64,000 nucleotides of DNA. Source: an uncultured Eubacterium sp. (lineage in GTDB: Bacteria > Bacillota > Clostridia > Oscillospirales > Acutalibacteraceae). The notes under the pieces are model-generated. The model was not told the origin of the DNA and made no database searches. It worked only from the letters and a program-made list of their open reading frames with translations. Location of the stretch: the NCBI RefSeq assembly GCF_945980375.1, contig NZ_CAMFQO010000001.1:124001-188000 (forward strand), read 5' to 3'. Shown piece by piece: positions 1 through 64,000 of the stretch; position 1 is the first letter of the stretch; the number at the start of each line of letters is the position of its first letter. A program made the position numbers and the translations under genes.

Positions 1-354
1 ATTATTGAAGAAAACATCAAGGCTGCCGAGGAGTTCGGTGCCTGTGATACAGTTGTGCCTGCAACCGATACAATCGTAGAGGCTGTGGATAACACAACCA
101 TTTCCAACATCCCCGACAGAAGCAAAATGTATCAGGGACAAACACCGCAATCATTTAAGGCACTTAAGCTAAAAAATATGTATGAAAGCCTGACCGACGA
201 AGAAAAGAACATCCTTACCGATGCTGCAAAAATCTTTGTCATCAAGGGCGAAAAGGTTGCTCTTGTGCAGGGCGAAACCTACAATATGAAGATAACCTAC
301 CCTTATGATTTAAGGGTGGCAAAGTCTTTGCTGGAGGACGAATCCGATGATTAA
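1..354 (+). CDS. tarI: D-ribitol-5-phosphate cytidylyltransferase, C-terminal part
   Basis: The frame is open from the window edge, so the N-terminal nucleotide-binding half is missing and only about 117 residues are seen. The visible part has the IspD/TarI-type stretch with VVPATDTIVE, then QTPQSFK, then a closing YNMKITYPYDL, which is the family C-terminus. IspD and TarI cannot be told apart on this piece alone. The next gene overlaps by 8 bp and is a TarJ-like reductase, so CDP-ribitol synthesis for a teichoic acid or related polymer is the better reading. The protein would act in the cytoplasm on ribitol 5-phosphate and CTP. Confidence 0.82.
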   Translation: MIEENIKAAEEFGACDTVVPATDTIVEAVDNTTISNIPDRSKMYQGQTPQSFKALKLKNMYESLTDEEKNILTDAAKIFVIKGEKVALVQGETYNMKITYPYDLRVAKSLLEDESDD

Positions 355-1372
355 CACAATATATCGCTTGGTTGCACCAAGACGATTTGAAATTGCATTT
401 GACGACATCAGTATGTACGGTGAAAATGCGATAGTAAGACCGACTAACCTTTCCATATGCAATGCGGATATGAGATATTATCTCGGCACCCGTGATGCAA
501 AGGTGCTTGCCGAAAAGCTGCCTATGGCGCTTATTCACGAGGGCATAGGTAAGGTTATGCACGACCCTTCCGGCAAATTCAAGCCGGGTGACCTTGTGGT
601 TATGGTGCCTAACTGTCCGACAGAAGAGGACGAATACATCGCAGAAAACTATTTGCGTTCGTCAAAATTCTGTGGCTCATCAATGGACGGTCTTTTGCAG
701 GAGTTTGTTGAAATTTCACCGAAAAGATTGGTAAAGCTCCCCGATGACATTGACAGAAATGTTGCGGCATTTACCGAAATTGTATCGGTATCGGTTCACG
801 CAATTTCACGATTTGACAAAATTGCTCACAACCGCAGAGAAACTATCGGTGTATGGGGCGACGGCAATTTGGGCTACATCACCTCGCTTTTCCTAAAATA
901 CACCTTCCCGCAATCAAAAATCGTTGTTTTCGGTACCAATTACGAAAAGCTTTCGGACTTTACATTTGCAGACGAAACCTATCTTGTAAACGATGTTCCC
1001 GACGGCTTTACAATGGACCACGCATTTGAATGTGTGGGCGGAAACGGAAGCCCTGTTGCTATTGAACAAATAATAGGACTTATCAAGCCGGAGGCTACCA
1101 TCTCCATTTTAGGTGTAAGCGAATACCCTGTGCCTATCAACACAAGAATGATTTTGGAAAAGGGTATACGTATGTTCGGCTCATCAAGAAGCGGTGTTGA
1201 GGATTTTCAAAAAACCGTTAATATGTATGTTGAGCACCCTGAAATTATTGATTACCTCGGAAACCTTGTGAGCTCTGTAAATGTTGTTAGGACAACAACA
1301 GATATTAAAAACGCATTTGAAAAGGACACTCACAAGTCATTCGGCAAAACAATAATGGTTTGGGAAGAATAG
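347..1372 (+). CDS. tarJ: ribulose-5-phosphate reductase (TarJ-like, MDR family)
   Basis: This 341-residue protein belongs to the medium-chain dehydrogenase/reductase family. It has a catalytic-domain His-Glu pair in IHEGIGKV near residue 64 and a Rossmann nucleotide-binding turn in GVWGDGNLG near residue 168. The cysteine-rich structural zinc lobe of classical alcohol dehydrogenases is absent, as in TarJ. It should reduce D-ribulose 5-phosphate to ribitol 5-phosphate with NADPH, feeding the overlapping upstream cytidylyltransferase. The ATG lies inside the end of that gene, which suggests translational coupling. Another polyol-phosphate dehydrogenase is possible, but the pairing favours TarJ. 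Confidence 0.85.
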   Translation: MINTIYRLVAPRRFEIAFDDISMYGENAIVRPTNLSICNADMRYYLGTRDAKVLAEKLPMALIHEGIGKVMHDPSGKFKPGDLVVMVPNCPTEEDEYIAENYLRSSKFCGSSMDGLLQEFVEISPKRLVKLPDDIDRNVAAFTEIVSVSVHAISRFDKIAHNRRETIGVWGDGNLGYITSLFLKYTFPQSKIVVFGTNYEKLSDFTFADETYLVNDVPDGFTMDHAFECVGGNGSPVAIEQIIGLIKPEATISILGVSEYPVPINTRMILEKGIRMFGSSRSGVEDFQKTVNMYVEHPEIIDYLGNLVSSVNVVRTTTDIKNAFEKDTHKSFGKTIMVWEE

Positions 1373-1375
1373 GCT

Positions 1376-1534
1376 GTGATAGTGCTTGATCATTTTGGAG
1401 TGTCAAGCAGGCACAAATACATCTTCCTTATCGCATCATTTGCCATAACAATAGCTATGGCGCTGTTGTTTGACCTTGTAACCGGCAAGCTGTCGGCATT
1501 GATATGGAAGCCAAAAAAAGAAATTAAACAGTAA
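1376..1534 (+). CDS. small single-pass membrane protein, function unknown
   Basis: A 52-codon frame begins with GTG four bases after the tarJ stop and ends just before a terminator. It encodes a short polar start, a hydrophobic stretch of about 20 residues (IFLIASFAITIAMALLF, residues 15-31) and a lysine-rich tail ending KPKKEIKQ, the make-up of a small membrane peptide with a positive tail. There is no clear Shine-Dalgarno sequence, so translation would depend on coupling to tarJ. I do not recognise a family. It could be a chance frame, but it fills the space between tarJ and the terminator. Confidence 0.4.
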   Translation: MIVLDHFGVSSRHKYIFLIASFAITIAMALLFDLVTGKLSALIWKPKKEIKQ

Positions 1535-1542
1535 GAATACTA

Positions 1543-1578
1543 AAGCGGATTGAACATCAAAATTCAATCCGCTTTTTT
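1543..1578. terminator. intrinsic terminator after the tar genes
   Basis: An 11-bp stem (AGCGGATTGAA / TTCAATCCGCT) with a short A-rich loop is followed on the + strand by a run of T. It closes the tar operon. The ATTGAA/TTCAAT stem core recurs in three other terminators of this window. Confidence 0.85.
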
Positions 1579-1634
1579 ATCCCCTCAGTCGTCTAAATGA
1601 CGACAGCTCCCCTTGATTGCAAACAAAGGGAGCC
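1579..1634 (+). repeat. CCCCTCAG-type intergenic repeat, copy A
   Basis: The unit begins ATCCCCTCAGTCG, has a small CGTC/GACG hairpin, then CAGCTCCCCTTG and a closing GGGAGCC arm, so the second half folds as a GCTCCC/GGGAGC hairpin. Similar units lie at 24203 and 60643, and reduced forms at 17893, 43922 and 6183. This copy is fused to the preceding terminator. Confidence 0.75.
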
Positions 1635-1650
1635 AAGTATTAGTGCTTTT

Positions 1651-4026
1651 TTATTGCTTAGGTAAAATTACCTTGACCTTGAAAAGATCGCCGTCGATGG
1701 TTATTTCCATATTTCCGTGCATTGCCTTGCACAAGCTGTCGGCAATGGACAACCCAAGTCCGTTGCCCTCTTGATTACGCGATTTGTCACCGCGCACAAA
1801 GCGTTCCTTAAGTTCCTCTTCTGAAATATCAAGAGGTTGGGCAGATACATTTTTTATTTCGAACACAGCGGTGTTGCCCTGCTCGTAAACATCTGCGTAA
1901 ACCCTTGAGCCCTTTGCCGAATACTTGCGGGCATTTGACATCAGGTTTTCTATTACCCTAAAGGTTTTTGTGCCGTCGGCAACTGCCGTCAGGCTCTTTT
2001 TGTCGCCCTTAAAGATCAGCTCAAGGCCGTTGTCGGCAAATTCCTGCTGATGCTCCACCACCGCCTGAGTAGCAAGCTCTCCCAAATCAAGCTGTACCAA
2101 ATTAAGAGTGATAACTCCGCTGGTAATTTTTGACGCCTCTACAAGATCATCAATAAGTCGCTTCAGCCTGCTACCCTTTTCATCAAGAACGGAGATGTAC
2201 TCCTTTGCTCTTTCGTCCTCTATGTTACAATCCTTAAGCAGCTTGACATAGCTGATAATAGAGGTTAACGGTGTTTTAAGATCGTGAGAAACGTTTGTAA
2301 TAAGCTCGCTTCTCATTCGTTCATCCTTAATTGCCTTTTCAACTGCGCGGTTAAGCTCCTCGCTCGTATACCTTTGTGCATACACAAGCATTTTCAGGCT
2401 TTGAGGCAGAGTGTTAAAGTTTACCCTCGGCGGACGCCTTTCGTTATATGCTCTTATTATTTCGTCAAGACTTACAACATATTTTACAACAAACACAAGG
2501 CTTGCCGCATTGATGCCGAACCAAGCAAATGCAATCAACAGGCGCGGACCGGTTGCGTCACACACAGCAACAAAAAACAGCAGTAACACGTTAACCAATC
2601 CGTAGCCGATTAAAAATCCTATCAGCTGCTTTTTGAAGGCTACGGGACGGTATTTTATTAAGCCGATGCCCTTCTTTGCAGGCTTAATAATAATCGTCTT
2701 AAACAGCCTTACACAAAGCCTTGCCAGCATATAAACAATGGTGTTTTTGAAAAATTTGCTATGCGTTTTTACCTGACGTGCAACAGATGTCAGCCATTCA
2801 CAGAAAAGCAGATATATGCCACAGGCAAGTGCGCATATTGCCGGTACATACCACCTTGAGCCTGCAAGCATAGTCAACAGACGATGATAAGAAGAATTTT
2901 CATTATATACAACAATGTTTATATAAAGATAAACTGCAATTAATCCAAGGTACAATCCTCCTGCAACAAGACCGCCGTTAAGTAAAAAATGCAAATCGTT
3001 AGGCATTTTGTCTATTGATATATTACTGTATTCGGCTTGCCTTCTGCCTGCCATACAACAGGAAACAATAAGCATGGCAATCATCACGGCAATGCATACA
3101 AGACAAAGTGTAATGTTTTTGCTTATATCGTGGCTGACAGAATCAAATCGATTGTTGATAAGTGCATATTTACTGCCTGCCTTGTAGTTATCGGTAAGCA
3201 AAAAATATGCCTGCTTTGTATTTCCCGTGTAAAAGGTATCGGTGTCCTTACAAATGCCGTAAAGCTTGTTTTCGGACAAATCCGAGTCCGTAAGACTAAA
3301 GCCGTTATGAGCATTAATGCTTTGCTTAAGCACATTCAAATCCTTAACATTTGTGTAAACCACACCGTCCTTTGATTCAACATAAAAGCTCACTATTTCG
3401 GGCACGTTCGGCTCCTGATAATATTCGTAGCTTTGCTCCTTTGCCAGGTTGTAAAACTTATTTTCAATTTCGGTCTGTGCCTCCTCCTTTGAATAAGAAA
3501 GCGGGAGCTCGAAGCTGAAATAAAAATATCTTCCGTCGGGGAAGTTATATGAAAAATCGTAGGAATAATAGAATTCATGCACACCGTATTCATTGTAGCG
3601 GTCGTTAATGTGCAGGGCTTCCATTCTGTCGATTACATAATTGTACGGCCCATAATCTTCTCCGTATGTATAATACTTGTATATCTCCTGATAATTACTG
3701 TCGTAAAAATCCTTTGCGTAAACATAACCGGCAAGCACGGAATCAACACAGCTTTGCTGTGCCTTTTTAATTTGCTTTTCATTATAATCACGGTTGGACC
3801 ATGCAATAATGTTGCTAACATCGCTTCTGATTTCTCTTTGAAAATCGGGGCAATCATACAGGGTTGCATTTTTATCAAGAACGGCAGGTCCTAAAACAGA
3901 AGCAGAGCTGACAATAGTTATTCCGTTAAAAACGCCGATAACAATAGCGATAATTGCAATTACAACGGTAAGGGCTCTTACAAGCCTTTGCGAATTAGAG
4001 CTTTTCAATTTTGTATCCAAGTCCAT
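1651..4026 (-). CDS. membrane sensor histidine kinase, polytopic
   Basis: The protein has 791 residues. A membrane segment (about residues 16-42) precedes a Tyr-rich extracytoplasmic domain of roughly 260 residues, then about five further membrane segments between residues 305 and 515. The cytoplasmic part has a HisKA domain with NVSHDLKTPLTS (phospho-acceptor His near 581) and a HATPase_c domain with an N box (NLMSNARKYS, near 692) and G box (GNGLGLSI, near 757). It overlaps the response regulator gene by 32 bp, so the two form one operon. The sensing part resembles no input domain I can name, and its signal is unknown. An upstream MATE exporter hints at a stress or antimicrobial response, but this is only inference. 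Confidence 0.92.
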   Translation of the reverse strand: MDLDTKLKSSNSQRLVRALTVVIAIIAIVIGVFNGITIVSSASVLGPAVLDKNATLYDCPDFQREIRSDVSNIIAWSNRDYNEKQIKKAQQSCVDSVLAGYVYAKDFYDSNYQEIYKYYTYGEDYGPYNYVIDRMEALHINDRYNEYGVHEFYYSYDFSYNFPDGRYFYFSFELPLSYSKEEAQTEIENKFYNLAKEQSYEYYQEPNVPEIVSFYVESKDGVVYTNVKDLNVLKQSINAHNGFSLTDSDLSENKLYGICKDTDTFYTGNTKQAYFLLTDNYKAGSKYALINNRFDSVSHDISKNITLCLVCIAVMIAMLIVSCCMAGRRQAEYSNISIDKMPNDLHFLLNGGLVAGGLYLGLIAVYLYINIVVYNENSSYHRLLTMLAGSRWYVPAICALACGIYLLFCEWLTSVARQVKTHSKFFKNTIVYMLARLCVRLFKTIIIKPAKKGIGLIKYRPVAFKKQLIGFLIGYGLVNVLLLFFVAVCDATGPRLLIAFAWFGINAASLVFVVKYVVSLDEIIRAYNERRPPRVNFNTLPQSLKMLVYAQRYTSEELNRAVEKAIKDERMRSELITNVSHDLKTPLTSIISYVKLLKDCNIEDERAKEYISVLDEKGSRLKRLIDDLVEASKITSGVITLNLVQLDLGELATQAVVEHQQEFADNGLELIFKGDKKSLTAVADGTKTFRVIENLMSNARKYSAKGSRVYADVYEQGNTAVFEIKNVSAQPLDISEEELKERFVRGDKSRNQEGNGLGLSIADSLCKAMHGNMEITIDGDLFKVKVILPKQ

Positions 4027-4684
4027 ACACCACCTTCAAATATTTCGGCTCCTTGGGGTTTATCTCGATTTTTTCTCGGATATTTCTTATATGTACGGTA
4101 ACGGTTTTTTCTATGCCGAACGATGCCTCGTTCCACACAGCCTCGTATATCTGCGATGACGACAAAACAACATTCATATTCTGCATAAGATATTCAAGAA
4201 TTTTGTATTCACGGGCAGTTAGGTGAACCTGCTCACCGTCAACGGTTACCTGCTTTGACCTTGTGTCAAGCACAAGTCCGCCGGTGATTATTTGGCTATC
4301 TGTTTTTTCCATAGAGCCAAGTGTTGAATATCTTCTGATTTGACTGTTAACCCTTGCCACAAGCTCCAACGGATTAAACGGCTTTGTAACGTAATCATCT
4401 GCGCCGAATGAAAGACCGGTGATTTTGTCTGTGTCCTCACTTTTAGCCGACAGCAATATTATAGGGAAATTCTGACTTTCCCTAATTTTAAGCATTGCGC
4501 TCAAGCCGTCCATCCTCGGCATCATAATATCAAGCACCAGGCAATGTATTTCGTTAGAGTCAATTACACTTATGCACTCTTCCCCATCGGATGCAGTCAA
4601 AACATTATATCCGTTGTTTTCAAGAAATATCTTTATTGAATTTTGGATTGCCGTGTCATCGTCGCACACAAGCACCGTATACAT
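3995..4684 (-). CDS. OmpR-family response regulator
   Basis: The 229-residue protein has an N-terminal receiver domain with the acidic pair in CDDD (residues 8-10), phospho-acceptor Asp52 in VLDIMMPRMDG, and the switch lysine in LLSAKSED. A C-terminal winged-helix domain follows (VHLTAREYKILEYL ... VTVHIRNIREKIE ... VYGLGYKIE). It is transcribed first in a two-gene operon with the overlapping histidine kinase, which is its expected partner. Spaced TTTAAC motifs just upstream may be its own binding site. Confidence 0.95.
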   Translation of the reverse strand: MYTVLVCDDDTAIQNSIKIFLENNGYNVLTASDGEECISVIDSNEIHCLVLDIMMPRMDGLSAMLKIRESQNFPIILLSAKSEDTDKITGLSFGADDYVTKPFNPLELVARVNSQIRRYSTLGSMEKTDSQIITGGLVLDTRSKQVTVDGEQVHLTAREYKILEYLMQNMNVVLSSSQIYEAVWNEASFGIEKTVTVHIRNIREKIEINPKEPKYLKVVYGLGYKIEKL

Positions 4685-4706
4685 ATGAATCCCCTCCGAT
4701 GATGTA

Positions 4707-4747
4707 ATTTAACCATATCAAGTTAAATATGAAAAAAAGAAAAAGTT
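4707..4747 (-). promoter_or_regulatory. TTTAAC-repeat site before the response regulator (possible autoregulation)
   Basis: The stretch holds ATTTAAC-8 nt-GTTAAAT as an inverted pair (4707-4728), and a further TTTTAAC copy on the - strand about two helical turns away (around 4742-4747). OmpR-type regulators commonly bind repeats phased by one or two turns. The site lies about 25-60 bp upstream of the response regulator start. Binding is inferred only. Confidence 0.4.
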
Positions 4748-4755
4748 AAAATTTA

Positions 4756-6111
4756 TCAAAGATTGCTGTCGCTTTTGGATTTGATGTAATGATACCTCTT
4801 GTTTTTGCTAACAATAAAGGCTACCGATACAACCAATGCAAATGTCTCCGCTACCGTGATTGACAGCCATATTGCACCCTTGCCGAAAATTGCAGGCAGT
4901 ACAAAAACACAAACAATTTGGAACAGCAATGTTCTTGCAAAGGATATTACAGCGCTGACAAAGCCGTTGTTAAGGGCGGTGAAAAATGCAGATGCATAAA
5001 TGTTATACCCTGCAATCAAATACGACAGCGAAAACAGCCTAAATGCCATAACAGTCAGCTCAAACAGGTCCTGATCGTAACCAACGTAAATTTTTGATAT
5101 TGGCCCTGCAAAAACAACCGATGCCACCGTGATAAACAACGAAAACATAAACAGCACACCAATGCTTTTTTTGAAAATGTTTTGAAGCTCTGCTTTGTTT
5201 TTTGCTCCGTAATTATATCCCACAATAGGAGCCGAGCCGATAGAATATCCTAAGAACGTTGACAAAAACAAAAAGTTGACATACATAATTGTTCCGTATG
5301 CCGCAACACCGTCCTCGCCGTAATATTTCATAAGCTGATAATTGTAAATCATACTTACCAGATTCATTGACAAATTACTCATAAGCTCGGACGAGCCGTT
5401 TGTGCAAGCCTTGAGCAAATCCTTTGCGTAAAAATGAGTTTTGCAAAGACGCAAAGAGCTTGTATTCTTGCGCATAAAATATATAAGAGGAATAATTCCG
5501 CCGAGGCTTTCACCCGTTACCGTTGCGGCGGCGGCACCCACAATGCCCCATTTGAAGAACCCTACAAAAACAAAATCCAAAATAATATTTGTTATTCCTG
5601 CCGTAAGTGTTACTGCGAGTCCTATTTGAGGCTTGCCCGCAGTTGCCATAAAGCTTTGAAAAAACACCTGAAGCATAAACGGAGCAACACTTATCGTTAT
5701 AATTCTGCCGTACAAAATGCAGTAAGGAAGCATTTCGCCGTCTGCACCGAGAAGCCTTGCTATCTGTGGCATAGTGATTTCACCAAGCACAAAAATCACC
5801 ATTCCGAAAGCAATGGTGACATACACAAGCATTGAGAATATTTCGTTAGCCTTTTTCTTTTTGCCCTCACCTAATGCTTTGGAAACAATAGCGTTTCCGC
5901 CTGTACCGAGCATAAAGCCTGCAACGCTGAGCATCAGCAAAAAAGGCATAATCAAATTGACTGCGGCAAACTGTGTTTTGCCTGTATAATTTGACACAAA
6001 ATATCCGTCAACCACGTTATATACTGATGAAAAAACGATCATTACTATTGATGGCACGGTAAACCTAATCAGCCTATTATAATTAAAATGGTCGGAAATT
6101 TGTATTTTCAT
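4756..6111 (-). CDS. MATE family multidrug/cation antiporter
   Basis: The 451-residue protein is hydrophobic throughout, with about twelve membrane segments. Its opening fits MATE transporters (FTVPSIVMIVFSSVYNVVDGYFVS, shared by the NorM/DinF/MepA type), as does the mid-protein SIGSAPIVGYNYGAKN stretch after the sixth helix. Such proteins export cationic drugs or metabolites using Na+ or H+ gradients. A GAGG Shine-Dalgarno lies 7 bases before ATG. The two-component operon follows on the same strand after 71 bp, so co-regulation is possible. The substrate cannot be inferred. Confidence 0.93.
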   Translation of the reverse strand: MKIQISDHFNYNRLIRFTVPSIVMIVFSSVYNVVDGYFVSNYTGKTQFAAVNLIMPFLLMLSVAGFMLGTGGNAIVSKALGEGKKKKANEIFSMLVYVTIAFGMVIFVLGEITMPQIARLLGADGEMLPYCILYGRIITISVAPFMLQVFFQSFMATAGKPQIGLAVTLTAGITNIILDFVFVGFFKWGIVGAAAATVTGESLGGIIPLIYFMRKNTSSLRLCKTHFYAKDLLKACTNGSSELMSNLSMNLVSMIYNYQLMKYYGEDGVAAYGTIMYVNFLFLSTFLGYSIGSAPIVGYNYGAKNKAELQNIFKKSIGVLFMFSLFITVASVVFAGPISKIYVGYDQDLFELTVMAFRLFSLSYLIAGYNIYASAFFTALNNGFVSAVISFARTLLFQIVCVFVLPAIFGKGAIWLSITVAETFALVVSVAFIVSKNKRYHYIKSKSDSNL

Positions 6112-6182
6112 ATCTACCTCTATAATGTTTAATACTCAATAGACTATACCATATATATTTTTATATTTCAAGCCATACAAAA

Positions 6183-6222
6183 AGACTCCTCTTATTATTA
6201 GAATAACAAGAGGAGCCGCAAT
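6183..6222 (-). terminator. intrinsic terminator after the SPFH gene, repeat-like
   Basis: The arms CTCCTCTTATT and AATAACAAGAGGAG pair, and on the - strand the stem is followed by TTTTT. It ends the SPFH/NfeD operon. The GAGGAGCCG edge matches the closing arm of the CCCCTCAG-type repeats, so this may be a reduced copy. Confidence 0.75.
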
Positions 6223-6230
6223 TTTATATG

Positions 6231-7154
6231 TTATTTTTTAACCGATTCTACAATACCCTCGGCAAGTCCTGCAACGGACTGAATTTCCGACGGAATGATA
6301 ATCTTTGTTGCCTGGCCGTCAGCAGCCTTTGCAAATGCTTCAAGTGCCTTTAGCTTAATTACGGCATCATTTGCATTTGCCTCGTTAAGAAGCTTAATAG
6401 CCTCTGCGCTTGCCTGCTGAACTGTTGCAATAGCCTGTGCCTCACCTTCAGCCTCTCTGATTTTTGCTTCCTTAACAGCCTCGGCACGAAGGATTGCAGA
6501 TTGCTTTTCTGCCTCTGCCTCAAGAATCTTTGATTCCTTATGTCCCTCTGCAACAAGAATTCTCGACTGCTTTTCACCTTCGGCACGAAGGATTGCCTCA
6601 CGGCGCTCACGCTCTGCCTTCATTTGCTTTTCCATTGCGTCCTGAATTTCACGAGGCGGAATAATGTTCTTAAGCTCTACTCTGTTTACCTTAATGCCCC
6701 ATGGGTCAGTTGCTTCATCAAGAATTACTCTGATTTTTGCATTGATAGTATCACGGGATGTAAGTGTGGAGTCAAGCTCAAGCTCACCGATGATATTACG
6801 CAAGGTTGTTGCCGATAAATTTTCGATAGCGGAAATCGGGCTTTCAACACCGTAGCAATAAAGCTTTGGGTCTGTGATTTGATAGAACACAACGGTATCT
6901 ATCTGCATTGTAACGTTATCCTTAGTGATAACGGGCTGTGGCTTAAAGTCTACTACCTGCTCCTTTAGGGACACAATTTTTGCAATTCTGTCAATAAACG
7001 GAACCTTTACGTGCAAGCCTGTCTCCCAGGTGGAAAAATATGTTCCGAGTCTTTCAATTACATATGCCTTTGATTGCGGCACAACCCTGATGTTTGCAAA
7101 AACAAGTGCCATAATTGCAACAATAAGCACAATAATTACAATAAATAGTTTCAT
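6231..7154 (-). CDS. SPFH/stomatin-like membrane protein (QmcA/HflC type)
   Basis: The 307-residue protein starts with one membrane anchor (LFIVIIVLIVAIMALVFA). It continues with the SPFH core (VPQSKAYVIERLGTYFSTWE, then DTVVFYQITDPKLYCYGV) and a long Ala/Glu-rich coiled coil (QMKAERERREAILRAEGEKQ) typical of slipin/stomatin oligomers. These proteins form ring-like membrane microdomains and support membrane proteases or protein quality control. An NfeD-family gene lies 36 bp upstream on the same strand, the usual SPFH/NfeD pairing. A good AAAGGAG precedes the ATG. Confidence 0.94.
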   Translation of the reverse strand: MKLFIVIIVLIVAIMALVFANIRVVPQSKAYVIERLGTYFSTWETGLHVKVPFIDRIAKIVSLKEQVVDFKPQPVITKDNVTMQIDTVVFYQITDPKLYCYGVESPISAIENLSATTLRNIIGELELDSTLTSRDTINAKIRVILDEATDPWGIKVNRVELKNIIPPREIQDAMEKQMKAERERREAILRAEGEKQSRILVAEGHKESKILEAEAEKQSAILRAEAVKEAKIREAEGEAQAIATVQQASAEAIKLLNEANANDAVIKLKALEAFAKAADGQATKIIIPSEIQSVAGLAEGIVESVKK

Positions 7155-7190
7155 AGTATTTCTCCTTTATGGTTATTAATTATTATATGT

Positions 7191-7628
7191 TTATTTTTTG
7201 TTTACTATTAGCTTTACGCCCTCAATTTTTTCTACCACAACAATGCTGTTTGGCGGAATAATCTCGTTATCTGAGCTGCGAGCTGTCCAAATCTTACCGT
7301 CAATTTTTACCTGACCGGTGGATTTAATGTTATCTATTTCCTCTACAACAACGGCATCGGAATTAATTACCCTGTCAGCATTTGTCGGCTGTATTTCGGT
7401 TTGTAGCCTTTTACTAACTATCGGTCGGGTAATTATTAATGCCAAAATACTGACCGCAATTCCGATAAGAAACTGAAGGTAAATCGGAGCATCGCATAGT
7501 GCCGACACAAGCCCCGCAATCGAGCCCACAACAAACCAAATTGACACAAGCTGAGCCGTTACTGTCTCAAGCACAGCAAATCCGATAATAGCCGCCGCCC
7601 AAATAATATACATCATTGCATCTGACAT
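7191..7628 (-). CDS. NfeD family membrane protein (short form)
   Basis: The protein has 145 residues. Three or four hydrophobic segments (WAAAIIGFAVLETVTAQLV, FVVGSIAGLVSAL, FLIGIAVSILALIITRPIV) are followed by a small C-terminal OB-like beta domain (VKIDGKIWTARSSDNEIIP). The start is set at ATG 7628 because GGAGGT lies 7 bases before it; an in-frame ATG at 7643 would contain that Shine-Dalgarno sequence. It has no ClpP-like protease half, so it is the short NfeD1b type that partners SPFH proteins. It forms an operon with the downstream stomatin-like gene. Confidence 0.9.
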   Translation of the reverse strand: MSDAMMYIIWAAAIIGFAVLETVTAQLVSIWFVVGSIAGLVSALCDAPIYLQFLIGIAVSILALIITRPIVSKRLQTEIQPTNADRVINSDAVVVEEIDNIKSTGQVKIDGKIWTARSSDNEIIPPNSIVVVEKIEGVKLIVNKK

Positions 7629-7810
7629 ATCAGCTACCTCCATTATTTTTTAACATAAAAACAGCTGTTCTATATGTTGTGCTAATTATACCATATTTCG
7701 CCCAAAAAATCAATATATTGTGAATATGGCAAAATGAGATTTACAATTTATTCATAAATTGATACAACAGGAATAACACGATATATCCGCAAATACAACC
7801 TATTGTGTAT

Positions 7811-7839
7811 AAAAAAAGAGGCTACATTTTGCAGCCTCT
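7811..7839 (-). terminator. intrinsic terminator after rplL
   Basis: A 7-bp stem (AGAGGCT / AGCCTCT) lies 28 bp past the rplL stop and is followed on the - strand by seven T residues. Confidence 0.85.
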
Positions 7840-7866
7840 GAAATTATGGATTTAATTAAACTAAAA

Positions 7867-8244
7867 TTACTTAAGTTCAACTGTTGCGCCTGCTGCAGCA
7901 AGAGCTTCCTTAAGAGCCTCTGCGTCAGCTGCAGGAACAGCTTCCTTAATTGTTGAAGGAGCACCGTCAACGATCTCCTTTGCTTCCTTAAGGCCAAGAC
8001 CTGTTGCCTCACGAACAGCCTTGATAACCTGAATCTTGTTTGCACCAACGTCTGTCAATACAACGTCGAAATCTGACTTTGCTTCAGCTGCTGCTGCGCC
8101 GCCCTCTGCAGGAGCTGCTGCTACTGCTACTGCTGCTGCAGTTACGCCGAATGTTTCCTCGATTGTTTCCTTAAGCTCTTTAAGCTCAAGAACTGTAAGC
8201 TCTGCGATTGAATCTACAATTGCTGTAATCTTTTCTGATGCCAT
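7867..8244 (-). CDS. rplL: ribosomal protein bL12 (L7/L12)
   Basis: The protein has 125 residues, the normal size. An N-terminal dimerisation domain ([20 protein letters not shown]), an Ala/Gly-rich hinge ([16 protein letters not shown]) and the C-terminal factor-binding domain ([20 protein letters not shown]) appear in that order. It forms the ribosomal stalk that recruits translation GTPases. It follows rplJ by 39 bp in the usual rplJ-rplL pair and carries a GGAGG Shine-Dalgarno sequence. Confidence 0.98.
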
Positions 8245-8283
8245 AATATTTTCCTCCGTAAAAATTAGAATTTAAGTTTATAA

Positions 8284-8892
8284 TTATTCTGCTGATTCTT
8301 CAGCCGGTGCCTCTGCCGGAGCTTCCTCCGCAGGTGCCTCTTCTGCTGCAGGTGCTTCCTCTACCGGAGCTTCCTGTGCAGGAGCCTCAACAGGTGTTGC
8401 GCCACCCTTTTCCTCAAGTGCATTAACTGCACGAGCGATACAAGCGATAGGCTCTACAACAACGCTTGCGATAGTAGCAAGGAGTGTCTCTCTTGATGGG
8501 AGCTTTGCAAGAGCAACAACCTCTGCGTTGTCGATAACTGCTCCGTCAAGATAACCTGTCTTGATGTTGAAGCTTTCGTTTGCTTCTGCATACTTGTTCA
8601 AGATGCGTGCTGCTGCAACATAATCATCAACTGATGTTGCAACGGCTGTTGTGCCTTCTACGACAGATGCGTCAATGTTCAATCCAACTTCTTCAGCTGC
8701 GCGCTTGAGGATAGAGTTCTTAACTACTGTGTAAGTAACGCCTGCTTCACGAAGCTCTTTTCTGAGCTTGGTGTCATCCTCAACGTTGATACCCTTGTAG
8801 TCAACAACTACACCTGCACATGAACCCTTGATACGCTCTGCAAGATCGGCAACCTGTTGCTTTTTCTTTTCAAGAACTACTGTACTTGGCAT
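8284..8892 (-). CDS. rplJ: ribosomal protein uL10, with Ala/Pro/Glu-rich tail
   Basis: The 202-residue protein has the usual uL10 N-terminal rRNA-binding domain (GVVVDYKGINVEDDTKLRKE, then VVKNSILKRAAEE) and the helix that holds L12 dimers. Beyond the normal length of about 170 residues it has an acidic low-complexity tail of about 35 residues built on EEAPAEEAPAE. It anchors the L12 stalk to 23S rRNA. Transcription comes from a consensus promoter and passes through an L10 leader with an attenuator just upstream. Confidence 0.98.
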   Translation of the reverse strand: MPSTVVLEKKKQQVADLAERIKGSCAGVVVDYKGINVEDDTKLRKELREAGVTYTVVKNSILKRAAEEVGLNIDASVVEGTTAVATSVDDYVAAARILNKYAEANESFNIKTGYLDGAVIDNAEVVALAKLPSRETLLATIASVVVEPIACIARAVNALEEKGGATPVEAPAQEAPVEEAPAAEEAPAEEAPAEAPAEESAE

Positions 8893-8949
8893 TTTAGTTT
8901 ACCTCCATAATTATTTTGCCGCAGGTGCGGACTTTAGGAGCTATCCAAA

Positions 8950-9090
8950 CAAATATAAAAGTGCATCCCCAAAATTCGAGGATGCACGACATTACATAAT
9001 TACGCACCTAAGTGCTACATAATGCTCATTCCTCGGTAGGCGACAATGCTTATGTCACAGGGACACCTACTGTCTTTGGTTGAACAGCTT
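8950..9090 (-). ncRNA. L10 leader (ribosomal protein autoregulatory RNA)
   Basis: Between rplA and rplJ the - strand carries the typical L10-leader elements: AACCAAAGACAGTAGGTG near the start, the matching CGCCTACCGAGG arm, then downstream helices. A terminator hairpin (8961-8987, GTGCATCC / GGATGCAC) followed by TTTT would act as the attenuator. In known cases excess L10(L12)4 binds the leader and lowers rplJL expression. The match was made by eye, without a covariance model. Confidence 0.85.
8953..8987 (-). terminator. attenuator hairpin within the L10 leader
   Basis: The stem GTGCATCCTCGAA / TTTTGGGGATGCAC is followed on the - strand by a T-rich run. It lies about 60 bp before the rplJ start, where premature termination would set rplJL output. 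Confidence 0.75.
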
Positions 9091-9094
9091 GTAT

Positions 9095-9123
9095 ATTGTA
9101 TCACAAGGAACTAACCTTGTCAA
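9095..9123 (-). promoter_or_regulatory. sigma-70-type promoter of rplJL
   Basis: On the - strand TTGACA (9118-9123) and TACAAT (9095-9100) are separated by 17 bp, just before the L10 leader. It lets rplJL be expressed apart from the upstream rplK-rplA genes. Confidence 0.85.
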
Positions 9124-9131
9124 CACCTTTT

Positions 9132-9839
9132 TTAGTCAGCGTTTGCTGCTGAACCAACCTTTGCAGGATTGATACGAACACCCGGACCCATTGTTGATGC
9201 AACTGCACATGACTTAATGTACTGACCCTTTGCAGCCTCAGGCTTTGCCTTGATAACTGCGTCAAGGAGTGCGTTAAAGTTTTCAAGAAGCTTTTCTGTG
9301 CCAAATGATACCTTGCCGATTGGGCAGTGGATAATATTTGACTTGTCAAGACGGTATTCAATCTTACCTGCCTTTGCTTCCTGAACAGCCTTTGCTACGT
9401 CCATGGTAACTGTGCCTGCCTTTGGTGACGGCATCAAGCCACGAGGACCGAGAACCTTACCCAAACGACCTACAACGCCCATCATATCAGGAGATGCGAT
9501 ACATACATCGAACTCCATCCAGCCGCCTTGAATCTTTTGCATAAGATCCATGTCGCCAACGATGTCTGCGCCTGCTTCCTGAGCTGCCTTTGCAAGATCA
9601 CCCTTTGCGAATACTGCTACCTTAACATCCTTACCTGTACCGTTTGGCAATACTACGGCACCACGAACCTGCTGGTCTGCGTGACGTGAGTCTACACCCA
9701 AACGAATGTGTACTTCTACTGTTTCATCAAACTTTGCTGTTGCAGTCTTTGCTACAAGATCCAAAGCCTCTGTTGATGTGTATAAATTAGCGCGATCAAT
9801 TAATTTTGCGCCTTCTGTATATTTCTTTCCGTGTTTCAT
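9132..9839 (-). CDS. rplA: ribosomal protein uL1
   Basis: The 235-residue protein has the uL1 signature in [21 protein letters not shown] and the normal family length. It binds 23S rRNA at the mobile L1 stalk beside the E site. It follows rplK by 49 bp and lies upstream of the separately promoted rplJL pair, the standard bacterial order. A Shine-Dalgarno CTGGAGG stretch precedes the ATG. Confidence 0.98.
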
Positions 9840-9888
9840 TAAAAATTACCTCCAGTGGTTAATCGGATTTTTCCTCCCACATAGGGAA

Positions 9889-10314
9889 TTAGTCTTCTAC
9901 TACTACACCCATGCTGCGAGCTGTACCTGCGATCATTGACATAGCTGCCTCGAGCGATGCTGCGTTAAGGTCAGGCATCTTCTGCTCGGCAATCTTCTGA
10001 ATATCAGCCTTTGAGATTGTAGCAACCTTTGTCTTGTTAGGCACACCTGATGCCTTGTCAATGCCGCATGCCTTCTTGATAAGAACTGCTGCAGGCGGTG
10101 TCTTTGTGATGAATGTGAATGTACGGTCTTCATATACAGTAATTACTACAGGAATGATAAGACCTGCGTCATTCTTTGTTCTTTCGTTAAAATCTTTTGT
10201 AAAAGCAACAATGTTTACACCGTGCTGACCGAGAGCCGGACCTACAGGTGGTGCCGGAGTTGCTTTACCGGCAGGAATTTGAAGTTTAATTAAACCTACT
10301 ACCTTTTGAGCCAT
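9889..10314 (-). CDS. rplK: ribosomal protein uL11
   Basis: The start is placed at ATG 10314 ([18 protein letters not shown]), which has AGGAGG 10 bases upstream and gives the normal 141 residues; a longer frame to 10371 adds 19 residues unlike the family. The N-terminal domain carries the proline-rich [16 protein letters not shown] switch, and the C-terminal domain ends with [10 protein letters not shown]. It forms the GTPase-associated centre with 23S rRNA. The 118 bp before it contain two short hairpins (10379-10394 and about 10412-10425) of unknown role. Confidence 0.98.
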
Positions 10315-10432
10315 AATTATTTTCCTCCTAAAAAATGTGGTTGTTGGCGGAGAAGCTGTATCTCCTCCCACTCATAAATCCGTTATAAATAACGGCTTAT
10401 GGTAATGCGGACTAAGCCGCTTATTACTAAAA

Positions 10433-10960
10433 TTAATCTTTGACCTTTTCTAATTGGTCAAGTTCAAAATCAACTGAAGTTTCACGACCGAACATTGATA
10501 CAACAGCCTGTACGCTGTTATTAGCTGTGTCGATAGATTCTACCGTACCGGTGAAGCCCTCAAGCGGACCGTCGATAACGGTTACCATATCGCCAACCTC
10601 GTACTGAACCTCTACCGTAACCTTTTCTACGCCGAGATTTCTAACCTCTTCCTCGGTCAAAGCAACAGGCTTGCCCTCGGGGCCAACAAAGCCTGCACAG
10701 CCTCTTGTGTTACGAACGATGTACCAAGTGTCGTCTGTCATAACCATTTTGACCATGATATATGAAGGAAAAATCTTCCTTTCGATTTCCTTCTTTGTAC
10801 CATCGTCCTTAACCTCAACAACAGTTTCGGTAGGAATGACAATTTCTTGAATCATATCAGTAAGATTTAGGTTTTCGACCTTATTTTTAAGGTCGGTTGC
10901 CACCTTGTTTTCATAGCCTGAAAATGTGTGGGCAACATACCATTTTGCTTCTTCCATCAT
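10433..10960 (-). CDS. nusG: transcription termination/antitermination factor NusG
   Basis: The 175-residue protein has an NGN domain (KWYVAHTFSGYENKVATDL at the start) and a C-terminal KOW domain (VGDMVTVIDGPLEGFTGTV). It binds RNA polymerase and couples it to ribosomes or termination factors. It lies 12 bp after secE in the conserved secE-nusG order. Two adjacent ATG codons follow AAGGAGG; either could be used. Confidence 0.98.
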   Translation of the reverse strand: MMEEAKWYVAHTFSGYENKVATDLKNKVENLNLTDMIQEIVIPTETVVEVKDDGTKKEIERKIFPSYIMVKMVMTDDTWYIVRNTRGCAGFVGPEGKPVALTEEEVRNLGVEKVTVEVQYEVGDMVTVIDGPLEGFTGTVESIDTANNSVQAVVSMFGRETSVDFELDQLEKVKD

Positions 10961-10972
10961 TTGCCTCCTTAA

Positions 10973-11314
10973 TTATTCGGCAGTGGTGGCTTCTGTTGTT
11001 AATTCGGTAAGAGCCTCAGTAGTTGTTTCTGCTGTTGTCTCTTCTGCCTGGCTTGTTGTTGTTTGAGCCAACTGCTTAATACCCTTCATACCGCTTGTAA
11101 GACCAAGGTCGATAACATAGATAACCGCACTGACAATAGCGATTACTACTATAACGACAACGGTATTTTTAAGTACTTCCTTTGCCTTAGGCCATGTAAC
11201 CTTCTTACCCTCACTGTTAACACTCTTGAAGAAACTTGCGATTGACTTGAACGGATTTTTCTTAGACTTTGACTTTTTGCTGTCTGTCTTCTTAGCCTTC
11301 TTATCTTCAGCCAT
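10973..11314 (-). CDS. secE: preprotein translocase subunit SecE, with Thr/Glu-rich extracellular tail
   Basis: The core is clear: a VTWPKAKEVLKNTVVV amphipathic region leading into one membrane helix (about residues 50-70). The protein has 113 residues against about 60 in many Firmicutes. The extra length is a Lys/Ser-rich N-terminus and a C-terminal tail of some 34 residues made mostly of Thr, Glu and Ala. With the normal N-in topology that tail would lie outside the cell. It sits between rpmG and nusG as expected. Confidence 0.95.
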   Translation of the reverse strand: MAEDKKAKKTDSKKSKSKKNPFKSIASFFKSVNSEGKKVTWPKAKEVLKNTVVVIVVIAIVSAVIYVIDLGLTSGMKGIKQLAQTTTSQAEETTAETTTEALTELTTEATTAE

Positions 11315-11327
11315 CGTTATTCCTCCG

Positions 11328-11477
11328 TTACTTTGTTTCTCTGTGAAGTGTGTGCTTCTTACAGAAACGACAATACTTGTTCATTTCAAGTCTGTCAGGT
11401 GTGTTTTTCTTGTTTTTCATTGTGTTGTAATTGCGTTGTTTGCATTCAGTGCAAGCTAATGTAATCTTAACTCTCAT
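11328..11477 (-). CDS. rpmG: ribosomal protein bL33, zinc-ribbon form
   Basis: A 49-residue frame starts [17 protein letters not shown] at ATG 11477 with AGGAGG 8 bases upstream. Cys pairs at 9/12 and 36/39 make the C+ zinc-ribbon type of bL33. It is the first gene of the rpmG-secE-nusG operon, lying 13 bp before secE. Confidence 0.97.
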
Positions 11478-11513
11478 TTTGGCACCTCCTAATTAATTTC
11501 GATAACAATCTCC

Positions 11514-11544
11514 CTCGTGTTGCCACGCCCGCAACGCTTACGAG
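11514..11544 (-). promoter_or_regulatory. leader hairpin before rpmG
   Basis: In the 5' leader of the rpmG operon, CTCGT/ACGAG and GTTGC/GCAAC pair around a GGGCGTG loop. No T-run follows. Its role is unknown; leader stability or autoregulation is possible. Confidence 0.45.
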
Positions 11545-11591
11545 CTTAAATCAGGGCACAAAAAATAAACCCTTTTTGACGAGGTACAAAG

Positions 11592-11620
11592 ACTATACCA
11601 CATTTGTCAACATATGTCAA
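11592..11620 (-). promoter_or_regulatory. promoter of rpmG-secE-nusG
   Basis: On the - strand TTGACA (11615-11620) and TATAGT (11592-11597) are 17 bp apart, about 115 bp before the rpmG start. Confidence 0.8.
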
Positions 11621-11721
11621 GGATTAAATTATTAAAAACATTGCAAAATTACAATTGATTTTTTGCTTCTTATAATATATTATATATCTGTATTTATTAC
11701 AATATATATTGGGTGAAAGAG

Positions 11722-12837
11722 ATGAAGGTTGTAATTATCGGCGGCGGTGCCTCGGGCATTACTGCAGCGATTAGTTTAAAACAGAATAACCCCAAAATTG
11801 ATGTTACGGTGCTGGAGCATCTTGACGAGATACTGAAAAAGATACACGCAACCGGCAACGGCAGATGCAACATTGCAAACAAAAACGCAGAGCATTACCG
11901 CGAGGTTGAGGAGCTTTTGACGTCACTCGGCTTAATGCTTCGAGAGGACGAAGACGGCAGAATGTACCCATACTCGTTGCAGGCAGGAACAGTTGTACAG
12001 GTGATGAGGTCTGCGTGTGACAGGCTTGGAATAAAAATAATTACAGGATGTACGGTAAAAAAAGCAGAGCACCGCGACAACACCTATTACATACACACCG
12101 ACAAGGGAGAATTTGAGGCTGACGCGCTTGTACTTGCAACAGGAGGCAAGGCGCAAGGTGCACTTGGCTCTGACGGGAGCGGATACGCATACGCAAGAGC
12201 ATTCGGTCACACGGTAACAGAGCTGTCCCCTGCTCTTGTTCAGATGACATCGTCAAACAAAACCTGTCGCATACTTAAAGGAACAAGAACAAAATGTAAT
12301 GTTAAGATTGAAACAAACGGAGAAATCGTCGGTGAAGAGTACGGCGAGCTACTGTTTACGGATTACGGCCTATCGGGTATTGTGATAATGAATCTTTCTC
12401 ACCTAATAAGCGACAGAAGGCTTGCATCAGGTGAGGACAAATCGGTTGCCGTAATTGATTTTGTACCGGAGGTAAGCGAGGAGGCTCTGGCAGAGCATTA
12501 CAACCGCTTCGGCACATTTGAGGGAATACTCGGGCAAAAGCTTTGCAGGGTGCTCGAAAAGCAATCGGGCGGTGATGTAGAAAAAGTAGTAAAATGTATT
12601 AAGCATCAGCGTATCATTATTACAGGCACAAAGGGCTATGACTTTGCACAAATCACAAACGGCGGTGTGCCGAACAGCGAGCTTACAGAAGGTAATGAAT
12701 CAACAATAAATAAAAACCTTTATATTATAGGTGAGTTAACCGACAATCAATTTGAATGCGGAGGATACAATTTGACCTACGCACTATACAGCGGAATTAA
12801 TGCCGCAAACAGTATTACCGCGAGGGTACAAGGCTAA
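11722..12837 (+). CDS. FAD-dependent oxidoreductase, BaiN/HI0933 (YhiN) family
   Basis: The protein begins with the FAD-binding turn VVIIGGGASGITAAI, and HATGNGRCNIANKN near residue 47 is the family hallmark. The closing GGYNLTYALYSGINAA is the second flavin-contact region. The 371-residue length is near normal. ATG 11722 is preferred because it directly precedes the flavin motif; GTG 11713 would add three residues. The family is widespread and mostly uncharacterised. Some members act on bile acids or flavin-linked reductions, but no substrate can be assigned here. The next gene starts 1 bp after the stop. Confidence 0.9.
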   Translation: MKVVIIGGGASGITAAISLKQNNPKIDVTVLEHLDEILKKIHATGNGRCNIANKNAEHYREVEELLTSLGLMLREDEDGRMYPYSLQAGTVVQVMRSACDRLGIKIITGCTVKKAEHRDNTYYIHTDKGEFEADALVLATGGKAQGALGSDGSGYAYARAFGHTVTELSPALVQMTSSNKTCRILKGTRTKCNVKIETNGEIVGEEYGELLFTDYGLSGIVIMNLSHLISDRRLASGEDKSVAVIDFVPEVSEEALAEHYNRFGTFEGILGQKLCRVLEKQSGGDVEKVVKCIKHQRIIITGTKGYDFAQITNGGVPNSELTEGNESTINKNLYIIGELTDNQFECGGYNLTYALYSGINAANSITARVQG

Positions 12838-12838
12838 T

Positions 12839-14446
12839 ATGATAAGAATAAACGAAATTAAGCTTTCGCTTGACGACGGCGAGGATTTGCTGAAGAAGAA
12901 AGCGGCAAAGATATTAAAGATAAACGAAAAATACATAACGAGCCTTACCATATTCAAAAAGAGTGTGGATGCAAGGCACAGGGACGATGTGCACTTTACA
13001 TACAGTGTTGACGTCACTATTTCCCTTGACGAAAACCAGATTGCAGGCAAATGCAAATCAAACAAGGTGTCATTGGTAAAGCCATATGTATACAACATAC
13101 CTGTGAACAGAAGAAAATCAAAATTCCGTCCTATTGTTGTGGGCTTCGGTCCCGCAGGTATGCTTGCAGGATTGATACTTGCCCAGGCAGGCGCAGAGCC
13201 TATCATTTTGGAGCGTGGTAAGGACATTGATGCAAGGCAACGTGACGTAAACGAATTTTGGACAAAACGCAGGCTTGACGAGGAAAGCAATGTTCAGTTC
13301 GGTGAGGGAGGAGCAGGCACATTTTCCGACGGAAAACTGACAACCGGAATAAAAAGTCCTTTTATACGCAAGGTACTTGAGGAGCTGTACGAGGCAGGTG
13401 CACCTGAGGAAATACTGTATTCTTCAAAGCCGCACATCGGCACGGACAGGCTTGCAATAGTTGTAAAAAATATACGAAAAAAAATAGAACGACTCGGCGG
13501 CGAGGTAAGGCTTGAGTGCAGGCTTGACAAGCTGTTAATCGCAAACGGTGCCGTGCAGGGAGTGTCGTACATTCACCACGGCGAAAGGTACGATATGGAA
13601 ACCGACAGCGTAATAATGGCAATAGGTCACAGCGCAAGAGATACGGTGGAAATGCTGTACAACCTCGGTGTAGAAATAATACAAAAGCCGTTTTCCGTAG
13701 GTGCAAGAATAGAGCACCCGCAAAGCCTTATAAACAAGGCACAGTACGGCAAATTTGCAAATCACCCAAAGCTCGGTGCTGCTGATTACAAGCTTGCCTG
13801 CCACGGCTTGCACGAGCGCGGAGCATACACATTCTGTATGTGCCCGGGCGGTACGGTTGTTGCCGCCGCAAGCGAAAAGGAGGGCGTAATTGTAAACGGA
13901 ATGAGCTCACTTGCAAGAGACGGAGAAAATGCAAATTCCGCACTTTTGGTCGGAATAGAGCCAAAGGATTTTCCGTCAGACCATCCGCTTGCAGGCATAT
14001 ATTACCAAAGAGAGATTGAGCACAAAGCCTTTGTGCTCGGTGGCGGCGACTACAAGGCACCCGCCCAGCTTGTGGGCGACTTTCTTGCCGGAAAGGAAAG
14101 CAAGGGGCTCGGTGATGTTCATCCGACCTGCCCTACCGGAGTTACGCTGACTGACATAGAAGAATGTCTGCCTGCAAAGGTGTGTGCAACAATGAAGGAC
14201 GCCATTGTGCAAATGGACAACAAGCTGCACGGCTTTAATCTGTACGACGCGGTGCTGACTGCACCTGAAACAAGAAGCTCAAGCAGTGTGCGTATTCTGC
14301 GTGATGAATTTATGGAATGTAACATTCAGGGTGTGTATCCCTGCGGTGAGGGTGCGGGATATGCCGGAGGCATTGTGTCTGCCGCAGTTGACGGCATAAA
14401 ATGTGCCGAGGCTGTATTGGCAGACGAGCACTACAAAATAGGTTGA
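12839..14446 (+). CDS. uncharacterised FAD-dependent dehydrogenase (COG2509-type)
   Basis: The 535-residue protein has an N-terminal domain of about 90 residues, then the FAD-binding region PIVVGFGPAGMLAGLILAQ. The family stretch VQFGEGGAGTFSDGKLTTGI follows, and a C-terminal flavin-contact region YPCGEGAGYAGGIVSAAVDG closes it. The start at 12839 directly follows the upstream stop, so the two FAD genes are translationally coupled. This family is conserved in many anaerobes, but its reaction is not established. Confidence 0.9.
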   Translation: MIRINEIKLSLDDGEDLLKKKAAKILKINEKYITSLTIFKKSVDARHRDDVHFTYSVDVTISLDENQIAGKCKSNKVSLVKPYVYNIPVNRRKSKFRPIVVGFGPAGMLAGLILAQAGAEPIILERGKDIDARQRDVNEFWTKRRLDEESNVQFGEGGAGTFSDGKLTTGIKSPFIRKVLEELYEAGAPEEILYSSKPHIGTDRLAIVVKNIRKKIERLGGEVRLECRLDKLLIANGAVQGVSYIHHGERYDMETDSVIMAIGHSARDTVEMLYNLGVEIIQKPFSVGARIEHPQSLINKAQYGKFANHPKLGAADYKLACHGLHERGAYTFCMCPGGTVVAAASEKEGVIVNGMSSLARDGENANSALLVGIEPKDFPSDHPLAGIYYQREIEHKAFVLGGGDYKAPAQLVGDFLAGKESKGLGDVHPTCPTGVTLTDIEECLPAKVCATMKDAIVQMDNKLHGFNLYDAVLTAPETRSSSSVRILRDEFMECNIQGVYPCGEGAGYAGGIVSAAVDGIKCAEAVLADEHYKIG

Positions 14447-14471
14447 CTAAAGCAAATATTAATAGTATAAT
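14443..14471 (+). promoter_or_regulatory. promoter of glyS
   Basis: TTGACT and TATAAT are separated by 17 bp. The -35 hexamer overlaps the stop codon of the preceding FAD gene, and the glyS start follows 30 bp downstream. Confidence 0.85.
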
Positions 14472-14501
14472 ATATAACATCAATTTTTGGAGGATATATC
14501 A

Positions 14502-15884
14502 ATGTTAAATTCTGAAAAAACACTTGATCAAATCGTAGCTCTTTGCAAGGGCAGAGGCTTTGTTTATCCGGGTAGCGAAATTTACGGCGGTCTTGCAAAC
14601 ACTTGGGATTACGGACCGTTGGGTGTTGAGCTTAAAACCAACATCAAAAACGCTTGGAGAAAAAAATTCATACAGGAAAACAAATACAATGTTGGGCTTG
14701 ATTCTGCAATTTTGATGAATCCGCAGACATGGGTTGCCTCGGGACATTTGGGTGGATTTTCAGATCCTCTTATGGATTGCTGTGAATGCAAAACCCGTCA
14801 CAGAGCAGACCAGCTTATCGAAGACTTTGACGGCACAAACGTTGCAGGCTGGAGCAACGAGCAGCTCAGCGAATACATCAAGGAAAAGAATATTCCGTGT
14901 CCAAACTGCGGTGCTCACAACTTTACGGACATCCGTCAGTTTAACCTTATGTTCAAAACATTCCAGGGTGTAACCGAGGACAGCAAGGACGAAATTTATC
15001 TTCGTCCCGAAACTGCACAGGGCATCTTTGTAAACTTTGCAAATATCCAAAGAACAACAAGAAGAAAGGTTCCTTTCGGTGTTGCTCAAATCGGTAAATC
15101 ATTTAGAAACGAAATCACTCCGGGTAAGTTCATCTTCCGTGTACGCGAATTTGAGCAAATGGAGCTTGAGTTCTTCTGCAAGCCGGGCACAGACCTTGAG
15201 TGGTTTGAATATTGGAGAGGCTTCTGCAGAGATTGGCTTTACTCACTCAACATCAAGCCTGAAAACCTAAGGCTTCGTGACCACGACCCCGAGGAGCTTT
15301 GCTTCTACTCAAAGGCTACAACAGACTTTGAATATAACTTCCCGTTCGGCTGGGGTGAGCTTTGGGGCGTAGCAGACAGAACAGACTACGACCTCACACA
15401 GCACATCAACACATCGGGCAAAAACCTTGAATACTTTGACGGTACGACAAACGAAAGGTACATTCCATATGTTATCGAGCCGTCGCTCGGTGTTGAAAGA
15501 TTGTTCCTTGCAGTTCTTTGCGAGGCATATGACGAGGAGGTTTTGGATGCTGAAAAGAACGATACAAGAATCGTTATGCATTTCCATCCGACACTGGCTC
15601 CGTACAAGTGTGCCGTGCTTCCTCTTTCAAAGAAGCTCAACGAGCAGGCAGAGGAAGTATTCCAAAGCCTTTCAAAGAAATTTATGGTTGATTACGATGA
15701 CGCAGGCTCAATCGGTAAGAGATACCGCAGACAAGACGAAATCGGTACACCGTACTGCATCACATACGACTTTGACTCTGTTGAGGACGGCTGTGTAACA
15801 GTACGTGACAGAGATACTATGGAGCAGGTTAGATTGCCTATCTCCGAGCTTGAAGCATTTATTGAAGAAAAAATTGCTTTCTAA
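14502..15884 (+). CDS. glyS: glycyl-tRNA synthetase, single-chain class II type
   Basis: The start is ATG 14502, 8 bases after GGAGG, giving 460 residues. Motif 1 lies in the N-terminal [16 protein letters not shown] region. Motif 2 is in [20 protein letters not shown] and motif 3 in [16 protein letters not shown]-terminal anticodon-binding domain follows ([20 protein letters not shown]). This is the dimeric GlyRS of Gram-positives and eukaryotes rather than the alpha2-beta2 enzyme. A CxxC-xn-CPNC insertion (residues near 90-140) may bind zinc. It is a monocistronic unit with its own promoter and terminator. Confidence 0.97.
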
Positions 15885-15903
15885 ATAACAAATAATAAAA
15901 ACA

Positions 15904-15935
15904 CGGGTTGAGTTTGAAATTCTCAACCCGTTTTT
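15904..15935. terminator. intrinsic terminator after glyS (shared, convergent)
   Basis: A 9-bp stem CGGGTTGAG / CTCAACCCG with a 9-base loop is followed by TTTTT on the + strand. The convergent gene ends 2 bp beyond it, and A residues on the other side let it serve both directions. Confidence 0.88.
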
Positions 15936-15936
15936 A

Positions 15937-17787
15937 TTACTTTATTTCTACATTATCTGCCTTTATGAATTTATCCGAATCCTTTGTGTAGGTAACAGTA
16001 ACCTTGTCGCCCTTTTTCATCAAAAGAACATCCATACAATCCGTAACCTTAATGTAGTAATACTTTTCCTTTACCTGAAGATAATATACTGTGTTGCCGT
16101 CGTTTACAGATGTCTTAATATCCGTAATTTCACCTGTTACGGTAAGCTTTTCAGGCTCAACTGCATCGGTATCGCCGTCAACATTCTCACCTGCCACAGT
16201 GCTTGCGCTTGCATCAACCTTATAGTCGTCGGCATCCGCATTTTCGTCAACCACATTTTTATCCTTGAGTGCTGAAATATAGTTTTCAACAGCGGCATTA
16301 AGGGCATTTGTGTGTGATTTTTCAATATCAAGAAGACCTGTGCCTACGATAGTTTTGTCATCAAGGTTTACAAGTGCATAGCCCTTAACGGTGTAGCCGG
16401 AGCCGTAAAGCGACATAAAGTAGGTTGGCTGATCCTCAATATCAAGAAGAATCGGGAAGGTTGCCATATATCCGTAGTTTTGAACAAGGTCAACAGCCGA
16501 CGCCTGTGCCGAGCTTTCCTGTGCACCGCCGTTCTTATAGTAACGCAATTCCTTTGTACGCTGATTGCAAAGAATGAAGCCGAAGTTTGATGTGTCAGCC
16601 TCTGATGAGGTTACGCCTGTATATACCCAAACGTCGTCATCCATAGCAATAACACCGTTACCGCTTGATGTTACGTTAACATCATTTTGGAAAATAATTG
16701 AGTTCCAGAAGCCGTTGGACAGTCTGCCGTGATAATTGTACTGCTGAATAACAAGTGCTTCGCTGTAAACAACGTCAATCCAGTTAAGAGAGTTATCCGT
16801 ACGGATTTGTCCCATACTGTAATACTCGCTTTCACCGGTAAGAGCATCGGTAATGATAGCACCCTTAACATCTGTACCGCCGAACAAGCCGATAGTTTTG
16901 TCAAGCACAGGAGTAATCCAATACGGATGAGCATCATCATCAATCTCGAAATTCGGAGTGTCAAGAATTTCGGTAGGATATTGGAATCTCAAGTGACGAA
17001 TAAGCCTTTCGTTAAACAGCTCGGTAGGTGAATACTTGATACCGCTGCCGAATTTTTCAACACAGTTAACAACGGCAACCTTTTGGCTGACAAGGTCAGT
17101 CATCATATATGCAGGCAAGCCGTTCTTTGTATTGTTAAACCATTTGAAAACATTTGCATATTCCAAATATGCAACTCTGACAGGGTGGTTCTTATAATTG
17201 ATTTGGGTAGAAACATTTGATACAACATACTGGCTCTTGTATTCCGAAAGAGAGCCCAACTGCTGATCGGCAAGCACCTTTGATGTAGCGGCATCAAGAC
17301 GTGGAACATCGGTATAATTTATATCCTTAAAATCCTCTGTAAAGCTGCTTTCCTTAACATCAACAAGCTCGCTGTAGCTTTTTGCCCTAAGCAATGTGCA
17401 GCCCGAAATGTAGCCGACAACCATAACCAAAAGCATCATTGCCACAAGAACTATCGGGAATACGGAACGCTTTTTGCAATACTCTCTGCGTTCTATTTTT
17501 GTCCTTGCACCGCAAAGCACGTAAAAGACTCCGCAGAACACCGCAATAATTACAAACCAGAATGTATAAAAATCGGTTGATTTGAAATTCATTGCAGGAA
17601 GCATCATATAGTAAGCGCCTGCACCGATAACTGCCGTAATGATAAACGACAGCAAAAGCTTTAGCGCAACCTTTGGAGGTCTTACTACAACCTCAACCTC
17701 GTTGCTTGAAGGCCATTTGAATTTTGACTTGAAGTCCTCAATTACCTCATCTGCGTCAAAATCCATATTAGGAATTTTATCACTCAT
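15937..17787 (-). CDS. large membrane-anchored protein of unknown function
   Basis: The 616-residue protein has a short cytoplasmic start, three membrane segments (about residues 44-65, 76-94 and 107-129) and a long soluble part of nearly 500 residues, probably outside the cell. The last 75 residues look like a small beta-barrel (LTVTGEITDIKTSVNDGNTV ... KGDKVTVTYTKD), suggestive of an OB fold, preceded by an acidic Ala/Val/Asp linker. I do not recognise a family. AAGGAG precedes the ATG. It is monocistronic between glyS and pnp, convergent to glyS. A role at the cell surface is inferred only from topology. Confidence 0.8.
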   Translation of the reverse strand: MSDKIPNMDFDADEVIEDFKSKFKWPSSNEVEVVVRPPKVALKLLLSFIITAVIGAGAYYMMLPAMNFKSTDFYTFWFVIIAVFCGVFYVLCGARTKIERREYCKKRSVFPIVLVAMMLLVMVVGYISGCTLLRAKSYSELVDVKESSFTEDFKDINYTDVPRLDAATSKVLADQQLGSLSEYKSQYVVSNVSTQINYKNHPVRVAYLEYANVFKWFNNTKNGLPAYMMTDLVSQKVAVVNCVEKFGSGIKYSPTELFNERLIRHLRFQYPTEILDTPNFEIDDDAHPYWITPVLDKTIGLFGGTDVKGAIITDALTGESEYYSMGQIRTDNSLNWIDVVYSEALVIQQYNYHGRLSNGFWNSIIFQNDVNVTSSGNGVIAMDDDVWVYTGVTSSEADTSNFGFILCNQRTKELRYYKNGGAQESSAQASAVDLVQNYGYMATFPILLDIEDQPTYFMSLYGSGYTVKGYALVNLDDKTIVGTGLLDIEKSHTNALNAAVENYISALKDKNVVDENADADDYKVDASASTVAGENVDGDTDAVEPEKLTVTGEITDIKTSVNDGNTVYYLQVKEKYYYIKVTDCMDVLLMKKGDKVTVTYTKDSDKFIKADNVEIK

Positions 17788-17892
17788 AGAATATCTCCTT
17801 AAAATATAGTAATGATATTATACTATATATAAGCCCTTTAATCAAGACAATAAATTTTACCTCATTGTAAACAAAGGGCAAAGCTGTAATTG

Positions 17893-17940
17893 CCTACATC
17901 TGCTCAAATGCGACGGCTCCCCTTGCAACAAGAGGAGCCG
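17893..17940 (+). repeat. CCCCTCAG-type intergenic repeat, copy B (degenerate)
   Basis: The sequence keeps the ATGCGACGGCTCCCCTTG core and the closing GAGGAGCCG arm, folding as GGCTCC/GGAGCC, but the ATCCCCTCAGTC opening is lost. It lies 13 bp past the pnp stop. Confidence 0.6.
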
Positions 17941-17952
17941 TAATAATTTTTA

Positions 17953-20139
17953 TTATCTTCTGTCGCCGCGACGGTTATCTCTTCTCGGCTTACGAGGTGC
18001 CTCGTCAATATCGTTTTCAGGTGTCATACCCTCAAGCTCAATCAACGCATCTCTTCTTGAAAGGTTAATTCTGCCCTGGTCATCAATCTCTATGCACTTA
18101 ACGATGATTGAATCGCCAACGTTAACAACATCCTCTACCTTTTCCGTTCTCTTAACATCAAGGCGAGAAATGTGAACAAGTCCTTCCTTGCCCGGTGCAA
18201 TCTCTACAAATGCACCAAAGTTCATAAGCCTTGTTACAACACCGTTGTAGAAAGCACCAACCTCAGGATCGGTAGCAATAAGCTTAACAACATTTACTGC
18301 GCCCTCGCACTTGTCTGCGTCAACACCGGAAATGTATACTCTGCCGTCCTCTTCAATGTTAATCTTAACATCGTATTCTGCCTGAATTTCCTGAATAACC
18401 TTGCCGCCCTTGCCGATAACATCGCCGATCTTTTCAGGATCAATCTGCAATGTGTACATCTTCGGAGCATACTTTGAAAGCTCCTTACGAGGCTCGCTGA
18501 TAACAGGAAGCATAATTTCATCAAGTATATAATTTCTTGCCTTGTGAGTTTTTGCAAATGCCTCCTTGATAATTTCAGGAGTAAGGCCGTGTACCTTAAG
18601 GTCCATTTGAATAGCAGTAATACCCTTCTTTGTACCTGCAACCTTAAAGTCCATATCACCGTAGAAATCCTCAAGACCCTGAATGTCAACCATAGTCATA
18701 AAGTCGCCGTAAACACCCTCATCACCTGTGATAAGACCGCAGGAAATACCTGCAACAGGAGCCTTAATAGGTACACCTGCTGCCATAAGAGCAAGTGTTG
18801 AGCCGCAAATTGAGCCCTGTGATGTTGAACCGTTTGAGGAAAGAACCTCTGATACAACACGGATTGCATATGGGAACTCGTCAACAGTAGGAAGAACAGG
18901 AACAAGTGCCTTTTCTGCCAATGCACCGTGACCGATTTCTCTTCTGCCCGGACCTCTTGATGGCTTTGTTTCGCCAACAGAGTATGACGGGAAGTTGTAG
19001 TGGTGGATATATCTCTTTTCGGTTTGCTCATCCAAGCCGTCAAGAAGCTGTGCATCGTTCATAGGGCCGAGTGTTGCAACTGAAAGAACCTGTGTCTGTC
19101 CTCTTGTGAACATACCTGAGCCGTGAACTCTTGAAAGAAGGTCAACCTCTGCATTAAGCGGACGGATTTCGTCGATACCTCTGCCGTCAACTCTCTTGTG
19201 CTCGTCCTTAAGCCAAGCACGAACAACGTGCTTTTGAACAAGATACATAATCTCGTCAATCTTGCCCTCGTTGCCCTCAAATCTTTCGTCAAACTTTTCG
19301 TGAACTGCATCATAAATAGGAAGCAATGCCTCGTCACGAACATTCTTATCATCGGTATCGAGTGCCTTTTTAACATCCTCGATACAGAACTCTTCGATTT
19401 CTGCAAGAATTTCAGGATCCGGATCGGATGACTCATAAGCAAACTTTGGCTTACCTATCTCATCAACAATACCCTGAATAAACTTAACAATCTTCTTGTT
19501 TTCCTCGTGACCTGCCATAATAGCGTCAAACATCAAATCGTCATCGATTTCGTTACCGCCTGCTTCAATCATGGCAATAAGGTCTGCGGTAGATGCAACT
19601 GTAAGAACAAGATCGCTCTTTGCTCTGTCCTCAAGGCCCGGATTGATAACGATATTGCCGTCAACAAGGCCTACGTTTACGCCTGAGATAGGACCGTCCC
19701 ACGGAATATCCGAAATTGCGATTGCAGCAGATACGCCGATCATTGCTGTAATTTCGGGTGAGCAATCGGGGTCAACAGACATTACTGTTGCAACAACCGA
19801 GCAATCGTTACGCAAATCCTTTGGGAACAAAGGACGGATAGGACGGTCGATGCAACGTGAGGTCAAAATTGCCTTTTCGGATGCTCTGCCCTCTCTTCTC
19901 TGGAATGAGCCGGGGATACGACCTACCGAATACATTTTTTCTTCATAGTCTACGCTGAGTGGAAAGAAATCCACGCCCTCTCTTGGCTTTGCAGAAGCTG
20001 TTACGTTACACAAAACCTCTGTTTCGCCGTAGCGAGCAAGGATTGACGCATTTGCAAGACCTGCCATCTTACCTGTTTCAAGGGTAAGCTTTCTGCCTGC
20101 AAGCTCGGTTTCCCACACTTTGAAATTCTTGAAAAACAT
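17953..20139 (-). CDS. pnp: polyribonucleotide nucleotidyltransferase (PNPase)
   Basis: The 728-residue protein has two RNase PH domains, the second with GSTSQGSICGSTLALMAAGV as the phosphorolytic site, joined by the all-alpha linker. A KH domain (IGDVIGKGGKVIQEI, near residue 565) and an S1 domain (GAFYNGVVTRLMNFGAFVEI, near 630) follow. The tail is Arg/Asp-rich. It degrades RNA 3' to 5' with phosphate. rpsO lies upstream on the same strand, separated by a terminator and a long hairpin that may control pnp. Confidence 0.98.
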   Translation of the reverse strand: MFFKNFKVWETELAGRKLTLETGKMAGLANASILARYGETEVLCNVTASAKPREGVDFFPLSVDYEEKMYSVGRIPGSFQRREGRASEKAILTSRCIDRPIRPLFPKDLRNDCSVVATVMSVDPDCSPEITAMIGVSAAIAISDIPWDGPISGVNVGLVDGNIVINPGLEDRAKSDLVLTVASTADLIAMIEAGGNEIDDDLMFDAIMAGHEENKKIVKFIQGIVDEIGKPKFAYESSDPDPEILAEIEEFCIEDVKKALDTDDKNVRDEALLPIYDAVHEKFDERFEGNEGKIDEIMYLVQKHVVRAWLKDEHKRVDGRGIDEIRPLNAEVDLLSRVHGSGMFTRGQTQVLSVATLGPMNDAQLLDGLDEQTEKRYIHHYNFPSYSVGETKPSRGPGRREIGHGALAEKALVPVLPTVDEFPYAIRVVSEVLSSNGSTSQGSICGSTLALMAAGVPIKAPVAGISCGLITGDEGVYGDFMTMVDIQGLEDFYGDMDFKVAGTKKGITAIQMDLKVHGLTPEIIKEAFAKTHKARNYILDEIMLPVISEPRKELSKYAPKMYTLQIDPEKIGDVIGKGGKVIQEIQAEYDVKINIEEDGRVYISGVDADKCEGAVNVVKLIATDPEVGAFYNGVVTRLMNFGAFVEIAPGKEGLVHISRLDVKRTEKVEDVVNVGDSIIVKCIEIDDQGRINLSRRDALIELEGMTPENDIDEAPRKPRRDNRRGDRR

Positions 20140-20175
20140 TACTTTTACCTCTCTTTTTATTTTAATTATTATATC

Positions 20176-20263
20176 AAAAGGAGGGCAATAGTAATAAGCT
20201 CAAGGTGCAAAGCATTGAACATTTGTACCCTCAATTTACTACTATTGTTTGCTCCTCCTTTGG
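20176..20263 (-). promoter_or_regulatory. long imperfect hairpin in the pnp leader
   Basis: The arms AAAGGAGG.GC.AATAGTA and TACTATTGTTTGCTCCTCCTTT, with further pairing inward, fold most of an 88-bp stretch starting 37 bp before the pnp ATG. In E. coli a stem-loop at the same place is cut by RNase III and lets PNPase repress its own mRNA. Whether the same happens here is inference. Confidence 0.55.
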
Positions 20264-20267
20264 TATC

Positions 20268-20309
20268 AAAAACAAACAGGCAAGCGATACCAAGCAGATA
20301 TCACTTGCC
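20268..20309 (-). terminator. intrinsic terminator after rpsO
   Basis: GGCAAGTGATA and TATCGCTTGCC form an 11-bp stem (one G-T pair) with a 9-base loop, followed on the - strand by a T-rich run. Confidence 0.82.
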
Positions 20310-20318
20310 ATTGGATTA

Positions 20319-20615
20319 TTAATCCTCGTTGTCAGCCATGTTACGCTCGATTGTGTTACGGATACCAAGCTTTGCAATAAGTGCACGGTATTCGTTAACA
20401 TCCTTCTTGTAGATGTAAGCAAGAAGATTTCTTCTGTGACCTACCATCTTGAGAAGACCTCTGCGAGAGTGATGGTCCTTCTTGTGAACCTTAAGGTGCT
20501 CGGTAAGCTCGTTGATTCTCTTTGTAAGAACAGCAACCTGAACCTGAGCAGAGCCTGTATCGCCCTCATGAGTAGCGTATTCAGCCATAATAGCCTGCTT
20601 TTCTGCCTGTGTCAT
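20319..20615 (-). CDS. rpsO: ribosomal protein uS15
   Basis: The 98-residue protein has the uS15 core [20 protein letters not shown] and [19 protein letters not shown], and is about 9 residues longer than usual at the C-terminus (ERNMADNED). It binds 16S rRNA helices 20-22. A strong promoter and a leader of about 100 nt precede it, and pnp follows on the same strand. Confidence 0.97.
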
Positions 20616-20720
20616 AATTAATCACCTTTCTAAATAATATTTGCATTGCGAAAAACACAGAAATGGGCCGGTGTGTGTCGTACCCGACTTGCCCCCAAAA
20701 CCGAGTCATTCGCATAAAGC
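20616..20720 (-). promoter_or_regulatory. rpsO 5' leader, possible S15 autoregulatory RNA
   Basis: The roughly 105-nt leader between the promoter and rpsO pairs its ends (ATTGC and GCGAA near the start with TTCGC and GCAAT near the gene). It has a GGTTTTGGGGGCAAG and a CCGGCCC segment between them. S15 commonly represses its own mRNA through such leaders. The class is not identified. Confidence 0.4.
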
Positions 20721-20726
20721 AATAGA

Positions 20727-20755
20727 ATTATAGCACAAACAATATCATTTGTAAA
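20727..20755 (-). promoter_or_regulatory. promoter of rpsO
   Basis: On the - strand TTTACA (20750-20755) and TATAAT (20727-20732) are separated by 17 bp. Confidence 0.78.
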
Positions 20756-20826
20756 GCATTATTTTTATAATTTCCAAAACTATATTGTAGTGCTACACCG
20801 AAATTAACAAATAATGATTTTTTCTC

Positions 20827-20854
20827 TTGACAATATTGTTTTTTCTGTTATAAT
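20827..20854 (+). promoter_or_regulatory. promoter of rplU-prp-rpmA
   Basis: TTGACA and TATAAT are separated by 16 bp, about 85 bp before rplU and divergent to the rpsO promoter. Confidence 0.82.
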
Positions 20855-20861
20855 AATTAAG

Positions 20862-20930
20862 CCGCATATTATGGGCAGCAAGAAATACACACGATGTATT
20901 CGCCTATCGTAGCGAGACTTATGAAGGAGA
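20862..20930 (+). ncRNA. L21 leader (ribosomal protein leader)
   Basis: The transcribed leader before rplU carries CGCCTATCGTAGCGAGACTT close to the gene, preceded by GCCGCATATTATGGGC. These elements occur in Firmicute L21 leaders. The assignment is by eye and no covariance search was made. Confidence 0.65.
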
Positions 20931-20939
20931 ATTTTTACT

Positions 20940-21248
20940 ATGTACGCAGTTATCGTAACAGGCGGAAAGCAGTACAAGGTATCTGAGGGTGACGTTCTTT
21001 ACATCGAAAAGCTTGATGTTGAGGCTGACTCAAAGGTTACATTTGACAACGTACTTGCAGTTGGCACAGACAAGGGTCTAAAGGCCGGCAAGGATTGCGC
21101 AAAGGCTACTGTTGATGCCACTGTTGTTAAGAACGGCAAGGGTAAGAAGATTACCGTTTTCACCTACAAGCCAAAGAAGAACGAAAAGCGTAAGATGGGT
21201 CACAGACAGCCTTACACAAAGGTTGAAATCACAAAGATCAACGCTTAA
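20940..21248 (+). CDS. rplU: ribosomal protein bL21
   Basis: The 102-residue protein begins [20 protein letters not shown], the bL21 signature, and ends with the [13 protein letters not shown] region. It binds 23S rRNA near L20. It leads the conserved Firmicute rplU-prp-rpmA operon. A GAAGGAG precedes the ATG. Confidence 0.98.
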
Positions 21249-21263
21249 TTGTTTTAACTATCA

Positions 21264-21578
21264 ATGATTAGAATTGAATTTTATAAAAACGGTGATATGC
21301 TGACAGGCTTTGAGTGCAAAGGTCACGCAGGCTTTGCCGACAGCGGCGAGGACGTTGTGTGCGCATTCATCAGCAGTGCGTGTTATCTTGCGGCAAACAC
21401 TGTAACGGACATCATCAAGCTTGACGCCCGTTCAAGTGATGCCGACGGATATATGTCGCTGAAAATCAACTCTTCACCGGAAAAGGCACAGGATATTCTG
21501 ATCGGCTTGGTGCTTCACTTAACCGAGCTTGAAAAGGATTATCCAAAAAACATTAAAGTAACTATAACGGAGGTGTAA
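21264..21578 (+). CDS. prp: ribosomal-processing cysteine protease Prp
   Basis: The 104-residue protein has the catalytic His21 in [12 protein letters not shown] and Cys33 in VVCAFISS, the pair known from S. aureus Prp. It removes the N-terminal extension of bL27, which the next gene here encodes with the cleavage motif intact. It sits between rplU and rpmA as usual. No good Shine-Dalgarno is visible before its ATG, so it may be made at low level or by coupling to rplU. Confidence 0.94.
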
Positions 21579-21580
21579 TT

Positions 21581-21865
21581 ATGCTTAAGCTTAATGTACA
21601 ACTTTTTGCTCATAAAAAAGGTATGGGTTCTACAAAGAACGGCAGAGACAGCGAATCAAAGCGTCTCGGCGCAAAGAGAGCTGACGGTCAGTTCGTTCTT
21701 GCAGGCAACATCCTTTACCGTCAAAGAGGAACACACATCCATCCGGGTACTAACGTAGGTATCGGTAAGGACGACACTCTTTTTGCTCTTGTTGACGGCA
21801 CAGTAAAGTTTGAAAGAATGGGCAAGGACAGAAAAAAGGTTTCTGTTTACCCGGTAGAGCAGTAA
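21581..21865 (+). CDS. rpmA: ribosomal protein bL27 with cleavable N-terminal extension
   Basis: The 94-residue protein starts [16 protein letters not shown]. Prp should cut after Phe9, exposing the AHKKG end that reaches the peptidyl-transferase centre. The rest is standard bL27 ([19 protein letters not shown]). The gene lies 2 bp after prp and is followed by a terminator. Confidence 0.98.
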
Positions 21866-21874
21866 TTAAAAACA

Positions 21875-21910
21875 CAATCCGTAGTCTTGCGATTACGGAT
21901 TGTTTGCTTT
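21875..21910 (+). terminator. intrinsic terminator after rpmA
   Basis: A 12-bp stem CAATCCGTAGTC / GATTACGGATTG with a TTGC loop (one G-T pair) is followed by a T-rich run. Confidence 0.88.
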
Positions 21911-21924
21911 TTATGTTTAGTTTG

Positions 21925-21953
21925 TTGACAATTTAATAATCAACAATTATAAT
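21925..21953 (+). promoter_or_regulatory. promoter of tRNA-Arg
   Basis: A full consensus promoter, TTGACA-17 bp-TATAAT, ends 18 bp before the tRNA. Confidence 0.88.
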
Positions 21954-21971
21954 ACTAATAATATATCATAT

Positions 21972-22048
21972 GTCTCCGTAGCTCAGTAGGATAGAGCGAC
22001 TGCCTCCTAAGCAGTAGGCCATCGGTTCGATTCCGGTCGGGGATGCCA
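21972..22048 (+). tRNA. tRNA-Arg (anticodon CCU)
   Basis: The 77-nt sequence folds with acceptor GTCTCCG / CGGGGAT, D arm GCTC/GAGC, anticodon arm ACTGC-CTCCTAA-GCAGT (anticodon CCT, reading AGG) and T arm around TTCGATT. The CCA end is encoded. A tandem repeat begins 5 bp downstream, and no terminator separates the two. Confidence 0.95.
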
Positions 22049-22052
22049 CACC

Positions 22053-22326
22053 TGCGGTGAGCAATCCGTCCACCGCATATAAAACTTTTTATGTTATTGC
22101 CGAGGCGGTAGTATTCCCTCATCGGAATAACATCTGCGGTGAGCAATCCGCCCATCGCATATAAAACTTTTTATGTTATTGCCGAGGCGGTAGTATTCCT
22201 TATCGGAATAACATCTGCGGTGAGCAATCCGTCCACCGCATATAAAACTTTTTATGTTATTGCCGAGGCGGTAGTATTTCCTCATCGGAATAACATATGC
22301 GGTGAGCAATCCGCCCACCGCATATA
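22053..22326 (+). repeat. ~82-bp tandem repeat, about 3.4 copies, behind tRNA-Arg
   Basis: Units start at 22053, 22135, 22216 and 22298 (periods 82, 81 and 82 bp) and differ at only a few positions. Each unit has a TGCGGTG...CACCGCA hairpin and a second stem GTTATTGCCGA / TCGGAATAAC enclosing GGCGGTAGTATTCC. The last copy stops after the first hairpin. It lies between tRNA-Arg and obgE. The block can be read as overlapping frames on both strands, but only because the sequence repeats. Confidence 0.92.
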
Positions 22327-22379
22327 CACACAAATCAGGGTTGTCTTTACGACAACCCTCTATTAAAATGGTGAGAAGT

Positions 22380-23654
22380 ATGTTTGTAGATATAGCAAAG
22401 ATAAAAATAAAAGGCGGTGACGGTGGAGCAGGAGCCGTTGCCTTTCACAGAGAAAAATACGTTGCCGCAGGCGGACCCGACGGTGGCGACGGCGGAAAAG
22501 GCGGCGACGTAGTTTTTGTTGTTGATGACAATTTGGCTACCCTTGCCGATTTTAGATACAAGCGCAAATATTCCGCTCCTAACGGTGAGGGCGGAAAAGG
22601 CGGAAGATGCAACGGCAAAAAGGGACAGGACCTTGAAATAAAGGTCCCCCGCGGTACAATAATCAGAGAAGCAAACAGCAAGGCAGTTATGGCAGATATG
22701 AGCAAAACAGAGCGCTTTATTGCCGCAAAGGGCGGTAAGGGCGGCTGGGGTAATATGCACTTTGCCACCTCCACCCGTCAGGTGCCTCGCTTTGCAAAGC
22801 CCGGCGTTCCCGGTGAAGAATGGGAGGTTAACCTTGAGCTTAAGCTTCTTGCAGACGTTGGGCTTGTCGGCTATCCGTCGGTAGGCAAAAGCAGTCTTAT
22901 ATCCGTTGTATCACAGGCAAAGCCAAAAATCGGCGACTATCACTTTACTACCCTTGTGCCAAACCTTGGTGTTGTAAGCATGGGCGAGGGCAACAGCTTT
23001 GTGCTTGCAGACATTCCGGGATTAATTGAGGGTGCAAGCGAGGGCGTTGGACTCGGTCATCAGTTCCTACGACACGTTGAACGCTGCAGAATGTTAATCC
23101 ACATTGTTGACGTTAGCGGCAGTGAGGGCAGAAACCCTATCGACGATTTTGAAAAAATCAACGAGGAGCTTGCAAAATTCAATCCCGAGCTTGCTCAAAG
23201 ACCAATGATTGTTGCAGGCAACAAAATTGATATGGCAGAGCCGGAGCAAATCGAAAGCTTCAAAAAATACGTAAACGACAAGGGCTACGAATATTACTCA
23301 ATTTGTGCACCGATTATGGAGGGCACAAAGGAGCTTATGAACGTAACGTGGAATATGCTTAAGGATTTGCCTCCTATCAAGGAGTACGAAGCAGAGGAAA
23401 TCCCGCTTGATGCATTACTTCCGGAAAATGATATGAGCTTTAAGATTACCCAAGAGGACGAGGGCTACTATCTTGTTGAGGCAAAATGGTTCCCGAGAGT
23501 TCTTAAAGGCATTGATGTTACCGACTACGAGGCATTGCAATATATGCAAAGGGTTCTTGAAAAGAGCGGTGTATTTGACGCATTAAGAGAGAAAGGAATT
23601 CAGGAGGGCGACATTGTAAGCCTTTATGACATTGAATTTGAGTATATTCCGTAA
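22380..23654 (+). CDS. obgE: GTPase Obg/CgtA
   Basis: The start is ATG 22380 (MFVDIAKIKIKGGDGGAGAV), preceded by GGTGAG; an in-frame upstream extension runs into the tandem repeat. The 424-residue protein has the Gly-rich Obg fold, a G domain with GYPSVGKSS (near residue 165), DIPGLIEGA and NKID motifs, and a C-terminal OCT domain. It is a ribosome-associated GTPase in 50S maturation and stress control. The stop overlaps the next start by 1 bp. Confidence 0.97.
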   Translation: MFVDIAKIKIKGGDGGAGAVAFHREKYVAAGGPDGGDGGKGGDVVFVVDDNLATLADFRYKRKYSAPNGEGGKGGRCNGKKGQDLEIKVPRGTIIREANSKAVMADMSKTERFIAAKGGKGGWGNMHFATSTRQVPRFAKPGVPGEEWEVNLELKLLADVGLVGYPSVGKSSLISVVSQAKPKIGDYHFTTLVPNLGVVSMGEGNSFVLADIPGLIEGASEGVGLGHQFLRHVERCRMLIHIVDVSGSEGRNPIDDFEKINEELAKFNPELAQRPMIVAGNKIDMAEPEQIESFKKYVNDKGYEYYSICAPIMEGTKELMNVTWNMLKDLPPIKEYEAEEIPLDALLPENDMSFKITQEDEGYYLVEAKWFPRVLKGIDVTDYEALQYMQRVLEKSGVFDALREKGIQEGDIVSLYDIEFEYIP

Positions 23655-24052
23655 TGAGATTTACCGACAAAGAAGCGCACCCAAACGAACTAAGTCCGCT
23701 TAATCTTGCATTTATCGGAGACTGTGTGTACGAAATGCTTGTAAGAGAAAGCCTTGTGCTAAATGCCAACAGACCGGTAAACGATTTGCACAGGGAAAGC
23801 GTTAAATATGTATCGGCAAAGGCGCAGACCTTGGCATATGACAAAATTAAAGACATGCTGACCGAGCAGGAAATTGCCGTTTACAAGAGAGGCAGAAACG
23901 CAAAGGTTGGGCACAATCCCAAATCCGCGAGCCAAGGCGAATACCATATTGCGACAGGCGTTGAGGCTTTGTTTGGATACCTGTACTTAACAGAGCAGAT
24001 TGAACGAATTAAAGAATTATTCAACATAATAACAAAGGACAGCGTTTTTTAA
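23654..24052 (+). CDS. mrnC: Mini-ribonuclease 3
   Basis: The 132-residue protein is an RNase III catalytic domain without a dsRNA-binding domain. The acidic active-site stretches are NLAFIGDCVYEMLVRE and ATGVEALFGYLYL, with RNAKVGHNPKSASQGEYH between them. In B. subtilis it matures 23S rRNA ends together with L3. It overlaps the obgE stop (TAATG) and is thus coupled. Confidence 0.93.
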   Translation: MRFTDKEAHPNELSPLNLAFIGDCVYEMLVRESLVLNANRPVNDLHRESVKYVSAKAQTLAYDKIKDMLTEQEIAVYKRGRNAKVGHNPKSASQGEYHIATGVEALFGYLYLTEQIERIKELFNIITKDSVF

Positions 24053-24103
24053 TTGCTGTCCTTTTAGTCAAGTAATATTAGGCAGTTGAGAAATGGAGCT
24101 GAA

Positions 24104-24160
24104 TTTCGCATTTTGCGAGGGAAGATGTACGAGGGTACCTCGACCGAGCAAAAGGCGAAA
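24104..24160. other. structured hairpin element after mrnC, unknown
   Basis: TTTCGCATTTTGC and GCAAAAGGCGAAA form a 13-bp stem with one mismatch. It encloses an inner GAGG-GTA-CCTC hairpin and purine-rich GAGGGAAGATGTAC. It lies between mrnC and its terminator and would be part of the obgE-mrnC transcript. It resembles no RNA I can name with confidence, and the SRP RNA tip motif is absent. Confidence 0.5.
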
Positions 24161-24171
24161 AACGCCAAAAA

Positions 24172-24202
24172 CAGATTGAACTCGATGTTCAATCTGTTTT
24201 TT
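24172..24202 (+). terminator. intrinsic terminator after obgE-mrnC
   Basis: A 10-bp stem CAGATTGAAC / GTTCAATCTG with a TCGAT loop is followed by TTTTTT. It shares the ATTGAAC/GTTCAAT core with terminators at 1543, 28391 and 43884. Confidence 0.9.
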
Positions 24203-24253
24203 ATCCCCTCAGTTTCACTTCGTTCAACAGCTCCCCTTACAATAAGGGGAGCC
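24203..24253 (+). repeat. CCCCTCAG-type intergenic repeat, copy C
   Basis: ATCCCCTCAGTTTCACTTCG, then CAACAGCTCCCCTTAC and the closing AAGGGGAGCC arm. It is fused directly to the T-run of the obgE-mrnC terminator, as copy A is to the tar terminator. Confidence 0.78.
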
Positions 24254-24299
24254 AATTATATTTTTTGGCGTGGTTCAGACCATTTATCGACAGCATAAA

Positions 24300-24325
24300 G
24301 AAAAAGACATCCGATTGGATGTCTT
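24300..24325 (-). terminator. intrinsic terminator after tRNA-Val
   Basis: AAGACATCC / GGATGTCTT with a 4-base loop directly follows the CCA of tRNA-Val on the - strand and leads into TTTT. Confidence 0.85.
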
Positions 24326-24401
24326 TGGTGGGAACAACAGGGCTCGAACCTGTGACCCTCTGCTTGTAAGGCAGATGCTCTCCCAGCTGAGCTATGCTCC
24401 C
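24326..24401 (-). tRNA. tRNA-Val (anticodon UAC)
   Basis: The 76-nt sequence on the - strand folds with acceptor GGGAGCA / TGTTCCC, D arm GCTC/GAGC, anticodon arm TCTGC-CTTACAA-GCAGA (anticodon TAC, reading GTA) and T arm around TTCGAGC. CCA is encoded. Its promoter and terminator are both visible. Confidence 0.95.
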
Positions 24402-24416
24402 GAGTCAACATCACAT

Positions 24417-24444
24417 ATTATATCATAAAAAAACATTTTGTCAA
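24417..24444 (-). promoter_or_regulatory. promoter of tRNA-Val
   Basis: On the - strand TTGACA (24439-24444) and TATAAT (24417-24422) are 16 bp apart, ending about 16 bp before the tRNA. Confidence 0.82.
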
Positions 24445-24528
24445 TACCAAAATTAAAATTATTATATTTTACAAATTGCATTATATGTGCTAAAATAGAA
24501 AAGATATATAACAAATCGAGGTGTAACA

Positions 24529-25287
24529 ATGCTACTTGCCATTGACGTTGGAAACACTAACATTGTGTTGGGCCTGATTGACGATGAACATCTTATCAAA
24601 TCAGGCAGGTTTTCCACAAACATAAATGAAACCGACGAAGAATATGCGATGAAAATTCATTCGTTTTTGAGCATACATAAGGCATTAAAAATTGACGGTG
24701 CAATTATTTCATCCGTAGTGCCTGCTTTAATCAGCACACTGAAAAATGCCGTAAAAATGATTTGCGATATTGATGCTGTAATTGTCGGTCCGGGAATAAA
24801 AACAGGGCTTTCAATAAAAATTGACGACCCTGCACAGCTTGGTGCTGACCTTGTTGTTGCTGCGGTGGCGGCAAAGGAAAAATACCCTATGCCTGCCATA
24901 ATCTTTGATTTAGGCACGGCCACAACAGGCTCGGTGCTTGACAAAAACGGTAATTTTCTCGGCGGTATCATTACCACAGGCGTTAAAACATCACTTAACG
25001 CCTTAACCGCAGGAGCTGCCCTTTTGCCGCAAATTGACATTACATCTCCGAAAAAGGTCATCGGTACAAACTCCATAGAGAGTATGAAATCAGGCAGCGT
25101 TATAGGTACAGCCTGTATGCTTGACGGACTTGTTGACAGGTTTGAGGCAGAGCTTGGCGAAAAGGCAACCGTCATTGTTACAGGCGGGCTTGGCAAGTCT
25201 ATCGCGGAAAACTGCAAGCACGATATGATTATTGATGAGAATCTTTTAATTGACGGTCTAAGAATTATATACAACAAAAACATTTAG
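24529..25287 (+). CDS. coaX: type III pantothenate kinase
   Basis: The 252-residue protein has the ASKHA fold of CoaX: the N-terminal phosphate loop LLAIDVGNTNIVLGLID, PAQLGADLVVAAVAA, and FDLGTATTGSVLDKNGNFLG. It phosphorylates pantothenate in the first step of CoA synthesis and, unlike CoaA, is not inhibited by CoA. In the usual motif IDxGTATT the first residue is D, as here. Eleven bases separate it from metY, so the two are probably co-transcribed. Confidence 0.93.
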   Translation: MLLAIDVGNTNIVLGLIDDEHLIKSGRFSTNINETDEEYAMKIHSFLSIHKALKIDGAIISSVVPALISTLKNAVKMICDIDAVIVGPGIKTGLSIKIDDPAQLGADLVVAAVAAKEKYPMPAIIFDLGTATTGSVLDKNGNFLGGIITTGVKTSLNALTAGAALLPQIDITSPKKVIGTNSIESMKSGSVIGTACMLDGLVDRFEAELGEKATVIVTGGLGKSIAENCKHDMIIDENLLIDGLRIIYNKNI

Positions 25288-25298
25288 GAGGAAAAGAA

Positions 25299-26567
25299 AT
25301 GAAGCTTGATACAATTTGTGTGCAAGGCACATACAAGCCAAAAAACGGCGAGCCGAGAGTTATGCCGATTATTCAATCAACAACATTTAAGTACGACAGC
25401 AGTGATGAAATGGGTGATTTGTTCGATCTTAAAAAGAGCGGATATTTCTATTCAAGACTGCAAAATCCCACCTGTGATAATGCGGCATCTAAAATTGCTG
25501 CACTTGAGGGCGGCGTTGCAGGAATGTTAACCGGCTCCGGTCAGGCGGCAAACTTTTATGCAATATTCAACATTGCACAGGCAGGAGACCACATCGTATC
25601 ATCATCTGCAATCTACGGCGGAACATTTAATCTTTTCAATGTTACAATGAAAAAGCTCGGAATAGACTTTACCTTTGTTTCTCCGACAGCTACCGAGGAA
25701 GAAATCGAAGCTGCTATTCAGCCAAACACAAAGGCTATCTTCGGCGAAACCATTTCTAACCCAAGCCTTGATTTGCTTGATATTGAGGTTTTTGCAAAGG
25801 TTGCACACAGAAACGGTATTCCGCTTATTGTTGACAACACCTTTGCAACACCGATAAACTGTCGTGTGTTTGACTACGGAGTTGACATTGTTACACATTC
25901 AACAACAAAGTATATGGAGGGACACGCATCAACCATCGGCGGTGCTATCGTAGACAGCGGTAACTTTGACTGGACTCAAAACGACAAGTTCCCCGGTCTT
26001 ACAACTCCTGACGACAGCTATCATGGAATTGTATACGCAGACACCTTTGGCAAGGGTGCATACATCACAAAGGCTACCGTACAGCTTATGAGAGATTTGG
26101 GCTCTGTTCAGTCCCCTAACGACGCATTTTTGCTTAATGTAGGTCTTGAAACCCTGCACTTAAGAATGCAAAGACATTGCGAAAACGCAAAGGCAGTTGC
26201 TCAGTATCTAAAGAATCACCCAAAAATCGAATGGGTAAAATGTGCTATGCTCCCTGATGACGAGCAAAATCACCTTGCACAAAAGTATATGCCAAACGGC
26301 ACCTGCGGTGTTGTGTCATTTGGCGTAAAGGGTGGCAGACAGGCTGCAACCGTATTTATGGACAGTCTTAAGCTTGCTGCTGTTGTTACCCATGTTGCAG
26401 ATGCAAGAACCTGTTGCCTGCATCCTGCTTCCACAACTCACCGTCAGCTGACAGACGAACAGCTTGCAGAATGCGGTGTAACACCTGACCTTGTAAGATT
26501 TTCCTGCGGTATTGAGGCGGCAGAGGATATTATTGCAGACATTGAGCAGGCACTTGAAAAAATTTAA
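25299..26567 (+). CDS. metY: O-acetylhomoserine sulfhydrylase-type PLP enzyme
   Basis: The 422-residue protein belongs to the Cys/Met metabolism PLP family. Features are YSRLQNPTCDNAASKIAALE, the PLP-ring contact SSSAIYGGTFNLF, VDNTFATP, and the Schiff-base lysine in THSTTKYMEGH (near residue 204). A long C-terminal half with RTCCLHPASTTHRQL, and the overall length, fit O-acetylhomoserine (thiol)-lyase, which makes homocysteine from sulfide. Methionine gamma-lyase has a similar sequence and cannot be excluded. An AGGAGG precedes the ATG. Confidence 0.85.
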   Translation: MKLDTICVQGTYKPKNGEPRVMPIIQSTTFKYDSSDEMGDLFDLKKSGYFYSRLQNPTCDNAASKIAALEGGVAGMLTGSGQAANFYAIFNIAQAGDHIVSSSAIYGGTFNLFNVTMKKLGIDFTFVSPTATEEEIEAAIQPNTKAIFGETISNPSLDLLDIEVFAKVAHRNGIPLIVDNTFATPINCRVFDYGVDIVTHSTTKYMEGHASTIGGAIVDSGNFDWTQNDKFPGLTTPDDSYHGIVYADTFGKGAYITKATVQLMRDLGSVQSPNDAFLLNVGLETLHLRMQRHCENAKAVAQYLKNHPKIEWVKCAMLPDDEQNHLAQKYMPNGTCGVVSFGVKGGRQAATVFMDSLKLAAVVTHVADARTCCLHPASTTHRQLTDEQLAECGVTPDLVRFSCGIEAAEDIIADIEQALEKI

Positions 26568-26584
26568 CAAAAGAGGTAAAGACT

Positions 26585-26836
26585 ATGCTTGAATACAGAT
26601 ATGACACACAGCTTCTTATCGAAGGCACAGACCTTGATGAAGATGCAATTAACGATTATTTTGTAAAAAACTTTAAGGGCAACTGCCTTATTGCCGTAGG
26701 TGATGAGGACTTAATCAAAATTCATTACCACACCAACGAGCCGTGGAAGGTATTGGAATATTGCAGAAGCCTCGGCGAAATCTTTGACATTGTTGTTGAG
26801 GATATGGACAGGCAGGAAAGAGGTCTGAAGGGCTGA
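26585..26836 (+). CDS. stand-alone domain resembling the C-terminal part of DhaL/FakA-type kinases
   Basis: The 83-residue protein contains the stretch LIAVGDEDLIKIHYHTNEPW and then YCRSLGEIFDIVVEDMDRQ. The pattern of GDED, H-x-HT and a closing (D/E)NMxxQ occurs at the C-terminal end of DhaL-domain (DAK2/FakA-like) proteins, but here the kinase domain is absent. Function as a separate protein is unknown. It lies 17 bp after metY, and its stop overlaps the next start (TGATG), so it is coupled to a PqqD-like gene. Confidence 0.7.
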   Translation: MLEYRYDTQLLIEGTDLDEDAINDYFVKNFKGNCLIAVGDEDLIKIHYHTNEPWKVLEYCRSLGEIFDIVVEDMDRQERGLKG

Positions 26837-27102
26837 TGAAGATAAAGGACGGCTTTACACTACGAAACATTGCAGACTCTGACATTGTTGTACCTGTCGG
26901 CAACGCAAGCAAGACATTTAACGGAATGATTACCCTAAACGACAGCGGTGCATTCCTTTGGAAGGCTATGCAAAAGGACACAACAATTAACGAGGTTGTC
27001 GCAAGGCTGACAAGTGAATACGAGGTAAGCACCGAGCAGGCAACGGCAGATGTGCAAAAATTTGTTGCTATGCTCAGGGAAAATGATTTAATAGATGAAT
27101 AG
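26836..27102 (+). CDS. PqqD-family peptide-recognition domain protein
   Basis: The 88-residue protein fits the PqqD/RRE winged-helix fold. It has an N-terminal beta strand region (FTLRNIADSDIVVPVG), then LNDSGAFLWKAMQKDTTINE, and a helical end VQKFVAMLRENDLIDE. PqqD proteins hand peptide precursors to radical SAM enzymes, but no radical SAM maturase or precursor peptide lies next to it. Isolated PqqD-like genes are common in clostridia and of unknown role. Confidence 0.82.
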   Translation: MKIKDGFTLRNIADSDIVVPVGNASKTFNGMITLNDSGAFLWKAMQKDTTINEVVARLTSEYEVSTEQATADVQKFVAMLRENDLIDE

Positions 27103-27107
27103 AAAAA

Positions 27108-27142
27108 GAGAGGGAGCTTTCGAAAAAGTTCCCTCTCATTTT
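27108..27142. terminator. bidirectional terminator between the PqqD-like gene and the lysin gene
   Basis: GAGAGGGAGCTTT pairs with AAGTTCCCTCTC around a short loop. A T-run follows on the + strand (ATTTTTT), and AAAAAG on the other side gives a T-run on the - strand. Confidence 0.85.
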
Positions 27143-27763
27143 TTACGGCTTAAGCAGCTTGCCCTGCTTTAGCAAATCAAGCATTTTCAGGTTTTGTCGC
27201 GGTGTTCCCGTGTAGCTTGCAATCCTGTTTTTCTCTGCAATTTTTTTGCGGTTAGCAAACGATGAATCAATTTTTAACGACTCAAGTGCATCAACAATGC
27301 TGTCCCCTGCACCCTTGTATGCCTTGTAGTATTTTGATGCGGATTTGCTCTTTTTCTTTGGGCGAAGCACACCCAAAAGCGATTTGTAGCTATGCTTGAT
27401 TTTTGTCATAGGCTCGTGCTGTGACTTTGGATAATTTTGGTCGTAGGAATAAAAATACGAGGTTGTGCCCTCACCTGTTGCAACCGAAACGTGCCCATTT
27501 CCGCTTTTTGAGGTGAACACACAAATATCTCCCTTTTTGGGAATAAAATCAGTAGTGTTTTTGTGCCAACTGAAATTATCCTTAAGGTATGCTACCTTAT
27601 TTCGCTTGTTGTAATACTCTATTGCATTGCCAATGCTTTGAGGAGATATACCAAGCACGTTTTTGACATAATGCTTTACAAGGTCTACACACTGAACACC
27701 GTAGGTTCCGTCGTAATCAATAGCCTTGCCCGAATACTTTTTCACCCATTCATCAAACGTCAT
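27143..27763 (-). CDS. phage-type endolysin: CHAP domain plus CW_7-like wall-binding repeat
   Basis: The 206-residue protein has an N-terminal CHAP amidase/endopeptidase domain with Cys25 in GVQCVDLVKHYVK and the His of GNGHVSVATGEG near residue 92. A Lys/Ser linker leads to one CW_7-type module (GAGDSIVDALESLKIDSSFA ... IASYTGTPRQNLKMLDLLKQ). There is no signal peptide, so release needs a holin. Two small membrane-protein genes lie just upstream, the nearer overlapping by 11 bp, and together they form a lysis cassette. It is 16 kb from the phage structural genes. Confidence 0.9.
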   Translation of the reverse strand: MTFDEWVKKYSGKAIDYDGTYGVQCVDLVKHYVKNVLGISPQSIGNAIEYYNKRNKVAYLKDNFSWHKNTTDFIPKKGDICVFTSKSGNGHVSVATGEGTTSYFYSYDQNYPKSQHEPMTKIKHSYKSLLGVLRPKKKSKSASKYYKAYKGAGDSIVDALESLKIDSSFANRKKIAEKNRIASYTGTPRQNLKMLDLLKQGKLLKP

Positions 27764-27962
27764 TGCAATCCTTCCTTTCCAAATTCATAACTGCAGAAAT
27801 TCCTGCCGACACTGCTGCTACAAGCAAGCCTGTTACAGCAGATTTTACCGTTGCCTTATCATCGGTAAAATTAATATACATTATATTCACTGTTACATAA
27901 GCAATAGCGGATTGAAAAAATGTTCTTAATGCCCGCATAACAGTATTTTTTGTTATCATCAT
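27753..27962 (-). CDS. holin-like small membrane protein
   Basis: The 69-residue protein has two hydrophobic segments (TFFQSAIAYVTVNIMYI and AVTGLLVAAVSAGISAVM) separated by a short DDKATVKS turn and a charged end, the layout of a class II holin. ATG 27962 is chosen because AGGAGGA lies 6 bases before it; ATG 27968 would be too close. It overlaps the lysin start. Confidence 0.7.
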   Translation of the reverse strand: MMITKNTVMRALRTFFQSAIAYVTVNIMYINFTDDKATVKSAVTGLLVAAVSAGISAVMNLERKDCNDV

Positions 27963-27973
27963 ACCCATTCCTC

Positions 27974-28276
27974 CTATCTGTGTGCCTGTTTGTTAAGATA
28001 CTTTTGCAGCTTGTTTTTTGCAACGGGTACAGAGTGGTTTGCACCCAACTGCTCCAAGCCGTCCAATGCTGCCGAAAGTCCATAGCATATAAGCTGATTT
28101 TCTTCCTTGAGTCTTTCTATATCCTTATCCTGTGCAATGTTGCGTTCTGCTTGCAGCCTTGCCCTCTCTTTAGCAGAGCTCAAATGCCCTGCCACCGATT
28201 TGAAAATACCGAAAACCGTTAGGCAAGCCGTAGCAACACCGCCGACAGTAATAATGATTTGTGCCAGACCGTTCAA
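27974..28276 (-). CDS. phage holin/XhlA-like protein with coiled coil
   Basis: The 100-residue protein has an N-terminal membrane segment (IIITVGGVATACLTVFGIF) and then a long charged helix (AKERARLQAERNIAQDKDIERL). The start is TTG 28276, with GGAG 7 bases upstream. It is the first gene of the three-gene lysis cassette. The order (membrane/coiled-coil protein, holin, lysin) resembles the xhlA-xhlB-xlyA block of PBSX. Exact family membership is not certain. Confidence 0.65.
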   Translation of the reverse strand: MNGLAQIIITVGGVATACLTVFGIFKSVAGHLSSAKERARLQAERNIAQDKDIERLKEENQLICYGLSAALDGLEQLGANHSVPVAKNKLQKYLNKQAHR

Positions 28277-28321
28277 AGTTTTGCTCCTTTCCTTTCGGGG
28301 ACAGGTATTATATTACACACC

Positions 28322-28351
28322 ATACTATGCCGTCACAAGCCAAGGTGTCAA
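28322..28351 (-). promoter_or_regulatory. possible promoter of the lysis cassette
   Basis: On the - strand TTGACA (28346-28351) and TAGTAT (28322-28327) are 18 bp apart, about 45 bp before the first lysis gene. The -10 match is imperfect. Confidence 0.4.
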
Positions 28352-28390
28352 AAACCGTATTGCAATTATTCACTATATTTAGCAACAAAC

Positions 28391-28428
28391 AAAAAACTGA
28401 TTGAACTTGATTGTTCAATCAGCTTTTT
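28391..28428 (-). terminator. intrinsic terminator after dnaJ
   Basis: A 10-bp stem CTGATTGAAC / GTTCAATCAG with a 6-base loop is flanked by A and T runs on both sides. It closes the heat-shock operon. It carries the ATTGAAC/GTTCAAT core. Confidence 0.88.
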
Positions 28429-28457
28429 GACGGGTTCGGATTATTACCGTTACCCTA
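28424..28457 (-). repeat. 34-bp end fragment of the ~278-bp structured element
   Basis: These 34 bases are the exact reverse complement of 61373-61406, the left end of the large structured element, and they stop at the same terminal TA. The fragment abuts the dnaJ terminator and begins 3 bp before the dnaJ stop. Confidence 0.85.
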
Positions 28458-28459
28458 TG

Positions 28460-29605
28460 TTATTTCTTTTTGAATTTGTCGAAGAAGCCTTCCTTGCCGC
28501 CCTTGTTATGAACATAGGTTTTGTCAAACTCCTTGAGCAAATGCTTTTGCTCTTCGGTGAGTGATTTAGGAATATCAACAACAATATGAACGTAAAGGTC
28601 GCCCTTAGCAACACTGTTGAGCCTTTGGATGCCCTTGCCTTTAAGGCGGAACACCTCATTTGGCTGAGTGCCTGCGGGGACAGAGTATTCAACATCGCCG
28701 TCAAGCGTCGGAATACGCACCTTAACACCCAAGCAAGCCTCAACAATGCTGATGTGCTTTTCGTAATGAATGTCGTATCCGTCACGAACAAAATCCTTAT
28801 GGTCGTTAACCATGACCCCAACTCGAAGGTCGCCCGCCGGTCCGCCGTTTACGCCTGCATCACCGAGGCCTCGTGCCGTAACAACCTGACCGTTATCAAT
28901 ACCGGCAGGAATATTGATGTCAACCTTTGTCTTTTTACGCACCTTACCTCTGCCTGCACATTTGGTACAAGGCTTTTCGATAACCTTGCCTGTGCCGTTA
29001 CAGGTAGGACACGGTCTTTGAGTATTAATCTGGAAAAAGCCGGAGCCCTGCTGAACGGTAATGTATCCCCTGCCTCCGCACTGAGTACAGGTTTTTGGGC
29101 TTGTGCCCTCTGCCGCACCAGTGCCGTGACACTGCGAGCAATCCTCAACCTTGGAAATCTCTACCGTCTTTTTACAGCCCTTAGCCGCCTCCTCAAACGA
29201 AATGTTAACAGTAGTTTGAATATCTCTTCCGCGTTGCGGAGCATTTGGATTTCTGCCTCCAAATCCTCCGCCTCCTCCGCCGAAGAAGCTGCTGAAAATG
29301 TCGCCGAGGTCTATATCGCCGTCAAAGCCGAAGCCTGAGCCGCCGTAGCCGCCCTGTCCTGCCGCATAATTAGGGTCGACTCCCGCAAAGCCGAACTGGT
29401 CATATTTTGCTCTTTTGTCAGGGTCTGACAAAACAGAATATGCCTCATTACATTCCTTAAATTTTTCTGCGGCAGTAGGGTCATCCTTATTCAAATCGGG
29501 ATGATACTTCTTTGCCGCCTGACGAAATGCTTTTTTTATCTCGTCATTTGTGGCACCCTTTTGTACGCCGAGCACCTCATAATAATCTCTCTTTTGTTCA
29601 GGCAT
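28460..29605 (-). CDS. dnaJ: chaperone DnaJ (Hsp40)
   Basis: The 381-residue protein has the J domain ([20 protein letters not shown], with HPD in [11 protein letters not shown]) and a Gly/Phe-rich linker. Four CxxCxGxG zinc repeats follow ([32 protein letters not shown]), then the C-terminal substrate-binding domains. It stimulates DnaK ATPase and delivers substrates. It is the last gene of hrcA-grpE-dnaK-dnaJ. Confidence 0.98.
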
Positions 29606-29670
29606 ATTGCCCTCCTGTGAATATCATAGAACGGGCGACCGAAGTCGCCCCTGCTATTTAGTATTTATAA

Positions 29671-31545
<1,875 letters not shown>

Positions 31546-31548
31546 TTA

Positions 31549-32076
31549 TCAGTTTGCTGTTTTAACCATAGCCGGTCTGATAACTCTGTCACCTATTTTA
31601 TAGCCCTTTTGGAAAACGTCGGTGATAACATTTTCGCCAAGCTCCTCATCCTCAACGTGCATTACTGCATTATGAAAATTAGGATCAAAGCTGTCACCGT
31701 TTTCGCCGTAGGCTTCTACGCCGATTTTTGAAAGTGCATTCATCAAGCCGTCAAGTGTCATTTCAACACCCTTTTTGAGTGCCTCATAATCATTTGTGTC
31801 CTGTGCGATTGCTCTTTCAAGATTATCAATAACAGGCAGGATTTCGGCAACAACGTTGCCCTTTGCATTGGAATAGGTTTGCTCCTTTTCCTTTGCCGAC
31901 CTTGCTCTGAAATTTGCATATTCCGCCGCTGTGTATGCAAGCTGTTTTTTTGCATCTGCAAGCTGATCCTCCAAGGTTGGCTCTGTCTTTTCCTCGGTTG
32001 CTTCTTCGTTAGCCTCCTCGGTCACGTCAACAGCAGCATCCTTGATTTCTTCTGTTTCCTTTTCTTTTTTACTCAT
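31549..32076 (-). CDS. grpE: nucleotide exchange factor GrpE
   Basis: The 175-residue protein has an acidic Glu-rich start, a long helical coiled coil (LEDQLADAKKQLAYTAAEYA) and the GrpE signature region (GENVITDVFQKGYKIGDRVI) at the C-terminal beta domain. It is the DnaK exchange factor. It lies between hrcA and dnaK in the heat-shock operon. Confidence 0.97.
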   Translation of the reverse strand: MSKKEKETEEIKDAAVDVTEEANEEATEEKTEPTLEDQLADAKKQLAYTAAEYANFRARSAKEKEQTYSNAKGNVVAEILPVIDNLERAIAQDTNDYEALKKGVEMTLDGLMNALSKIGVEAYGENGDSFDPNFHNAVMHVEDEELGENVITDVFQKGYKIGDRVIRPAMVKTAN

Positions 32077-32116
32077 ATATTACTCCACCCTCCTAAATCC
32101 AAGTTCTGATTACTCT

Positions 32117-33136
32117 TTACTGCCTAAGCAATTTAGAACAGGTTTTTACTATATAATCTATCCTCGGGAGGATAGAACTATAATCAATTCTTAACGAGCC
32201 TATGATGCCGAGGGTTGCAAGCTGATCGTCGTAATACTTAAACTTTGCAACAGCCGTAGCGGTATTTTTAAGCTCGTACACCGGGTTTTCCTCGCCCAAG
32301 AAAAGAACGTTGTTGACTTTGCTTTTTGCAAATTGCGTAAGCATTTTTTCAAGCTTTGTTTTTTCAGCAAGAAATGTCAACAGCCCAAATACGCTGTCAC
32401 CAAGCTCCTCCTGCGACAAAAGATTGTTTTGACCGAAAACCTGCAAGGTACCGTCGCTTGCCTCCTTACAAAGAGAGCAAAACGATGATAACGCAGGAAG
32501 CATATCAAACAACCTGTCGCGAAGCACGGGAGCAGTTGACTGAATGAGCGACATATTTATCTCATTTACGGGAACACCGATGAAGAATTCCCTTGCTATT
32601 GCATAAAACAATCGCCTGAAGCCGTCGTCAATTCTGCACGGCATTTGGATAACAGATGATTTGATTTTACCGCCAACGGTAAGCATAACAAGCATTGCCT
32701 TATTTTCACCGGCAGGGATTAAATCAACACCCTGCACACAATCGTATTCATCCTTAACAGTGCTGAAAAACGAGGTGCATCCCGTTACATCCGACAAAAG
32801 CCTTGCCGCATCCGAAAGTAATCGTTCGGGGTCTGCCGCATTTACGCTGAGCAGTTGATTTATCCTTTGCTTTTCAAATGGGGTGAGAGGCTCCGGCACA
32901 ATCAAGTTGTCAACATAATACCTGTACGACGCCTTTGTGGGAACTCTGCCTCCCGAGGTATGGCGTTGCTGCAAAAATCCCATCTCGCCGAGGGCAGCCA
33001 TCTCGTTTCTTATGGTTGCGGAGGAAACTGAATAAGGAAGAAGCTGGCACAGGGTTTTTGAGCCCATAGGCTCGCCGGTTTGAATATAATGATTAATAAT
33101 CAGATTAAGTATATCCGAACGCCTGTTGCCGATCAT
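32117..33136 (-). CDS. hrcA: heat-shock repressor HrcA
   Basis: The start is ATG 33136 (MIGNRRSDILNLIINHYIQT), 9 bases after AGGAGG, giving 339 residues; an upstream in-frame extension would overlap the CIRCE region. The N-terminal winged helix (MGSKTLCQLLPYSVSSATIR) binds the CIRCE operator, which stands perfect 23 bp upstream. GroE-assisted folding of HrcA links its activity to chaperone load in known systems. Confidence 0.97.
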   Translation of the reverse strand: MIGNRRSDILNLIINHYIQTGEPMGSKTLCQLLPYSVSSATIRNEMAALGEMGFLQQRHTSGGRVPTKASYRYYVDNLIVPEPLTPFEKQRINQLLSVNAADPERLLSDAARLLSDVTGCTSFFSTVKDEYDCVQGVDLIPAGENKAMLVMLTVGGKIKSSVIQMPCRIDDGFRRLFYAIAREFFIGVPVNEINMSLIQSTAPVLRDRLFDMLPALSSFCSLCKEASDGTLQVFGQNNLLSQEELGDSVFGLLTFLAEKTKLEKMLTQFAKSKVNNVLFLGEENPVYELKNTATAVAKFKYYDDQLATLGIIGSLRIDYSSILPRIDYIVKTCSKLLRQ

Positions 33137-33158
33137 ATCCTTTCCTCCTTTTCTACAA

Positions 33159-33185
33159 TTAGCACTCTGCATATGTGAGTGCTAA
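33159..33185 (-). promoter_or_regulatory. CIRCE operator (HrcA binding site)
   Basis: TTAGCACTC-9 bp-GAGTGCTAA is a perfect consensus CIRCE. It lies downstream of the promoter in the 5' leader of hrcA-grpE-dnaK-dnaJ. Confidence 0.97.
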
Positions 33186-33199
33186 CTCTATGTACTTAT

Positions 33200-33226
33200 A
33201 TTATAACCGACATATCGATTTGTCAA
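33200..33226 (-). promoter_or_regulatory. promoter of hrcA-grpE-dnaK-dnaJ
   Basis: On the - strand TTGACA (33221-33226) is followed by TATAAT (33200-33205) after 15 bp, or TAATAT after 17 bp. CIRCE begins 15 bp further on. Confidence 0.72.
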
Positions 33227-33319
33227 CACTTTTTTGGTAAAAAATTTGAAAATTCACAATTTATTAGCAATTTAAGGCATAAAGTGCTAACCGTTATGTA
33301 TAAAAAAGAACCTGCCGTC

Positions 33320-34033
33320 TCAAGCAGATTCTATTTTACTGTTAAGATATTCCTGCAATTCCCTGAGTCTGTCTCGGTCAAGCGGCTTTGTATCCTTAAG
33401 GGGATTTTTAATGCCCGCCTCCTCATACTTGAAAAAGCCCATGGTATGAAAGCCGAGAAGCTCATATTTTTCAAATTTGAATTGCTTTGCAAATTCTGCA
33501 TAGGCATCCATATCAGCCTCCGTGTCGTTAATGCCCGGCACAACAACGGTGCGAAGCCACATACGCTTGCCTTTTTTTGTTGCGTATTTTCCAACTGCCA
33601 ACGGAAGCTCAAAATTACCCTTGGTCCACTTGGCATAATCATCTGCGTTGTAAAACTTAATATCAAGAATAATCATATCGGCGTTGTCAATCGCCTGCGT
33701 AACCTCATCAGTCAGTTCAACCGAGCCGGAGGTGTCAAGGCAATAGCCGATTCCCTCGCTCTTTAGCATAGGATAAATCTCGTTGATAAATTTTGCATTA
33801 AGCAACGGCTCACCGCCGGAAAATGTTACGCCGCCCCCGTTTTTGAAATACGGCTTATATCTCCTTGCCTTTTCAAAAACCTCACGTGCCGACATTTCTA
33901 TATCACCTTTATGCCAGGTGTCCGGATTATGACAGTAGGCACATCGCAACGGACAGCCCGTAAAGAAAACATCAAAGCGAATGCCCTCGCCGTCAACCGC
34001 CGCAAGAGATTCAAACGAATGAATATTAGCCAT
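33320..34033 (-). CDS. pflA: pyruvate formate-lyase activating enzyme
   Basis: ATG 34033 (MANIHSFESLAAVDGEGIRF) has GGAGG at good spacing and gives 237 residues. The radical SAM cluster cysteines are Cys27, Cys31 and Cys34 in FTGCPLRCAYC, followed by HNPDTW. VTFSGGEPLL and VVVPGINDTEADMD are further family stretches. It uses SAM to install the glycyl radical on PflB, encoded two genes upstream. Confidence 0.96.
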   Translation of the reverse strand: MANIHSFESLAAVDGEGIRFDVFFTGCPLRCAYCHNPDTWHKGDIEMSAREVFEKARRYKPYFKNGGGVTFSGGEPLLNAKFINEIYPMLKSEGIGYCLDTSGSVELTDEVTQAIDNADMIILDIKFYNADDYAKWTKGNFELPLAVGKYATKKGKRMWLRTVVVPGINDTEADMDAYAEFAKQFKFEKYELLGFHTMGFFKYEEAGIKNPLKDTKPLDRDRLRELQEYLNSKIESA

Positions 34034-34586
34034 TATCATCCTCCTCGTAATCGGGCATATCAACTATGATAGGCTCGTGATGAACGGCAGGGAGGAATTT
34101 TTGCAAAATGTCCTTTGTTTGAAATTTCAATGACGATGTACACACACAGGGATGACATCCCAAGGTTTCGCTTTGGGCAACAGGACGATCAATCACAAGC
34201 TGAACACGATTGTTTTTATCGTTCATCAATCCCATAATAGAAACAGCTCCCGGCTTAATATCCAAAAACTCCTCCATAAATTCAGGTGATGCAAACGACA
34301 GCCTTGAGCAGCCGAGTTGTTTGGTAATATCCTTTGTTTTGAACGGCTTGTCACCCGGCATCATAAGCATATAAAAATCCGTTTTTTGACGGTTACACAA
34401 AAACAGGTTTTTGCATATTATTGTATCCAAAATCTTGTCAATCTCATTGCACTTTTCCATAGTGTTTGCTTCCTCGTGGTCGGTGCGGTAATATTCAATT
34501 CCCAGCTCGTCCAAAAGGTCGTACACCCTTATTTCCTTTTCTTCTCTGCCGTTTGTATCGGCAGGTCTGCCCTTAACCAATTCCAT
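34026..34586 (-). CDS. YbaK/ProX-type aminoacyl-tRNA deacylase
   Basis: The 186-residue protein has the YbaK fold: IEYYRTDHEEANTMEKCNEI, then NLFLCNRQKTDFYMLMMPGD with the family lysine region, and KPGAVSIMGLMNDKNNRVQL. Such stand-alone editing domains hydrolyse mischarged Ala-tRNA(Pro) (ProXp-ala) or related species. It overlaps pflA by 8 bp and sits between pflB and pflA, an uncommon position. ATG 34586 follows a weak CGGAG. Confidence 0.85.
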   Translation of the reverse strand: MELVKGRPADTNGREEKEIRVYDLLDELGIEYYRTDHEEANTMEKCNEIDKILDTIICKNLFLCNRQKTDFYMLMMPGDKPFKTKDITKQLGCSRLSFASPEFMEEFLDIKPGAVSIMGLMNDKNNRVQLVIDRPVAQSETLGCHPCVCTSSLKFQTKDILQKFLPAVHHEPIIVDMPDYEEDDNG

Positions 34587-34622
34587 TTTTAACTCCGATA
34601 TATAAAATGTATATAAATACAG

Positions 34623-34656
34623 TATCACACAGTATAAAACTATACTGTGTGATGCT
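34623..34656 (-). terminator. hairpin between pflB and the ybaK-like gene
   Basis: TATCACACAGTA and TATACTGTGTGATG pair almost fully. The following - strand sequence is only moderately T-rich (ACTGTATTTATATA), so it may be a weak terminator or mRNA stabiliser that lets some transcript pass to ybaK-pflA. Confidence 0.5.
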
Positions 34657-34676
34657 TGTTAATATTTCTTATTCCA

Positions 34677-36908
34677 TTACATTGACTGATGGAATGTACG
34701 CGCAATAACCTCTTCCTGCTTATCCCTTGTAAGCTTATTAAAGTTTACTGCGTATCCTGATACACGGATTGTAAGCGACGGATAAAGGGTTGGGTCCTCC
34801 ATTGCAGCAATAAGCTTTTCGCGGTTCAAAACGTTTACATTAAGATGATGAGCGTCCTGCTCAAAGTAACCGTCAAGCATTGTTGTAAGGTGGTCGATTT
34901 GATTATCCTTATCACTGCCGAGAGCATCCGGAGTGATTGAGAAGGTATTTGAAATACCGTCCTGACAGCAAGCATAGTTAAGCTTTGCAACAGAGTTAAG
35001 AGAAGCCAAAGCGCCCTCGCAATCTCTGCCGTGCATTGGGTTTGCACCCGGAGCAAAAGGCTCGCCTGCTTTTCTGCCGTCAGGTGTTGAGCCTGTCTTT
35101 CTGCCGTACATAACATTTGATGTAATTGTAAGGATTGACAAGGTGTGCTTTGCACCGCGATAGCAAGGAGTCTTGCAAAGCTCGTGATAGAAGTACTCAA
35201 TCAAATCCTTGCCGATAAGGTCTGCTCTGTCGTCATCATTACCGTACTTAGGGAACTTGCCCTCTACCTTAAAGTCGGTGATAATGCCACGCTCGTCCTT
35301 AACAGGAGTAACCTTTGCATACTTAATTGCAGAAAGTGAGTCAACTGCAACAGAGAAGCCTGATACACCAAAAGCCATAAGTCTTTCAACATCTGTATCG
35401 TGCAGTGACATCATAAGTCTTTCATACGCATACTTGTCGTGCATATAGTGAATGATGTTCATTGTATTTACATACAAACGAGCCATCCAAGAAAGATACT
35501 TCTTGTATGCAGTGTAAACCTCCTCGTATGAAAGCTCCTTTTCATCGAAGACATCGCCCTGAGGAGCAATTTGATGTCCCTCGATTTCATCCTTACCGCC
35601 GTTAAGAGCCATAAGAAGAATTTTTGCAAGGTTACATCTTGCACCGAAGAACTGCATTTGCTTGCCCATTTTCATAGCAGATACACAGCAAGCAATAGCG
35701 TAATCGTCGCCGTACATTCTTCTCATAACATCATCGTTTTCGTACTGGATAGAGTCGGTATCAATAGAAACCTGAGCGCAGAAGTTTTTGAAGCCCTGAG
35801 GGAGTCTGTCAGACCACAAAACAGTGATGTTAGGCTCTGCTGAAGGACCAAGGTTGTAAAGTGTTTGAAGTACACGGAATGATGTCTTTGACACCATATG
35901 CTTGCCCTCGCCTGTTACACCTGCCAAAGCCATTGTTACCCAAACAGGATCGCCTGCGAACAAATCGTTATATTCAGGAGTACGAAGGTGACGAACTAAT
36001 CTAAGCTTTACAACAAGGTCATCAATAAGCTCCTGAGCGTGAGTTTCATCAAGCACGCCTTCTTCAAGGTCTCTTTGAATATAAATGTCCATAAACTCAG
36101 CAATTCTGCCGATTGAGTTTGCAGCACCGTTTTGCTCCTTGATAGCACCAAGGTAGCCGAAGTAGAGCCACTGGATTGCTTCTTTTGCATTTGTAGCAGG
36201 CTTTGAAATATCATAGCCGTAGCGAAGAGCCAAGCCCTTGAGCTGATTCATAAAGTCAAGCTGCTTTGACAAATCCTCAAGGCAGTGGATTGTTTCTTCA
36301 TCAAGAACCTCTTTTTCGCCCATCTTTTGCTTGTCAAGCTTCTTTTGCTCAATAAGATAATCCATACCGTAAAGAGCAATGCGGCGATAGTCACCGATAA
36401 TTCTGCCGCGTGCATATGCATCGGGAAGGCCTGTAAGAATACCTGCATGACGTGCAGCCTTCATTGTATCTGTATACGCACGGAATACACCTGTGTTATG
36501 AGTTGTTCTGTATGTGAACTCATCCTTGATTTTTTCTGAAAGCTCGTAGCCGTATGCGTTGCAAGCCTGAACTGCATTTCTAAAGCCGGCAAACGGTGAA
36601 ACGCCTCTCTTAAGAGGAGCATCTGTCTGCAAGCCTACAATAATGTCTGTATCCTTATCAACTACATAACCTGCATCATGTGACAAAATTGAAAGAACTC
36701 GCTCTGTGCATACATCAAGCACGCCGCCCTTTTCATTTTCTGCAATAAGGAGCTCATTTACTCTTTGCATTGTCTTATTTGTTCTTTCTGTCGGTCCCTG
36801 CAAGAATGAGCCGTCTCCGTCATACGGTGTGTAGTTAAGCTTAATGAAGTTTGACACATCAATACCGTCACACCAAACACCCTTGTTAAAATTTCTCCAC
36901 GCTTCCAT
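34677..36908 (-). CDS. pflB: formate C-acetyltransferase (pyruvate formate-lyase)
   Basis: The 743-residue protein has the adjacent active-site cysteines in [12 protein letters not shown] (near residues 405-406). The glycyl-radical site is RVSGYAVNF near residue 718. It converts pyruvate and CoA to acetyl-CoA and formate in anaerobic sugar fermentation. It lies 28 bp after a DUF134 regulator gene and upstream of its activase. Length and motifs match true PFL rather than choline or glycerol lyases. Confidence 0.98.
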
Positions 36909-36936
36909 TTCTTTTCCTCCGTAAAAATTTGTAATG

Positions 36937-37317
36937 TTATCGAGTCACATTGATTTTACACTGTGGGCTTGTACCGTGTTCACAGTCAACACATGCCTTT
37001 TGACCGCATCTGCGACAGCATGTACTGCTGCTCCTGCACAGCTCCACATCGCCGCCGTGAATAACAAGTGACTTTCCGTTAATTATAGCGTCAGCAGTTT
37101 TGAGCCTCGCCGATTCGTATATTGCAGCAACGGTCGACCTTGCAACATCCATTTGCTTTGCACACTCCTCTTGAGAATAACTAAGAGTGTCCATCAATCG
37201 CATAACCTCGTATTCATCAAGGGTTAAATCAACCACATCGGCATAGTCACCAAATGGCCTAAATCCCATAATATCAGGATAAGCGCAAATGCGTCTGGGC
37301 TTTCTTGGTCTCGCCAT
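36937..37317 (-). CDS. DUF134/UPF0251 DNA-binding protein with Cys-rich tail
   Basis: ATG 37317 ([20 protein letters not shown]) has GGAGGTG 7 bases upstream and gives 126 residues. The start is the family hallmark. A sigma-r4-like helix-turn-helix follows ([20 protein letters not shown]). The tail carries a cysteine cluster ([19 protein letters not shown]), likely a metal or redox site. It lies directly upstream of oxygen-sensitive PflB and has a palindrome over its own promoter, so it may regulate itself and pflB. That regulation is inferred. Confidence 0.9.
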
Positions 37318-37361
37318 AAAACACCTCCGAGATGACAATACCTTTTCTTGCTTCATTGGTA

Positions 37362-37392
37362 TTATACTACATTATTGACATATGTCAATAAC
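37362..37392 (-). promoter_or_regulatory. promoter with 20-bp palindrome before the DUF134-pflB operon
   Basis: TTATTGACATATGTCAATAA (37373-37392) is a perfect palindrome. It contains the - strand TTGACA -35 box (37384-37389); TATAAT (37362-37367) follows after 16 bp. A regulator bound there would block RNA polymerase. Confidence 0.7.
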
Positions 37393-37477
37393 TTTTTTCA
37401 ACTTTTTCAAATTCTTACATATGTATAAAAAACCGCCCTGAATTTTCGTCAAATTCAAGGCGTTAAATTCTACCGTA

Positions 37478-38080
37478 TTAAAGACCTTTTACATAATCGC
37501 AAATCACATCGCAAATCTTATCCTCGCTCATTTTTGAGGTTGAAAAGCACATTGCATAATTGCTTGCCTTGCCCCACTTTCCGTCGCCGAGGAAATTATA
37601 ATACGAGGCACGCTCTCTGTCCCTTTGCTCAACAAACCTACGTGCGTTGCGAGGCTTATCGGAGGCATCACTCTTTAAGTAACGTTCAACTCTGTCCTCA
37701 ATATCCGCACCGATAAACACAGGGATAACCTCCACACCGTCGGTATCCTCAAGTATTTTGTCAGCGCGTCTGCCGACTATTACACACGGTCCTTCATCGG
37801 CGGCATTTTCTATAACCCTTCGCTGTGCCTCAAGCACCTTGCCCGAGTTTACGGCATTGTCGATTGAGTAAGGGTCCATAACAACGGAAAACAAAAATGA
37901 GCGAGTAGGCTGTTCGTCAAACATCTCAAACAAGCCCTCGTCAACGCCAAGCTCACGCGAGCGTTCACGAAGCTCATCCTTGTCAAAATAAGCAATGCCC
38001 AGCCTCTCGGCAACCTTTTTGCCTATTTCCTTACCGCCCGAGCAATACTCTCTGCCGATAGCGATTACATATTTTTTCAT
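37478..38080 (-). CDS. cytidylate kinase-like P-loop protein
   Basis: The 200-residue protein begins with a P-loop IAIGREYCSGGKEIGKKVAE and continues with IAYFDKDELRERSRELG, then PCVIVGRRADKILED, and QRDRERASYYNFLGDGKWGK as lid and base-binding parts. This is the cytidylate-kinase-like AAA_26 family common in clostridia, distinct from canonical Cmk. Its substrate is not known. The gene lies 16 bp after the LOG-family gene, so the two are probably co-transcribed. Confidence 0.85.
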   Translation of the reverse strand: MKKYVIAIGREYCSGGKEIGKKVAERLGIAYFDKDELRERSRELGVDEGLFEMFDEQPTRSFLFSVVMDPYSIDNAVNSGKVLEAQRRVIENAADEGPCVIVGRRADKILEDTDGVEVIPVFIGADIEDRVERYLKSDASDKPRNARRFVEQRDRERASYYNFLGDGKWGKASNYAMCFSTSKMSEDKICDVICDYVKGL

Positions 38081-38096
38081 ATTGTACCTTGCACCC

Positions 38097-38678
38097 CTAT
38101 TTCAAATCCTTAACGGTCATATTATCCATATTGTCGTTTTCAATATAATCAATCATACTGTCAAATTGAGTTTCATCAAACACAGCAAAAAGACGTTCGC
38201 AGTTTGGCTTAATGAACTCTGTGTCAATAGCGTACTTAATTGTATCAACAAGCAAATCATAATATCCGTCGATATTATAAATTGCGATAGGCTTTCTGTG
38301 TCTGCCGAGCTGCTTGAGCGTAAGCACCTCAAAAAGCTCCTCAAATGTACCCGAGCCACCCGGTGTGATTATAAAGGCATCAGACAAGTCCTCCATAATT
38401 CCCTTGCGCTCACGCATGGTTTGGGTAACAGTAAGCTCATCACAACCCCAATTTACAAATTCATCCAAGTCTTCCTTAAAAAATTCCGGAACAACTCCGT
38501 GAATTTTGCCTCCGCCCTTCTTAAAGCCTCTTGAAACAGCGCCCATTTCACCGGTAGCACCTGCACCGAATACAAGGTTATGGCCGTGCTTTGCAAGATA
38601 TTCTCCCATTGCCTCAACAGGCTTTATGTATTTTTCATCTATTGTTTTGCTTGCCGCACCGAAAACACAAATATTCAT
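38097..38678 (-). CDS. LOG family protein (nucleotide 5'-monophosphate phosphoribohydrolase type)
   Basis: The 193-residue protein has the hallmark FIITPGGSGTFEELFEVLTL and the Rossmann-like opening NICVFGAASKTIDEKYI with VFGAGATGEMGAVSRG. Members remove the base from cytokinin or purine nucleotides, and older annotations as lysine decarboxylase are misleading. It pairs with the downstream kinase-like gene, which suggests nucleotide handling, but no substrate is known. It diverges from galT. Confidence 0.88.
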   Translation of the reverse strand: MNICVFGAASKTIDEKYIKPVEAMGEYLAKHGHNLVFGAGATGEMGAVSRGFKKGGGKIHGVVPEFFKEDLDEFVNWGCDELTVTQTMRERKGIMEDLSDAFIITPGGSGTFEELFEVLTLKQLGRHRKPIAIYNIDGYYDLLVDTIKYAIDTEFIKPNCERLFAVFDETQFDSMIDYIENDNMDNMTVKDLK

Positions 38679-38791
38679 ATCATCACCCTATCTGTATTAT
38701 ATATTGTATTAACAGAATAACACGAAAATGCTATGCCGTAAAGCAAAATAAGCAAAAGTTAACAAAAAGTTATACAATTACCAAATATATA

Positions 38792-38820
38792 TTGAAATCT
38801 CTTTTAATAACATTTATAAT
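38792..38820 (+). promoter_or_regulatory. promoter of the galT operon
   Basis: TTGAAA and TATAAT are separated by 17 bp, 32 bp before the galT start in the divergent region. Confidence 0.8.
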
Positions 38821-38852
38821 ATTTTAGAACAAATTAGAAAAGGGGTCGCGTT

Positions 38853-40349
38853 ATGAACATAAACACAGCAATCAAATCTTTGGTAAAATATGCTATTGAC
38901 AATGATATGATAAAAAAAGAGGATGAAATTTGGGCAATTAATTCCGTTTGTCAGGCTCTTGAGATGGATGCCTTCGATGAATGTGAGGTGCAGGATGCCG
39001 AGCTTGAGGAAATACTCGCTTCAATCCTCGACTATGCGGTAGAAAACGGTCTTTGCGAGGACAGTGTTGTATACCGTGATTTATTTGATACAAAAATTAT
39101 GGGACTTCTTACACCCAAGCCGAGCGAGGTTATCTGCAAGTTCAACGAGCTTTACAAGGCATCACCTAAGCAGGCAACAGATTATTACTACAAGCTAAGC
39201 TGTGACAGCGATTACATACGCACATACAGAATTAAAAACGATGTCAAATGGATAACAAAAACAGAGTACGGTGATATTGACATCACCATTAACCTTTCAA
39301 AACCGGAAAAGGACCCAAAGGCTATTGCGGCGGCTCTTAAAATGAAATCCACCTCATACCCAAAATGCCTTTTGTGCAAGGAAAACGAGGGCTATGCAGG
39401 CAGAGTAAACCACCCTGCACGCCAAAACCACCGTATCATTCCCATGGTGCTTGACGGCGAGGACTTCTTTATGCAGTATTCTCCGTATGTTTACTACAAC
39501 GAGCATTGCATAGTATTTAACGCAAAGCACACCCCGATGAAAATTGACAAGGCTGCTATCGTAAAGCTCCTTTCGTTCCTCGAATTATTCCCGCACTATT
39601 TCATCGGCTCAAATGCAGGTCTGCCGATTGTAGGCGGCTCAATCCTCACCCACGAGCATTTTCAGGGAGGCAACTACGAATTTGCCATGGCAAAGGCTCC
39701 TATCGAAACTCCGTTTACATTTGAGGGCTACGAGGACGTTGAGGGCGGTATCGTAAAATGGCCCATGAGTGTTATCAGGCTCGCCTGCGAGGACAAGGAC
39801 AGACTTGCCGACCTTGCCGGAATAATCTTTAACGCATGGGAGGGCTACACCGACGAGGAGGCATTTATCCTCGGAAAAGAATATGACGGCGAGCTTCACA
39901 ATGCTATCACCCCTATAACAAGAATGAGAAACGGCAAATTCGAGATTGACCTTGTTTTGAGGAACAACATCACAACCGAGGAATATCCCGCAGGCTATTA
40001 TCACCCACACCCGGAGCATCACCACATCAAAAAGGAAAACATCGGTCTTATCGAGGTTATGGGGCTTGCTGTTTTGCCGTCAAGGCTCAAGGGCGAAATG
40101 GAGGCTCTTGCAAAGGCTATGCTTAACGGCGACGATATTCGCAACGACGAGGTGCTTGCAAAGCACTACGAATGGTCTGAAATGATTAAGAATAAGCACA
40201 ATATAAACGCAAATAATATTGACGATATTCTTAAGCAGGAGATTGGTCTTGTGTTTACCGAAATCCTTGAGCAATGCGGAGTTTACGACAGAACGCAAAC
40301 GGGCAAGGCTCAGTTTATCAAATTCCTTGAAAGTGTTAAAACAAAGTAA
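38853..40349 (+). CDS. galT: UDP-glucose--hexose-1-phosphate uridylyltransferase, class II
   Basis: The 498-residue protein is the Firmicute GalT type 2, with CLLCKENEGYAGRVNHPARQ, ILTHEHFQGGNYEFAMAKAP and the C-terminal HHHIKKENIGLIEVMGLAVL. It exchanges UMP between UDP-glucose and galactose 1-phosphate in the Leloir pathway. An AAAGGGG precedes the ATG. The stop overlaps the next start, and the third gene is an alpha-galactosidase, which supplies galactose. Confidence 0.97.
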   Translation: MNINTAIKSLVKYAIDNDMIKKEDEIWAINSVCQALEMDAFDECEVQDAELEEILASILDYAVENGLCEDSVVYRDLFDTKIMGLLTPKPSEVICKFNELYKASPKQATDYYYKLSCDSDYIRTYRIKNDVKWITKTEYGDIDITINLSKPEKDPKAIAAALKMKSTSYPKCLLCKENEGYAGRVNHPARQNHRIIPMVLDGEDFFMQYSPYVYYNEHCIVFNAKHTPMKIDKAAIVKLLSFLELFPHYFIGSNAGLPIVGGSILTHEHFQGGNYEFAMAKAPIETPFTFEGYEDVEGGIVKWPMSVIRLACEDKDRLADLAGIIFNAWEGYTDEEAFILGKEYDGELHNAITPITRMRNGKFEIDLVLRNNITTEEYPAGYYHPHPEHHHIKKENIGLIEVMGLAVLPSRLKGEMEALAKAMLNGDDIRNDEVLAKHYEWSEMIKNKHNINANNIDDILKQEIGLVFTEILEQCGVYDRTQTGKAQFIKFLESVKTK

Positions 40350-41149
40350 TGAGCTTTAATTTTCACACCCACACCGTAAGGTGCAATCACGCCTCGGGAG
40401 CAGACGAGGAATATGTCCTTTGTGCAATACAAAACGGCTACACCGTTATGGGCTTTTCCGACCATGCTCCGTATGCTTTTCCTAACGGACACAAAAGCGG
40501 ATACAGGATTAGCCTTGAAGATACGCAGGACTATGTAAGCTCTGTAAGAGCTTTGCAGGAAAAATACAAAGGCATTATTGATATTAGGCTTGGATTTGAG
40601 CTTGAATATTTCCCTGATTTGTTCGACAAAGAGATTGAATACCTTAAAAGCTTCAAGTATGATTATTTAATTCTCGGTCAGCACTACACCGACAATGAAT
40701 ACGAGCCATATGCAAAGTATTCGGGAGTAGAAACAGACTCTGTTGCTGTTTTGGACAAATACATTTCGCAGGTTATTATGGGTGTAAAAACAGGTGCGTT
40801 CACCTATGTGGCTCATCCGGATTTAATTAATTTTACAGGCGACAAACAGGTTTACTTAAAGAAAATGGCTTATTTTGTTGAAAGGCTGAAGGAAACGGGA
40901 ATACCGCTTGAATTTAATTTTTTGGGCTACACGTCAAAGCGAAACTACCCAAACAATGACTTTTGGCAAATTGTTGCAAAATCAGGCAACCCCGTTATCA
41001 TAGGTCTTGATGCGCACAGCCCGAACGTGTACGGCGACAAAGAAAATCTTGGCAAGGCAAAGGAGCTTCTTAACACCCTTGGCATAACACCGATTGAGCT
41101 TAATGATTTAAGGCTTATTAATTGGGAGGGCAAGTATGAGCAATTTTAG
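40349..41149 (+). CDS. PHP-domain phosphatase, histidinol-phosphatase family
   Basis: The 266-residue protein has the PHP metal motifs NFHTHTVRCNHASG at the N-terminus, MGFSDHAPY, LGFELEYFPD, YLILGQHY and the late HPDLINF and GLDAHSP. The family includes HisK histidinol-phosphate phosphatase. It sits between galT and an alpha-galactosidase, overlapping both, and no his genes are near. It may therefore act on a sugar phosphate here, but the sequence alone does not decide. Confidence 0.87.
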   Translation: MSFNFHTHTVRCNHASGADEEYVLCAIQNGYTVMGFSDHAPYAFPNGHKSGYRISLEDTQDYVSSVRALQEKYKGIIDIRLGFELEYFPDLFDKEIEYLKSFKYDYLILGQHYTDNEYEPYAKYSGVETDSVAVLDKYISQVIMGVKTGAFTYVAHPDLINFTGDKQVYLKKMAYFVERLKETGIPLEFNFLGYTSKRNYPNNDFWQIVAKSGNPVIIGLDAHSPNVYGDKENLGKAKELLNTLGITPIELNDLRLINWEGKYEQF

Positions 41150-42407
41150 ACAATGGGCAAAAACTGCTCCGTGCGGTTGGAACAGCTGGGACTGCTTTGG
41201 TGCCGGAGTAACCGAAGAGGAGCTTATTGCAAACGCCGATTATATGGCAAAGAATCTTAAGCAGTACGGTTGGGAATACATCGTGTGCGACATACAATGG
41301 TACGAGCCAAAGGCAAGAAGCAACGATTATAATAATTTTACCGAGCTTTGTATGGACGAATACGGCAGGCTGATTCCTGCCGAAAACCGTTTTCCGTCAA
41401 GCGCCGGGGGCAAGGGCTTCAAGCCTATTGCAGATTATGTTCATTCACTCGGGCTGAAATTCGGCATACATATTATGCGCGGTATTCCGCGACAGGCAGT
41501 CCACCAAAACTGTCCTATTTACAACAGCGACAAAACCTGCAGAGAGGTTGCACATCATTTTTCCGTATGCTCCTGGAACACCGATATGTACGGTATGTAC
41601 AACTGCGAGGGTGCACAGGAATACTATAATTCAATCATAAATATGTACGCTGATTGGGGCGTTGATTTCATTAAGTGCGACGACATCTGCGTAACCGAAT
41701 TCAGAAAATGGGATAATCCGTACTCCGCAGATTACGAAATTGAAATGCTCCGTAAGGCAATAGACGGCTGTGGCAGAGAAATCGTGCTGTCGCTGTCGCC
41801 CGGTCCTGCACCGAGAGAAAAGGCGGAGCATCTTTGCAAAAACGCAAATATGTGGAGGATGACCGGCGATTTTTGGGATTTGTGGGAGCATCTTTATCCT
41901 ATGTTTGACAAATGCAAGCAGTGGCAGGGCGTAACAAAGCAAGGCAATTATCCCGACTGTGATATGCTGCCGATAGGCAGAATATCAAAGCTTTGCTCGT
42001 ATCACGGAGCACAAAACAGGATGTCCAATTTCACTAAAGCCGAGCATTATACACTTATGTCACTTTGGGGAATATTTGGCAGTCCGCTTATGATAGGCGG
42101 AAATATGCCTGAAAACGACGATTTCACTCTCTCGCTTTTACAAAACGAGGAATATATGCTGATGCACAAAACGGCTCAAAACGCAAAAGAAATCGAACGC
42201 AACGAGATTGACGGCAAGGGCTACATAATTTGGGCGGCGGAAAGCGAAAAACACAAATACACCGCCCTGTTCAACACCGACGACAAGCCTATAACAGTTA
42301 ATTACAGCGTTCAAAACGCCTACGATATTTGGCAAAAAAATACAGTCTGTACCGACACGCTCACAATTGAAGCACACGGCGCAAGACTGCTGAAAACCGA
42401 AAAATAA
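41136..42407 (+). CDS. alpha-galactosidase, GH27 family
   Basis: The 423-residue protein starts at the catalytic barrel with PCGWNSWDCFGAGVTEEEL and YIVCDIQWYEP. The probable nucleophile is in VDFIKCDDIC (Asp near 182), and the probable acid/base Asp is in WRMTGDFWDLWEH (near 245). A small beta domain ends the protein. There is no signal peptide, so it acts in the cytoplasm on imported alpha-galactosides such as melibiose or raffinose. It overlaps the PHP gene by 14 bp and shares an operon with galT. GH27 members with alpha-N-acetylgalactosaminidase activity cannot be excluded. Confidence 0.92.
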   Translation: MSNFRQWAKTAPCGWNSWDCFGAGVTEEELIANADYMAKNLKQYGWEYIVCDIQWYEPKARSNDYNNFTELCMDEYGRLIPAENRFPSSAGGKGFKPIADYVHSLGLKFGIHIMRGIPRQAVHQNCPIYNSDKTCREVAHHFSVCSWNTDMYGMYNCEGAQEYYNSIINMYADWGVDFIKCDDICVTEFRKWDNPYSADYEIEMLRKAIDGCGREIVLSLSPGPAPREKAEHLCKNANMWRMTGDFWDLWEHLYPMFDKCKQWQGVTKQGNYPDCDMLPIGRISKLCSYHGAQNRMSNFTKAEHYTLMSLWGIFGSPLMIGGNMPENDDFTLSLLQNEEYMLMHKTAQNAKEIERNEIDGKGYIIWAAESEKHKYTALFNTDDKPITVNYSVQNAYDIWQKNTVCTDTLTIEAHGARLLKTEK

Positions 42408-42445
42408 AAAATCCCGATGCACAAAAAAGCATCGGGATTTTTTAT
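42406..42445. terminator. bidirectional terminator after the gal operon
   Basis: A 12-bp stem AAATCCCGATGC / GCATCGGGATTT with an A-rich loop and T-runs on both strands separates two convergent genes. Confidence 0.92.
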
Positions 42446-42454
42446 TTTTATTTA

Positions 42455-43798
42455 CTATTTTTGAGGACCGTTGTAGCCCTTTTCCTCTTGGAATTTTGCA
42501 ATCTTGTCGATAACCGAAAGAACAACATCAAAGCCAAGACCTACTGTATCCTCACTGAAGCGCTCAGGCATATCTCTCCATGTGTGATAGTACCAGGTGA
42601 GCATTGGGTTTTGAGCAGCAAAGGTAACAGACTTAATGCCTGCCCTTGTCATAGGTGTTGAATCACAGCCTCCAACAGGATTGTGGATGCAACCGTTTGT
42701 TTTTGACTCAATTCCCATTTCAGCAAAGGTGTCCTTAAACATCTTTTCCATATCGGTGTCAAAGCGACAGCCCTGCCAATCGTCCTTAATAACTACCTCA
42801 AAGTAATCCTCGTCGGCAACAGAGTCGATATTAATGTTCCATGCATTCTTTGTCATATCGTCAAATCTGTGCTCCTGTGCAAAGAACATTGAGCCGCGAA
42901 GGCCTGCTTCCTCAGAGCCGATGTTCGCATCAATGATACGGCAGTTCTTTGGCATCTTATCCGGGTTTTCCTTAAAATATTTAAGAACAGCATAGCTAAG
43001 ACCGATACCTGTTGCATTATCCATTGCACCGCGAGATGCATTTCTTGGGTTAGGGTCGCCCCACATAACAACAAACAACGAGCCGATAGCTGTTACGATA
43101 GGAACAAAATTCATGGCAAACATAATGTTTGTGTAAACCTGTGAGTTAAGAAACGTAGCTGCCCACTGTGCACCCGCAAAGCTTGCAATGTTTACAACTG
43201 CCATAAAGACTGAAAACAACGCCATTAAAATAACGCAAACTGCACCAAAGCCAACCTTACCGTAGGTTGCAATAAGACCCATAACAGGCTTTGTGTCCTT
43301 GTACTTATATGCATGCTCGCTGTGTCGCCAGCACCAAGATGTGTCTGTGTGGCCCGAAAGGATGATTGTGTAATCGTACTTGCCGTCCTCCGGCTCCAAA
43401 ACGCCGAGGGTGTTACGGCTGATTTCCTGCGGGAAGAACATATCAAACCATGTTTTGTAGAAAAAGCAGCTGAACACAAGCCAAACAATTGTGATAATGC
43501 CGAGAGCCGCAAGTGCATACCAAAGATTGTTAAAGCCACAGGCAACAGCAATAATTGCACCGATGCTGATGATAACTCCTGCCCAGCCTGCATATGAAAG
43601 ACCGCCGATTGATGAACGGGGAGATACTGCAAACTCCTCTGTCTTTGGCTCAATGCCAATCTCTCTCAGCTTGTCGCCCATATATTCGTGGAGCTTAATT
43701 TCGCCGTCTGTACCCGGCAGACGAGAGCCGATTTTATGTGCCGCGTGTTCAACAATACTCATTGCCTCACGGGCATATTTTCTGTTTTCTTCCTTCAT
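42455..43798 (-). CDS. membrane-embedded M28-family metallopeptidase
   Basis: The 447-residue protein has M28 zinc-ligand motifs: IILSGHTDTSW, RGAMDNATGIGLSYAVL, GSEEAGLRGSMFFAQEH (Glu-Glu), and a late YYHTWRD. Two membrane segments lie near residues 68-120. Two or three more lie between the first and second zinc-ligand motifs (GAVCVILMALFSVFMAVVNI and MNFVPIVTAIGSLFVVM). The active site is thus assembled from parts on either side of a membrane hairpin. It is probably an aminopeptidase; substrate unknown. It is convergent to the gal operon. Confidence 0.87.
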   Translation of the reverse strand: MKEENRKYAREAMSIVEHAAHKIGSRLPGTDGEIKLHEYMGDKLREIGIEPKTEEFAVSPRSSIGGLSYAGWAGVIISIGAIIAVACGFNNLWYALAALGIITIVWLVFSCFFYKTWFDMFFPQEISRNTLGVLEPEDGKYDYTIILSGHTDTSWCWRHSEHAYKYKDTKPVMGLIATYGKVGFGAVCVILMALFSVFMAVVNIASFAGAQWAATFLNSQVYTNIMFAMNFVPIVTAIGSLFVVMWGDPNPRNASRGAMDNATGIGLSYAVLKYFKENPDKMPKNCRIIDANIGSEEAGLRGSMFFAQEHRFDDMTKNAWNINIDSVADEDYFEVVIKDDWQGCRFDTDMEKMFKDTFAEMGIESKTNGCIHNPVGGCDSTPMTRAGIKSVTFAAQNPMLTWYYHTWRDMPERFSEDTVGLGFDVVLSVIDKIAKFQEEKGYNGPQK

Positions 43799-43883
43799 AA
43801 AGAAAATCCCCCTTTTCCTAAAACTGCTTATATTTTAGCATATATCAAAAGGGCATTGCAATATATTTTTACATAATATGGCA

Positions 43884-43920
43884 AAAAGCGTATTGAACTT
43901 TATGTTCAATACGCTTTTAC
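43884..43920 (-). terminator. terminator at the 3' end of the virion module
   Basis: A 12-bp stem AGCGTATTGAAC / GTTCAATACGCT with a 5-base loop is followed by TTTTT on the - strand and TTTT on the + strand. It carries the ATTGAAC/GTTCAAT core. It closes the virion-gene operon, which ends at 43969. Confidence 0.86.
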
Positions 43921-43921
43921 A

Positions 43922-43952
43922 ATCCCCTTATTAGATATTAACAAGGGGAGCC
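43922..43952 (+). repeat. CCCCTCAG-type intergenic repeat, copy D (short)
   Basis: ATCCCCTTATTAGATATTAA then CAAGGGGAGCC; the middle segment is deleted, leaving a CCCCTT/AAGGGG hairpin. As with copies A and C it stands next to an ATTGAAC-type terminator. It is followed by GGTTCAGACAATTTATC, close to GGTTCAGACCATTTATC after copy C. Confidence 0.65.
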
Positions 43953-43968
43953 AACCGGTTCAGACAAT

Positions 43969-44442
43969 TTATCTAAAGCCGATAACCAAATAGGATTTAC
44001 CTAACTGATTATAGCATTGCCTTTCAAAGACTGCAGTTGTGGCGCCCGTAGCAACCTCAAGATAATTGCCGTCAAGATTTAATCCAACCATACTGCCGTT
44101 TATTGTGGCAATACCAAAATAATTATAGTCCATGTTGTTGCCGAAGTCTGCCACACTCGGAGGCTGACTGACGGCAAATACAAAGCAAATTGAAGGTTCA
44201 AAGCCCAAATTAAGCTTAACTCTGCGTGTATCCGCACCGTCTCCGAGATAAACCGCACAGTTAATAGGATTGCTCCAAGCCTTTTTCTGCTCCATGGTAA
44301 CATGGGCAGAGGCGCTCCAAATATGGTCGCTGATTGCCTTGTCAATTAAAGCATTATCGTTGTTAAAATCCTCCATTTTGGGCACATCCGTGCCTACCCA
44401 TTGATTAAGTCCAAGCTCCTCTGTTTTGTTTGTACTGCTCAA
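43969..44442 (-). CDS. phage tail-fibre-like protein
   Basis: The 157-residue protein starts with the stretch LGLNQWVGTDVPKMEDFNND, then NALIDKAISDHI, which opens many clostridial prophage tail-fibre proteins. The rest is a beta-rich C-terminal part ending YLVIGFR. It is short for a fibre, so it may be only a tip or a truncated form. Start is TTG 44442 with AGGTG upstream. It is the last gene of the virion module. Confidence 0.8.
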   Translation of the reverse strand: MSSTNKTEELGLNQWVGTDVPKMEDFNNDNALIDKAISDHIWSASAHVTMEQKKAWSNPINCAVYLGDGADTRRVKLNLGFEPSICFVFAVSQPPSVADFGNNMDYNYFGIATINGSMVGLNLDGNYLEVATGATTAVFERQCYNQLGKSYLVIGFR

Positions 44443-44446
44443 ATAA

Positions 44447-44860
44447 TCACCTGCTTTCTGCCATAGTCCATCTTAATTCTCTGCCGTTAATCATTGTCCA
44501 CGGCGTATTCTCATCATCAAGCTCATTCCAGCTTTTGCCGCTGCCTGCCAAATAAACATCATATCCTATGCCAAACCAGCTGTTTGAAATTTTACCGATA
44601 GTATCAATGTCATAACGTGATACTGTTATGCTTTTTCCGTCAACACAATATTCCGTATCACCAAGGGCGTAGGAGATAAGCTCTCTGCTTATGGGCTGAA
44701 AAATATTGATTGCTCCGCCGGCACAAATACCGTTCAGATAACAGGTCAAAGCATATATCTGTTGCGCAACAGCCGTCAGCTCTGCTTTTACAAGAGCATC
44801 CGATGTGTCTATCAAAGCCGTTGTGTAAAGCGCGTCAAGCCTGTTATATATCGCCTGCAT
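44447..44860 (-). CDS. phage protein in the XkdU position, unrecognised
   Basis: The 137-residue protein overlaps the end of the baseplate J gene by 17 bp and lies before the fibre gene, where PBSX-like phages encode XkdU (DUF2313, tail protein I-like). The sequence (NRLDALYTTALIDTSDALVK ... WNELDDENTPWTMINGREL) does not clearly match that family by eye. It is probably a baseplate-to-fibre connector, from position only. Confidence 0.6.
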   Translation of the reverse strand: MQAIYNRLDALYTTALIDTSDALVKAELTAVAQQIYALTCYLNGICAGGAINIFQPISRELISYALGDTEYCVDGKSITVSRYDIDTIGKISNSWFGIGYDVYLAGSGKSWNELDDENTPWTMINGRELRWTMAESR

Positions 44861-45650
44861 CGTCTATTCTCACCTCAACGTTAATATCAAAAAGTGTAAA
44901 CAGCGAAAGGATATCTAAAACCTTATCCCTCAAATTATCCGAAATTGTGTTATCTCTTGTTTTCAGCAAGCAAACGACAGACTCGTTTTCTCTGACAATT
45001 CTGCAACCGACTACCTCGTCAAGAGTCATAACCCTTCCGTTAAGAAATTCAACGTTTACACCGTTTGCCGGATATTTAAGAGCCGATTTAATTCTGCTGC
45101 GCAGTGCCTCGTCATCCTCGTCACTGCATCCACCCGTAAAGCTGACAAGATTTTGCACGCCCACAATACTGCTTGGCGGATTTACCATAACCGATATTTC
45201 GCCATAGCCTGCATTGTATTCATCACCGCAGCCAATCGACTGCGCCGCAACTGTACAGGATACCTCACCTATGCCGATAACAGCAGGCTCAAGGGTTATG
45301 TACTGAATATACTTGTATCCCTTTTTTGAGCAAATAATACCGGACGGAATGCTCACCTCAGCTTCTCTCGGGGCGTCTATATAAAAGGTCAATGTACCCG
45401 TTGCCCTGCTTGCAGTCTTTCGCTGAATACTGCATTCGGTTGCGATACGGTCAAGATAATCGCCGGTGGCGGTTTGCCAGCTTGATTGCCCAAGCAGATA
45501 CTCGCCCTTAACATAAAGATTAAAAAGCTCGGTTGCCACCGCCTTAAGTCTTAATCCGGTCTCGCTGTACATATCAAGCACCTGACCCGATTGTTCAAAA
45601 TAGGTTGATTTCATATTCTCCAAAATTTCATTAAAGCTTACCAAAATCAA
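44844..45650 (-). CDS. baseplate J/gp47 family protein (XkdT-like)
   Basis: The 268-residue protein has the central family motif SFTGGCSDEDDEALRSRIKS and the preceding CSIQRKTASRATGTLTFYID and GCGDEYNAGYGEISVMVNPP stretches. It forms the baseplate wedge of contractile tails. It is shorter than the usual 340-350 residues, mostly at the C-terminal end. Start is TTG, overlapping the gp25-like gene by 20 bp. Confidence 0.9.
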   Translation of the reverse strand: MILVSFNEILENMKSTYFEQSGQVLDMYSETGLRLKAVATELFNLYVKGEYLLGQSSWQTATGDYLDRIATECSIQRKTASRATGTLTFYIDAPREAEVSIPSGIICSKKGYKYIQYITLEPAVIGIGEVSCTVAAQSIGCGDEYNAGYGEISVMVNPPSSIVGVQNLVSFTGGCSDEDDEALRSRIKSALKYPANGVNVEFLNGRVMTLDEVVGCRIVRENESVVCLLKTRDNTISDNLRDKVLDILSLFTLFDINVEVRIDDAGDI

Positions 45651-45909
45651 CAGTCACCTGCCTTTCCTCTGTGTTAATCAAAACATCAAAAGTAATTGCA
45701 CTGTCAGATACAGCCCTTGCGGATTTTACAAAAACGCCGTCAAGCCCGGCAACGCTTTGCCTTGCATAAGCAAGAACCTCTGCCATAGACCTGCTTTGCC
45801 TAATCCTTGAGCCAAAATTTTTATCTGCGTAAAATTCTCCTCGCTTAACCGCAAAGCACCTTACGGCATCCTCAATAAGCTGTACCGTAAAATCCAATTC
45901 ATCATTCAT
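45631..45909 (-). CDS. gp25/W-like baseplate protein (XkdS-like)
   Basis: The 92-residue protein has the compact gp25 fold pattern: CFAVKRGEFYADKNFGSRIR, then YARQSVAGLDGVFV and ITFDVLINTEERQVTVDFG. gp25 is a conserved wedge protein of contractile baseplates that starts sheath assembly. ATG 45909 has GGGAGTG 7 bases upstream. It overlaps both neighbours. Confidence 0.83.
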   Translation of the reverse strand: MNDELDFTVQLIEDAVRCFAVKRGEFYADKNFGSRIRQSRSMAEVLAYARQSVAGLDGVFVKSARAVSDSAITFDVLINTEERQVTVDFGKL

Positions 45910-46255
45910 TTTCAATCACTCCCTGCCTGTTAATCACCAATCCGTTAATAACAACATCGCCGTTATTCTTAAGCAAAATATAAGCACCTCCCAACGAACG
46001 GAGTTCAACCTCTCCGCTTTCAATATTTTCGGGATTGTTCAAGGTGCCGAGCACTACCGTTCCATCACTCGACGGCACCATAATAACCTGCTCGTCAACA
46101 GGAGGCAGGCTGTTAAAGCCATACGGCGTGTAGCAATCTATATTTCTTCTTGTTACGGTTGCGCCTGCCTCTATCTGCTTGTCAGAAAGAGTAACCCTGC
46201 CCTTTTCGGCAGAATCACTTTTGACAGATTGTGATATTTTTTTACTCATCCACAT
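45902..46255 (-). CDS. baseplate assembly protein V-like (short)
   Basis: The 117-residue protein has the OB-fold style PYGFNSLPPVDEQVIMVPSS followed by a short beta repeat (AYILLKNNGDVVINGLVI), like a small gpV/spike hub in the XkdR position. ATG 46255 is preferred because GGAGG lies 9 bases upstream. It overlaps the XkdQ-like gene by 14 bp. Confidence 0.75.
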   Translation of the reverse strand: MWMSKKISQSVKSDSAEKGRVTLSDKQIEAGATVTRRNIDCYTPYGFNSLPPVDEQVIMVPSSDGTVVLGTLNNPENIESGEVELRSLGGAYILLKNNGDVVINGLVINRQGVIENE

Positions 46256-47195
46256 AGCTAAGCTCCTCCAAATCCAAAGCACTGTATGCCTTAATTATCG
46301 TGTATTCACCCGAGGCATTACAGGTATGCCTTATACCGACCGCCACCACGTCACCGTAATCATCAAAGCCGTCAAGGTCTGTCCTGATTATGTCTGCCAA
46401 ATCAATGTCGGCATATCCCGACAGCTTAAGCTCCCAACAGCAGTAGCCTGCATTTGCATTGCTTACAAATGAGGAAAGCCTTGTTTCTCTTTGCCAATCG
46501 GGAACATTGGACATATTTAACATTCGTGTTGCGGATATTCTTTTTTTCTGCATAAAACGGCTTACTCTGTGATACAGGTAATCATCCGAACTGTTCAGCT
46601 TGTAATCAACACCCATAACGGCATTACCTCGGTTGATTTCTCTTTTAACGCTAAGGATGCCGTCACGGTCAATTTTGATTACCCTTTCGGATTTCAGCAT
46701 AACAATTTCATTTTTAGAATTAACCCTTATTCTGTTGCCTGTAACATTAAACACAAAATCATTAAGCAATCCGAATTTTGAAGTGCCCTTGCTTACCTGA
46801 TATTGAATATCGCTGAATACATTATCCATACAAAGCCTAAAGCCGTCACAAATGTCTATTTCAAACAGTGCATTAACGCTTGGAGAATTGTATGTAAAAG
46901 GCTTTGCCTCGCTGTCAACAAGCAGGCAGGCACTCGACCGACAATACAAAAAGCAGGTCGAGCCGTTAGCATTTATACTTTCCCGTTGAGTGTCAACATA
47001 GCCGTTAAAGGCACATACCTTACCGTAAAACGCCTTTACCGTATAAAGCTCCGCACCTGCCTCATCAAGCAAAAGATTAAGCCTCAAGCCGTCACAAGCC
47101 GCATCTGCATCTCGGCTCAGCTCATACGACAAAACCGCCTTCGGTTTTATCTCGTTATCATCAAGGGCATAAAGCTTAAAGGTCAAATCAGCCAT
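46242..47195 (-). CDS. tail hub protein, gpD/XkdQ-like
   Basis: The 317-residue protein matches the late-control D/XkdQ hub: an N-terminal Split-barrel domain (SRDADAACDGLRLNLLLDEA), LLVDSEAKPFTYNSPSVNAL, and a C-terminal domain ending VVAVGIRHTCNASGEYTIIK. Such proteins form the central hub of contractile tails. It overlaps the LysM gene by 13 bp. Confidence 0.85.
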   Translation of the reverse strand: MADLTFKLYALDDNEIKPKAVLSYELSRDADAACDGLRLNLLLDEAGAELYTVKAFYGKVCAFNGYVDTQRESINANGSTCFLYCRSSACLLVDSEAKPFTYNSPSVNALFEIDICDGFRLCMDNVFSDIQYQVSKGTSKFGLLNDFVFNVTGNRIRVNSKNEIVMLKSERVIKIDRDGILSVKREINRGNAVMGVDYKLNSSDDYLYHRVSRFMQKKRISATRMLNMSNVPDWQRETRLSSFVSNANAGYCCWELKLSGYADIDLADIIRTDLDGFDDYGDVVAVGIRHTCNASGEYTIIKAYSALDLEELSYVDE

Positions 47196-47698
47196 ACTCT
47201 GTCACCCTCTTTAACTGCAAAAACATCACCGAAATCGTTGGCTTCAACAAGATTTTCTATTTGCATACCGGTACGGTGAGCAATGTCAAAAAGATTTTCG
47301 CCGTCGGCGGCAACAGTATAATCAGGGTTATGCTCCTCTTTCTTTTCCTTACACTCCTGCACAAATTCAAACGAATAATCCACCCTGTCATTGCCTGCAG
47401 AATAGCTGATGCTAAGCGAGGAAAAGCACGCCTTTATCGGCACGGAATTTGGCAAAAACAAATAATCACTGCCCTTTTTATTGTAGGCTCTGACAAGCTC
47501 AAAAGCCTTTTTTGCCGAATCCTCACCCACAAAGCAACCGTTACCGCTGACCGTGTATAGCCTGTTTGTACCTTGAACACAAAGCTCCTCGGCATATACG
47601 GTGTCGTACCTTGATATTTTTTTGTTCATGGAAATCTTTAGGCTTTTAGGATTTACATTAAACTCAAAGCCTCTGTATTTCATTTTCATATACTGCAT
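47183..47698 (-). CDS. LysM-containing tail protein (XkdP-like)
   Basis: The 171-residue protein has an N-terminal domain (YRGFEFNVNPKSLKISMNKK) and a C-terminal LysM motif (YTVAADGENLFDIAHRTGMQ ... DRVWLI). In PBSX-like phages XkdP follows the tape measure and links it to the hub. Here it follows a 31-residue frame instead. ATG 47698 is chosen over GTG 47707 because AGGGGTG is 6 bases upstream. Confidence 0.87.
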   Translation of the reverse strand: MQYMKMKYRGFEFNVNPKSLKISMNKKISRYDTVYAEELCVQGTNRLYTVSGNGCFVGEDSAKKAFELVRAYNKKGSDYLFLPNSVPIKACFSSLSISYSAGNDRVDYSFEFVQECKEKKEEHNPDYTVAADGENLFDIAHRTGMQIENLVEANDFGDVFAVKEGDRVWLI

Positions 47699-47699
47699 A

Positions 47700-47795
47700 T
47701 CAATCACCCCTCACCGTACTGTCATATCGCCTTGAATCAAGCATAATATAATCGCTGACCTGCTCGGCAGACTCATATTCAAAATCATCACTCAT
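47700..47795 (-). CDS. 31-residue micro-ORF in the place of the tail sheath/tube/tape-measure genes
   Basis: The frame encodes an acidic peptide (MSDDFEYESAEQVSDYIMLD followed by SRRYDSTVRGD). GGGAGG stands 8 bases before its ATG, and its stop overlaps the next gene (TGATATG), so it looks translated. I do not recognise it. It could be a real small tail protein, or the fused end of a deleted gene. Confidence 0.6.
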   Translation of the reverse strand: MSDDFEYESAEQVSDYIMLDSRRYDSTVRGD

Positions 47796-47797
47796 AA

Positions 47798-48196
47798 TCA
47801 AGCCTCCCTACTATACGACAATGAAAAGGTCAACACTGCCTTGACCTTGTAGCACTCTGTTGTTGAGTCCTTCAAAACCGTTGACAGCTTTATTCCGCAT
47901 ACAGCATCATCCATTGCTGCACGCACTATTCTTTCCATATCATCAAAGGCAACGGGTGAGCCAAAATCGTACGGCACATAAAGTGCAAGCTCTATCCCGT
48001 ATTTGCCATAAAAAAACTCATTGTCAACGCTTATGCTGTCCAAATCAAGCTCGCACGGAGATAAGGTGCATATCTTTTTTTCAAGCCTTGTTTGCTTTGT
48101 TGCATACGGACACGCCTTAATAAAGCAAATGTCCTCAACACCTGTGCTTGATTTAAGCTTATCAAGCAGGGCATTTGTTTCCTTACTCAAATACAT
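47798..48196 (-). CDS. phage head-tail/neck protein, unrecognised
   Basis: The 132-residue protein lies where PBSX-like phages have the last neck or tail-terminator gene. It starts MYLSKETNALLDKLKSSTGV and has alternating hydrophobic strands towards its end (GIKLSTVLKDSTTECYKVKA). No motif identifies it. ATG 48196 follows GGGGG at 7 bases. It overlaps its upstream neighbour by 14 bp. Confidence 0.65.
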   Translation of the reverse strand: MYLSKETNALLDKLKSSTGVEDICFIKACPYATKQTRLEKKICTLSPCELDLDSISVDNEFFYGKYGIELALYVPYDFGSPVAFDDMERIVRAAMDDAVCGIKLSTVLKDSTTECYKVKAVLTFSLSYSREA

Positions 48197-48545
48197 TCTC
48201 ATCCCCCTTTACCGCTTCTCGAAGCACGGCAGTATAGTACAAAACCTCCTCGCCCAGAAAAACAGGACTTGATTTGATAAAAAAATAATCCTTATCCAAA
48301 AGGTTAAGCATATCGTTTCTGCCAAATCCCGTTACATCAAGGCTGAATATTCCGATGATATAATTTTTTCGGTTAAGACCGATTTTGGTTGGCGTTGCCT
48401 CAAATCTTGTTTTGTCCTTGCGCCACAGGTGCTGGGCCATCACCTTTGCGGTGATGACCTGTCCCTGCTCTGTTGTAATTGTGCAATCCTTGGCATACCT
48501 ATCAAGAAGACCTGAAACTGTACCTGAAATATTATTTAACTGCAC
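48183..48545 (-). CDS. phage neck protein, unrecognised (XkdI/XkdH position)
   Basis: GTG 48545 is taken as the start because GGAGGT lies 6 bases upstream; the product is 120 residues (VQLNNISGTVSGLLDRYAKD). The middle segment RKNYIIGIFSLDVTGFGRND is beta-like. By position it is a head-completion protein. No family is recognised. Confidence 0.65.
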   Translation of the reverse strand: MQLNNISGTVSGLLDRYAKDCTITTEQGQVITAKVMAQHLWRKDKTRFEATPTKIGLNRKNYIIGIFSLDVTGFGRNDMLNLLDKDYFFIKSSPVFLGEEVLYYTAVLREAVKGDENVFE

Positions 48546-48547
48546 AT

Positions 48548-48895
48548 TTACACCTCCATAAAGCAAAAGCCTCTGTCCTTTGCCAAATGAGAAATACCGG
48601 AATAAGCAGACTCATACAAGGCTTTTGCATTTTGGATTGCGTTGCCTGACGATGCCGTGACCTTTACATCTCCTGCCGAAAACGACGAGATTTCGCCGTC
48701 GTTACGTGCAAGAGCAATTTGGTAATTTGTTTTTGCGGCAACGTAATATTCAAGCAATGCCGTATCGGCTTCGTTGTATTCCCTATCCGAAAACTCTGCA
48801 CAGTTCATTTCGATGAGCGACATATATCGCTCTGCCTCGTCAATTGAAGCATTACCTATTGTGCAAAGCACCTGTGTTATTCTGCCTGTATCCAT
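48548..48895 (-). CDS. phage head-tail connector protein
   Basis: The 115-residue, largely helical protein (ASIDEAERYMSLIEMNCAEF, then DTALLEYYVAAKTNYQIALA) lies 3 bp after the major capsid gene. This is the place and helical character of gp6/XkdH-type connectors. Assignment rests on context. Confidence 0.68.
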   Translation of the reverse strand: MDTGRITQVLCTIGNASIDEAERYMSLIEMNCAEFSDREYNEADTALLEYYVAAKTNYQIALARNDGEISSFSAGDVKVTASSGNAIQNAKALYESAYSGISHLAKDRGFCFMEV

Positions 48896-48898
48896 AGA

Positions 48899-49903
48899 TT
48901 AAACTGTTTCAGAAAGGTACACAACTGCCTTGTCTACAATACGGTTGAAGCCTACAGTGCTTGTAACGGTTGCTCGTTCAAGCTGACGGTCTATAATCTT
49001 ATCATAGTCAACATCAACAGGATTGCCGAGCTGTACCTTTTCAAGTGCATAATTCTTATCAAAAGCAACAATATCGTTGTGCAAAATATTTGTTTGGCAA
49101 TGGATAAGCTTTGCACCGTAAGGTGTAATCATATTGCCGGTTGCGTGCATATTAAGACCTGCTGCACCGTCTCTAAACTCATCAAGGCTCAAAATGCTGT
49201 TGAACTTGGCTGTTTCTGCGATAACGGTATTAAATTCATACGGCGCAAGCGCGGTGTAAATATCAATGAAATCTTTGTATGAAATGCTGTTTGATTCTAT
49301 TGTGTTAATATCAACGGTACCTAATTCTGCCAACACCTCTACTGCCTGTGAAAGCTGACAGGTGTTAATGTAGTTACCAATCTGCTTGAGTGTTACTGAG
49401 AACAAATCAAGACGCTGTGATTTGATAGCCTCGTAAGAAGCGACAAAGGTTCTACCGCTCTTCTTTAGTGTTGTAAGCTTGTCCCTGAGAGTAATGCTTG
49501 TCTCCGGAATAAATGCGCCCTCGTTAATGAATGACTGCTTTGCATTGTCGGGCTCAATAGCCTCGCACTGTACAGAGCGGTAATCCATAGAATCAATATT
49601 GGTTGTTGTTGCGATAAGCTCATCAACAACATTTTTGCTTGTAACAACCGTTGCGACAGATCTTGTAATGAATTCAGGGAACAAAACTGCCGAATCGGAT
49701 GTCTGGAAAAACTTTGAAATCGGGTCTGATTTAGGACCCTTAACCTTAATGTCAAATCGCTTAAGCTGACGCTCATATGCATCGAGTCCCTCAAGCTCTG
49801 TGCCCTTGTAGTTTTCACTTGGGTCAATAGCCTCAAGTGAGCTTGTAAAGCCCTTATCGGATGTGTATAAGCCCTTGTCAAGCTTTATTGTATCAAATGT
49901 CAT
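48899..49903 (-). CDS. phage major capsid protein (XkdG-like, HK97-type)
   Basis: The 334-residue protein has an N-terminal arm, then VLFPEFITRSVATVVTSKNV, FINEGAFIPETSITLRDKLT and a C-terminal ATVTSTVGFNRIVDKAVVYL region, consistent with the PBSX XkdG/HK97-like capsids. It follows a prohead protease and a small decoration-type protein. AGGAG precedes its ATG. Confidence 0.87.
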   Translation of the reverse strand: MTFDTIKLDKGLYTSDKGFTSSLEAIDPSENYKGTELEGLDAYERQLKRFDIKVKGPKSDPISKFFQTSDSAVLFPEFITRSVATVVTSKNVVDELIATTTNIDSMDYRSVQCEAIEPDNAKQSFINEGAFIPETSITLRDKLTTLKKSGRTFVASYEAIKSQRLDLFSVTLKQIGNYINTCQLSQAVEVLAELGTVDINTIESNSISYKDFIDIYTALAPYEFNTVIAETAKFNSILSLDEFRDGAAGLNMHATGNMITPYGAKLIHCQTNILHNDIVAFDKNYALEKVQLGNPVDVDYDKIIDRQLERATVTSTVGFNRIVDKAVVYLSETV

Positions 49904-49924
49904 AAATTGCTCCTCCCTAAAAAA

Positions 49925-50281
49925 TTAAAGTAAAATACCTGCTTTTTGCTCTGATGAGTCAACCCAAAGCACAGTTCTGTACGGTGCGGCTGCGGTTGAA
50001 CCACCGTTATGAAGAATCTTTCTTTTGTTTACAACAAGTCTTGCATAAACCGGAAGTGCCTCACCGGCATATTTGATTTCATAATAACCGCTTACCTGTA
50101 CGGTGTAGTAATTATCCTTTACTGCAACAACAACGCCTACAAAAGGCTTGCCATCCTGTGCCAAAAATGCATTTCCCGATTGGTCAGCTGTTACAAAATC
50201 GCCAACCTCAATTTTGTCAGGTTCTGCGTTAACGCATGTCATAGTAATACATTTAACATCAAATCCCTTATAAGATACCAT
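49925..50281 (-). CDS. small capsid-associated protein (DUF2190/decoration-like)
   Basis: The 118-residue beta-rich protein (VGDFVTADQSGNAFLAQDGK, then PFVGVVVAVKDNYYTVQVSG) lies between the prohead protease and the major capsid gene. Many phages place a DUF2190-like decoration protein or scaffold there. GGAGG precedes the ATG. Confidence 0.7.
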   Translation of the reverse strand: MVSYKGFDVKCITMTCVNAEPDKIEVGDFVTADQSGNAFLAQDGKPFVGVVVAVKDNYYTVQVSGYYEIKYAGEALPVYARLVVNKRKILHNGGSTAAAPYRTVLWVDSSEQKAGILL

Positions 50282-50292
50282 AATAAATCCTC

Positions 50293-51246
50293 CTAAATTC
50301 TAAATTGCGAAAAGTCCTTCGCTGTGTTTTCTGCCACAGAAGAAAGCTGTGGCTTAATTTTTGATTTTGAATTGTGTTTTTTCATTCCGTCACGAAAGCC
50401 TATTAATTCCTTGGTTGTCATAACCGCTGTAACGGAAGAGAACAGCTTTGCGTCCATATCCGGAAACGCCGACTTAAACAAGTCCACAACCTCCTTGGAC
50501 AGCTGCCTTTTGTAATCCTCACCGATTTGTGCTTCCTCTTTTAGCTCCTCGATGTAGGAATAAAGCCTGCCTGCCTCCTTTTTTGTAAGGGTAACAGGCT
50601 CGCAGCCCTGCATCGCCTTAATGATTTCCTGCATTTTTCTCTCCTTTGCTGTTTGAAACGATTTTGTTATTCCTGCCTCGCGCTGAGCCGGAACCGCCAC
50701 AAACGAAAACTCATATGCATCCTTGGCATCGGTCAAGGTACAAAAGCAAAGCTTGTCTGCATAAGTCTTTCCCGGAATATGCTCGCAGTGCTGTTTGCGC
50801 TTATCGGCACCGCAAATTGAGCAAATAGCCCTATCAATACTGCACGAAACAGAAACCTCCTTTTTAATACCGGCATCAATTTCTGCAATAAGCGAGCTGT
50901 TTTCCTCATTGTTAAGCATATATGCCTTCGCCTTAAGAGTGTACAGCTCCTCACCGTTGGCAGTAATTTTGCCATTTTCTTTTACAACGAATGTGTCAAA
51001 AATTCTTGCCTTTTGGTTTGATGCCTTCATAGAATGGTCAAATATTCCTGTTTTGCCAACAAACATATCCTTCATTTGATAAAGGGTGTCAACAGAAAAC
51101 TTTTCAAAATCTCTGTCAATGTCGTTGTTGCACAAATCAACATTAAAGGTATAGACCTCCTGTGGCATCAATTCACGCCTTGCAAACTCGTGGATTTTTT
51201 TCATATCATCATCCGATGCAAGACTTTTTTGAATACAACCGATCAT
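50293..51246 (-). CDS. prohead protease/XkdF-like protein
   Basis: ATG 51246 (MIGCIQKSLASDDDMKKIHE) overlaps the portal stop and has AAGGAGG upstream, giving 317 residues. The protease-like part includes NDIDRDFEKFSVDTLYQ, GIFDHSMKASNQKARIFDTF and DAYEFSFVAVPAQREAGITK. A Cys/His group (CSICGADKRKQHCEHIPG) may bind zinc. The C-terminal third is helical and scaffold-like. It should cleave or scaffold the procapsid. Confidence 0.83.
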   Translation of the reverse strand: MIGCIQKSLASDDDMKKIHEFARRELMPQEVYTFNVDLCNNDIDRDFEKFSVDTLYQMKDMFVGKTGIFDHSMKASNQKARIFDTFVVKENGKITANGEELYTLKAKAYMLNNEENSSLIAEIDAGIKKEVSVSCSIDRAICSICGADKRKQHCEHIPGKTYADKLCFCTLTDAKDAYEFSFVAVPAQREAGITKSFQTAKERKMQEIIKAMQGCEPVTLTKKEAGRLYSYIEELKEEAQIGEDYKRQLSKEVVDLFKSAFPDMDAKLFSSVTAVMTTKELIGFRDGMKKHNSKSKIKPQLSSVAENTAKDFSQFRI

Positions 51247-52400
51247 TAATTGTTTTCCTCCTTTAGTATTCTGTCTGCCTGTGCATTGTAAAGACGAGCC
51301 TGTGCCGTTTGAATTTCGTCCTGCAGGGTAATATCGTCCCACAAAACCTCAACCTCTCTGTAAATGCCGATACCGGCAAGATATGCCTCGCCGATTCGCC
51401 TGATTATCGGCGAAACGATACGACGGTACGCCTCCAGCTCGGTTGTAAGAATGTCGGCCTGCTGTTGACTCATCCTTTCCGAAGTGGACCACGACAGACC
51501 AAACATATAAGGCATAAGGCCTGTTTTTGCAACAATCTGCTCAAGCATTTGCCTAACAGGAACCTCGCTGTCAAGAATTTGATTGTCGGCACCTATAACG
51601 CTTACCTTGACGTCACCTACCGCAACAAAATCCTTAACCCTATCGGTAGAGCTCATAGCATCACGCCACGCCTGTGCCATTTGATTTGCACGTTCCTTTG
51701 CAAATGCCTTGTCAACCCCGTCACCCTGTGGGGTGTAGGTAACGGCATATCGCAGATTACCGAGCCTCTGCCAATTTGTGCCAATCGTGTTGTAAATTTT
51801 CAGCAAAATGTCAGCCACAAACGGCAAACCGCGAAGCAGGCTTGTACCGTATATGCTGTCCCCCTCCGGATTCAGAACACTGAAAAGTATACGTTGCTGA
51901 TGCTTAAAAGGCTCACCGCCGCTTAAACCGCCGGAGCAAAACACCAAATCGATGCCATTATCCGCTCTTTTAACACTGACGCTGTCAAGGTCGCCGTTGT
52001 AAAGAGCATAAAGCCCTCCGTTTTCATCTGTAACCATTTCACCGATAGCGGAGCCGTAGGTTAATAGCTGACTCATAAAATTATCAACAAACGCATAAAT
52101 TCCCTGCTGATTGCCTCCGACATTAATTTTTGAGAAAAAGCTTTTCATAGCCTTGTCTGTGTTATCATCACCGCAGCTGATTTCAAATCCGCCCATAAGC
52201 CTTACAATCTTGTTGATTGCACTGTCTATAATAGGCACGCCTTCTCTTATGGACCTGTATATTCTGTTGTTATACTGCGATAGCGGTGTATAGCTTGAAA
52301 TAGAAGCAAACGGATGACAGCTTTCGCCTGCTGTTTGAACAGAGCAGGCAGGCATACCGTTGTCTGTTACCTTATTGTTCTTTTTGCTGAATATGCTCAA
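51246..52400 (-). CDS. phage portal protein (XkdE-like)
   Basis: The 384-residue protein has the portal pattern: PIIDSAINKIVRLMGGFEIS, LNPEGDSIYGTSLLRGLPFV, and the C-terminal helix region GLMPYMFGLSWSTSERMSQQ. It forms the dodecameric DNA gate of the capsid. Start is TTG, 6 bases after AAGGAAG. It lies 4 bp after the terminase gene. Confidence 0.9.
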   Translation of the reverse strand: MSIFSKKNNKVTDNGMPACSVQTAGESCHPFASISSYTPLSQYNNRIYRSIREGVPIIDSAINKIVRLMGGFEISCGDDNTDKAMKSFFSKINVGGNQQGIYAFVDNFMSQLLTYGSAIGEMVTDENGGLYALYNGDLDSVSVKRADNGIDLVFCSGGLSGGEPFKHQQRILFSVLNPEGDSIYGTSLLRGLPFVADILLKIYNTIGTNWQRLGNLRYAVTYTPQGDGVDKAFAKERANQMAQAWRDAMSSTDRVKDFVAVGDVKVSVIGADNQILDSEVPVRQMLEQIVAKTGLMPYMFGLSWSTSERMSQQQADILTTELEAYRRIVSPIIRRIGEAYLAGIGIYREVEVLWDDITLQDEIQTAQARLYNAQADRILKEENN

Positions 52401-52404
52401 GGCT

Positions 52405-53670
52405 TCACTTCCTTTCTACTGCAACGGAAAACATACAGTCATCTGTTTTTTTGGCTAAAACCGTGTTAACAAAATAACGTATGTCGTCCATTGCGTGATC
52501 ATTTTCTTTTTTGGGTGCATCTCGCTTTATGTCATCATCCCAGCGGTAAACCGAAAATTCTCTTATCGTATCAGTGCATACGGGAGAAAAGAATATTTCG
52601 TTTTGCTTCAGAGCCATACAAACTCTGTTTATTCCGCCAAGCACATCGTTGCTCGCCTTGATAACGGTCAGCTCGCCGTGACGACGTACCGTTTCGATGA
52701 ACGAGGCGGCAGACGGGTCAATGATAAGGGCAGTAATTTTTCTGTCCCCGATAAGCTCCTTAAGATGCCCGTAATATTCCTCGTCCGTCAACTGAACTCC
52801 CGTGTCACGCGACGAATGATAATATTCGTTTATCCTATACCAACCGTCATTACCTCTGCCCCACAGTCCAAGCGAAAAAGGATTTACCGTGCCGTAATCA
52901 CAGCTAAGGTAATATTCACTAAATTCATCACCGGCAGACCTAATGTGCTTATCAACAGAAAACATTGGGTAAACCAAGCCGTCGGCGGCAACCCATTTGC
53001 CCTCAATAAAGCGGTCATAAAATGCACCCGTGTATAAGCTTTTATATCGACTCTTGATTTTAGGCGAAAGAGAAGGATTGTCGTCCATGGTAAAATGAAT
53101 ATAGAGCATATTCTTTTCATCGGTCTTTTTTATCCACTCATTATAAAACCAATGAAACGGATGCTCCGGGTTGCAGTTAAACCAAAATTTTGAACCCTCA
53201 ACAGAGCAACGGGCAAGTGCCTGCTCAACAAATGAGCGTGGCATAAGTGCGACCTCGTCAAAAAGGACACCGCCCAAGGTCATACCCTGGATTAAAGCCG
53301 CAGAGCCTTCGTCCCTGCCACCGAAGATGTAAAATCTGTTTTTAACGCTTCCTCTTTGAATTTCCAAAAGATTTTTACTTATTTTTTCCGTTACACAAAA
53401 GCCAAGTGATTTAAGCATCGGCACAATGGGAGTAACCACATTCCGCCTCAACGAGCTGATTGTTTTGCCGCACAGCGCAAACGAGGTATCGTTAAACGAA
53501 TAAAATGCCCAAAATATGAACGACAGCGACATACACAGGGTTTTGCCCGACCTTACCGCCCCGTCACATATCAAGCCGTTTTTATCGCCGAATTTACTGC
53601 CGTTGCACCACCAGTTAAGAGCCAGTAGCTGCTTTGCGGAAAAAGGATAGAACTTAACCATTGCGGTCAT
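52405..53670 (-). CDS. terminase large subunit
   Basis: The 421-residue protein has a Walker A motif GAVRSGKTLCMS, a Walker B region GGVLFDEVALMPRSF, and a C-terminal RNase H-like nuclease (YLSCDYGTVNPFSLGLWGRG, with ALIIDPSAASFIETVRRHGE). It packages phage DNA into proheads. Two in-frame ATG codons (53670, 53661) are possible starts. Both catalytic domains look intact, so it is not an obvious pseudogene. Confidence 0.92.
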   Translation of the reverse strand: MTAMVKFYPFSAKQLLALNWWCNGSKFGDKNGLICDGAVRSGKTLCMSLSFIFWAFYSFNDTSFALCGKTISSLRRNVVTPIVPMLKSLGFCVTEKISKNLLEIQRGSVKNRFYIFGGRDEGSAALIQGMTLGGVLFDEVALMPRSFVEQALARCSVEGSKFWFNCNPEHPFHWFYNEWIKKTDEKNMLYIHFTMDDNPSLSPKIKSRYKSLYTGAFYDRFIEGKWVAADGLVYPMFSVDKHIRSAGDEFSEYYLSCDYGTVNPFSLGLWGRGNDGWYRINEYYHSSRDTGVQLTDEEYYGHLKELIGDRKITALIIDPSAASFIETVRRHGELTVIKASNDVLGGINRVCMALKQNEIFFSPVCTDTIREFSVYRWDDDIKRDAPKKENDHAMDDIRYFVNTVLAKKTDDCMFSVAVERK

Positions 53671-53977
53671 CCTCGGCAGTGCTCCTTGCACTTTTTTCTA
53701 ACGCCTCATAAAAGCTCAATGAGCCGTCGGCACCGTTGTTGCCTGCATCCATCAGCCGTTCAAAAGCCTTTATTCTGTCAAAGAACTTTATTTCCATTCC
53801 GCCGCCCTTAGGTCGCTTAATCTCGCTGATGTTGATAAGCTTAAGCTTAGGAAGACGTTGCATAATTTCGTCATCGCTCATAAACAAAAGCTTTATCGCA
53901 TCACTGCACGAGCCAAAGGCAAGCTCACTCAACCCTTTTTCAATTTGCTGTTGGGCGGTCATCTTTCTTCTCGCCAT
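53654..53977 (-). CDS. probable terminase small subunit
   Basis: The 107-residue protein starts MARRKMTAQQQIEKGLSELA and ends in an acidic helix. It is the first gene of the virion module and overlaps the large terminase gene by 17 bp, so the small terminase subunit is likely. A clear helix-turn-helix is not seen, and the protein is short for XtmA. Confidence 0.65.
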   Translation of the reverse strand: MARRKMTAQQQIEKGLSELAFGSCSDAIKLLFMSDDEIMQRLPKLKLINISEIKRPKGGGMEIKFFDRIKAFERLMDAGNNGADGSLSFYEALEKSARSTAEDDRNG

Positions 53978-54179
53978 AAATTCACCTCAAGTCAATATAG
54001 TTTGAAGCGGTTTGTGTTCATCAACAAACCCCCTCACCCATAGGCGAAAATCAAGACTTTTATTCATCATCAATGCATAATCACGGCAAAATTTTGCAAA
54101 ATAAATTTATTTTTTGTGTTTTATTCAAATCGAGTGCATACACCTGCAACAAGGTAGGAATTGAAACAATTGACAATAA
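53978..54179. other. AT-rich region upstream of the virion module
   Basis: About 200 bp without a gene. A small GGTTTGT/ACAAACC hairpin lies at 54008-54029. I see no consensus promoter facing the virion genes and no repressor, integrase or attachment site. Confidence 0.5.
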
Positions 54180-54210
54180 AAAAGCACCCTGTAAAACAGA
54201 GTGCTTTTAA
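54175..54210 (-). terminator. intrinsic terminator after the dnaI-like gene
   Basis: AAAGCACCCTGT / ACAGAGTGCTTT forms a near-perfect 12-bp stem with an AAA loop, followed on the - strand by a long T-run. Confidence 0.87.
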
Positions 54211-54224
54211 TCAATTCGATTTTA

Positions 54225-55193
54225 TTACATATTTCTTATATCATTTCCTATAAAATAAAACGGTACGTACTCACCTGTCAGGCGAGAGGTGATACGCTTG
54301 TCATACTTTTCCTCAAGTCTGTCAAAGGTGTAGTTGGTTGAAATTATTGTCGGTCTGCCTGAAAGCAGGCGTGAATTTACGATATTATACAAGGCTGCAA
54401 TGCTGTACTGATTGTCAATTTCGGTACCCAAATCATCAAGCACAAGCAAATCACACATCAGCACCTGATTTTTTGTGTATGTAATATTATCTGTTCTTCC
54501 AAACTGCTCACTTTGCAAATCATCACAAATATTTTGACTTGTACCGTAGCAAACATTATAGCCCTTGTTAATTACAACATTTGCAATAGCAAGGCTCAAA
54601 TGAGTTTTGCCGAGACCTGCACCGCCGAAGAAAATCAAATTTTTACTGCCGAGTGAAAAATTCTGTGCATACTTTCGGCAGGTGTCAAAAATCTTTTCTG
54701 CTCTTTGACGGGGTACTATTGCATTTTCCATTGGTTGCTCACTGTAATAATCAAGAATAAAATTATCAAAGGTGCATTTGTCAAGAGGTGCAAAGCGAGA
54801 TACCTCCCTGCGCATCAAATCCTTGAGCAGCTGCTTGTGGCAGGTACACATTCTGCCGTTAATAAAGCCCTTATCCTCGCACATATCACATAAATACTGC
54901 GGCTTCATTGCGTTTTCGCTGTATCCGTTTGCCTTTAGGATTTTTGAACGCTCCTCAACAAGTGCCTCACTTCTTGCACGAAGCTCCTGCACCTTTTCAT
55001 CGGTATTCTGCTTGTAAAAGAAAAGCTGACTTATCTCGATGCCGACCTGTGAAAGCCCTGCCTGAATTTTGTTGATTTCAGGTATTTCCTCCTTGATGTG
55101 AGCACTGCGAATGTCCGCCTCCATAACAGCGGTATCGTGTCGCTTTTCCAATATCCTTTTTGCTTTGTTATATATCTCGTTAGAATATGCCAT
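54225..55193 (-). CDS. primosomal helicase loader, DnaI/DnaC-like
   Basis: The 322-residue protein has an N-terminal helical part, a zinc-binding cluster (CDMCEDKGFINGRMCTCHK) and a AAA+ domain with Walker A FFGGAGLGKTHLSLAIA and Walker B LLVLDDLGTE. A sensor/box VII part follows (IISTNYTFDRLEEKYDKRIT). Such proteins load the replicative helicase. It lies 10 bp after a DnaD-domain gene, the usual chromosomal primosome pair of clostridia. The adjacency to the virion module is probably chance. Confidence 0.92.
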   Translation of the reverse strand: MAYSNEIYNKAKRILEKRHDTAVMEADIRSAHIKEEIPEINKIQAGLSQVGIEISQLFFYKQNTDEKVQELRARSEALVEERSKILKANGYSENAMKPQYLCDMCEDKGFINGRMCTCHKQLLKDLMRREVSRFAPLDKCTFDNFILDYYSEQPMENAIVPRQRAEKIFDTCRKYAQNFSLGSKNLIFFGGAGLGKTHLSLAIANVVINKGYNVCYGTSQNICDDLQSEQFGRTDNITYTKNQVLMCDLLVLDDLGTEIDNQYSIAALYNIVNSRLLSGRPTIISTNYTFDRLEEKYDKRITSRLTGEYVPFYFIGNDIRNM

Positions 55194-55203
55194 AAATTAT
55201 CCC

Positions 55204-56202
55204 TTATATATCGTAATCATCATTAAGCATTGCACGACGGTTAATTTCATTAATATCGTATGTTTCATCAATAGCAGGCTTTTGCCTTGCTTCCTTTTTG
55301 TCGCGGAACTCCTTTTCCTGCTTTGCAACGGCATCGGGAGTAAATATGCCCTTTTTCTTCCAATTCTTCAGCACGGTATCAACGTATCTGAGGGTAGGCT
55401 TGTCGGTGTTTTCCTTCATAATATCGCAGGCAATGGAAATCATTTGAATATCAAAATCATCGCTCCAACGCATAATCATTTCTCTTTGCTTAACAGTAGG
55501 ACTTCGATGACTGACACCGCTGATTGCCACGATTTCGTTCCAAAGCCTGTCGGAGCTTTCAAGCATTTTCAGCTGTTCATCGGCAGCCTCAAGGGTAACA
55601 ATGCCCTCCTCGCTCCACCTTTTTGCCATAGAAGCGATGTATGCCGTGCCGATAGCTCTGCCCTTTTCCTTTTCGGATTTGTAATACTGCAAAATAACAA
55701 GCACAACATCACACGGCAGACCGTAATATGTAACCATATTTATAATCAGCTCCTGCTCAACATGGCTGATTGTTCTGCCGAATATTTCCTGTGCGTGCTG
55801 AACAAGTAAGGTGAGCTCCCTGTTATCTCTGCACATAGCAACAATGTCGCTTGGATTAAGGCGCGGAACAGGAACACTTTCTTTTACGGGCTCGGTGCTT
55901 ACAGGCTTGCTTTCAGCCTTTAGAACGCCTTGTTCTAAAGGTGAGATTCCACCCTCTGAGTTAACACAAAGCACACCCTCTTCAACCCAAAACTCCAAAA
56001 AATCGGTTGCATCTGCCTCGGTGCATCCAAGACATTTTGCAACATACTTGCTGTCGCACGGAGCATTGCCTGCCAAAATGAGCAGTAATGCCTTTAGCTG
56101 ATATTCACTTGCAAGCTTTAGATAATGCGTTGCAATTTTTTTTGGAACTGCAACCATACCCTCCTGCCAAATATCACCGACAGGAACAACCTGATAAAGC
56201 AT
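55204..56202 (-). CDS. DnaD-domain primosomal protein (DnaB/DnaD-like)
   Basis: The 332-residue protein has an N-terminal winged helix and two DnaD (DDBH2) domains, seen in EIFGRTISHVEQELIINMVT with VILQYYKSEKEKGRAIGTAY, and again in ISGVSHRSPTVKQREMIMRW. The C-terminal part carries the KNWKKKGIFTPDAVAKQEKE stretch. It helps open the origin and recruit the helicase loader encoded next. ATG 56202 has GAGGTG 6 bases upstream. Confidence 0.92.
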   Translation of the reverse strand: MLYQVVPVGDIWQEGMVAVPKKIATHYLKLASEYQLKALLLILAGNAPCDSKYVAKCLGCTEADATDFLEFWVEEGVLCVNSEGGISPLEQGVLKAESKPVSTEPVKESVPVPRLNPSDIVAMCRDNRELTLLVQHAQEIFGRTISHVEQELIINMVTYYGLPCDVVLVILQYYKSEKEKGRAIGTAYIASMAKRWSEEGIVTLEAADEQLKMLESSDRLWNEIVAISGVSHRSPTVKQREMIMRWSDDFDIQMISIACDIMKENTDKPTLRYVDTVLKNWKKKGIFTPDAVAKQEKEFRDKKEARQKPAIDETYDINEINRRAMLNDDYDI

Positions 56203-56222
56203 TTTGCTCACCTCTTTTCACA

Positions 56223-56499
56223 TAGGCAATAAAGAGTAATCTGAGCCTGCCAAAAATGCAGAATTAAAGCGACTTTTGAAATTTTCGCTGTCGCCTTGCG
56301 TCAGCAAGGCTTCCATCTCAAAATCCAAAATTCATCTTTACTTCAAGCATTTTTGGTCTGCGAGTTCAAATTGTGCTGATTTGTTCTTAATCAAGGCACA
56401 AAAACGCAGGAATACTTTTTGTATTCCGAGTATTTTTAACACAGAGTAAGAGCAAATCAGCCAATTTGAACCACGGTTCGGATTGCTCTTTATTGCCTA
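56223..56499 (-). repeat. ~277-bp structured element, copy 1 (MITE or unknown RNA)
   Basis: The element runs from TAGGCAATAAAGAG to CTCTTTATTGCCTA. Read on the - strand it folds as an outer stem (~20 bp) and a second long stem. Within these are a GGAATAC/GTATTCC hairpin, a CAAAAATGC/GCATTTTTG stem, a GCCTTGC/GCAAGGC hairpin and an AGCGA/TCGCT stem. Copy 2 at 61373 keeps all of these with different sequence in several helices. There is no reading frame of note. It fills the gap between the DnaD gene and the upstream phosphodiesterase gene. Confidence 0.85.
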
Positions 56500-56547
56500 C
56501 CAAATATTTTACCAAAATTCAGCCCTTTGTTCAACCACAACATAAAG

Positions 56548-56569
56548 GGACATTCTTGCGAATGTCCAC
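56548..56569 (-). terminator. probable terminator after the phosphodiesterase gene
   Basis: GGACATTC-TTGC-GAATGTCC is a perfect 8-bp hairpin 11 bp past the stop. The following - strand sequence (CCTTTATG) is only weakly T-rich. Confidence 0.45.
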
Positions 56570-56579
56570 AATATACATA

Positions 56580-57455
56580 TTAATAAGTAATGCAATCTGT
56601 TGTAATCATATAAACGCCAAGCTCCAAAAGCTTTTTAAGGGTGTCCATATCATTAATAGTCCAGGCGCCCATATTCAAGCCCTCGTCCTTGCACTTTTTT
56701 ATCATTGCGCTGTCGTTATCGTAATTTGCCTGATTGTTGCCGTCAAAATCAATACCGCAATTTTCAAGTGATTTTGCAAGCTCAATATCTTCATCCTTAA
56801 TTTCCTTAACAAGATACATAAGGGGCTTGTCGGTGACTTGACGAAGTGCCTGAAGGTCGCTGAATTGGAAGGAAATAAAGGTAATATTAACCAATGGATA
56901 TTCGTTGCAAATATCAATTATTTCGTTATAGTATTCCTGATTATTATCCTCCTTAAGTTCAATCACGGCACGCATATTGTAATTGTTGCACACTCTCATA
57001 TAGTCAACAAATCTGCAAATACGAAGCTCTGGGTACTTGTCGATATTCACACCGTTATCGGTATATCCGTCCAAAAGCTCCTCGTAGGTTGAGCTTTCAA
57101 TCATTTTGCTGATGTCCATCATACGATAGGTTGAACGGTCGTGATGAACAACCCACACGCCGTCCTTGGTGCGATATATATCACACTCCGCGCCCCAATA
57201 CTCTGCCTCGCCTGCCTCTATAAATGCAGGCTCCGTATTTTCGGGAGCATATCCTCTAAAGCCGCGGTGTGCCACAAGGAGCGGACGTTGTTCAAGATTG
57301 TCACCGATAGCGGTAATTTGATAGTCCTTTGTTTTGCAATATTCCCTAAGCACTATTGCGCCTGCCGAGGTTATCACAATTACAAGTGCCAAAAAAACGC
57401 ACAGCACCGCAATCAATATCTTTTTTCCTTTACTAAGCTTTACCTTACTGTTCAT
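56580..57455 (-). CDS. membrane-anchored glycerophosphodiester phosphodiesterase
   Basis: The 291-residue protein has an N-terminal membrane anchor (ILIAVLCVFLALVIVITSAG) and a GDPD barrel: LVAHRGFRGYAPENTEPAFI with the His-Arg and Glu-Asn-Thr motif, EYWGAECDIYRTKDGVWVVH, and a C-terminal GAWTINDMDTL. It releases glycerol 3-phosphate from phosphodiesters, probably outside the membrane. ATG 57455 follows AAAGGAG and overlaps the end of the nitroreductase gene. Confidence 0.92.
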   Translation of the reverse strand: MNSKVKLSKGKKILIAVLCVFLALVIVITSAGAIVLREYCKTKDYQITAIGDNLEQRPLLVAHRGFRGYAPENTEPAFIEAGEAEYWGAECDIYRTKDGVWVVHHDRSTYRMMDISKMIESSTYEELLDGYTDNGVNIDKYPELRICRFVDYMRVCNNYNMRAVIELKEDNNQEYYNEIIDICNEYPLVNITFISFQFSDLQALRQVTDKPLMYLVKEIKDEDIELAKSLENCGIDFDGNNQANYDNDSAMIKKCKDEGLNMGAWTINDMDTLKKLLELGVYMITTDCITY

Positions 57456-58218
57456 CGTTATTCTCCTTTGGTTCAAATTTTAATCGTTGAGGCTCCGAAA
57501 CCTCAAAAACATTTTCAAGGCTCCATTTACCGTTTATGCCCTTTGCCCTTGTGCCTATTACAAAATGAAGCTTTGCAATGCCGAAATCAATGCTTTTGTC
57601 CGAATAAGGCTCATCAACATAGGCGGAAAAGATTCCGTTTTCGTATCTGAATTTTACAGGTCGTCTGTTCACCGCGGACGGTCCCTTTTCCACAAGCTTT
57701 AAGGCATAGGAATATGCTTCAGGTAGCTTTTCGTCACAAACCTCAATCATATCCTGATAGCTTTTGCTCTTTTTGTGTGTGGCAGAATACATACTTTTTT
57801 CTACGATGGAATATCTGTCCCTCGCGTAGCCGATTGCAATAACAGCATACACTCTTTTTTCACTTGGAAAATCAAAGCTTTCGTACACCTTATTTTCGTT
57901 ATATGTACCGCTGACCCAGCATGTGCCCAAACCGTGATACACGCATTGCAAAACAATGCTCTCTCCGTAGTAGCCGCAATCCTCACGAGCCTTTTGGCTG
58001 TCAGGTCCGGCAACTATTATCATACTGAATTTTCCGCTGAATATTTTGAAAAAGGGTGTGGCATCGTCAACAAAAACAAAGTCAAGCCCTGCACTTTCGT
58101 TAACAACGTCTACCATCTGCTTAATTACATCCTTAACATCATCTGCAAGGTGCTTTGGCTTGAACGCCCTGCGAGAATGTCTTTTTTCTATTGCTTCAAT
58201 GTATTGTTCATTAGTCAT
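57445..58218 (-). CDS. nitroreductase-family flavoprotein
   Basis: The 257-residue protein has the N-terminal FMN-binding KRHSRRAFKPKHL and the DCGYYGESIVLQCVYHGLGT helix with GTCWVSG, then an extended C-terminal half. This fits the two-domain (TM1586-like) nitroreductase family rather than classical NfsB. Substrate unknown. ATG 58218 is chosen; GTG 58233 is possible. It overlaps the phosphodiesterase gene. Confidence 0.87.
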   Translation of the reverse strand: MTNEQYIEAIEKRHSRRAFKPKHLADDVKDVIKQMVDVVNESAGLDFVFVDDATPFFKIFSGKFSMIIVAGPDSQKAREDCGYYGESIVLQCVYHGLGTCWVSGTYNENKVYESFDFPSEKRVYAVIAIGYARDRYSIVEKSMYSATHKKSKSYQDMIEVCDEKLPEAYSYALKLVEKGPSAVNRRPVKFRYENGIFSAYVDEPYSDKSIDFGIAKLHFVIGTRAKGINGKWSLENVFEVSEPQRLKFEPKENNDEQ

Positions 58219-58323
58219 ACTTATTACCGTCACCCTGTCTTTTCTATATTATAGCATTAAAATACAAAAAAGTATATAATATTTTATTACCAATATTCAA
58301 ATGTAAATAGTTGGTTAAATTGC

Positions 58324-58352
58324 TTGACTTTAACACAGGGTGATATTATAAT
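58324..58352 (+). promoter_or_regulatory. promoter of the small membrane protein gene
   Basis: TTGACT and TATAAT are 17 bp apart, 31 bp before the ATG. Confidence 0.83.
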
Positions 58353-58383
58353 AATTGTAGAATATTTAAGGGGGTTCATAATA

Positions 58384-58653
58384 ATGAATTTCAAGAAAAT
58401 CATAAAGGTTATCAGTGTTATTGCTGCTCTTGTTGCTGTTGCCGCAGCTGTATATGTAGCAGTTCAAAAGCTTACTGCAAAAAAGCAGCCGGAATATTTT
58501 GACGATAACGATTTCTTTGAATGTGATAATGAGATTGAAATTGTTGAGGTTGAAAACGAGCCTGAGGCAGAGGAAGCTGTAAAGGAGGAGCCAAAGAAAA
58601 AGGCTGCCCCAAAGAAAAATAACAAAAAGCCGGCAAAGGCAGACGCTGAATAA
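58384..58653 (+). CDS. small membrane-anchored acidic/lysine-rich protein, unknown
   Basis: The 89-residue protein has one N-terminal membrane helix (VISVIAALVAVAAAVYVAV), then an acidic stretch (EYFDDNDFFECDNEIEIVEV) and a Lys/Ala/Pro tail (KKKAAPKKNNKKPAKADAE). It has its own strong promoter and terminator. ATG 58384 follows GGGGG. No family is recognised. Similar short proteins are common in Ruminococcaceae, but a role is not known to me. Confidence 0.82.
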   Translation: MNFKKIIKVISVIAALVAVAAAVYVAVQKLTAKKQPEYFDDNDFFECDNEIEIVEVENEPEAEEAVKEEPKKKAAPKKNNKKPAKADAE

Positions 58654-58655
58654 TC

Positions 58656-58687
58656 AAAGAGCAACTAAGGTTGCTCTTTATTTTTAA
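58656..58687 (+). terminator. intrinsic terminator after the small membrane protein gene
   Basis: AAAGAGCAAC / GTTGCTCTTT with a TAAG loop is followed by ATTTTTA. Confidence 0.88.
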
Positions 58688-58702
58688 CGGACGGTAATAG
58701 AT

Positions 58703-59560
58703 ATGTACAATGTAGGTTTGGTCCTTGAAGGCGGAGGCAACCGTGCAATATACACAAGCGGTGTGCTTGACGCTTTTATGGAAAACGATGTTAGGTTCCC
58801 TTATACAATAGGAGTATCGGCAGGTAGCTGTAACGCAACCTCATTTATTGCAGGCAACCATGGGCGACAGCACGATTTGGAAATAAATTATGTTAACGAC
58901 AAAAGATATATGGGCATAAGCAATTTGCTTAAGGGGCACGGCTTTCTAAACACCGATTGGATATTCGGCGAGCTTGCCTACGATATTTTGCCGCTTAATC
59001 AGGACGCCTTTGATGAAAATATAAAGAGCACTGTGCTTTGTGCAGTGGCAACAAACTCAACAACAGGCAAGCCCGAATATTTTTATCCCAAAAGTATGCG
59101 AGACGGCTGTCCTGAGCTAAAGGCAAGCTGTTCTCTTCCGGGAATTACAAACGGGGTTGAAATCGGCGGTATAAAATTTTTTGACGGCGGTCTTGTTGAT
59201 TCTATCCCGTTACAGCATGCATTTGATGACGGATGCCAAAAAGCCGTTGTCATCCTTACTCAGCACAAGGGATATGTTAAGGAGCCTGTTAATCCAAAGG
59301 CAGAGCGTATTTTCAAAAAATATCCAAAAATCGGCGAGGCTGTTGTTAACAGACATATTATGTATAACAAACAGCTTGAGCTTGTTAATGAGGCAGAAGA
59401 AAACGGCACGGCGCTTGTTATCAGACCGACTGCCCCGCTCGGCACATCTACGCTTGAAAGAGATGTTTCAAAGCTTGAGGCTATTTATCAGCTTGGCTAC
59501 AAGCAGGGACTGCAAAGGGCGCAGGAGGTCAAGGAATTTATTAAGGAGGCACAACAATGA
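58703..59560 (+). CDS. patatin-like phospholipase
   Basis: The 285-residue protein has the oxyanion loop LEGGGNRAIYTSGVLDAF, the nucleophile elbow GVSAGSCNATSF (Ser near 39) and the Asp of the dyad in KFFDGGLVDSIPLQHA (near residue 161). It is a cytoplasmic lipid acyl hydrolase of the YjjU type. It overlaps the following gene by 4 bp. The Shine-Dalgarno is weak. Confidence 0.94.
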   Translation: MYNVGLVLEGGGNRAIYTSGVLDAFMENDVRFPYTIGVSAGSCNATSFIAGNHGRQHDLEINYVNDKRYMGISNLLKGHGFLNTDWIFGELAYDILPLNQDAFDENIKSTVLCAVATNSTTGKPEYFYPKSMRDGCPELKASCSLPGITNGVEIGGIKFFDGGLVDSIPLQHAFDDGCQKAVVILTQHKGYVKEPVNPKAERIFKKYPKIGEAVVNRHIMYNKQLELVNEAEENGTALVIRPTAPLGTSTLERDVSKLEAIYQLGYKQGLQRAQEVKEFIKEAQQ

Positions 59561-59907
59561 TTATTGCAGTAACATATGATAACGGGGTAATCAATCAGCA
59601 TTTTGGCAAAACCCAATATATGAAGATTTACGAAACAAACGAAAGCAAAGAAATCCAAAAGGTTCACCTTGAAAGCATGGGCAAGCATACTCACCACGGT
59701 ATTGCAGGCTACATCAAGGAAATAGGGGTTGATGTGCTGATTTGCGGAGGGCTCGGCCAGGGAGCAGTAGATGCACTTGAAGCCGCAGGAATTACAATTT
59801 ATGCCGGCAACACGGGTAACTGTGACAGTGCGGTAATCTCATTTCTTAACGGAAGTATGGTGCAAAACAGCAAGGCAAATTGCAACCATCACCACGAGCA
59901 CCATTAA
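59557..59907 (+). CDS. NifX/NifB-type dinitrogenase iron-molybdenum cofactor family protein
   Basis: The 116-residue protein has the family core MIIAVTYDNGVINQHFGKTQ, then GADVLIC-like IGVDVLICGGLGQGAVDALE and a His-rich end (NHHHEHH). The family binds iron-sulfur or iron-molybdenum clusters. Members outside nitrogen fixers have unknown roles. No nif genes are near. The His-rich tail may bind metal. Confidence 0.88.
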   Translation: MIIAVTYDNGVINQHFGKTQYMKIYETNESKEIQKVHLESMGKHTHHGIAGYIKEIGVDVLICGGLGQGAVDALEAAGITIYAGNTGNCDSAVISFLNGSMVQNSKANCNHHHEHH

Positions 59908-59924
59908 TGATTAAACAAAAAGAA

Positions 59925-59965
59925 AACACTCATATCCGTTCGCTCCGGATGTGAGTGTTATTTTT
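59925..59965. terminator. terminator between the NifX-like gene and the QueT gene
   Basis: AACACTCATATCCG and CGGATGTGAGTGTT pair almost fully around a short loop, with TTTTT after it on the + strand. The convergent QueT gene ends 5 bp beyond. Confidence 0.87.
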
Positions 59966-59969
59966 GTGT

Positions 59970-60512
59970 TTATTCGGGCTTTTTAATCACCGTTTTGTTA
60001 AGATTATTTTTGATGATGATAAAGTACAGAGCCGTTCCGAGCACCGCCATTACACCAAGCTCACCCAAGGCAACCAAACCACCTTGAGTTAAAAATCCTA
60101 CAAATTCAAAGTCGCCCTCAATAAAGAAATGCTCAATTTCCCATCCAATGATTACACCGTTCCATACAGCAGGCATAAGCATTGCCAAAAGCGGATACTT
60201 GCCAAGCTTAACATTCCTCAGCGCATACATACAAATTGCAGAGCCGAGCGTTGCCAACGAGCCGAAAATCATATCGAGCGGCAGGCCTTGACCGATGCTT
60301 GCAATGTTAGAAATCACACAGCCAAGGGTTAGCCCCGGAATAGCCGCAGGGGTAAACAACGCCAAAACATTAAGTGCCTCCGATGCCCTGAACTGAACAG
60401 CCATTGTTGTTGTGCCGGGCAAAATAAGGTTTTGCGCATAGGTCAGCGCAGCGTACATTGCCCCGATTATTGCAGTTTGTGCAATAAAAGCATTTTTCTT
60501 TTTGATACTCAT
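59970..60512 (-). CDS. queT: queuosine-precursor transporter QueT family
   Basis: The 180-residue protein is hydrophobic with about six membrane segments. It has the QueT family stretches AIIGAMYAALTYAQNLILPG, QFRASEALNVLALFTPAAIP and GCVISNIASIGQGLPLDMIF. It is an S component likely to take up queuine precursors such as preQ1 together with an ECF module. The gene lies directly behind a riboswitch-like leader. ATG 60512 has AAAGGAG 10 bases upstream. Confidence 0.9.
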   Translation of the reverse strand: MSIKKKNAFIAQTAIIGAMYAALTYAQNLILPGTTTMAVQFRASEALNVLALFTPAAIPGLTLGCVISNIASIGQGLPLDMIFGSLATLGSAICMYALRNVKLGKYPLLAMLMPAVWNGVIIGWEIEHFFIEGDFEFVGFLTQGGLVALGELGVMAVLGTALYFIIIKNNLNKTVIKKPE

Positions 60513-60520
60513 TTTCAATT

Positions 60521-60584
60521 TTCTCCTTTAGTTTTGTTTTTAGAAGCCACAGGCATGTGACTGGTCAGGATTTTGCGAACTGAC
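60521..60584 (-). ncRNA. preQ1 riboswitch (class III-like) upstream of queT
   Basis: On the - strand GTCAG-TTCGCAAAATC-CTGAC forms a stem whose loop carries UUCGCA as in preQ1 aptamers. A second hairpin (AGTCACA-TGCC-TGTGGCT) follows, then an A-rich tail ACAAAACTAAAGGAG in which AAGG can pair with the CC of the first loop and includes the Shine-Dalgarno. The inserted helix fits the class III layout known from Ruminococcaceae queT leaders. Ligand binding would hide the ribosome site. Confidence 0.7.
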
Positions 60585-60642
60585 AAAGGAGATTATAATA
60601 TAAAACCAAAGGAAAAGCAAGAAAAATATTATGAAAGCATTA

Positions 60643-60696
60643 ATCCCCTCAGTCGCATATAAAATGCGACAGCTCCCCTTATTTGTAAGAGGAGCC
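60643..60696 (+). repeat. CCCCTCAG-type intergenic repeat, copy E
   Basis: ATCCCCTCAGTCGCAT, an inner TCGCAT/ATGCGA hairpin, then CAGCTCCCCTTAT and the closing AGAGGAGCC arm. It lies between the QueT riboswitch and the end of the phosphatase gene, with no ATTGAAC-type terminator beside it. Confidence 0.78.
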
Positions 60697-60709
60697 GTAA
60701 TCGGTTAAA

Positions 60710-61309
60710 TCATAATGCTTTTTTTATTGCCTCAAGCAATTCATCATATTCCTCATAAGCAGGAATGTTAGGATAATCATTTTTGATAGCATCTGTTGTC
60801 TTGAACAAAAAGCCTGCCTTGCTTGCCTGAATCATACCCAAATCGTTAAAGCTGTCACCGCTTGCAATAGTTTCGTAGCCCATAGAATGAAGTGCCTTAA
60901 CGGTTGTAAGCTTTGACTTTGGGCACCTCATTTTGTAGCCTGTGATTTTACCGTCATCTGCAACCTCAAGAGTGTTGCAGAAAATTGTCGGCCAGTTAAG
61001 CTTTTCCATAAGCGGAGCGGCAAACTGCTCAAAGGTATCCGACAAAATGATAACCTGTGTGATTGTGCGAAGCTCATCCAAAAAATCCTTTGCGCCCGGC
61101 ATTAAATCAATCTTTGCAATAACATCTTGAATTTCCTTAAGTCCCATACCGTGCTCGTTAAGAATTTTCAATCTGTAATTCATCAGCTTGTCGTAATCCG
61201 GTTCGTCACGGGTTGTAAGCTTAAGCTCCGGAATGTTTGCCTCCTCGGCAAATTCTACCCAAATTTCAGGGACGAGAACGCCCTCCATATCCAAACATAC
61301 AATATTCAT
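60710..61309 (-). CDS. thrH: HAD-family phosphatase, ThrH-like (phosphoserine/homoserine)
   Basis: The 199-residue protein has the HAD motif I as DMEGVLVPEIWVEFAE, with DxE in place of DxD, which is the ThrH form. Motif II is VIILSDTFEQF, motif III is the CPKSK lysine, and motif IV is ASGDSFNDLGMI. ThrH acts as phosphoserine phosphatase and can transfer phosphate to homoserine. Without a ser or thr operon nearby, the in vivo role is inferred from the family. Confidence 0.88.
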   Translation of the reverse strand: MNIVCLDMEGVLVPEIWVEFAEEANIPELKLTTRDEPDYDKLMNYRLKILNEHGMGLKEIQDVIAKIDLMPGAKDFLDELRTITQVIILSDTFEQFAAPLMEKLNWPTIFCNTLEVADDGKITGYKMRCPKSKLTTVKALHSMGYETIASGDSFNDLGMIQASKAGFLFKTTDAIKNDYPNIPAYEEYDELLEAIKKAL

Positions 61310-61372
61310 ATCTGTTCACATAGCCTTTCTGCTACAAATTTATTATTTTAAGCCCTATCGTAGCAAATAGGG

Positions 61373-61651
61373 TAGGGTAACGGTAATAATCCGAACCCGT
61401 CAAAAATGCAGTATTAAAGCGATATTTGTCGCTTTCGCTGTTGCCTTGCGTCAGCAAGGCTGCCATCTCAAGATGCCAAATCTCATCTTTACTCCAAGCA
61501 TTTTTGATGCTTTGCAGTTTATCGTGTGCAGATTTGGTCTTAATCGAGGCAAAAACGCAGTTAATCCTTTCGGATTAACGAGTATTTTAACAAAGAGTAA
61601 GGGCAATATCTGCCACGATAAACCGTGGTTTGGATTATTACCGTTACCCTA
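61373..61651 (-). repeat. ~279-bp structured element, copy 2 (MITE or unknown RNA)
   Basis: The element runs from TAGGGTAACGGTAATAATCC to GGATTATTACCGTTACCCTA, a perfect 20-bp inverted pair. Read on the - strand the inner stems are GTTTATCGTG/CACGATAAAC, GTTAATCC-GAAA-GGATTAAC (a GNRA tetraloop), CAAAAATGC/GCATTTTTG, GCCTTGC/GCAAGGC and AAAGCGA/TCGCTTT. It has no reading frame. A separate CCCTAT/ATAGGG hairpin adjoins it at 61354-61371. It lies between the ThrH-like gene and the GH95-like gene. Confidence 0.87.
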
Positions 61652-61658
61652 GTATTAA

Positions 61659-64000
61659 TTAAAAATTGACTGTTTGAGGCTCGCCCGCCTTAAACTCTAC
61701 AACCTTTTCGTTGCCGTTATATGAAACGGTAATTGTCTGGTCAACATCAGATGTGATTGTTGCCTCAACACTGCCGTTTTGCATATCCCACTCAAGACTG
61801 TTTACAACAGCTCTTGTTCTTGCTCTAACGCCCTTAATTGCGCCCTTGTCAAAGCCCGATGTAGGCAAAGCAGGAAGAAGCTCAATTTCTCCCGTATTGG
61901 AATACACAAGCGACTCGTTAATTATGCCGAGGTAACCGATAGCAAAGTCCGTACAATAGCAGCTGCCCTGATCGTAGTCGTGATTTGTCATAAGCGAATC
62001 ATATCTTATCTTATGATTTTGAAGCTTAAGCAGTGCATCCGACAACGCCTCTCTGTCCTTAAGCCTTGCCGCAATAAGTGAGCGATGAACAAGTGCGTGA
62101 GAAGCCTCGTTTTCGCTTTCTCTGTTTGCAATAGCCTGAACGCATGCCTTTGCGAGCTCGGGATTTTTTTGAGTTTCAAACAGTGGCCATACACAGTAAA
62201 GGTGGCTCAAATGTCTGTGCTCATTATTTTCATCAAAGCTTGTTGTTGCCCATTCCTTCAGAGCACCCGTTTCGTCATAGAGATATGGAGGAAGCTTGTC
62301 CAAAATCTCCTGCCATTTTGAAAAATCAGCATCGGGAGTAACATCAGCCATAACCTTTCTGAGCATTTCAAGGTTGTCTCTGCAGGCTGAAATATCAATA
62401 GCACAGTTTGCATCGGACGGGCTTGGATAATTTGACGGATTGTTTTCCGGAGAGTACGACGGCAAAATGCAATAGGTTTCGCCGTCATTAAGAGAGGTCT
62501 TGCCCTGCTCGTAGTGGATTGCACCGTCCTTGTCGGTGTAGTATTCCGGGCTCAAAAGCTGATCCCAATAATTTGCAGATTTAGTAAGAAGTGGAAGAAG
62601 AATATCCTCCTCAAGCATCATATAGCCCTGCTTGTTATATTTTGCAATGTCGTTATCATCAATGGACAAAACCGACTTTAGCTTGGTCAAATCAAATTCA
62701 TCGGACAGCGGAATTTGAATATTACCATAGGTCTGCAATGCTTCAAACAAAGGCTGAATCATCCAAGAGGTGCCTGCATTCCAATACCTAAACGGATACG
62801 GATAGCAGGTTTCGGTAATAACCGCCTTGTCTCCGTCTGTATTTACAGGTGCCTGAATTGCATCTGTAAATCCGTGAGTAGCCCTTGCGTTTTCCTCCCA
62901 ATCGGGAAGCTGACGCAGGATAAAGTATGTATAACCGATAGGGGTTGATGACATATTACCCGTGTTCATTGATGAGGTTTGCAGGTTTACGTTGGCGTCC
63001 ATTGTATACTTACTGCCCCAGCCTGTATTGAACTCACCTGTCCACATACCGTACAAACGGCTTGTTGCATAGCCCGAGCAGCAAAGATATGCGTATCTGC
63101 CTGCATAATATGAACGTTGTGCAAGCTCGGCAGAAAGCTTCTTCGCACCCTTTTGCTCCCTTAACAGCTCCTCGTTTGACTTGTCGCTGTCCTCAAGCTC
63201 AAGGGTAACTGCATCAAACTGCGGCTGATAAATGTCAAGATGACTTTTCAGTGCCTTTTCGTAGCTGAAGCCGTCCTTACTCTTGTACTTATCTGCAACC
63301 GCCTTTGTTTTTGCAACAAGGTCATCAACAAGTGCATATGAATTTTGATCCTCAAATTCATCAATACTGCCCATATCATATGCTCTGTCGCTGACGGTAA
63401 CAAGATAAACATAGCTTGCCTCGCTGATTTTTATACCGCTGTTTTGACCGCAGAAGATCTCTTCATCAATATTCTTTTCAAGCTCAACCTTTTCCCTTGC
63501 GCCGTCGGTTACAACATAGGTTGTTGTTGCATAGCCTCCGTTTTTAAGCTCGCTGTTTTCGTAATTAGGATAGTGGGCAACCATGGAAATACTGTTAGCA
63601 TTGATGTCCACAACCTTTTTATACTTCATATTAACCTCGTCGCCGTCACCGAAGTTAGCCATGCTTGCAAGGTCATCCATAGTCAGCGTCAAATTAAGCA
63701 ATGAAGCCTCCGACGACTGCGAAAGCCTTGTAATAACAACGCCGTCTGCCATCGAGGTAAATGATGAACGCTCCCAGGTGCCCTTGTCATCCGTAAACCT
63801 AACGCCGACCTGTGACGTTTCGTAATCCGTGTAGCGAACATAATCCTTTTCGCCGGAGCCGTCGATAGAAATTCTTAACTGACCGCCCGGGTGGAATCTG
63901 TAAACATCATCGTATGAAGCATTGTCAACAATATCCTCGCCCTTAACAATACTTTGCTTAACAGTTTCAAGCTCGCTTGATGTATCGGGACAGTAACGCA
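61659..64000 (-). CDS. GH95-type glycoside hydrolase (alpha-L-fucosidase-like), 5' end beyond window
   Basis: The frame is open to the window edge, giving about 780 residues; the internal ATG at 63752 is not the start because the family-like sequence continues upstream (YDDVYRFHPGGQLRISI). GH95 features are ANVNLQTSSMNTGN (the active-site Asn region), HRHLSHLYCVWPLFETQ, and the C-terminal CTDFAIGYLGIINESLVYSN with IELLPALPTSGFDKGAIKGV. Members cleave alpha-1,2-fucose or L-galactose from host or plant glycans. The catalytic Glu was not located with certainty. Any secretion signal lies outside the window. Confidence 0.83.
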   Translation of the reverse strand, partial: RYCPDTSSELETVKQSIVKGEDIVDNASYDDVYRFHPGGQLRISIDGSGEKDYVRYTDYETSQVGVRFTDDKGTWERSSFTSMADGVVITRLSQSSEASLLNLTLTMDDLASMANFGDGDEVNMKYKKVVDINANSISMVAHYPNYENSELKNGGYATTTYVVTDGAREKVELEKNIDEEIFCGQNSGIKISEASYVYLVTVSDRAYDMGSIDEFEDQNSYALVDDLVAKTKAVADKYKSKDGFSYEKALKSHLDIYQPQFDAVTLELEDSDKSNEELLREQKGAKKLSAELAQRSYYAGRYAYLCCSGYATSRLYGMWTGEFNTGWGSKYTMDANVNLQTSSMNTGNMSSTPIGYTYFILRQLPDWEENARATHGFTDAIQAPVNTDGDKAVITETCYPYPFRYWNAGTSWMIQPLFEALQTYGNIQIPLSDEFDLTKLKSVLSIDDNDIAKYNKQGYMMLEEDILLPLLTKSANYWDQLLSPEYYTDKDGAIHYEQGKTSLNDGETYCILPSYSPENNPSNYPSPSDANCAIDISACRDNLEMLRKVMADVTPDADFSKWQEILDKLPPYLYDETGALKEWATTSFDENNEHRHLSHLYCVWPLFETQKNPELAKACVQAIANRESENEASHALVHRSLIAARLKDREALSDALLKLQNHKIRYDSLMTNHDYDQGSCYCTDFAIGYLGIINESLVYSNTGEIELLPALPTSGFDKGAIKGVRARTRAVVNSLEWDMQNGSVEATITSDVDQTITVSYNGNEKVVEFKAGEPQTVNF

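What the first reader, a model, noticed from the sequence alone, without database searches (positions are those of the whole stretch)
56223..61651. Two ~278-bp intergenic elements with covarying stems: MITE or new structured RNA
Copies at 56223-56499 and 61373-61651 align over their whole length. The outer stems differ in sequence (TAGGCAATAAAGAG.. versus TAGGGTAACGGTAAT..) yet each copy pairs with its own far end. The second stem (GTTCAAATTG/CAATTTGAAC versus GTTTATCGTG/CACGATAAAC) and an inner hairpin (GGAATAC/GTATTCC versus GTTAATCC/GGATTAAC) also change on both sides together. Other stems are identical. Paired changes point to selection on folding, more like RNA than a transposase-recognised end. 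The terminal TA on both sides and the inverted ends also fit a Tc1/IS630-type MITE. On the - strand one loop is GAAA, and both neighbours are on the - strand.
Basis: partly seen in the sequence, partly recalled or inferred. Interest (0 to 1): 0.85.

Follow-up and report, generated by a model that had tools for sequence, protein, structure and literature searches.

The report
Mobile folded DNA with changeable ends
The two stretches look like copies of a small jumping piece of DNA, found in many gut and rumen bacteria, that keeps its folded shape and the tips of its folds while the letters at its ends change freely, mostly in matching pairs.

Summary
In detail: 56223-56499 and 61373-61651 are two subfamilies of one ~278-bp element. 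The own genome holds 5 and 4 full copies (93-100% identity) plus copies cut by contig ends. It behaves as a TA-inserting, MITE-like mobile DNA: 26 of 37 genus genomes match, orientation to genes is random, and three sister genomes lack a copy at the orthologous place, one leaving a single TA within one base. Two-arm elements of 274-279 bp also occur in 11 genomes outside the genus; the right-arm tip is found in 60 of 394 genomes of the order. Covariation is very strong (71 of 85 pairs changed on both sides), but G·T and A·C mismatches are about equally common (89:73; tRNA control 20:1). That favours pairing kept at the DNA level over selection on an RNA. Unlike a textbook MITE, the terminal repeats change fastest, while the hairpin tips are conserved. 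No longer element with the same ends, and no IS630-type DDE_3 match in the own genome, was found; other transposase families except Y1 were not searched. My reading: a non-autonomous transposon recognised mainly by its folded shape and tips, moved in trans by an unidentified enzyme.

The parts
56223..56499 (+). element copy 1 (subfamily F1, ends TAGGCAATAAAGAG), 277 bp, TA at both ends
   Evidence: 5 full copies in the own genome at 96-100% identity
56223..56247 (.). left terminal inverted repeat (outer stem) of copy 1
56475..56499 (.). right terminal inverted repeat (outer stem) of copy 1
56249..56356 (+). left (alpha) arm of copy 1; tip hairpin GCCTTGC-GTCA-GCAAGGC at 56293-56310
   Evidence: (helices 3-7)
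56364..56471 (+). right (beta) arm of copy 1, closed by GTTCAAATTG/CAATTTGAAC
   Evidence: helix 8
56383..56450 (+). beta tip of copy 1 (model R1), a 67-position core matched in 60 of 394 genomes of the order
61373..61651 (+). element copy 2 (subfamily F2, ends TAGGGTAACGGTAAT), 279 bp, TA at both ends
   Evidence: 4 full copies in the own genome at 93-100% identity, 5 more cut by contig ends
61373..61397 (.). left terminal inverted repeat of copy 2
61627..61651 (.). right terminal inverted repeat of copy 2
61443..61460 (+). alpha tip hairpin of copy 2 (GCCTTGC-GTCA-GCAAGGC)
61517..61623 (+). right (beta) arm of copy 2, closed by GTTTATCGTG/CACGATAAAC
61536..61601 (+). beta tip of copy 2 (model R1)

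Best explanation
The element is a non-autonomous mobile DNA (MITE-like) that inserts at the dinucleotide TA, doubles it, and is moved in trans by an enzyme not identified here. Its DNA can fold into two hairpin arms on a 25-bp outer stem. Shown: multi-copy spread, TA ends in most copies, empty sites, random orientation, strand-symmetric paired changes, a fast-changing outer stem, conserved tips. Inferred: the moving enzyme reads the folded shape (extruded hairpins or a cruciform), the tips and a short inner end motif (about AATCCGAACC) rather than the terminal letters, so the arms drift while pairing is restored by selection on mobility, perhaps helped by copying of one arm onto the other. Subjective odds: mobile DNA element about 0.9; pairing maintained at DNA rather than RNA level about 0.8; recognition by shape and tips about 0.4.
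For: Copies: own genome 5 F1 and 4 F2 full copies; 26 of 37 same-genus and 2 of 23 other genomes match, some only by a fragment or the tip. Empty orthologous sites: L005 in G029 (one TA, one-base indels), L001 in G005 (5-base gap) and L006 in G013 (6-base gap), each as one alignment of 341-402 columns across the joint; L088 sits in a repeat of which three copies in G076 lack it (one TA, small indels). Of 168 ends of 84 elements, 160 read TAG or TAA; of 35 cases where a frame open for 100 codons or more runs into an end, 18 stop exactly at the element's own TAG/TAA, 9 and 8 lie in the other frames. Gene orientation around 44 copies: 12 ++, 12 --, 10 divergent, 8 convergent, 2 undetermined. Covariation. 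G·T:A·C 89:73, 50:60, 44:57, tRNA 20:1. In 22 element pairs at 93% identity or more, change per side is 0.062 in the outer stem and 0.016 in inner stems. Tip matched in 38 of 168 genera sampled and on at least four unrelated sets of arms. In genome G083 the same arms carry either the beta tip or a tip like our alpha hairpin.
Against: No mobilising enzyme was found, and no longer element with the same ends: F1 ends (12 of 41 genomes), a second type (3 of 8) and the G083 type (1 genome) pair only at element size or shorter, none at 0.5-5 kb. Drafts break at repeats, so a carrier could be missing. Empty sites come from related species, not strains, and two of three have 5-6 base indels. 21 of 105 elements lack TA at one or both ends, some with CA and some perhaps by misplaced boundaries. 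Strand symmetry of mismatches does not tell selection from passive arm-to-arm correction. At 93% identity or more, one-sided changes dominate (34 one-sided, 9 two-sided in the outer stem, 5 of these keeping a Watson-Crick pair), as expected if many copies decay after insertion; decay would also pull G·T and A·C towards equality. No transcript data were available.
Confidence: 0.6

Rival explanations
1. Ordinary MITE family of a TA-duplicating DDE transposase (IS630 or an IS5/IS427-like group). Different end types are served by different transposases, inner sequence is hitchhiking or transposase-binding, and palindromy is restored by copying errors at hairpins rather than by selection on folding.
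For: TA ends and empty sites; many end types, several with more than one copy; strand-symmetric mismatches fit passive correction.
Against: No DDE_3 match in the own genome, 98% complete; no end pair at 0.5-5 kb. Ends change faster than the inner stems, the reverse of what sequence recognition of ends predicts. Tips keep uncorrected internal loops in cores read from several families. IS5-type transposases were not searched, so this rival stays open.
Confidence: 0.27
2. A structured RNA (free-standing or cis-acting), spread by a mobile element, with selection on the RNA fold.
For: Strong folding on both strands; strong covariation; two-arm elements outside the genus are 274-279 bp at 58-70% identity (chosen within 255-300 bp); the C-GNNA-G tips could be RNA tetraloops.
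Against: G·T and A·C about equally frequent (control). GNNA on + in 26 of 32 four-base alpha loops and on - in 15 of 17 four-base beta loops (7 of 15 five-base ones), 0 on the other strand. No orientation preference to genes. No Rfam family. Promoter-like sites around the copies are at chance level (17 against 13.9).
Confidence: 0.1
3. REPIN-like: hairpin DNA moved by a Y1 tyrosine transposase (IS200/RAYT).
For: REPINs are DNA hairpins with compensatory changes (PMC3116915, passages); Y1 genes occur in 26 of 60 genus genomes, three matches in the own genome; one own copy lies ~370 bp from an IS200-type gene.
Against: Genomes with many matches to the element have no Y1 match (G009, G014, G015, G017, G018, G069; completeness 73-96%). 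Of 20 Y1 loci read, only that one holds a full copy; other matches are of 41 bases or fewer (best E 2e-4, in L191). TA duplication is not known for Y1 enzymes (recalled).
Confidence: 0.08
4. Domesticated regulatory element (terminator, RNase III site or mRNA spacer).
For: Terminator-like sites between 55900 and 62000 exceed shuffles (14 against 6.0, sd 2.1), six of them inside the two copies and on both strands. 31 of 168 flanks have a Shine-Dalgarno-like motif within 10 bases (no control).
Against: Both orientations equally; absent from the orthologous site in sister species; palindromes with A/T runs give terminator-like hits by themselves; such places are also where insertions do least harm.
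Confidence: 0.05

Closest known systems
Bacterial MITEs: RUP, Correia/NEMIS, ERIC, Rickettsia palindromic elements, CIR (review PMC2229807: abstract, section 4 and part 1 of section 5 read)
   Same: Small, highly folded, TA at the termini of most of them, intergenic, multi-copy; CIR also has two hairpin arms
   Different: Longer (278 bp against about 100-200); many end types within one genus while a hairpin tip is conserved over an order; no carrier insertion sequence found
REPINs of RAYT transposases (PMC3116915, passages)
   Same: DNA hairpins with compensatory changes, thought to be spread by an enzyme in trans
   Different: REPINs conserve their outer 16-mers and vary the spacer; here the ends vary and the tips are kept. 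TA target. No link to Y1 genes found
Pneumococcal BOX, RUP and SPRITE repeats (PMC3049150, passages)
   Same: Interspersed structured repeats; BOX is modular, and BOX and RUP pair their terminal repeats
   Different: Pneumococcal families are mostly confined to S. pneumoniae and S. mitis; this one spans an order
Integron attC sites (features recalled; RYYYAAC box mentioned in PMC8632094, passages)
   Same: Recognised by the folded DNA strand; sequence free where pairing is kept
   Different: attC has RYYYAAC/GTTRRRY boxes and no TA duplication; no integrase link tested

Membership tests
MITE (non-autonomous transposon) | small, non-coding, multi-copy | tested here: met
   9 full copies in the own genome; no ORF of 80 aa or more lies inside either window copy
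MITE (non-autonomous transposon) | terminal inverted repeats | tested here: met
   outer 14 bp pair at 11-14 positions in 107 elements (elements had been selected for paired ends)
MITE (non-autonomous transposon) | short target duplication | tested here: met
   one TA at an orthologous empty site within one base (L005 in G029) and in three copies of the repeat that L088 interrupts; two further orthologous sites with 5-6 base indels
MITE (non-autonomous transposon) | autonomous partner with the same ends | tested here: not met
   no end pair at 0.5-5 kb for three end types in 41, 8 and 1 genomes; draft genomes, so absence is weak
IS630/Tc1-type MITE | IS630-type transposase in the host | tested here: not met
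   0 DDE_3 (PF13358) matches in the own genome; the other genomes were not searched
IS5/IS427-type MITE | IS5-type transposase with the same ends | not tested
   -
REPIN/RAYT | Y1 transposase with matching hairpins | tested here: not met
   26 of 60 genomes have Y1, six genomes with many element matches have none; of 20 Y1 loci only one lies near a full copy
Structured RNA | covariation with G·U tolerated over A·C | tested here: not met
   89:73, 50:60, 44:57 against tRNA 20:1
Structured RNA | match to a described RNA family | tested here: not met
Structured RNA | transcription | not testable with these tools
   no RNA-seq at hand
attC | RYYYAAC and GTTRRRY boxes, integron integrase | not tested
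   -

The most novel reading that the evidence does not exclude
An order-wide transposition system whose enzyme recognises folded DNA, meaning two hairpin arms with conserved C-GNNA-G tips on opposite strands, instead of a fixed terminal sequence. The terminal repeats are then free to evolve so long as they pair, and hairpin tips are exchangeable modules on unrelated arms.
Probability: 0.3. Interest if true: 0.8.

Novelty: new variant of a known kind. Interest (0 to 1): 0.6.

Why it matters
Covariation is widely taken as the mark of a functional RNA. Here very strong covariation over some 85 base pairs most likely comes from mobile DNA, and a simple count of G·T against A·C points that way. 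If recognition is by shape, this is a transposon whose ends are not its address, which would explain why repeat finders based on end sequence would split it into many families. It would also give a test case for enzymes that act on extruded hairpins.

Tried and rejected
Structured RNA: set aside as main reading by mismatch symmetry and opposite-strand loops. The pair set (54 pairs) was not filtered for stacking and holds some pairs that belong to no helix; that (47 stacked pairs) holds two that cross the arms. Without those two it is GT 45:AC 52 on 45 pairs; with all 47, outer stem 23:29 and inner stems 27:31. Pairs found only in the + fold or only in the - fold are rich in G·U of that strand (GT 68:AC 2; AC 129:GT 1); they were chosen by folds that allow G·U, so I did not count them. 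Control with the L10 leader: the plain alignment was too poor to give usable helices (5 stacked pairs, GT 9:AC 11; looser 35:29), so I do not lean on it, though it did not show the expected G·U excess either. tRNA genes were used instead; ARAGORN's own pairing rules favour G·U somewhat.

IS630: none in the own genome. Y1 transposases: no link. Phages, plasmids and viral contigs: no match to the window element or to the exact tip patterns used; tip matches on 4 plasmid records. Homology of the alpha arm on + with the beta arm on -: profile similarity 0.31/0.29 at register 0 against 0.20-0.30 and 0.22-0.26 at other registers, and 0.27/0.30 for the wrong strand; not shown. Instant arm-to-arm conversion: not supported, one-sided changes come first. 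L006 in G013 and L088 in G076 were checked again; L088 lies in a repeat, so its 'empty site' is not orthologous.

Not in print as far as searched: nine text searches over the open-access library listed no paper that I recognised as describing this repeat; one search was swamped by unrelated papers, and only listings and the passages named were read.

Rows dropped before counts: L124 (diverged), L279 (end trimmed), copies with identical sequence, elements whose paired-end score was below the cut, L077 in alignment A3 (its edited form had no reference), and for end counts the 21 of 105 elements without TA at both ends within 3 bases. The 69 loci L242-L310 (a few from the own genus: G008, G025, G033) gave 26 elements with TA ends and 255-300 bp, so the narrow length range is partly selected; 25 were kept.
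Full report
What is there. The two intervals are two subfamilies of one element. Both begin and end with TA, both fold into a 25-bp outer stem carrying a left (alpha) and a right (beta) hairpin arm, and both fold far below shuffles on either strand. In the draft own genome (1.77 Mb, 53 contigs, 98% complete) there are 5 full copies of the first type at 96-100% identity and 4 of the second at 93-100%. Five more of the second type are cut by contig ends. Single ends and short deletion derivatives also occur. So this is a repeat that spread recently, not a pair of unique RNA genes.

Spread. Of 60 relatives, 28 have a match: 26 of 37 in the genus (own included) and 2 of 23 outside; in some genomes only a fragment or the tip matches. 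A covariance model of the beta tip, 67 positions, finds it in 60 of 394 genomes of the order, 38 of 168 genera, 15 families; E-values are rough, so the weakest of these may be chance. Reading 69 loci around such tips shows the whole two-arm element in 11 genomes outside the genus (4 families, one of them the own family). There it is 274-279 bp, at only 58-70% identity to genus copies and with other ends (25 elements, chosen within 255-300 bp and with TA ends). Elsewhere the same tip sits on single-arm elements of about 148-176 bp with unrelated arms. In genome G083, a 163-bp element carries on the same arms either the beta tip (L229, L231, L237) or a tip that resembles the alpha hairpin (L230, L232-L236). 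Tip matches lie on one plasmid record of Anaerotruncus colihominis and three of Subdoligranulum variabile; in the two that I read they sit in single-arm relatives. No match was found in the phage records, nor in viral contigs with the exact patterns used.

Mobility. Around 44 copies the flanking genes point ++ in 12, -- in 12, apart in 10 and together in 8, with two undetermined: no orientation preference. Orthologous sites in sister species lack the element. For L005 the joined flanks align with G029 over 341 columns with one TA and one-base indels at the joint; there the TA is that of the TAA stop codon of the upstream gene. For L001 (window copy 1) in G005 and L006 in G013 the alignments also run through (402 and 392 columns) with one TA at the joint but 5- and 6-base indels. 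L088 interrupts a repeat, and three copies of that repeat in G076 lack the element and show one TA. Window copy 2 is also absent from the orthologous place in G005, but the spacer there is too different to show the joint. Of 168 ends of the 84 elements with TA at both ends (of 105), 108 read TAG, 52 TAA, 5 TAT and 3 TAC. Insertion into the TA of a stop codon therefore usually remakes a stop: of 35 cases where a frame open for 100 codons or more runs into an end, 18 stop exactly there, against 9 and 8 in the other two frames. Among frames of 200 codons or more, 8 of 9 do.

Paired changes. On 33 elements less than 86% identical (A3), 85 pairs give 71 with changes on both sides and 570 such cells, against 164.7 in shuffles; sliding the partner gives 106-154. 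All 19 pairs of the outer helix have such changes. But its kind is not that of RNA. On pairs defined by Watson-Crick covariation only, G·T and A·C cells are 44:57 in 44 genus elements (54 pairs, not filtered for stacking) and 50:60 in 34 diverse ones (47 stacked pairs; outer stem 23:29, inner 27:31). With the 85-pair structure they are 89:73. Stems of 18 tRNA genes from the DNA held give 20:1. A second control, the L10 leader, failed for want of a good alignment and showed no G·U excess either (9:11). Decay after insertion would dilute an RNA signal, so this is strong but not absolute. The loops agree: G-N-N-A lies on the + strand in 26 of 32 four-base alpha loops, and on the - strand in 15 of 17 four-base and 7 of 15 five-base beta loops. 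It is on the opposite strand in none, and the closing pair is C-G in 33 and 32 of 33. A single RNA would not need that; a DNA element with a pseudo-dyad might. I could not show sequence homology between the two arms.

Upside-down conservation. In known MITEs the ends are kept because the enzyme binds them (established knowledge, not tested here). Here there are 26 clusters of outer 12-mers among 107 elements, several of them mere register shifts but by eye at least about 15 plainly different. At 93% identity or more, the outer stem changes at 0.062 per side against 0.016 in inner stems. Kept instead are TA plus a purine, an inner end motif near AATCCGAACC, and the tips with their uncorrected internal loops; elements L107 and L108 are an exception, with a changed loop. 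One-sided changes come first and are matched later. Of changed outer pairs, the share changed on both sides is 9 of 43 at 93-100% identity, 38 of 100 at 88-93%, 101 of 187 at 80-88% and 361 of 454 at 65-80%; two-sided changes exceed independence in each class. That fits compensation over time better than instant copying of one arm onto the other.

How it may work. The steps shown are insertion at TA, strand-symmetric pairing, and conserved tips. The step inferred is that the enzyme reads the fold and tips. The enzyme is unknown: no IS630-type DDE_3 domain in the own genome, and no pair of ends at transposon distance for three end types in 41, 8 and 1 genomes. Y1 transposases are absent from six genomes with many element matches, and of 20 Y1 loci read only one, an own IS200-type gene ~370 bp away, lies near a full copy. 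IS5-type and other DDE families were not searched, and draft assemblies lose repeats.

Comparison. MITEs such as RUP, ERIC, Correia, RPE and CIR mostly share TA termini and folding (PMC2229807, abstract, section 4 and part 1 of section 5). BOX and RUP pair their terminal repeats (PMC3049150, passages). REPINs are DNA hairpins with compensatory changes, but with conserved outer 16-mers (PMC3116915, passages). A 2024 review of prokaryotic MITEs does not use words beginning Clostridi-, Ruminococc- or Oscillospir- in its held main text (PMC10969869, word counts and passages). I therefore file it as a new variant of the MITE kind: mobile, TA-inserting, with free ends and fixed tips.

Verdict. The unusual part is that pairing and hairpin tips, not end letters, are what evolution keeps.

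Noticed in passing
L188-L202 (genus genomes G060, G062, G076, G072, G074, G002, G032, G013, G016): Of 15 longer Y1 (RAYT-like) loci read, 11 have hairpins with a GGGG..CCCC-like tip on different stems, another case of kept tip and changing stem.
   Followed up: no
L077 and L123 (genome G001): Two copies with different end types share the same ~50-base insertion inside the beta tip, which suggests a second small mobile sequence or exchange between element types.
   Followed up: no
L112-L121 (genome G029): Ten beta-tip matches in G029 lie outside recognisable two-arm elements; the paired-end search found no clear TA-bounded ends there.
   Followed up: partly
L107, L108 (genome G002): Elements with ends TAACCACTAAACTC have a changed beta tip in which the usual CGCA/GAGTA internal loop is replaced by letters that by eye can mostly pair.
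   Followed up: no
L185 (own genome contig C12): An IS200-type Y1 gene lies about 370 bp from one full F1 copy.
   Followed up: partly
own genome C22:11831-11877 and G015:C2:23567-23634: Very short derivatives that keep little more than the two ends of the element.
   Followed up: no
L134 (genome G076) and the flanks of L088 (G013): Another repeat (with CGTAGGGACGATTATCAATCGTCC) occurs three times in L134; copy L088 of the element has inserted into it.
   Followed up: no
window 8946-9097 (-): Ribosomal protein L10 leader at 70.4 bits.
   Followed up: no
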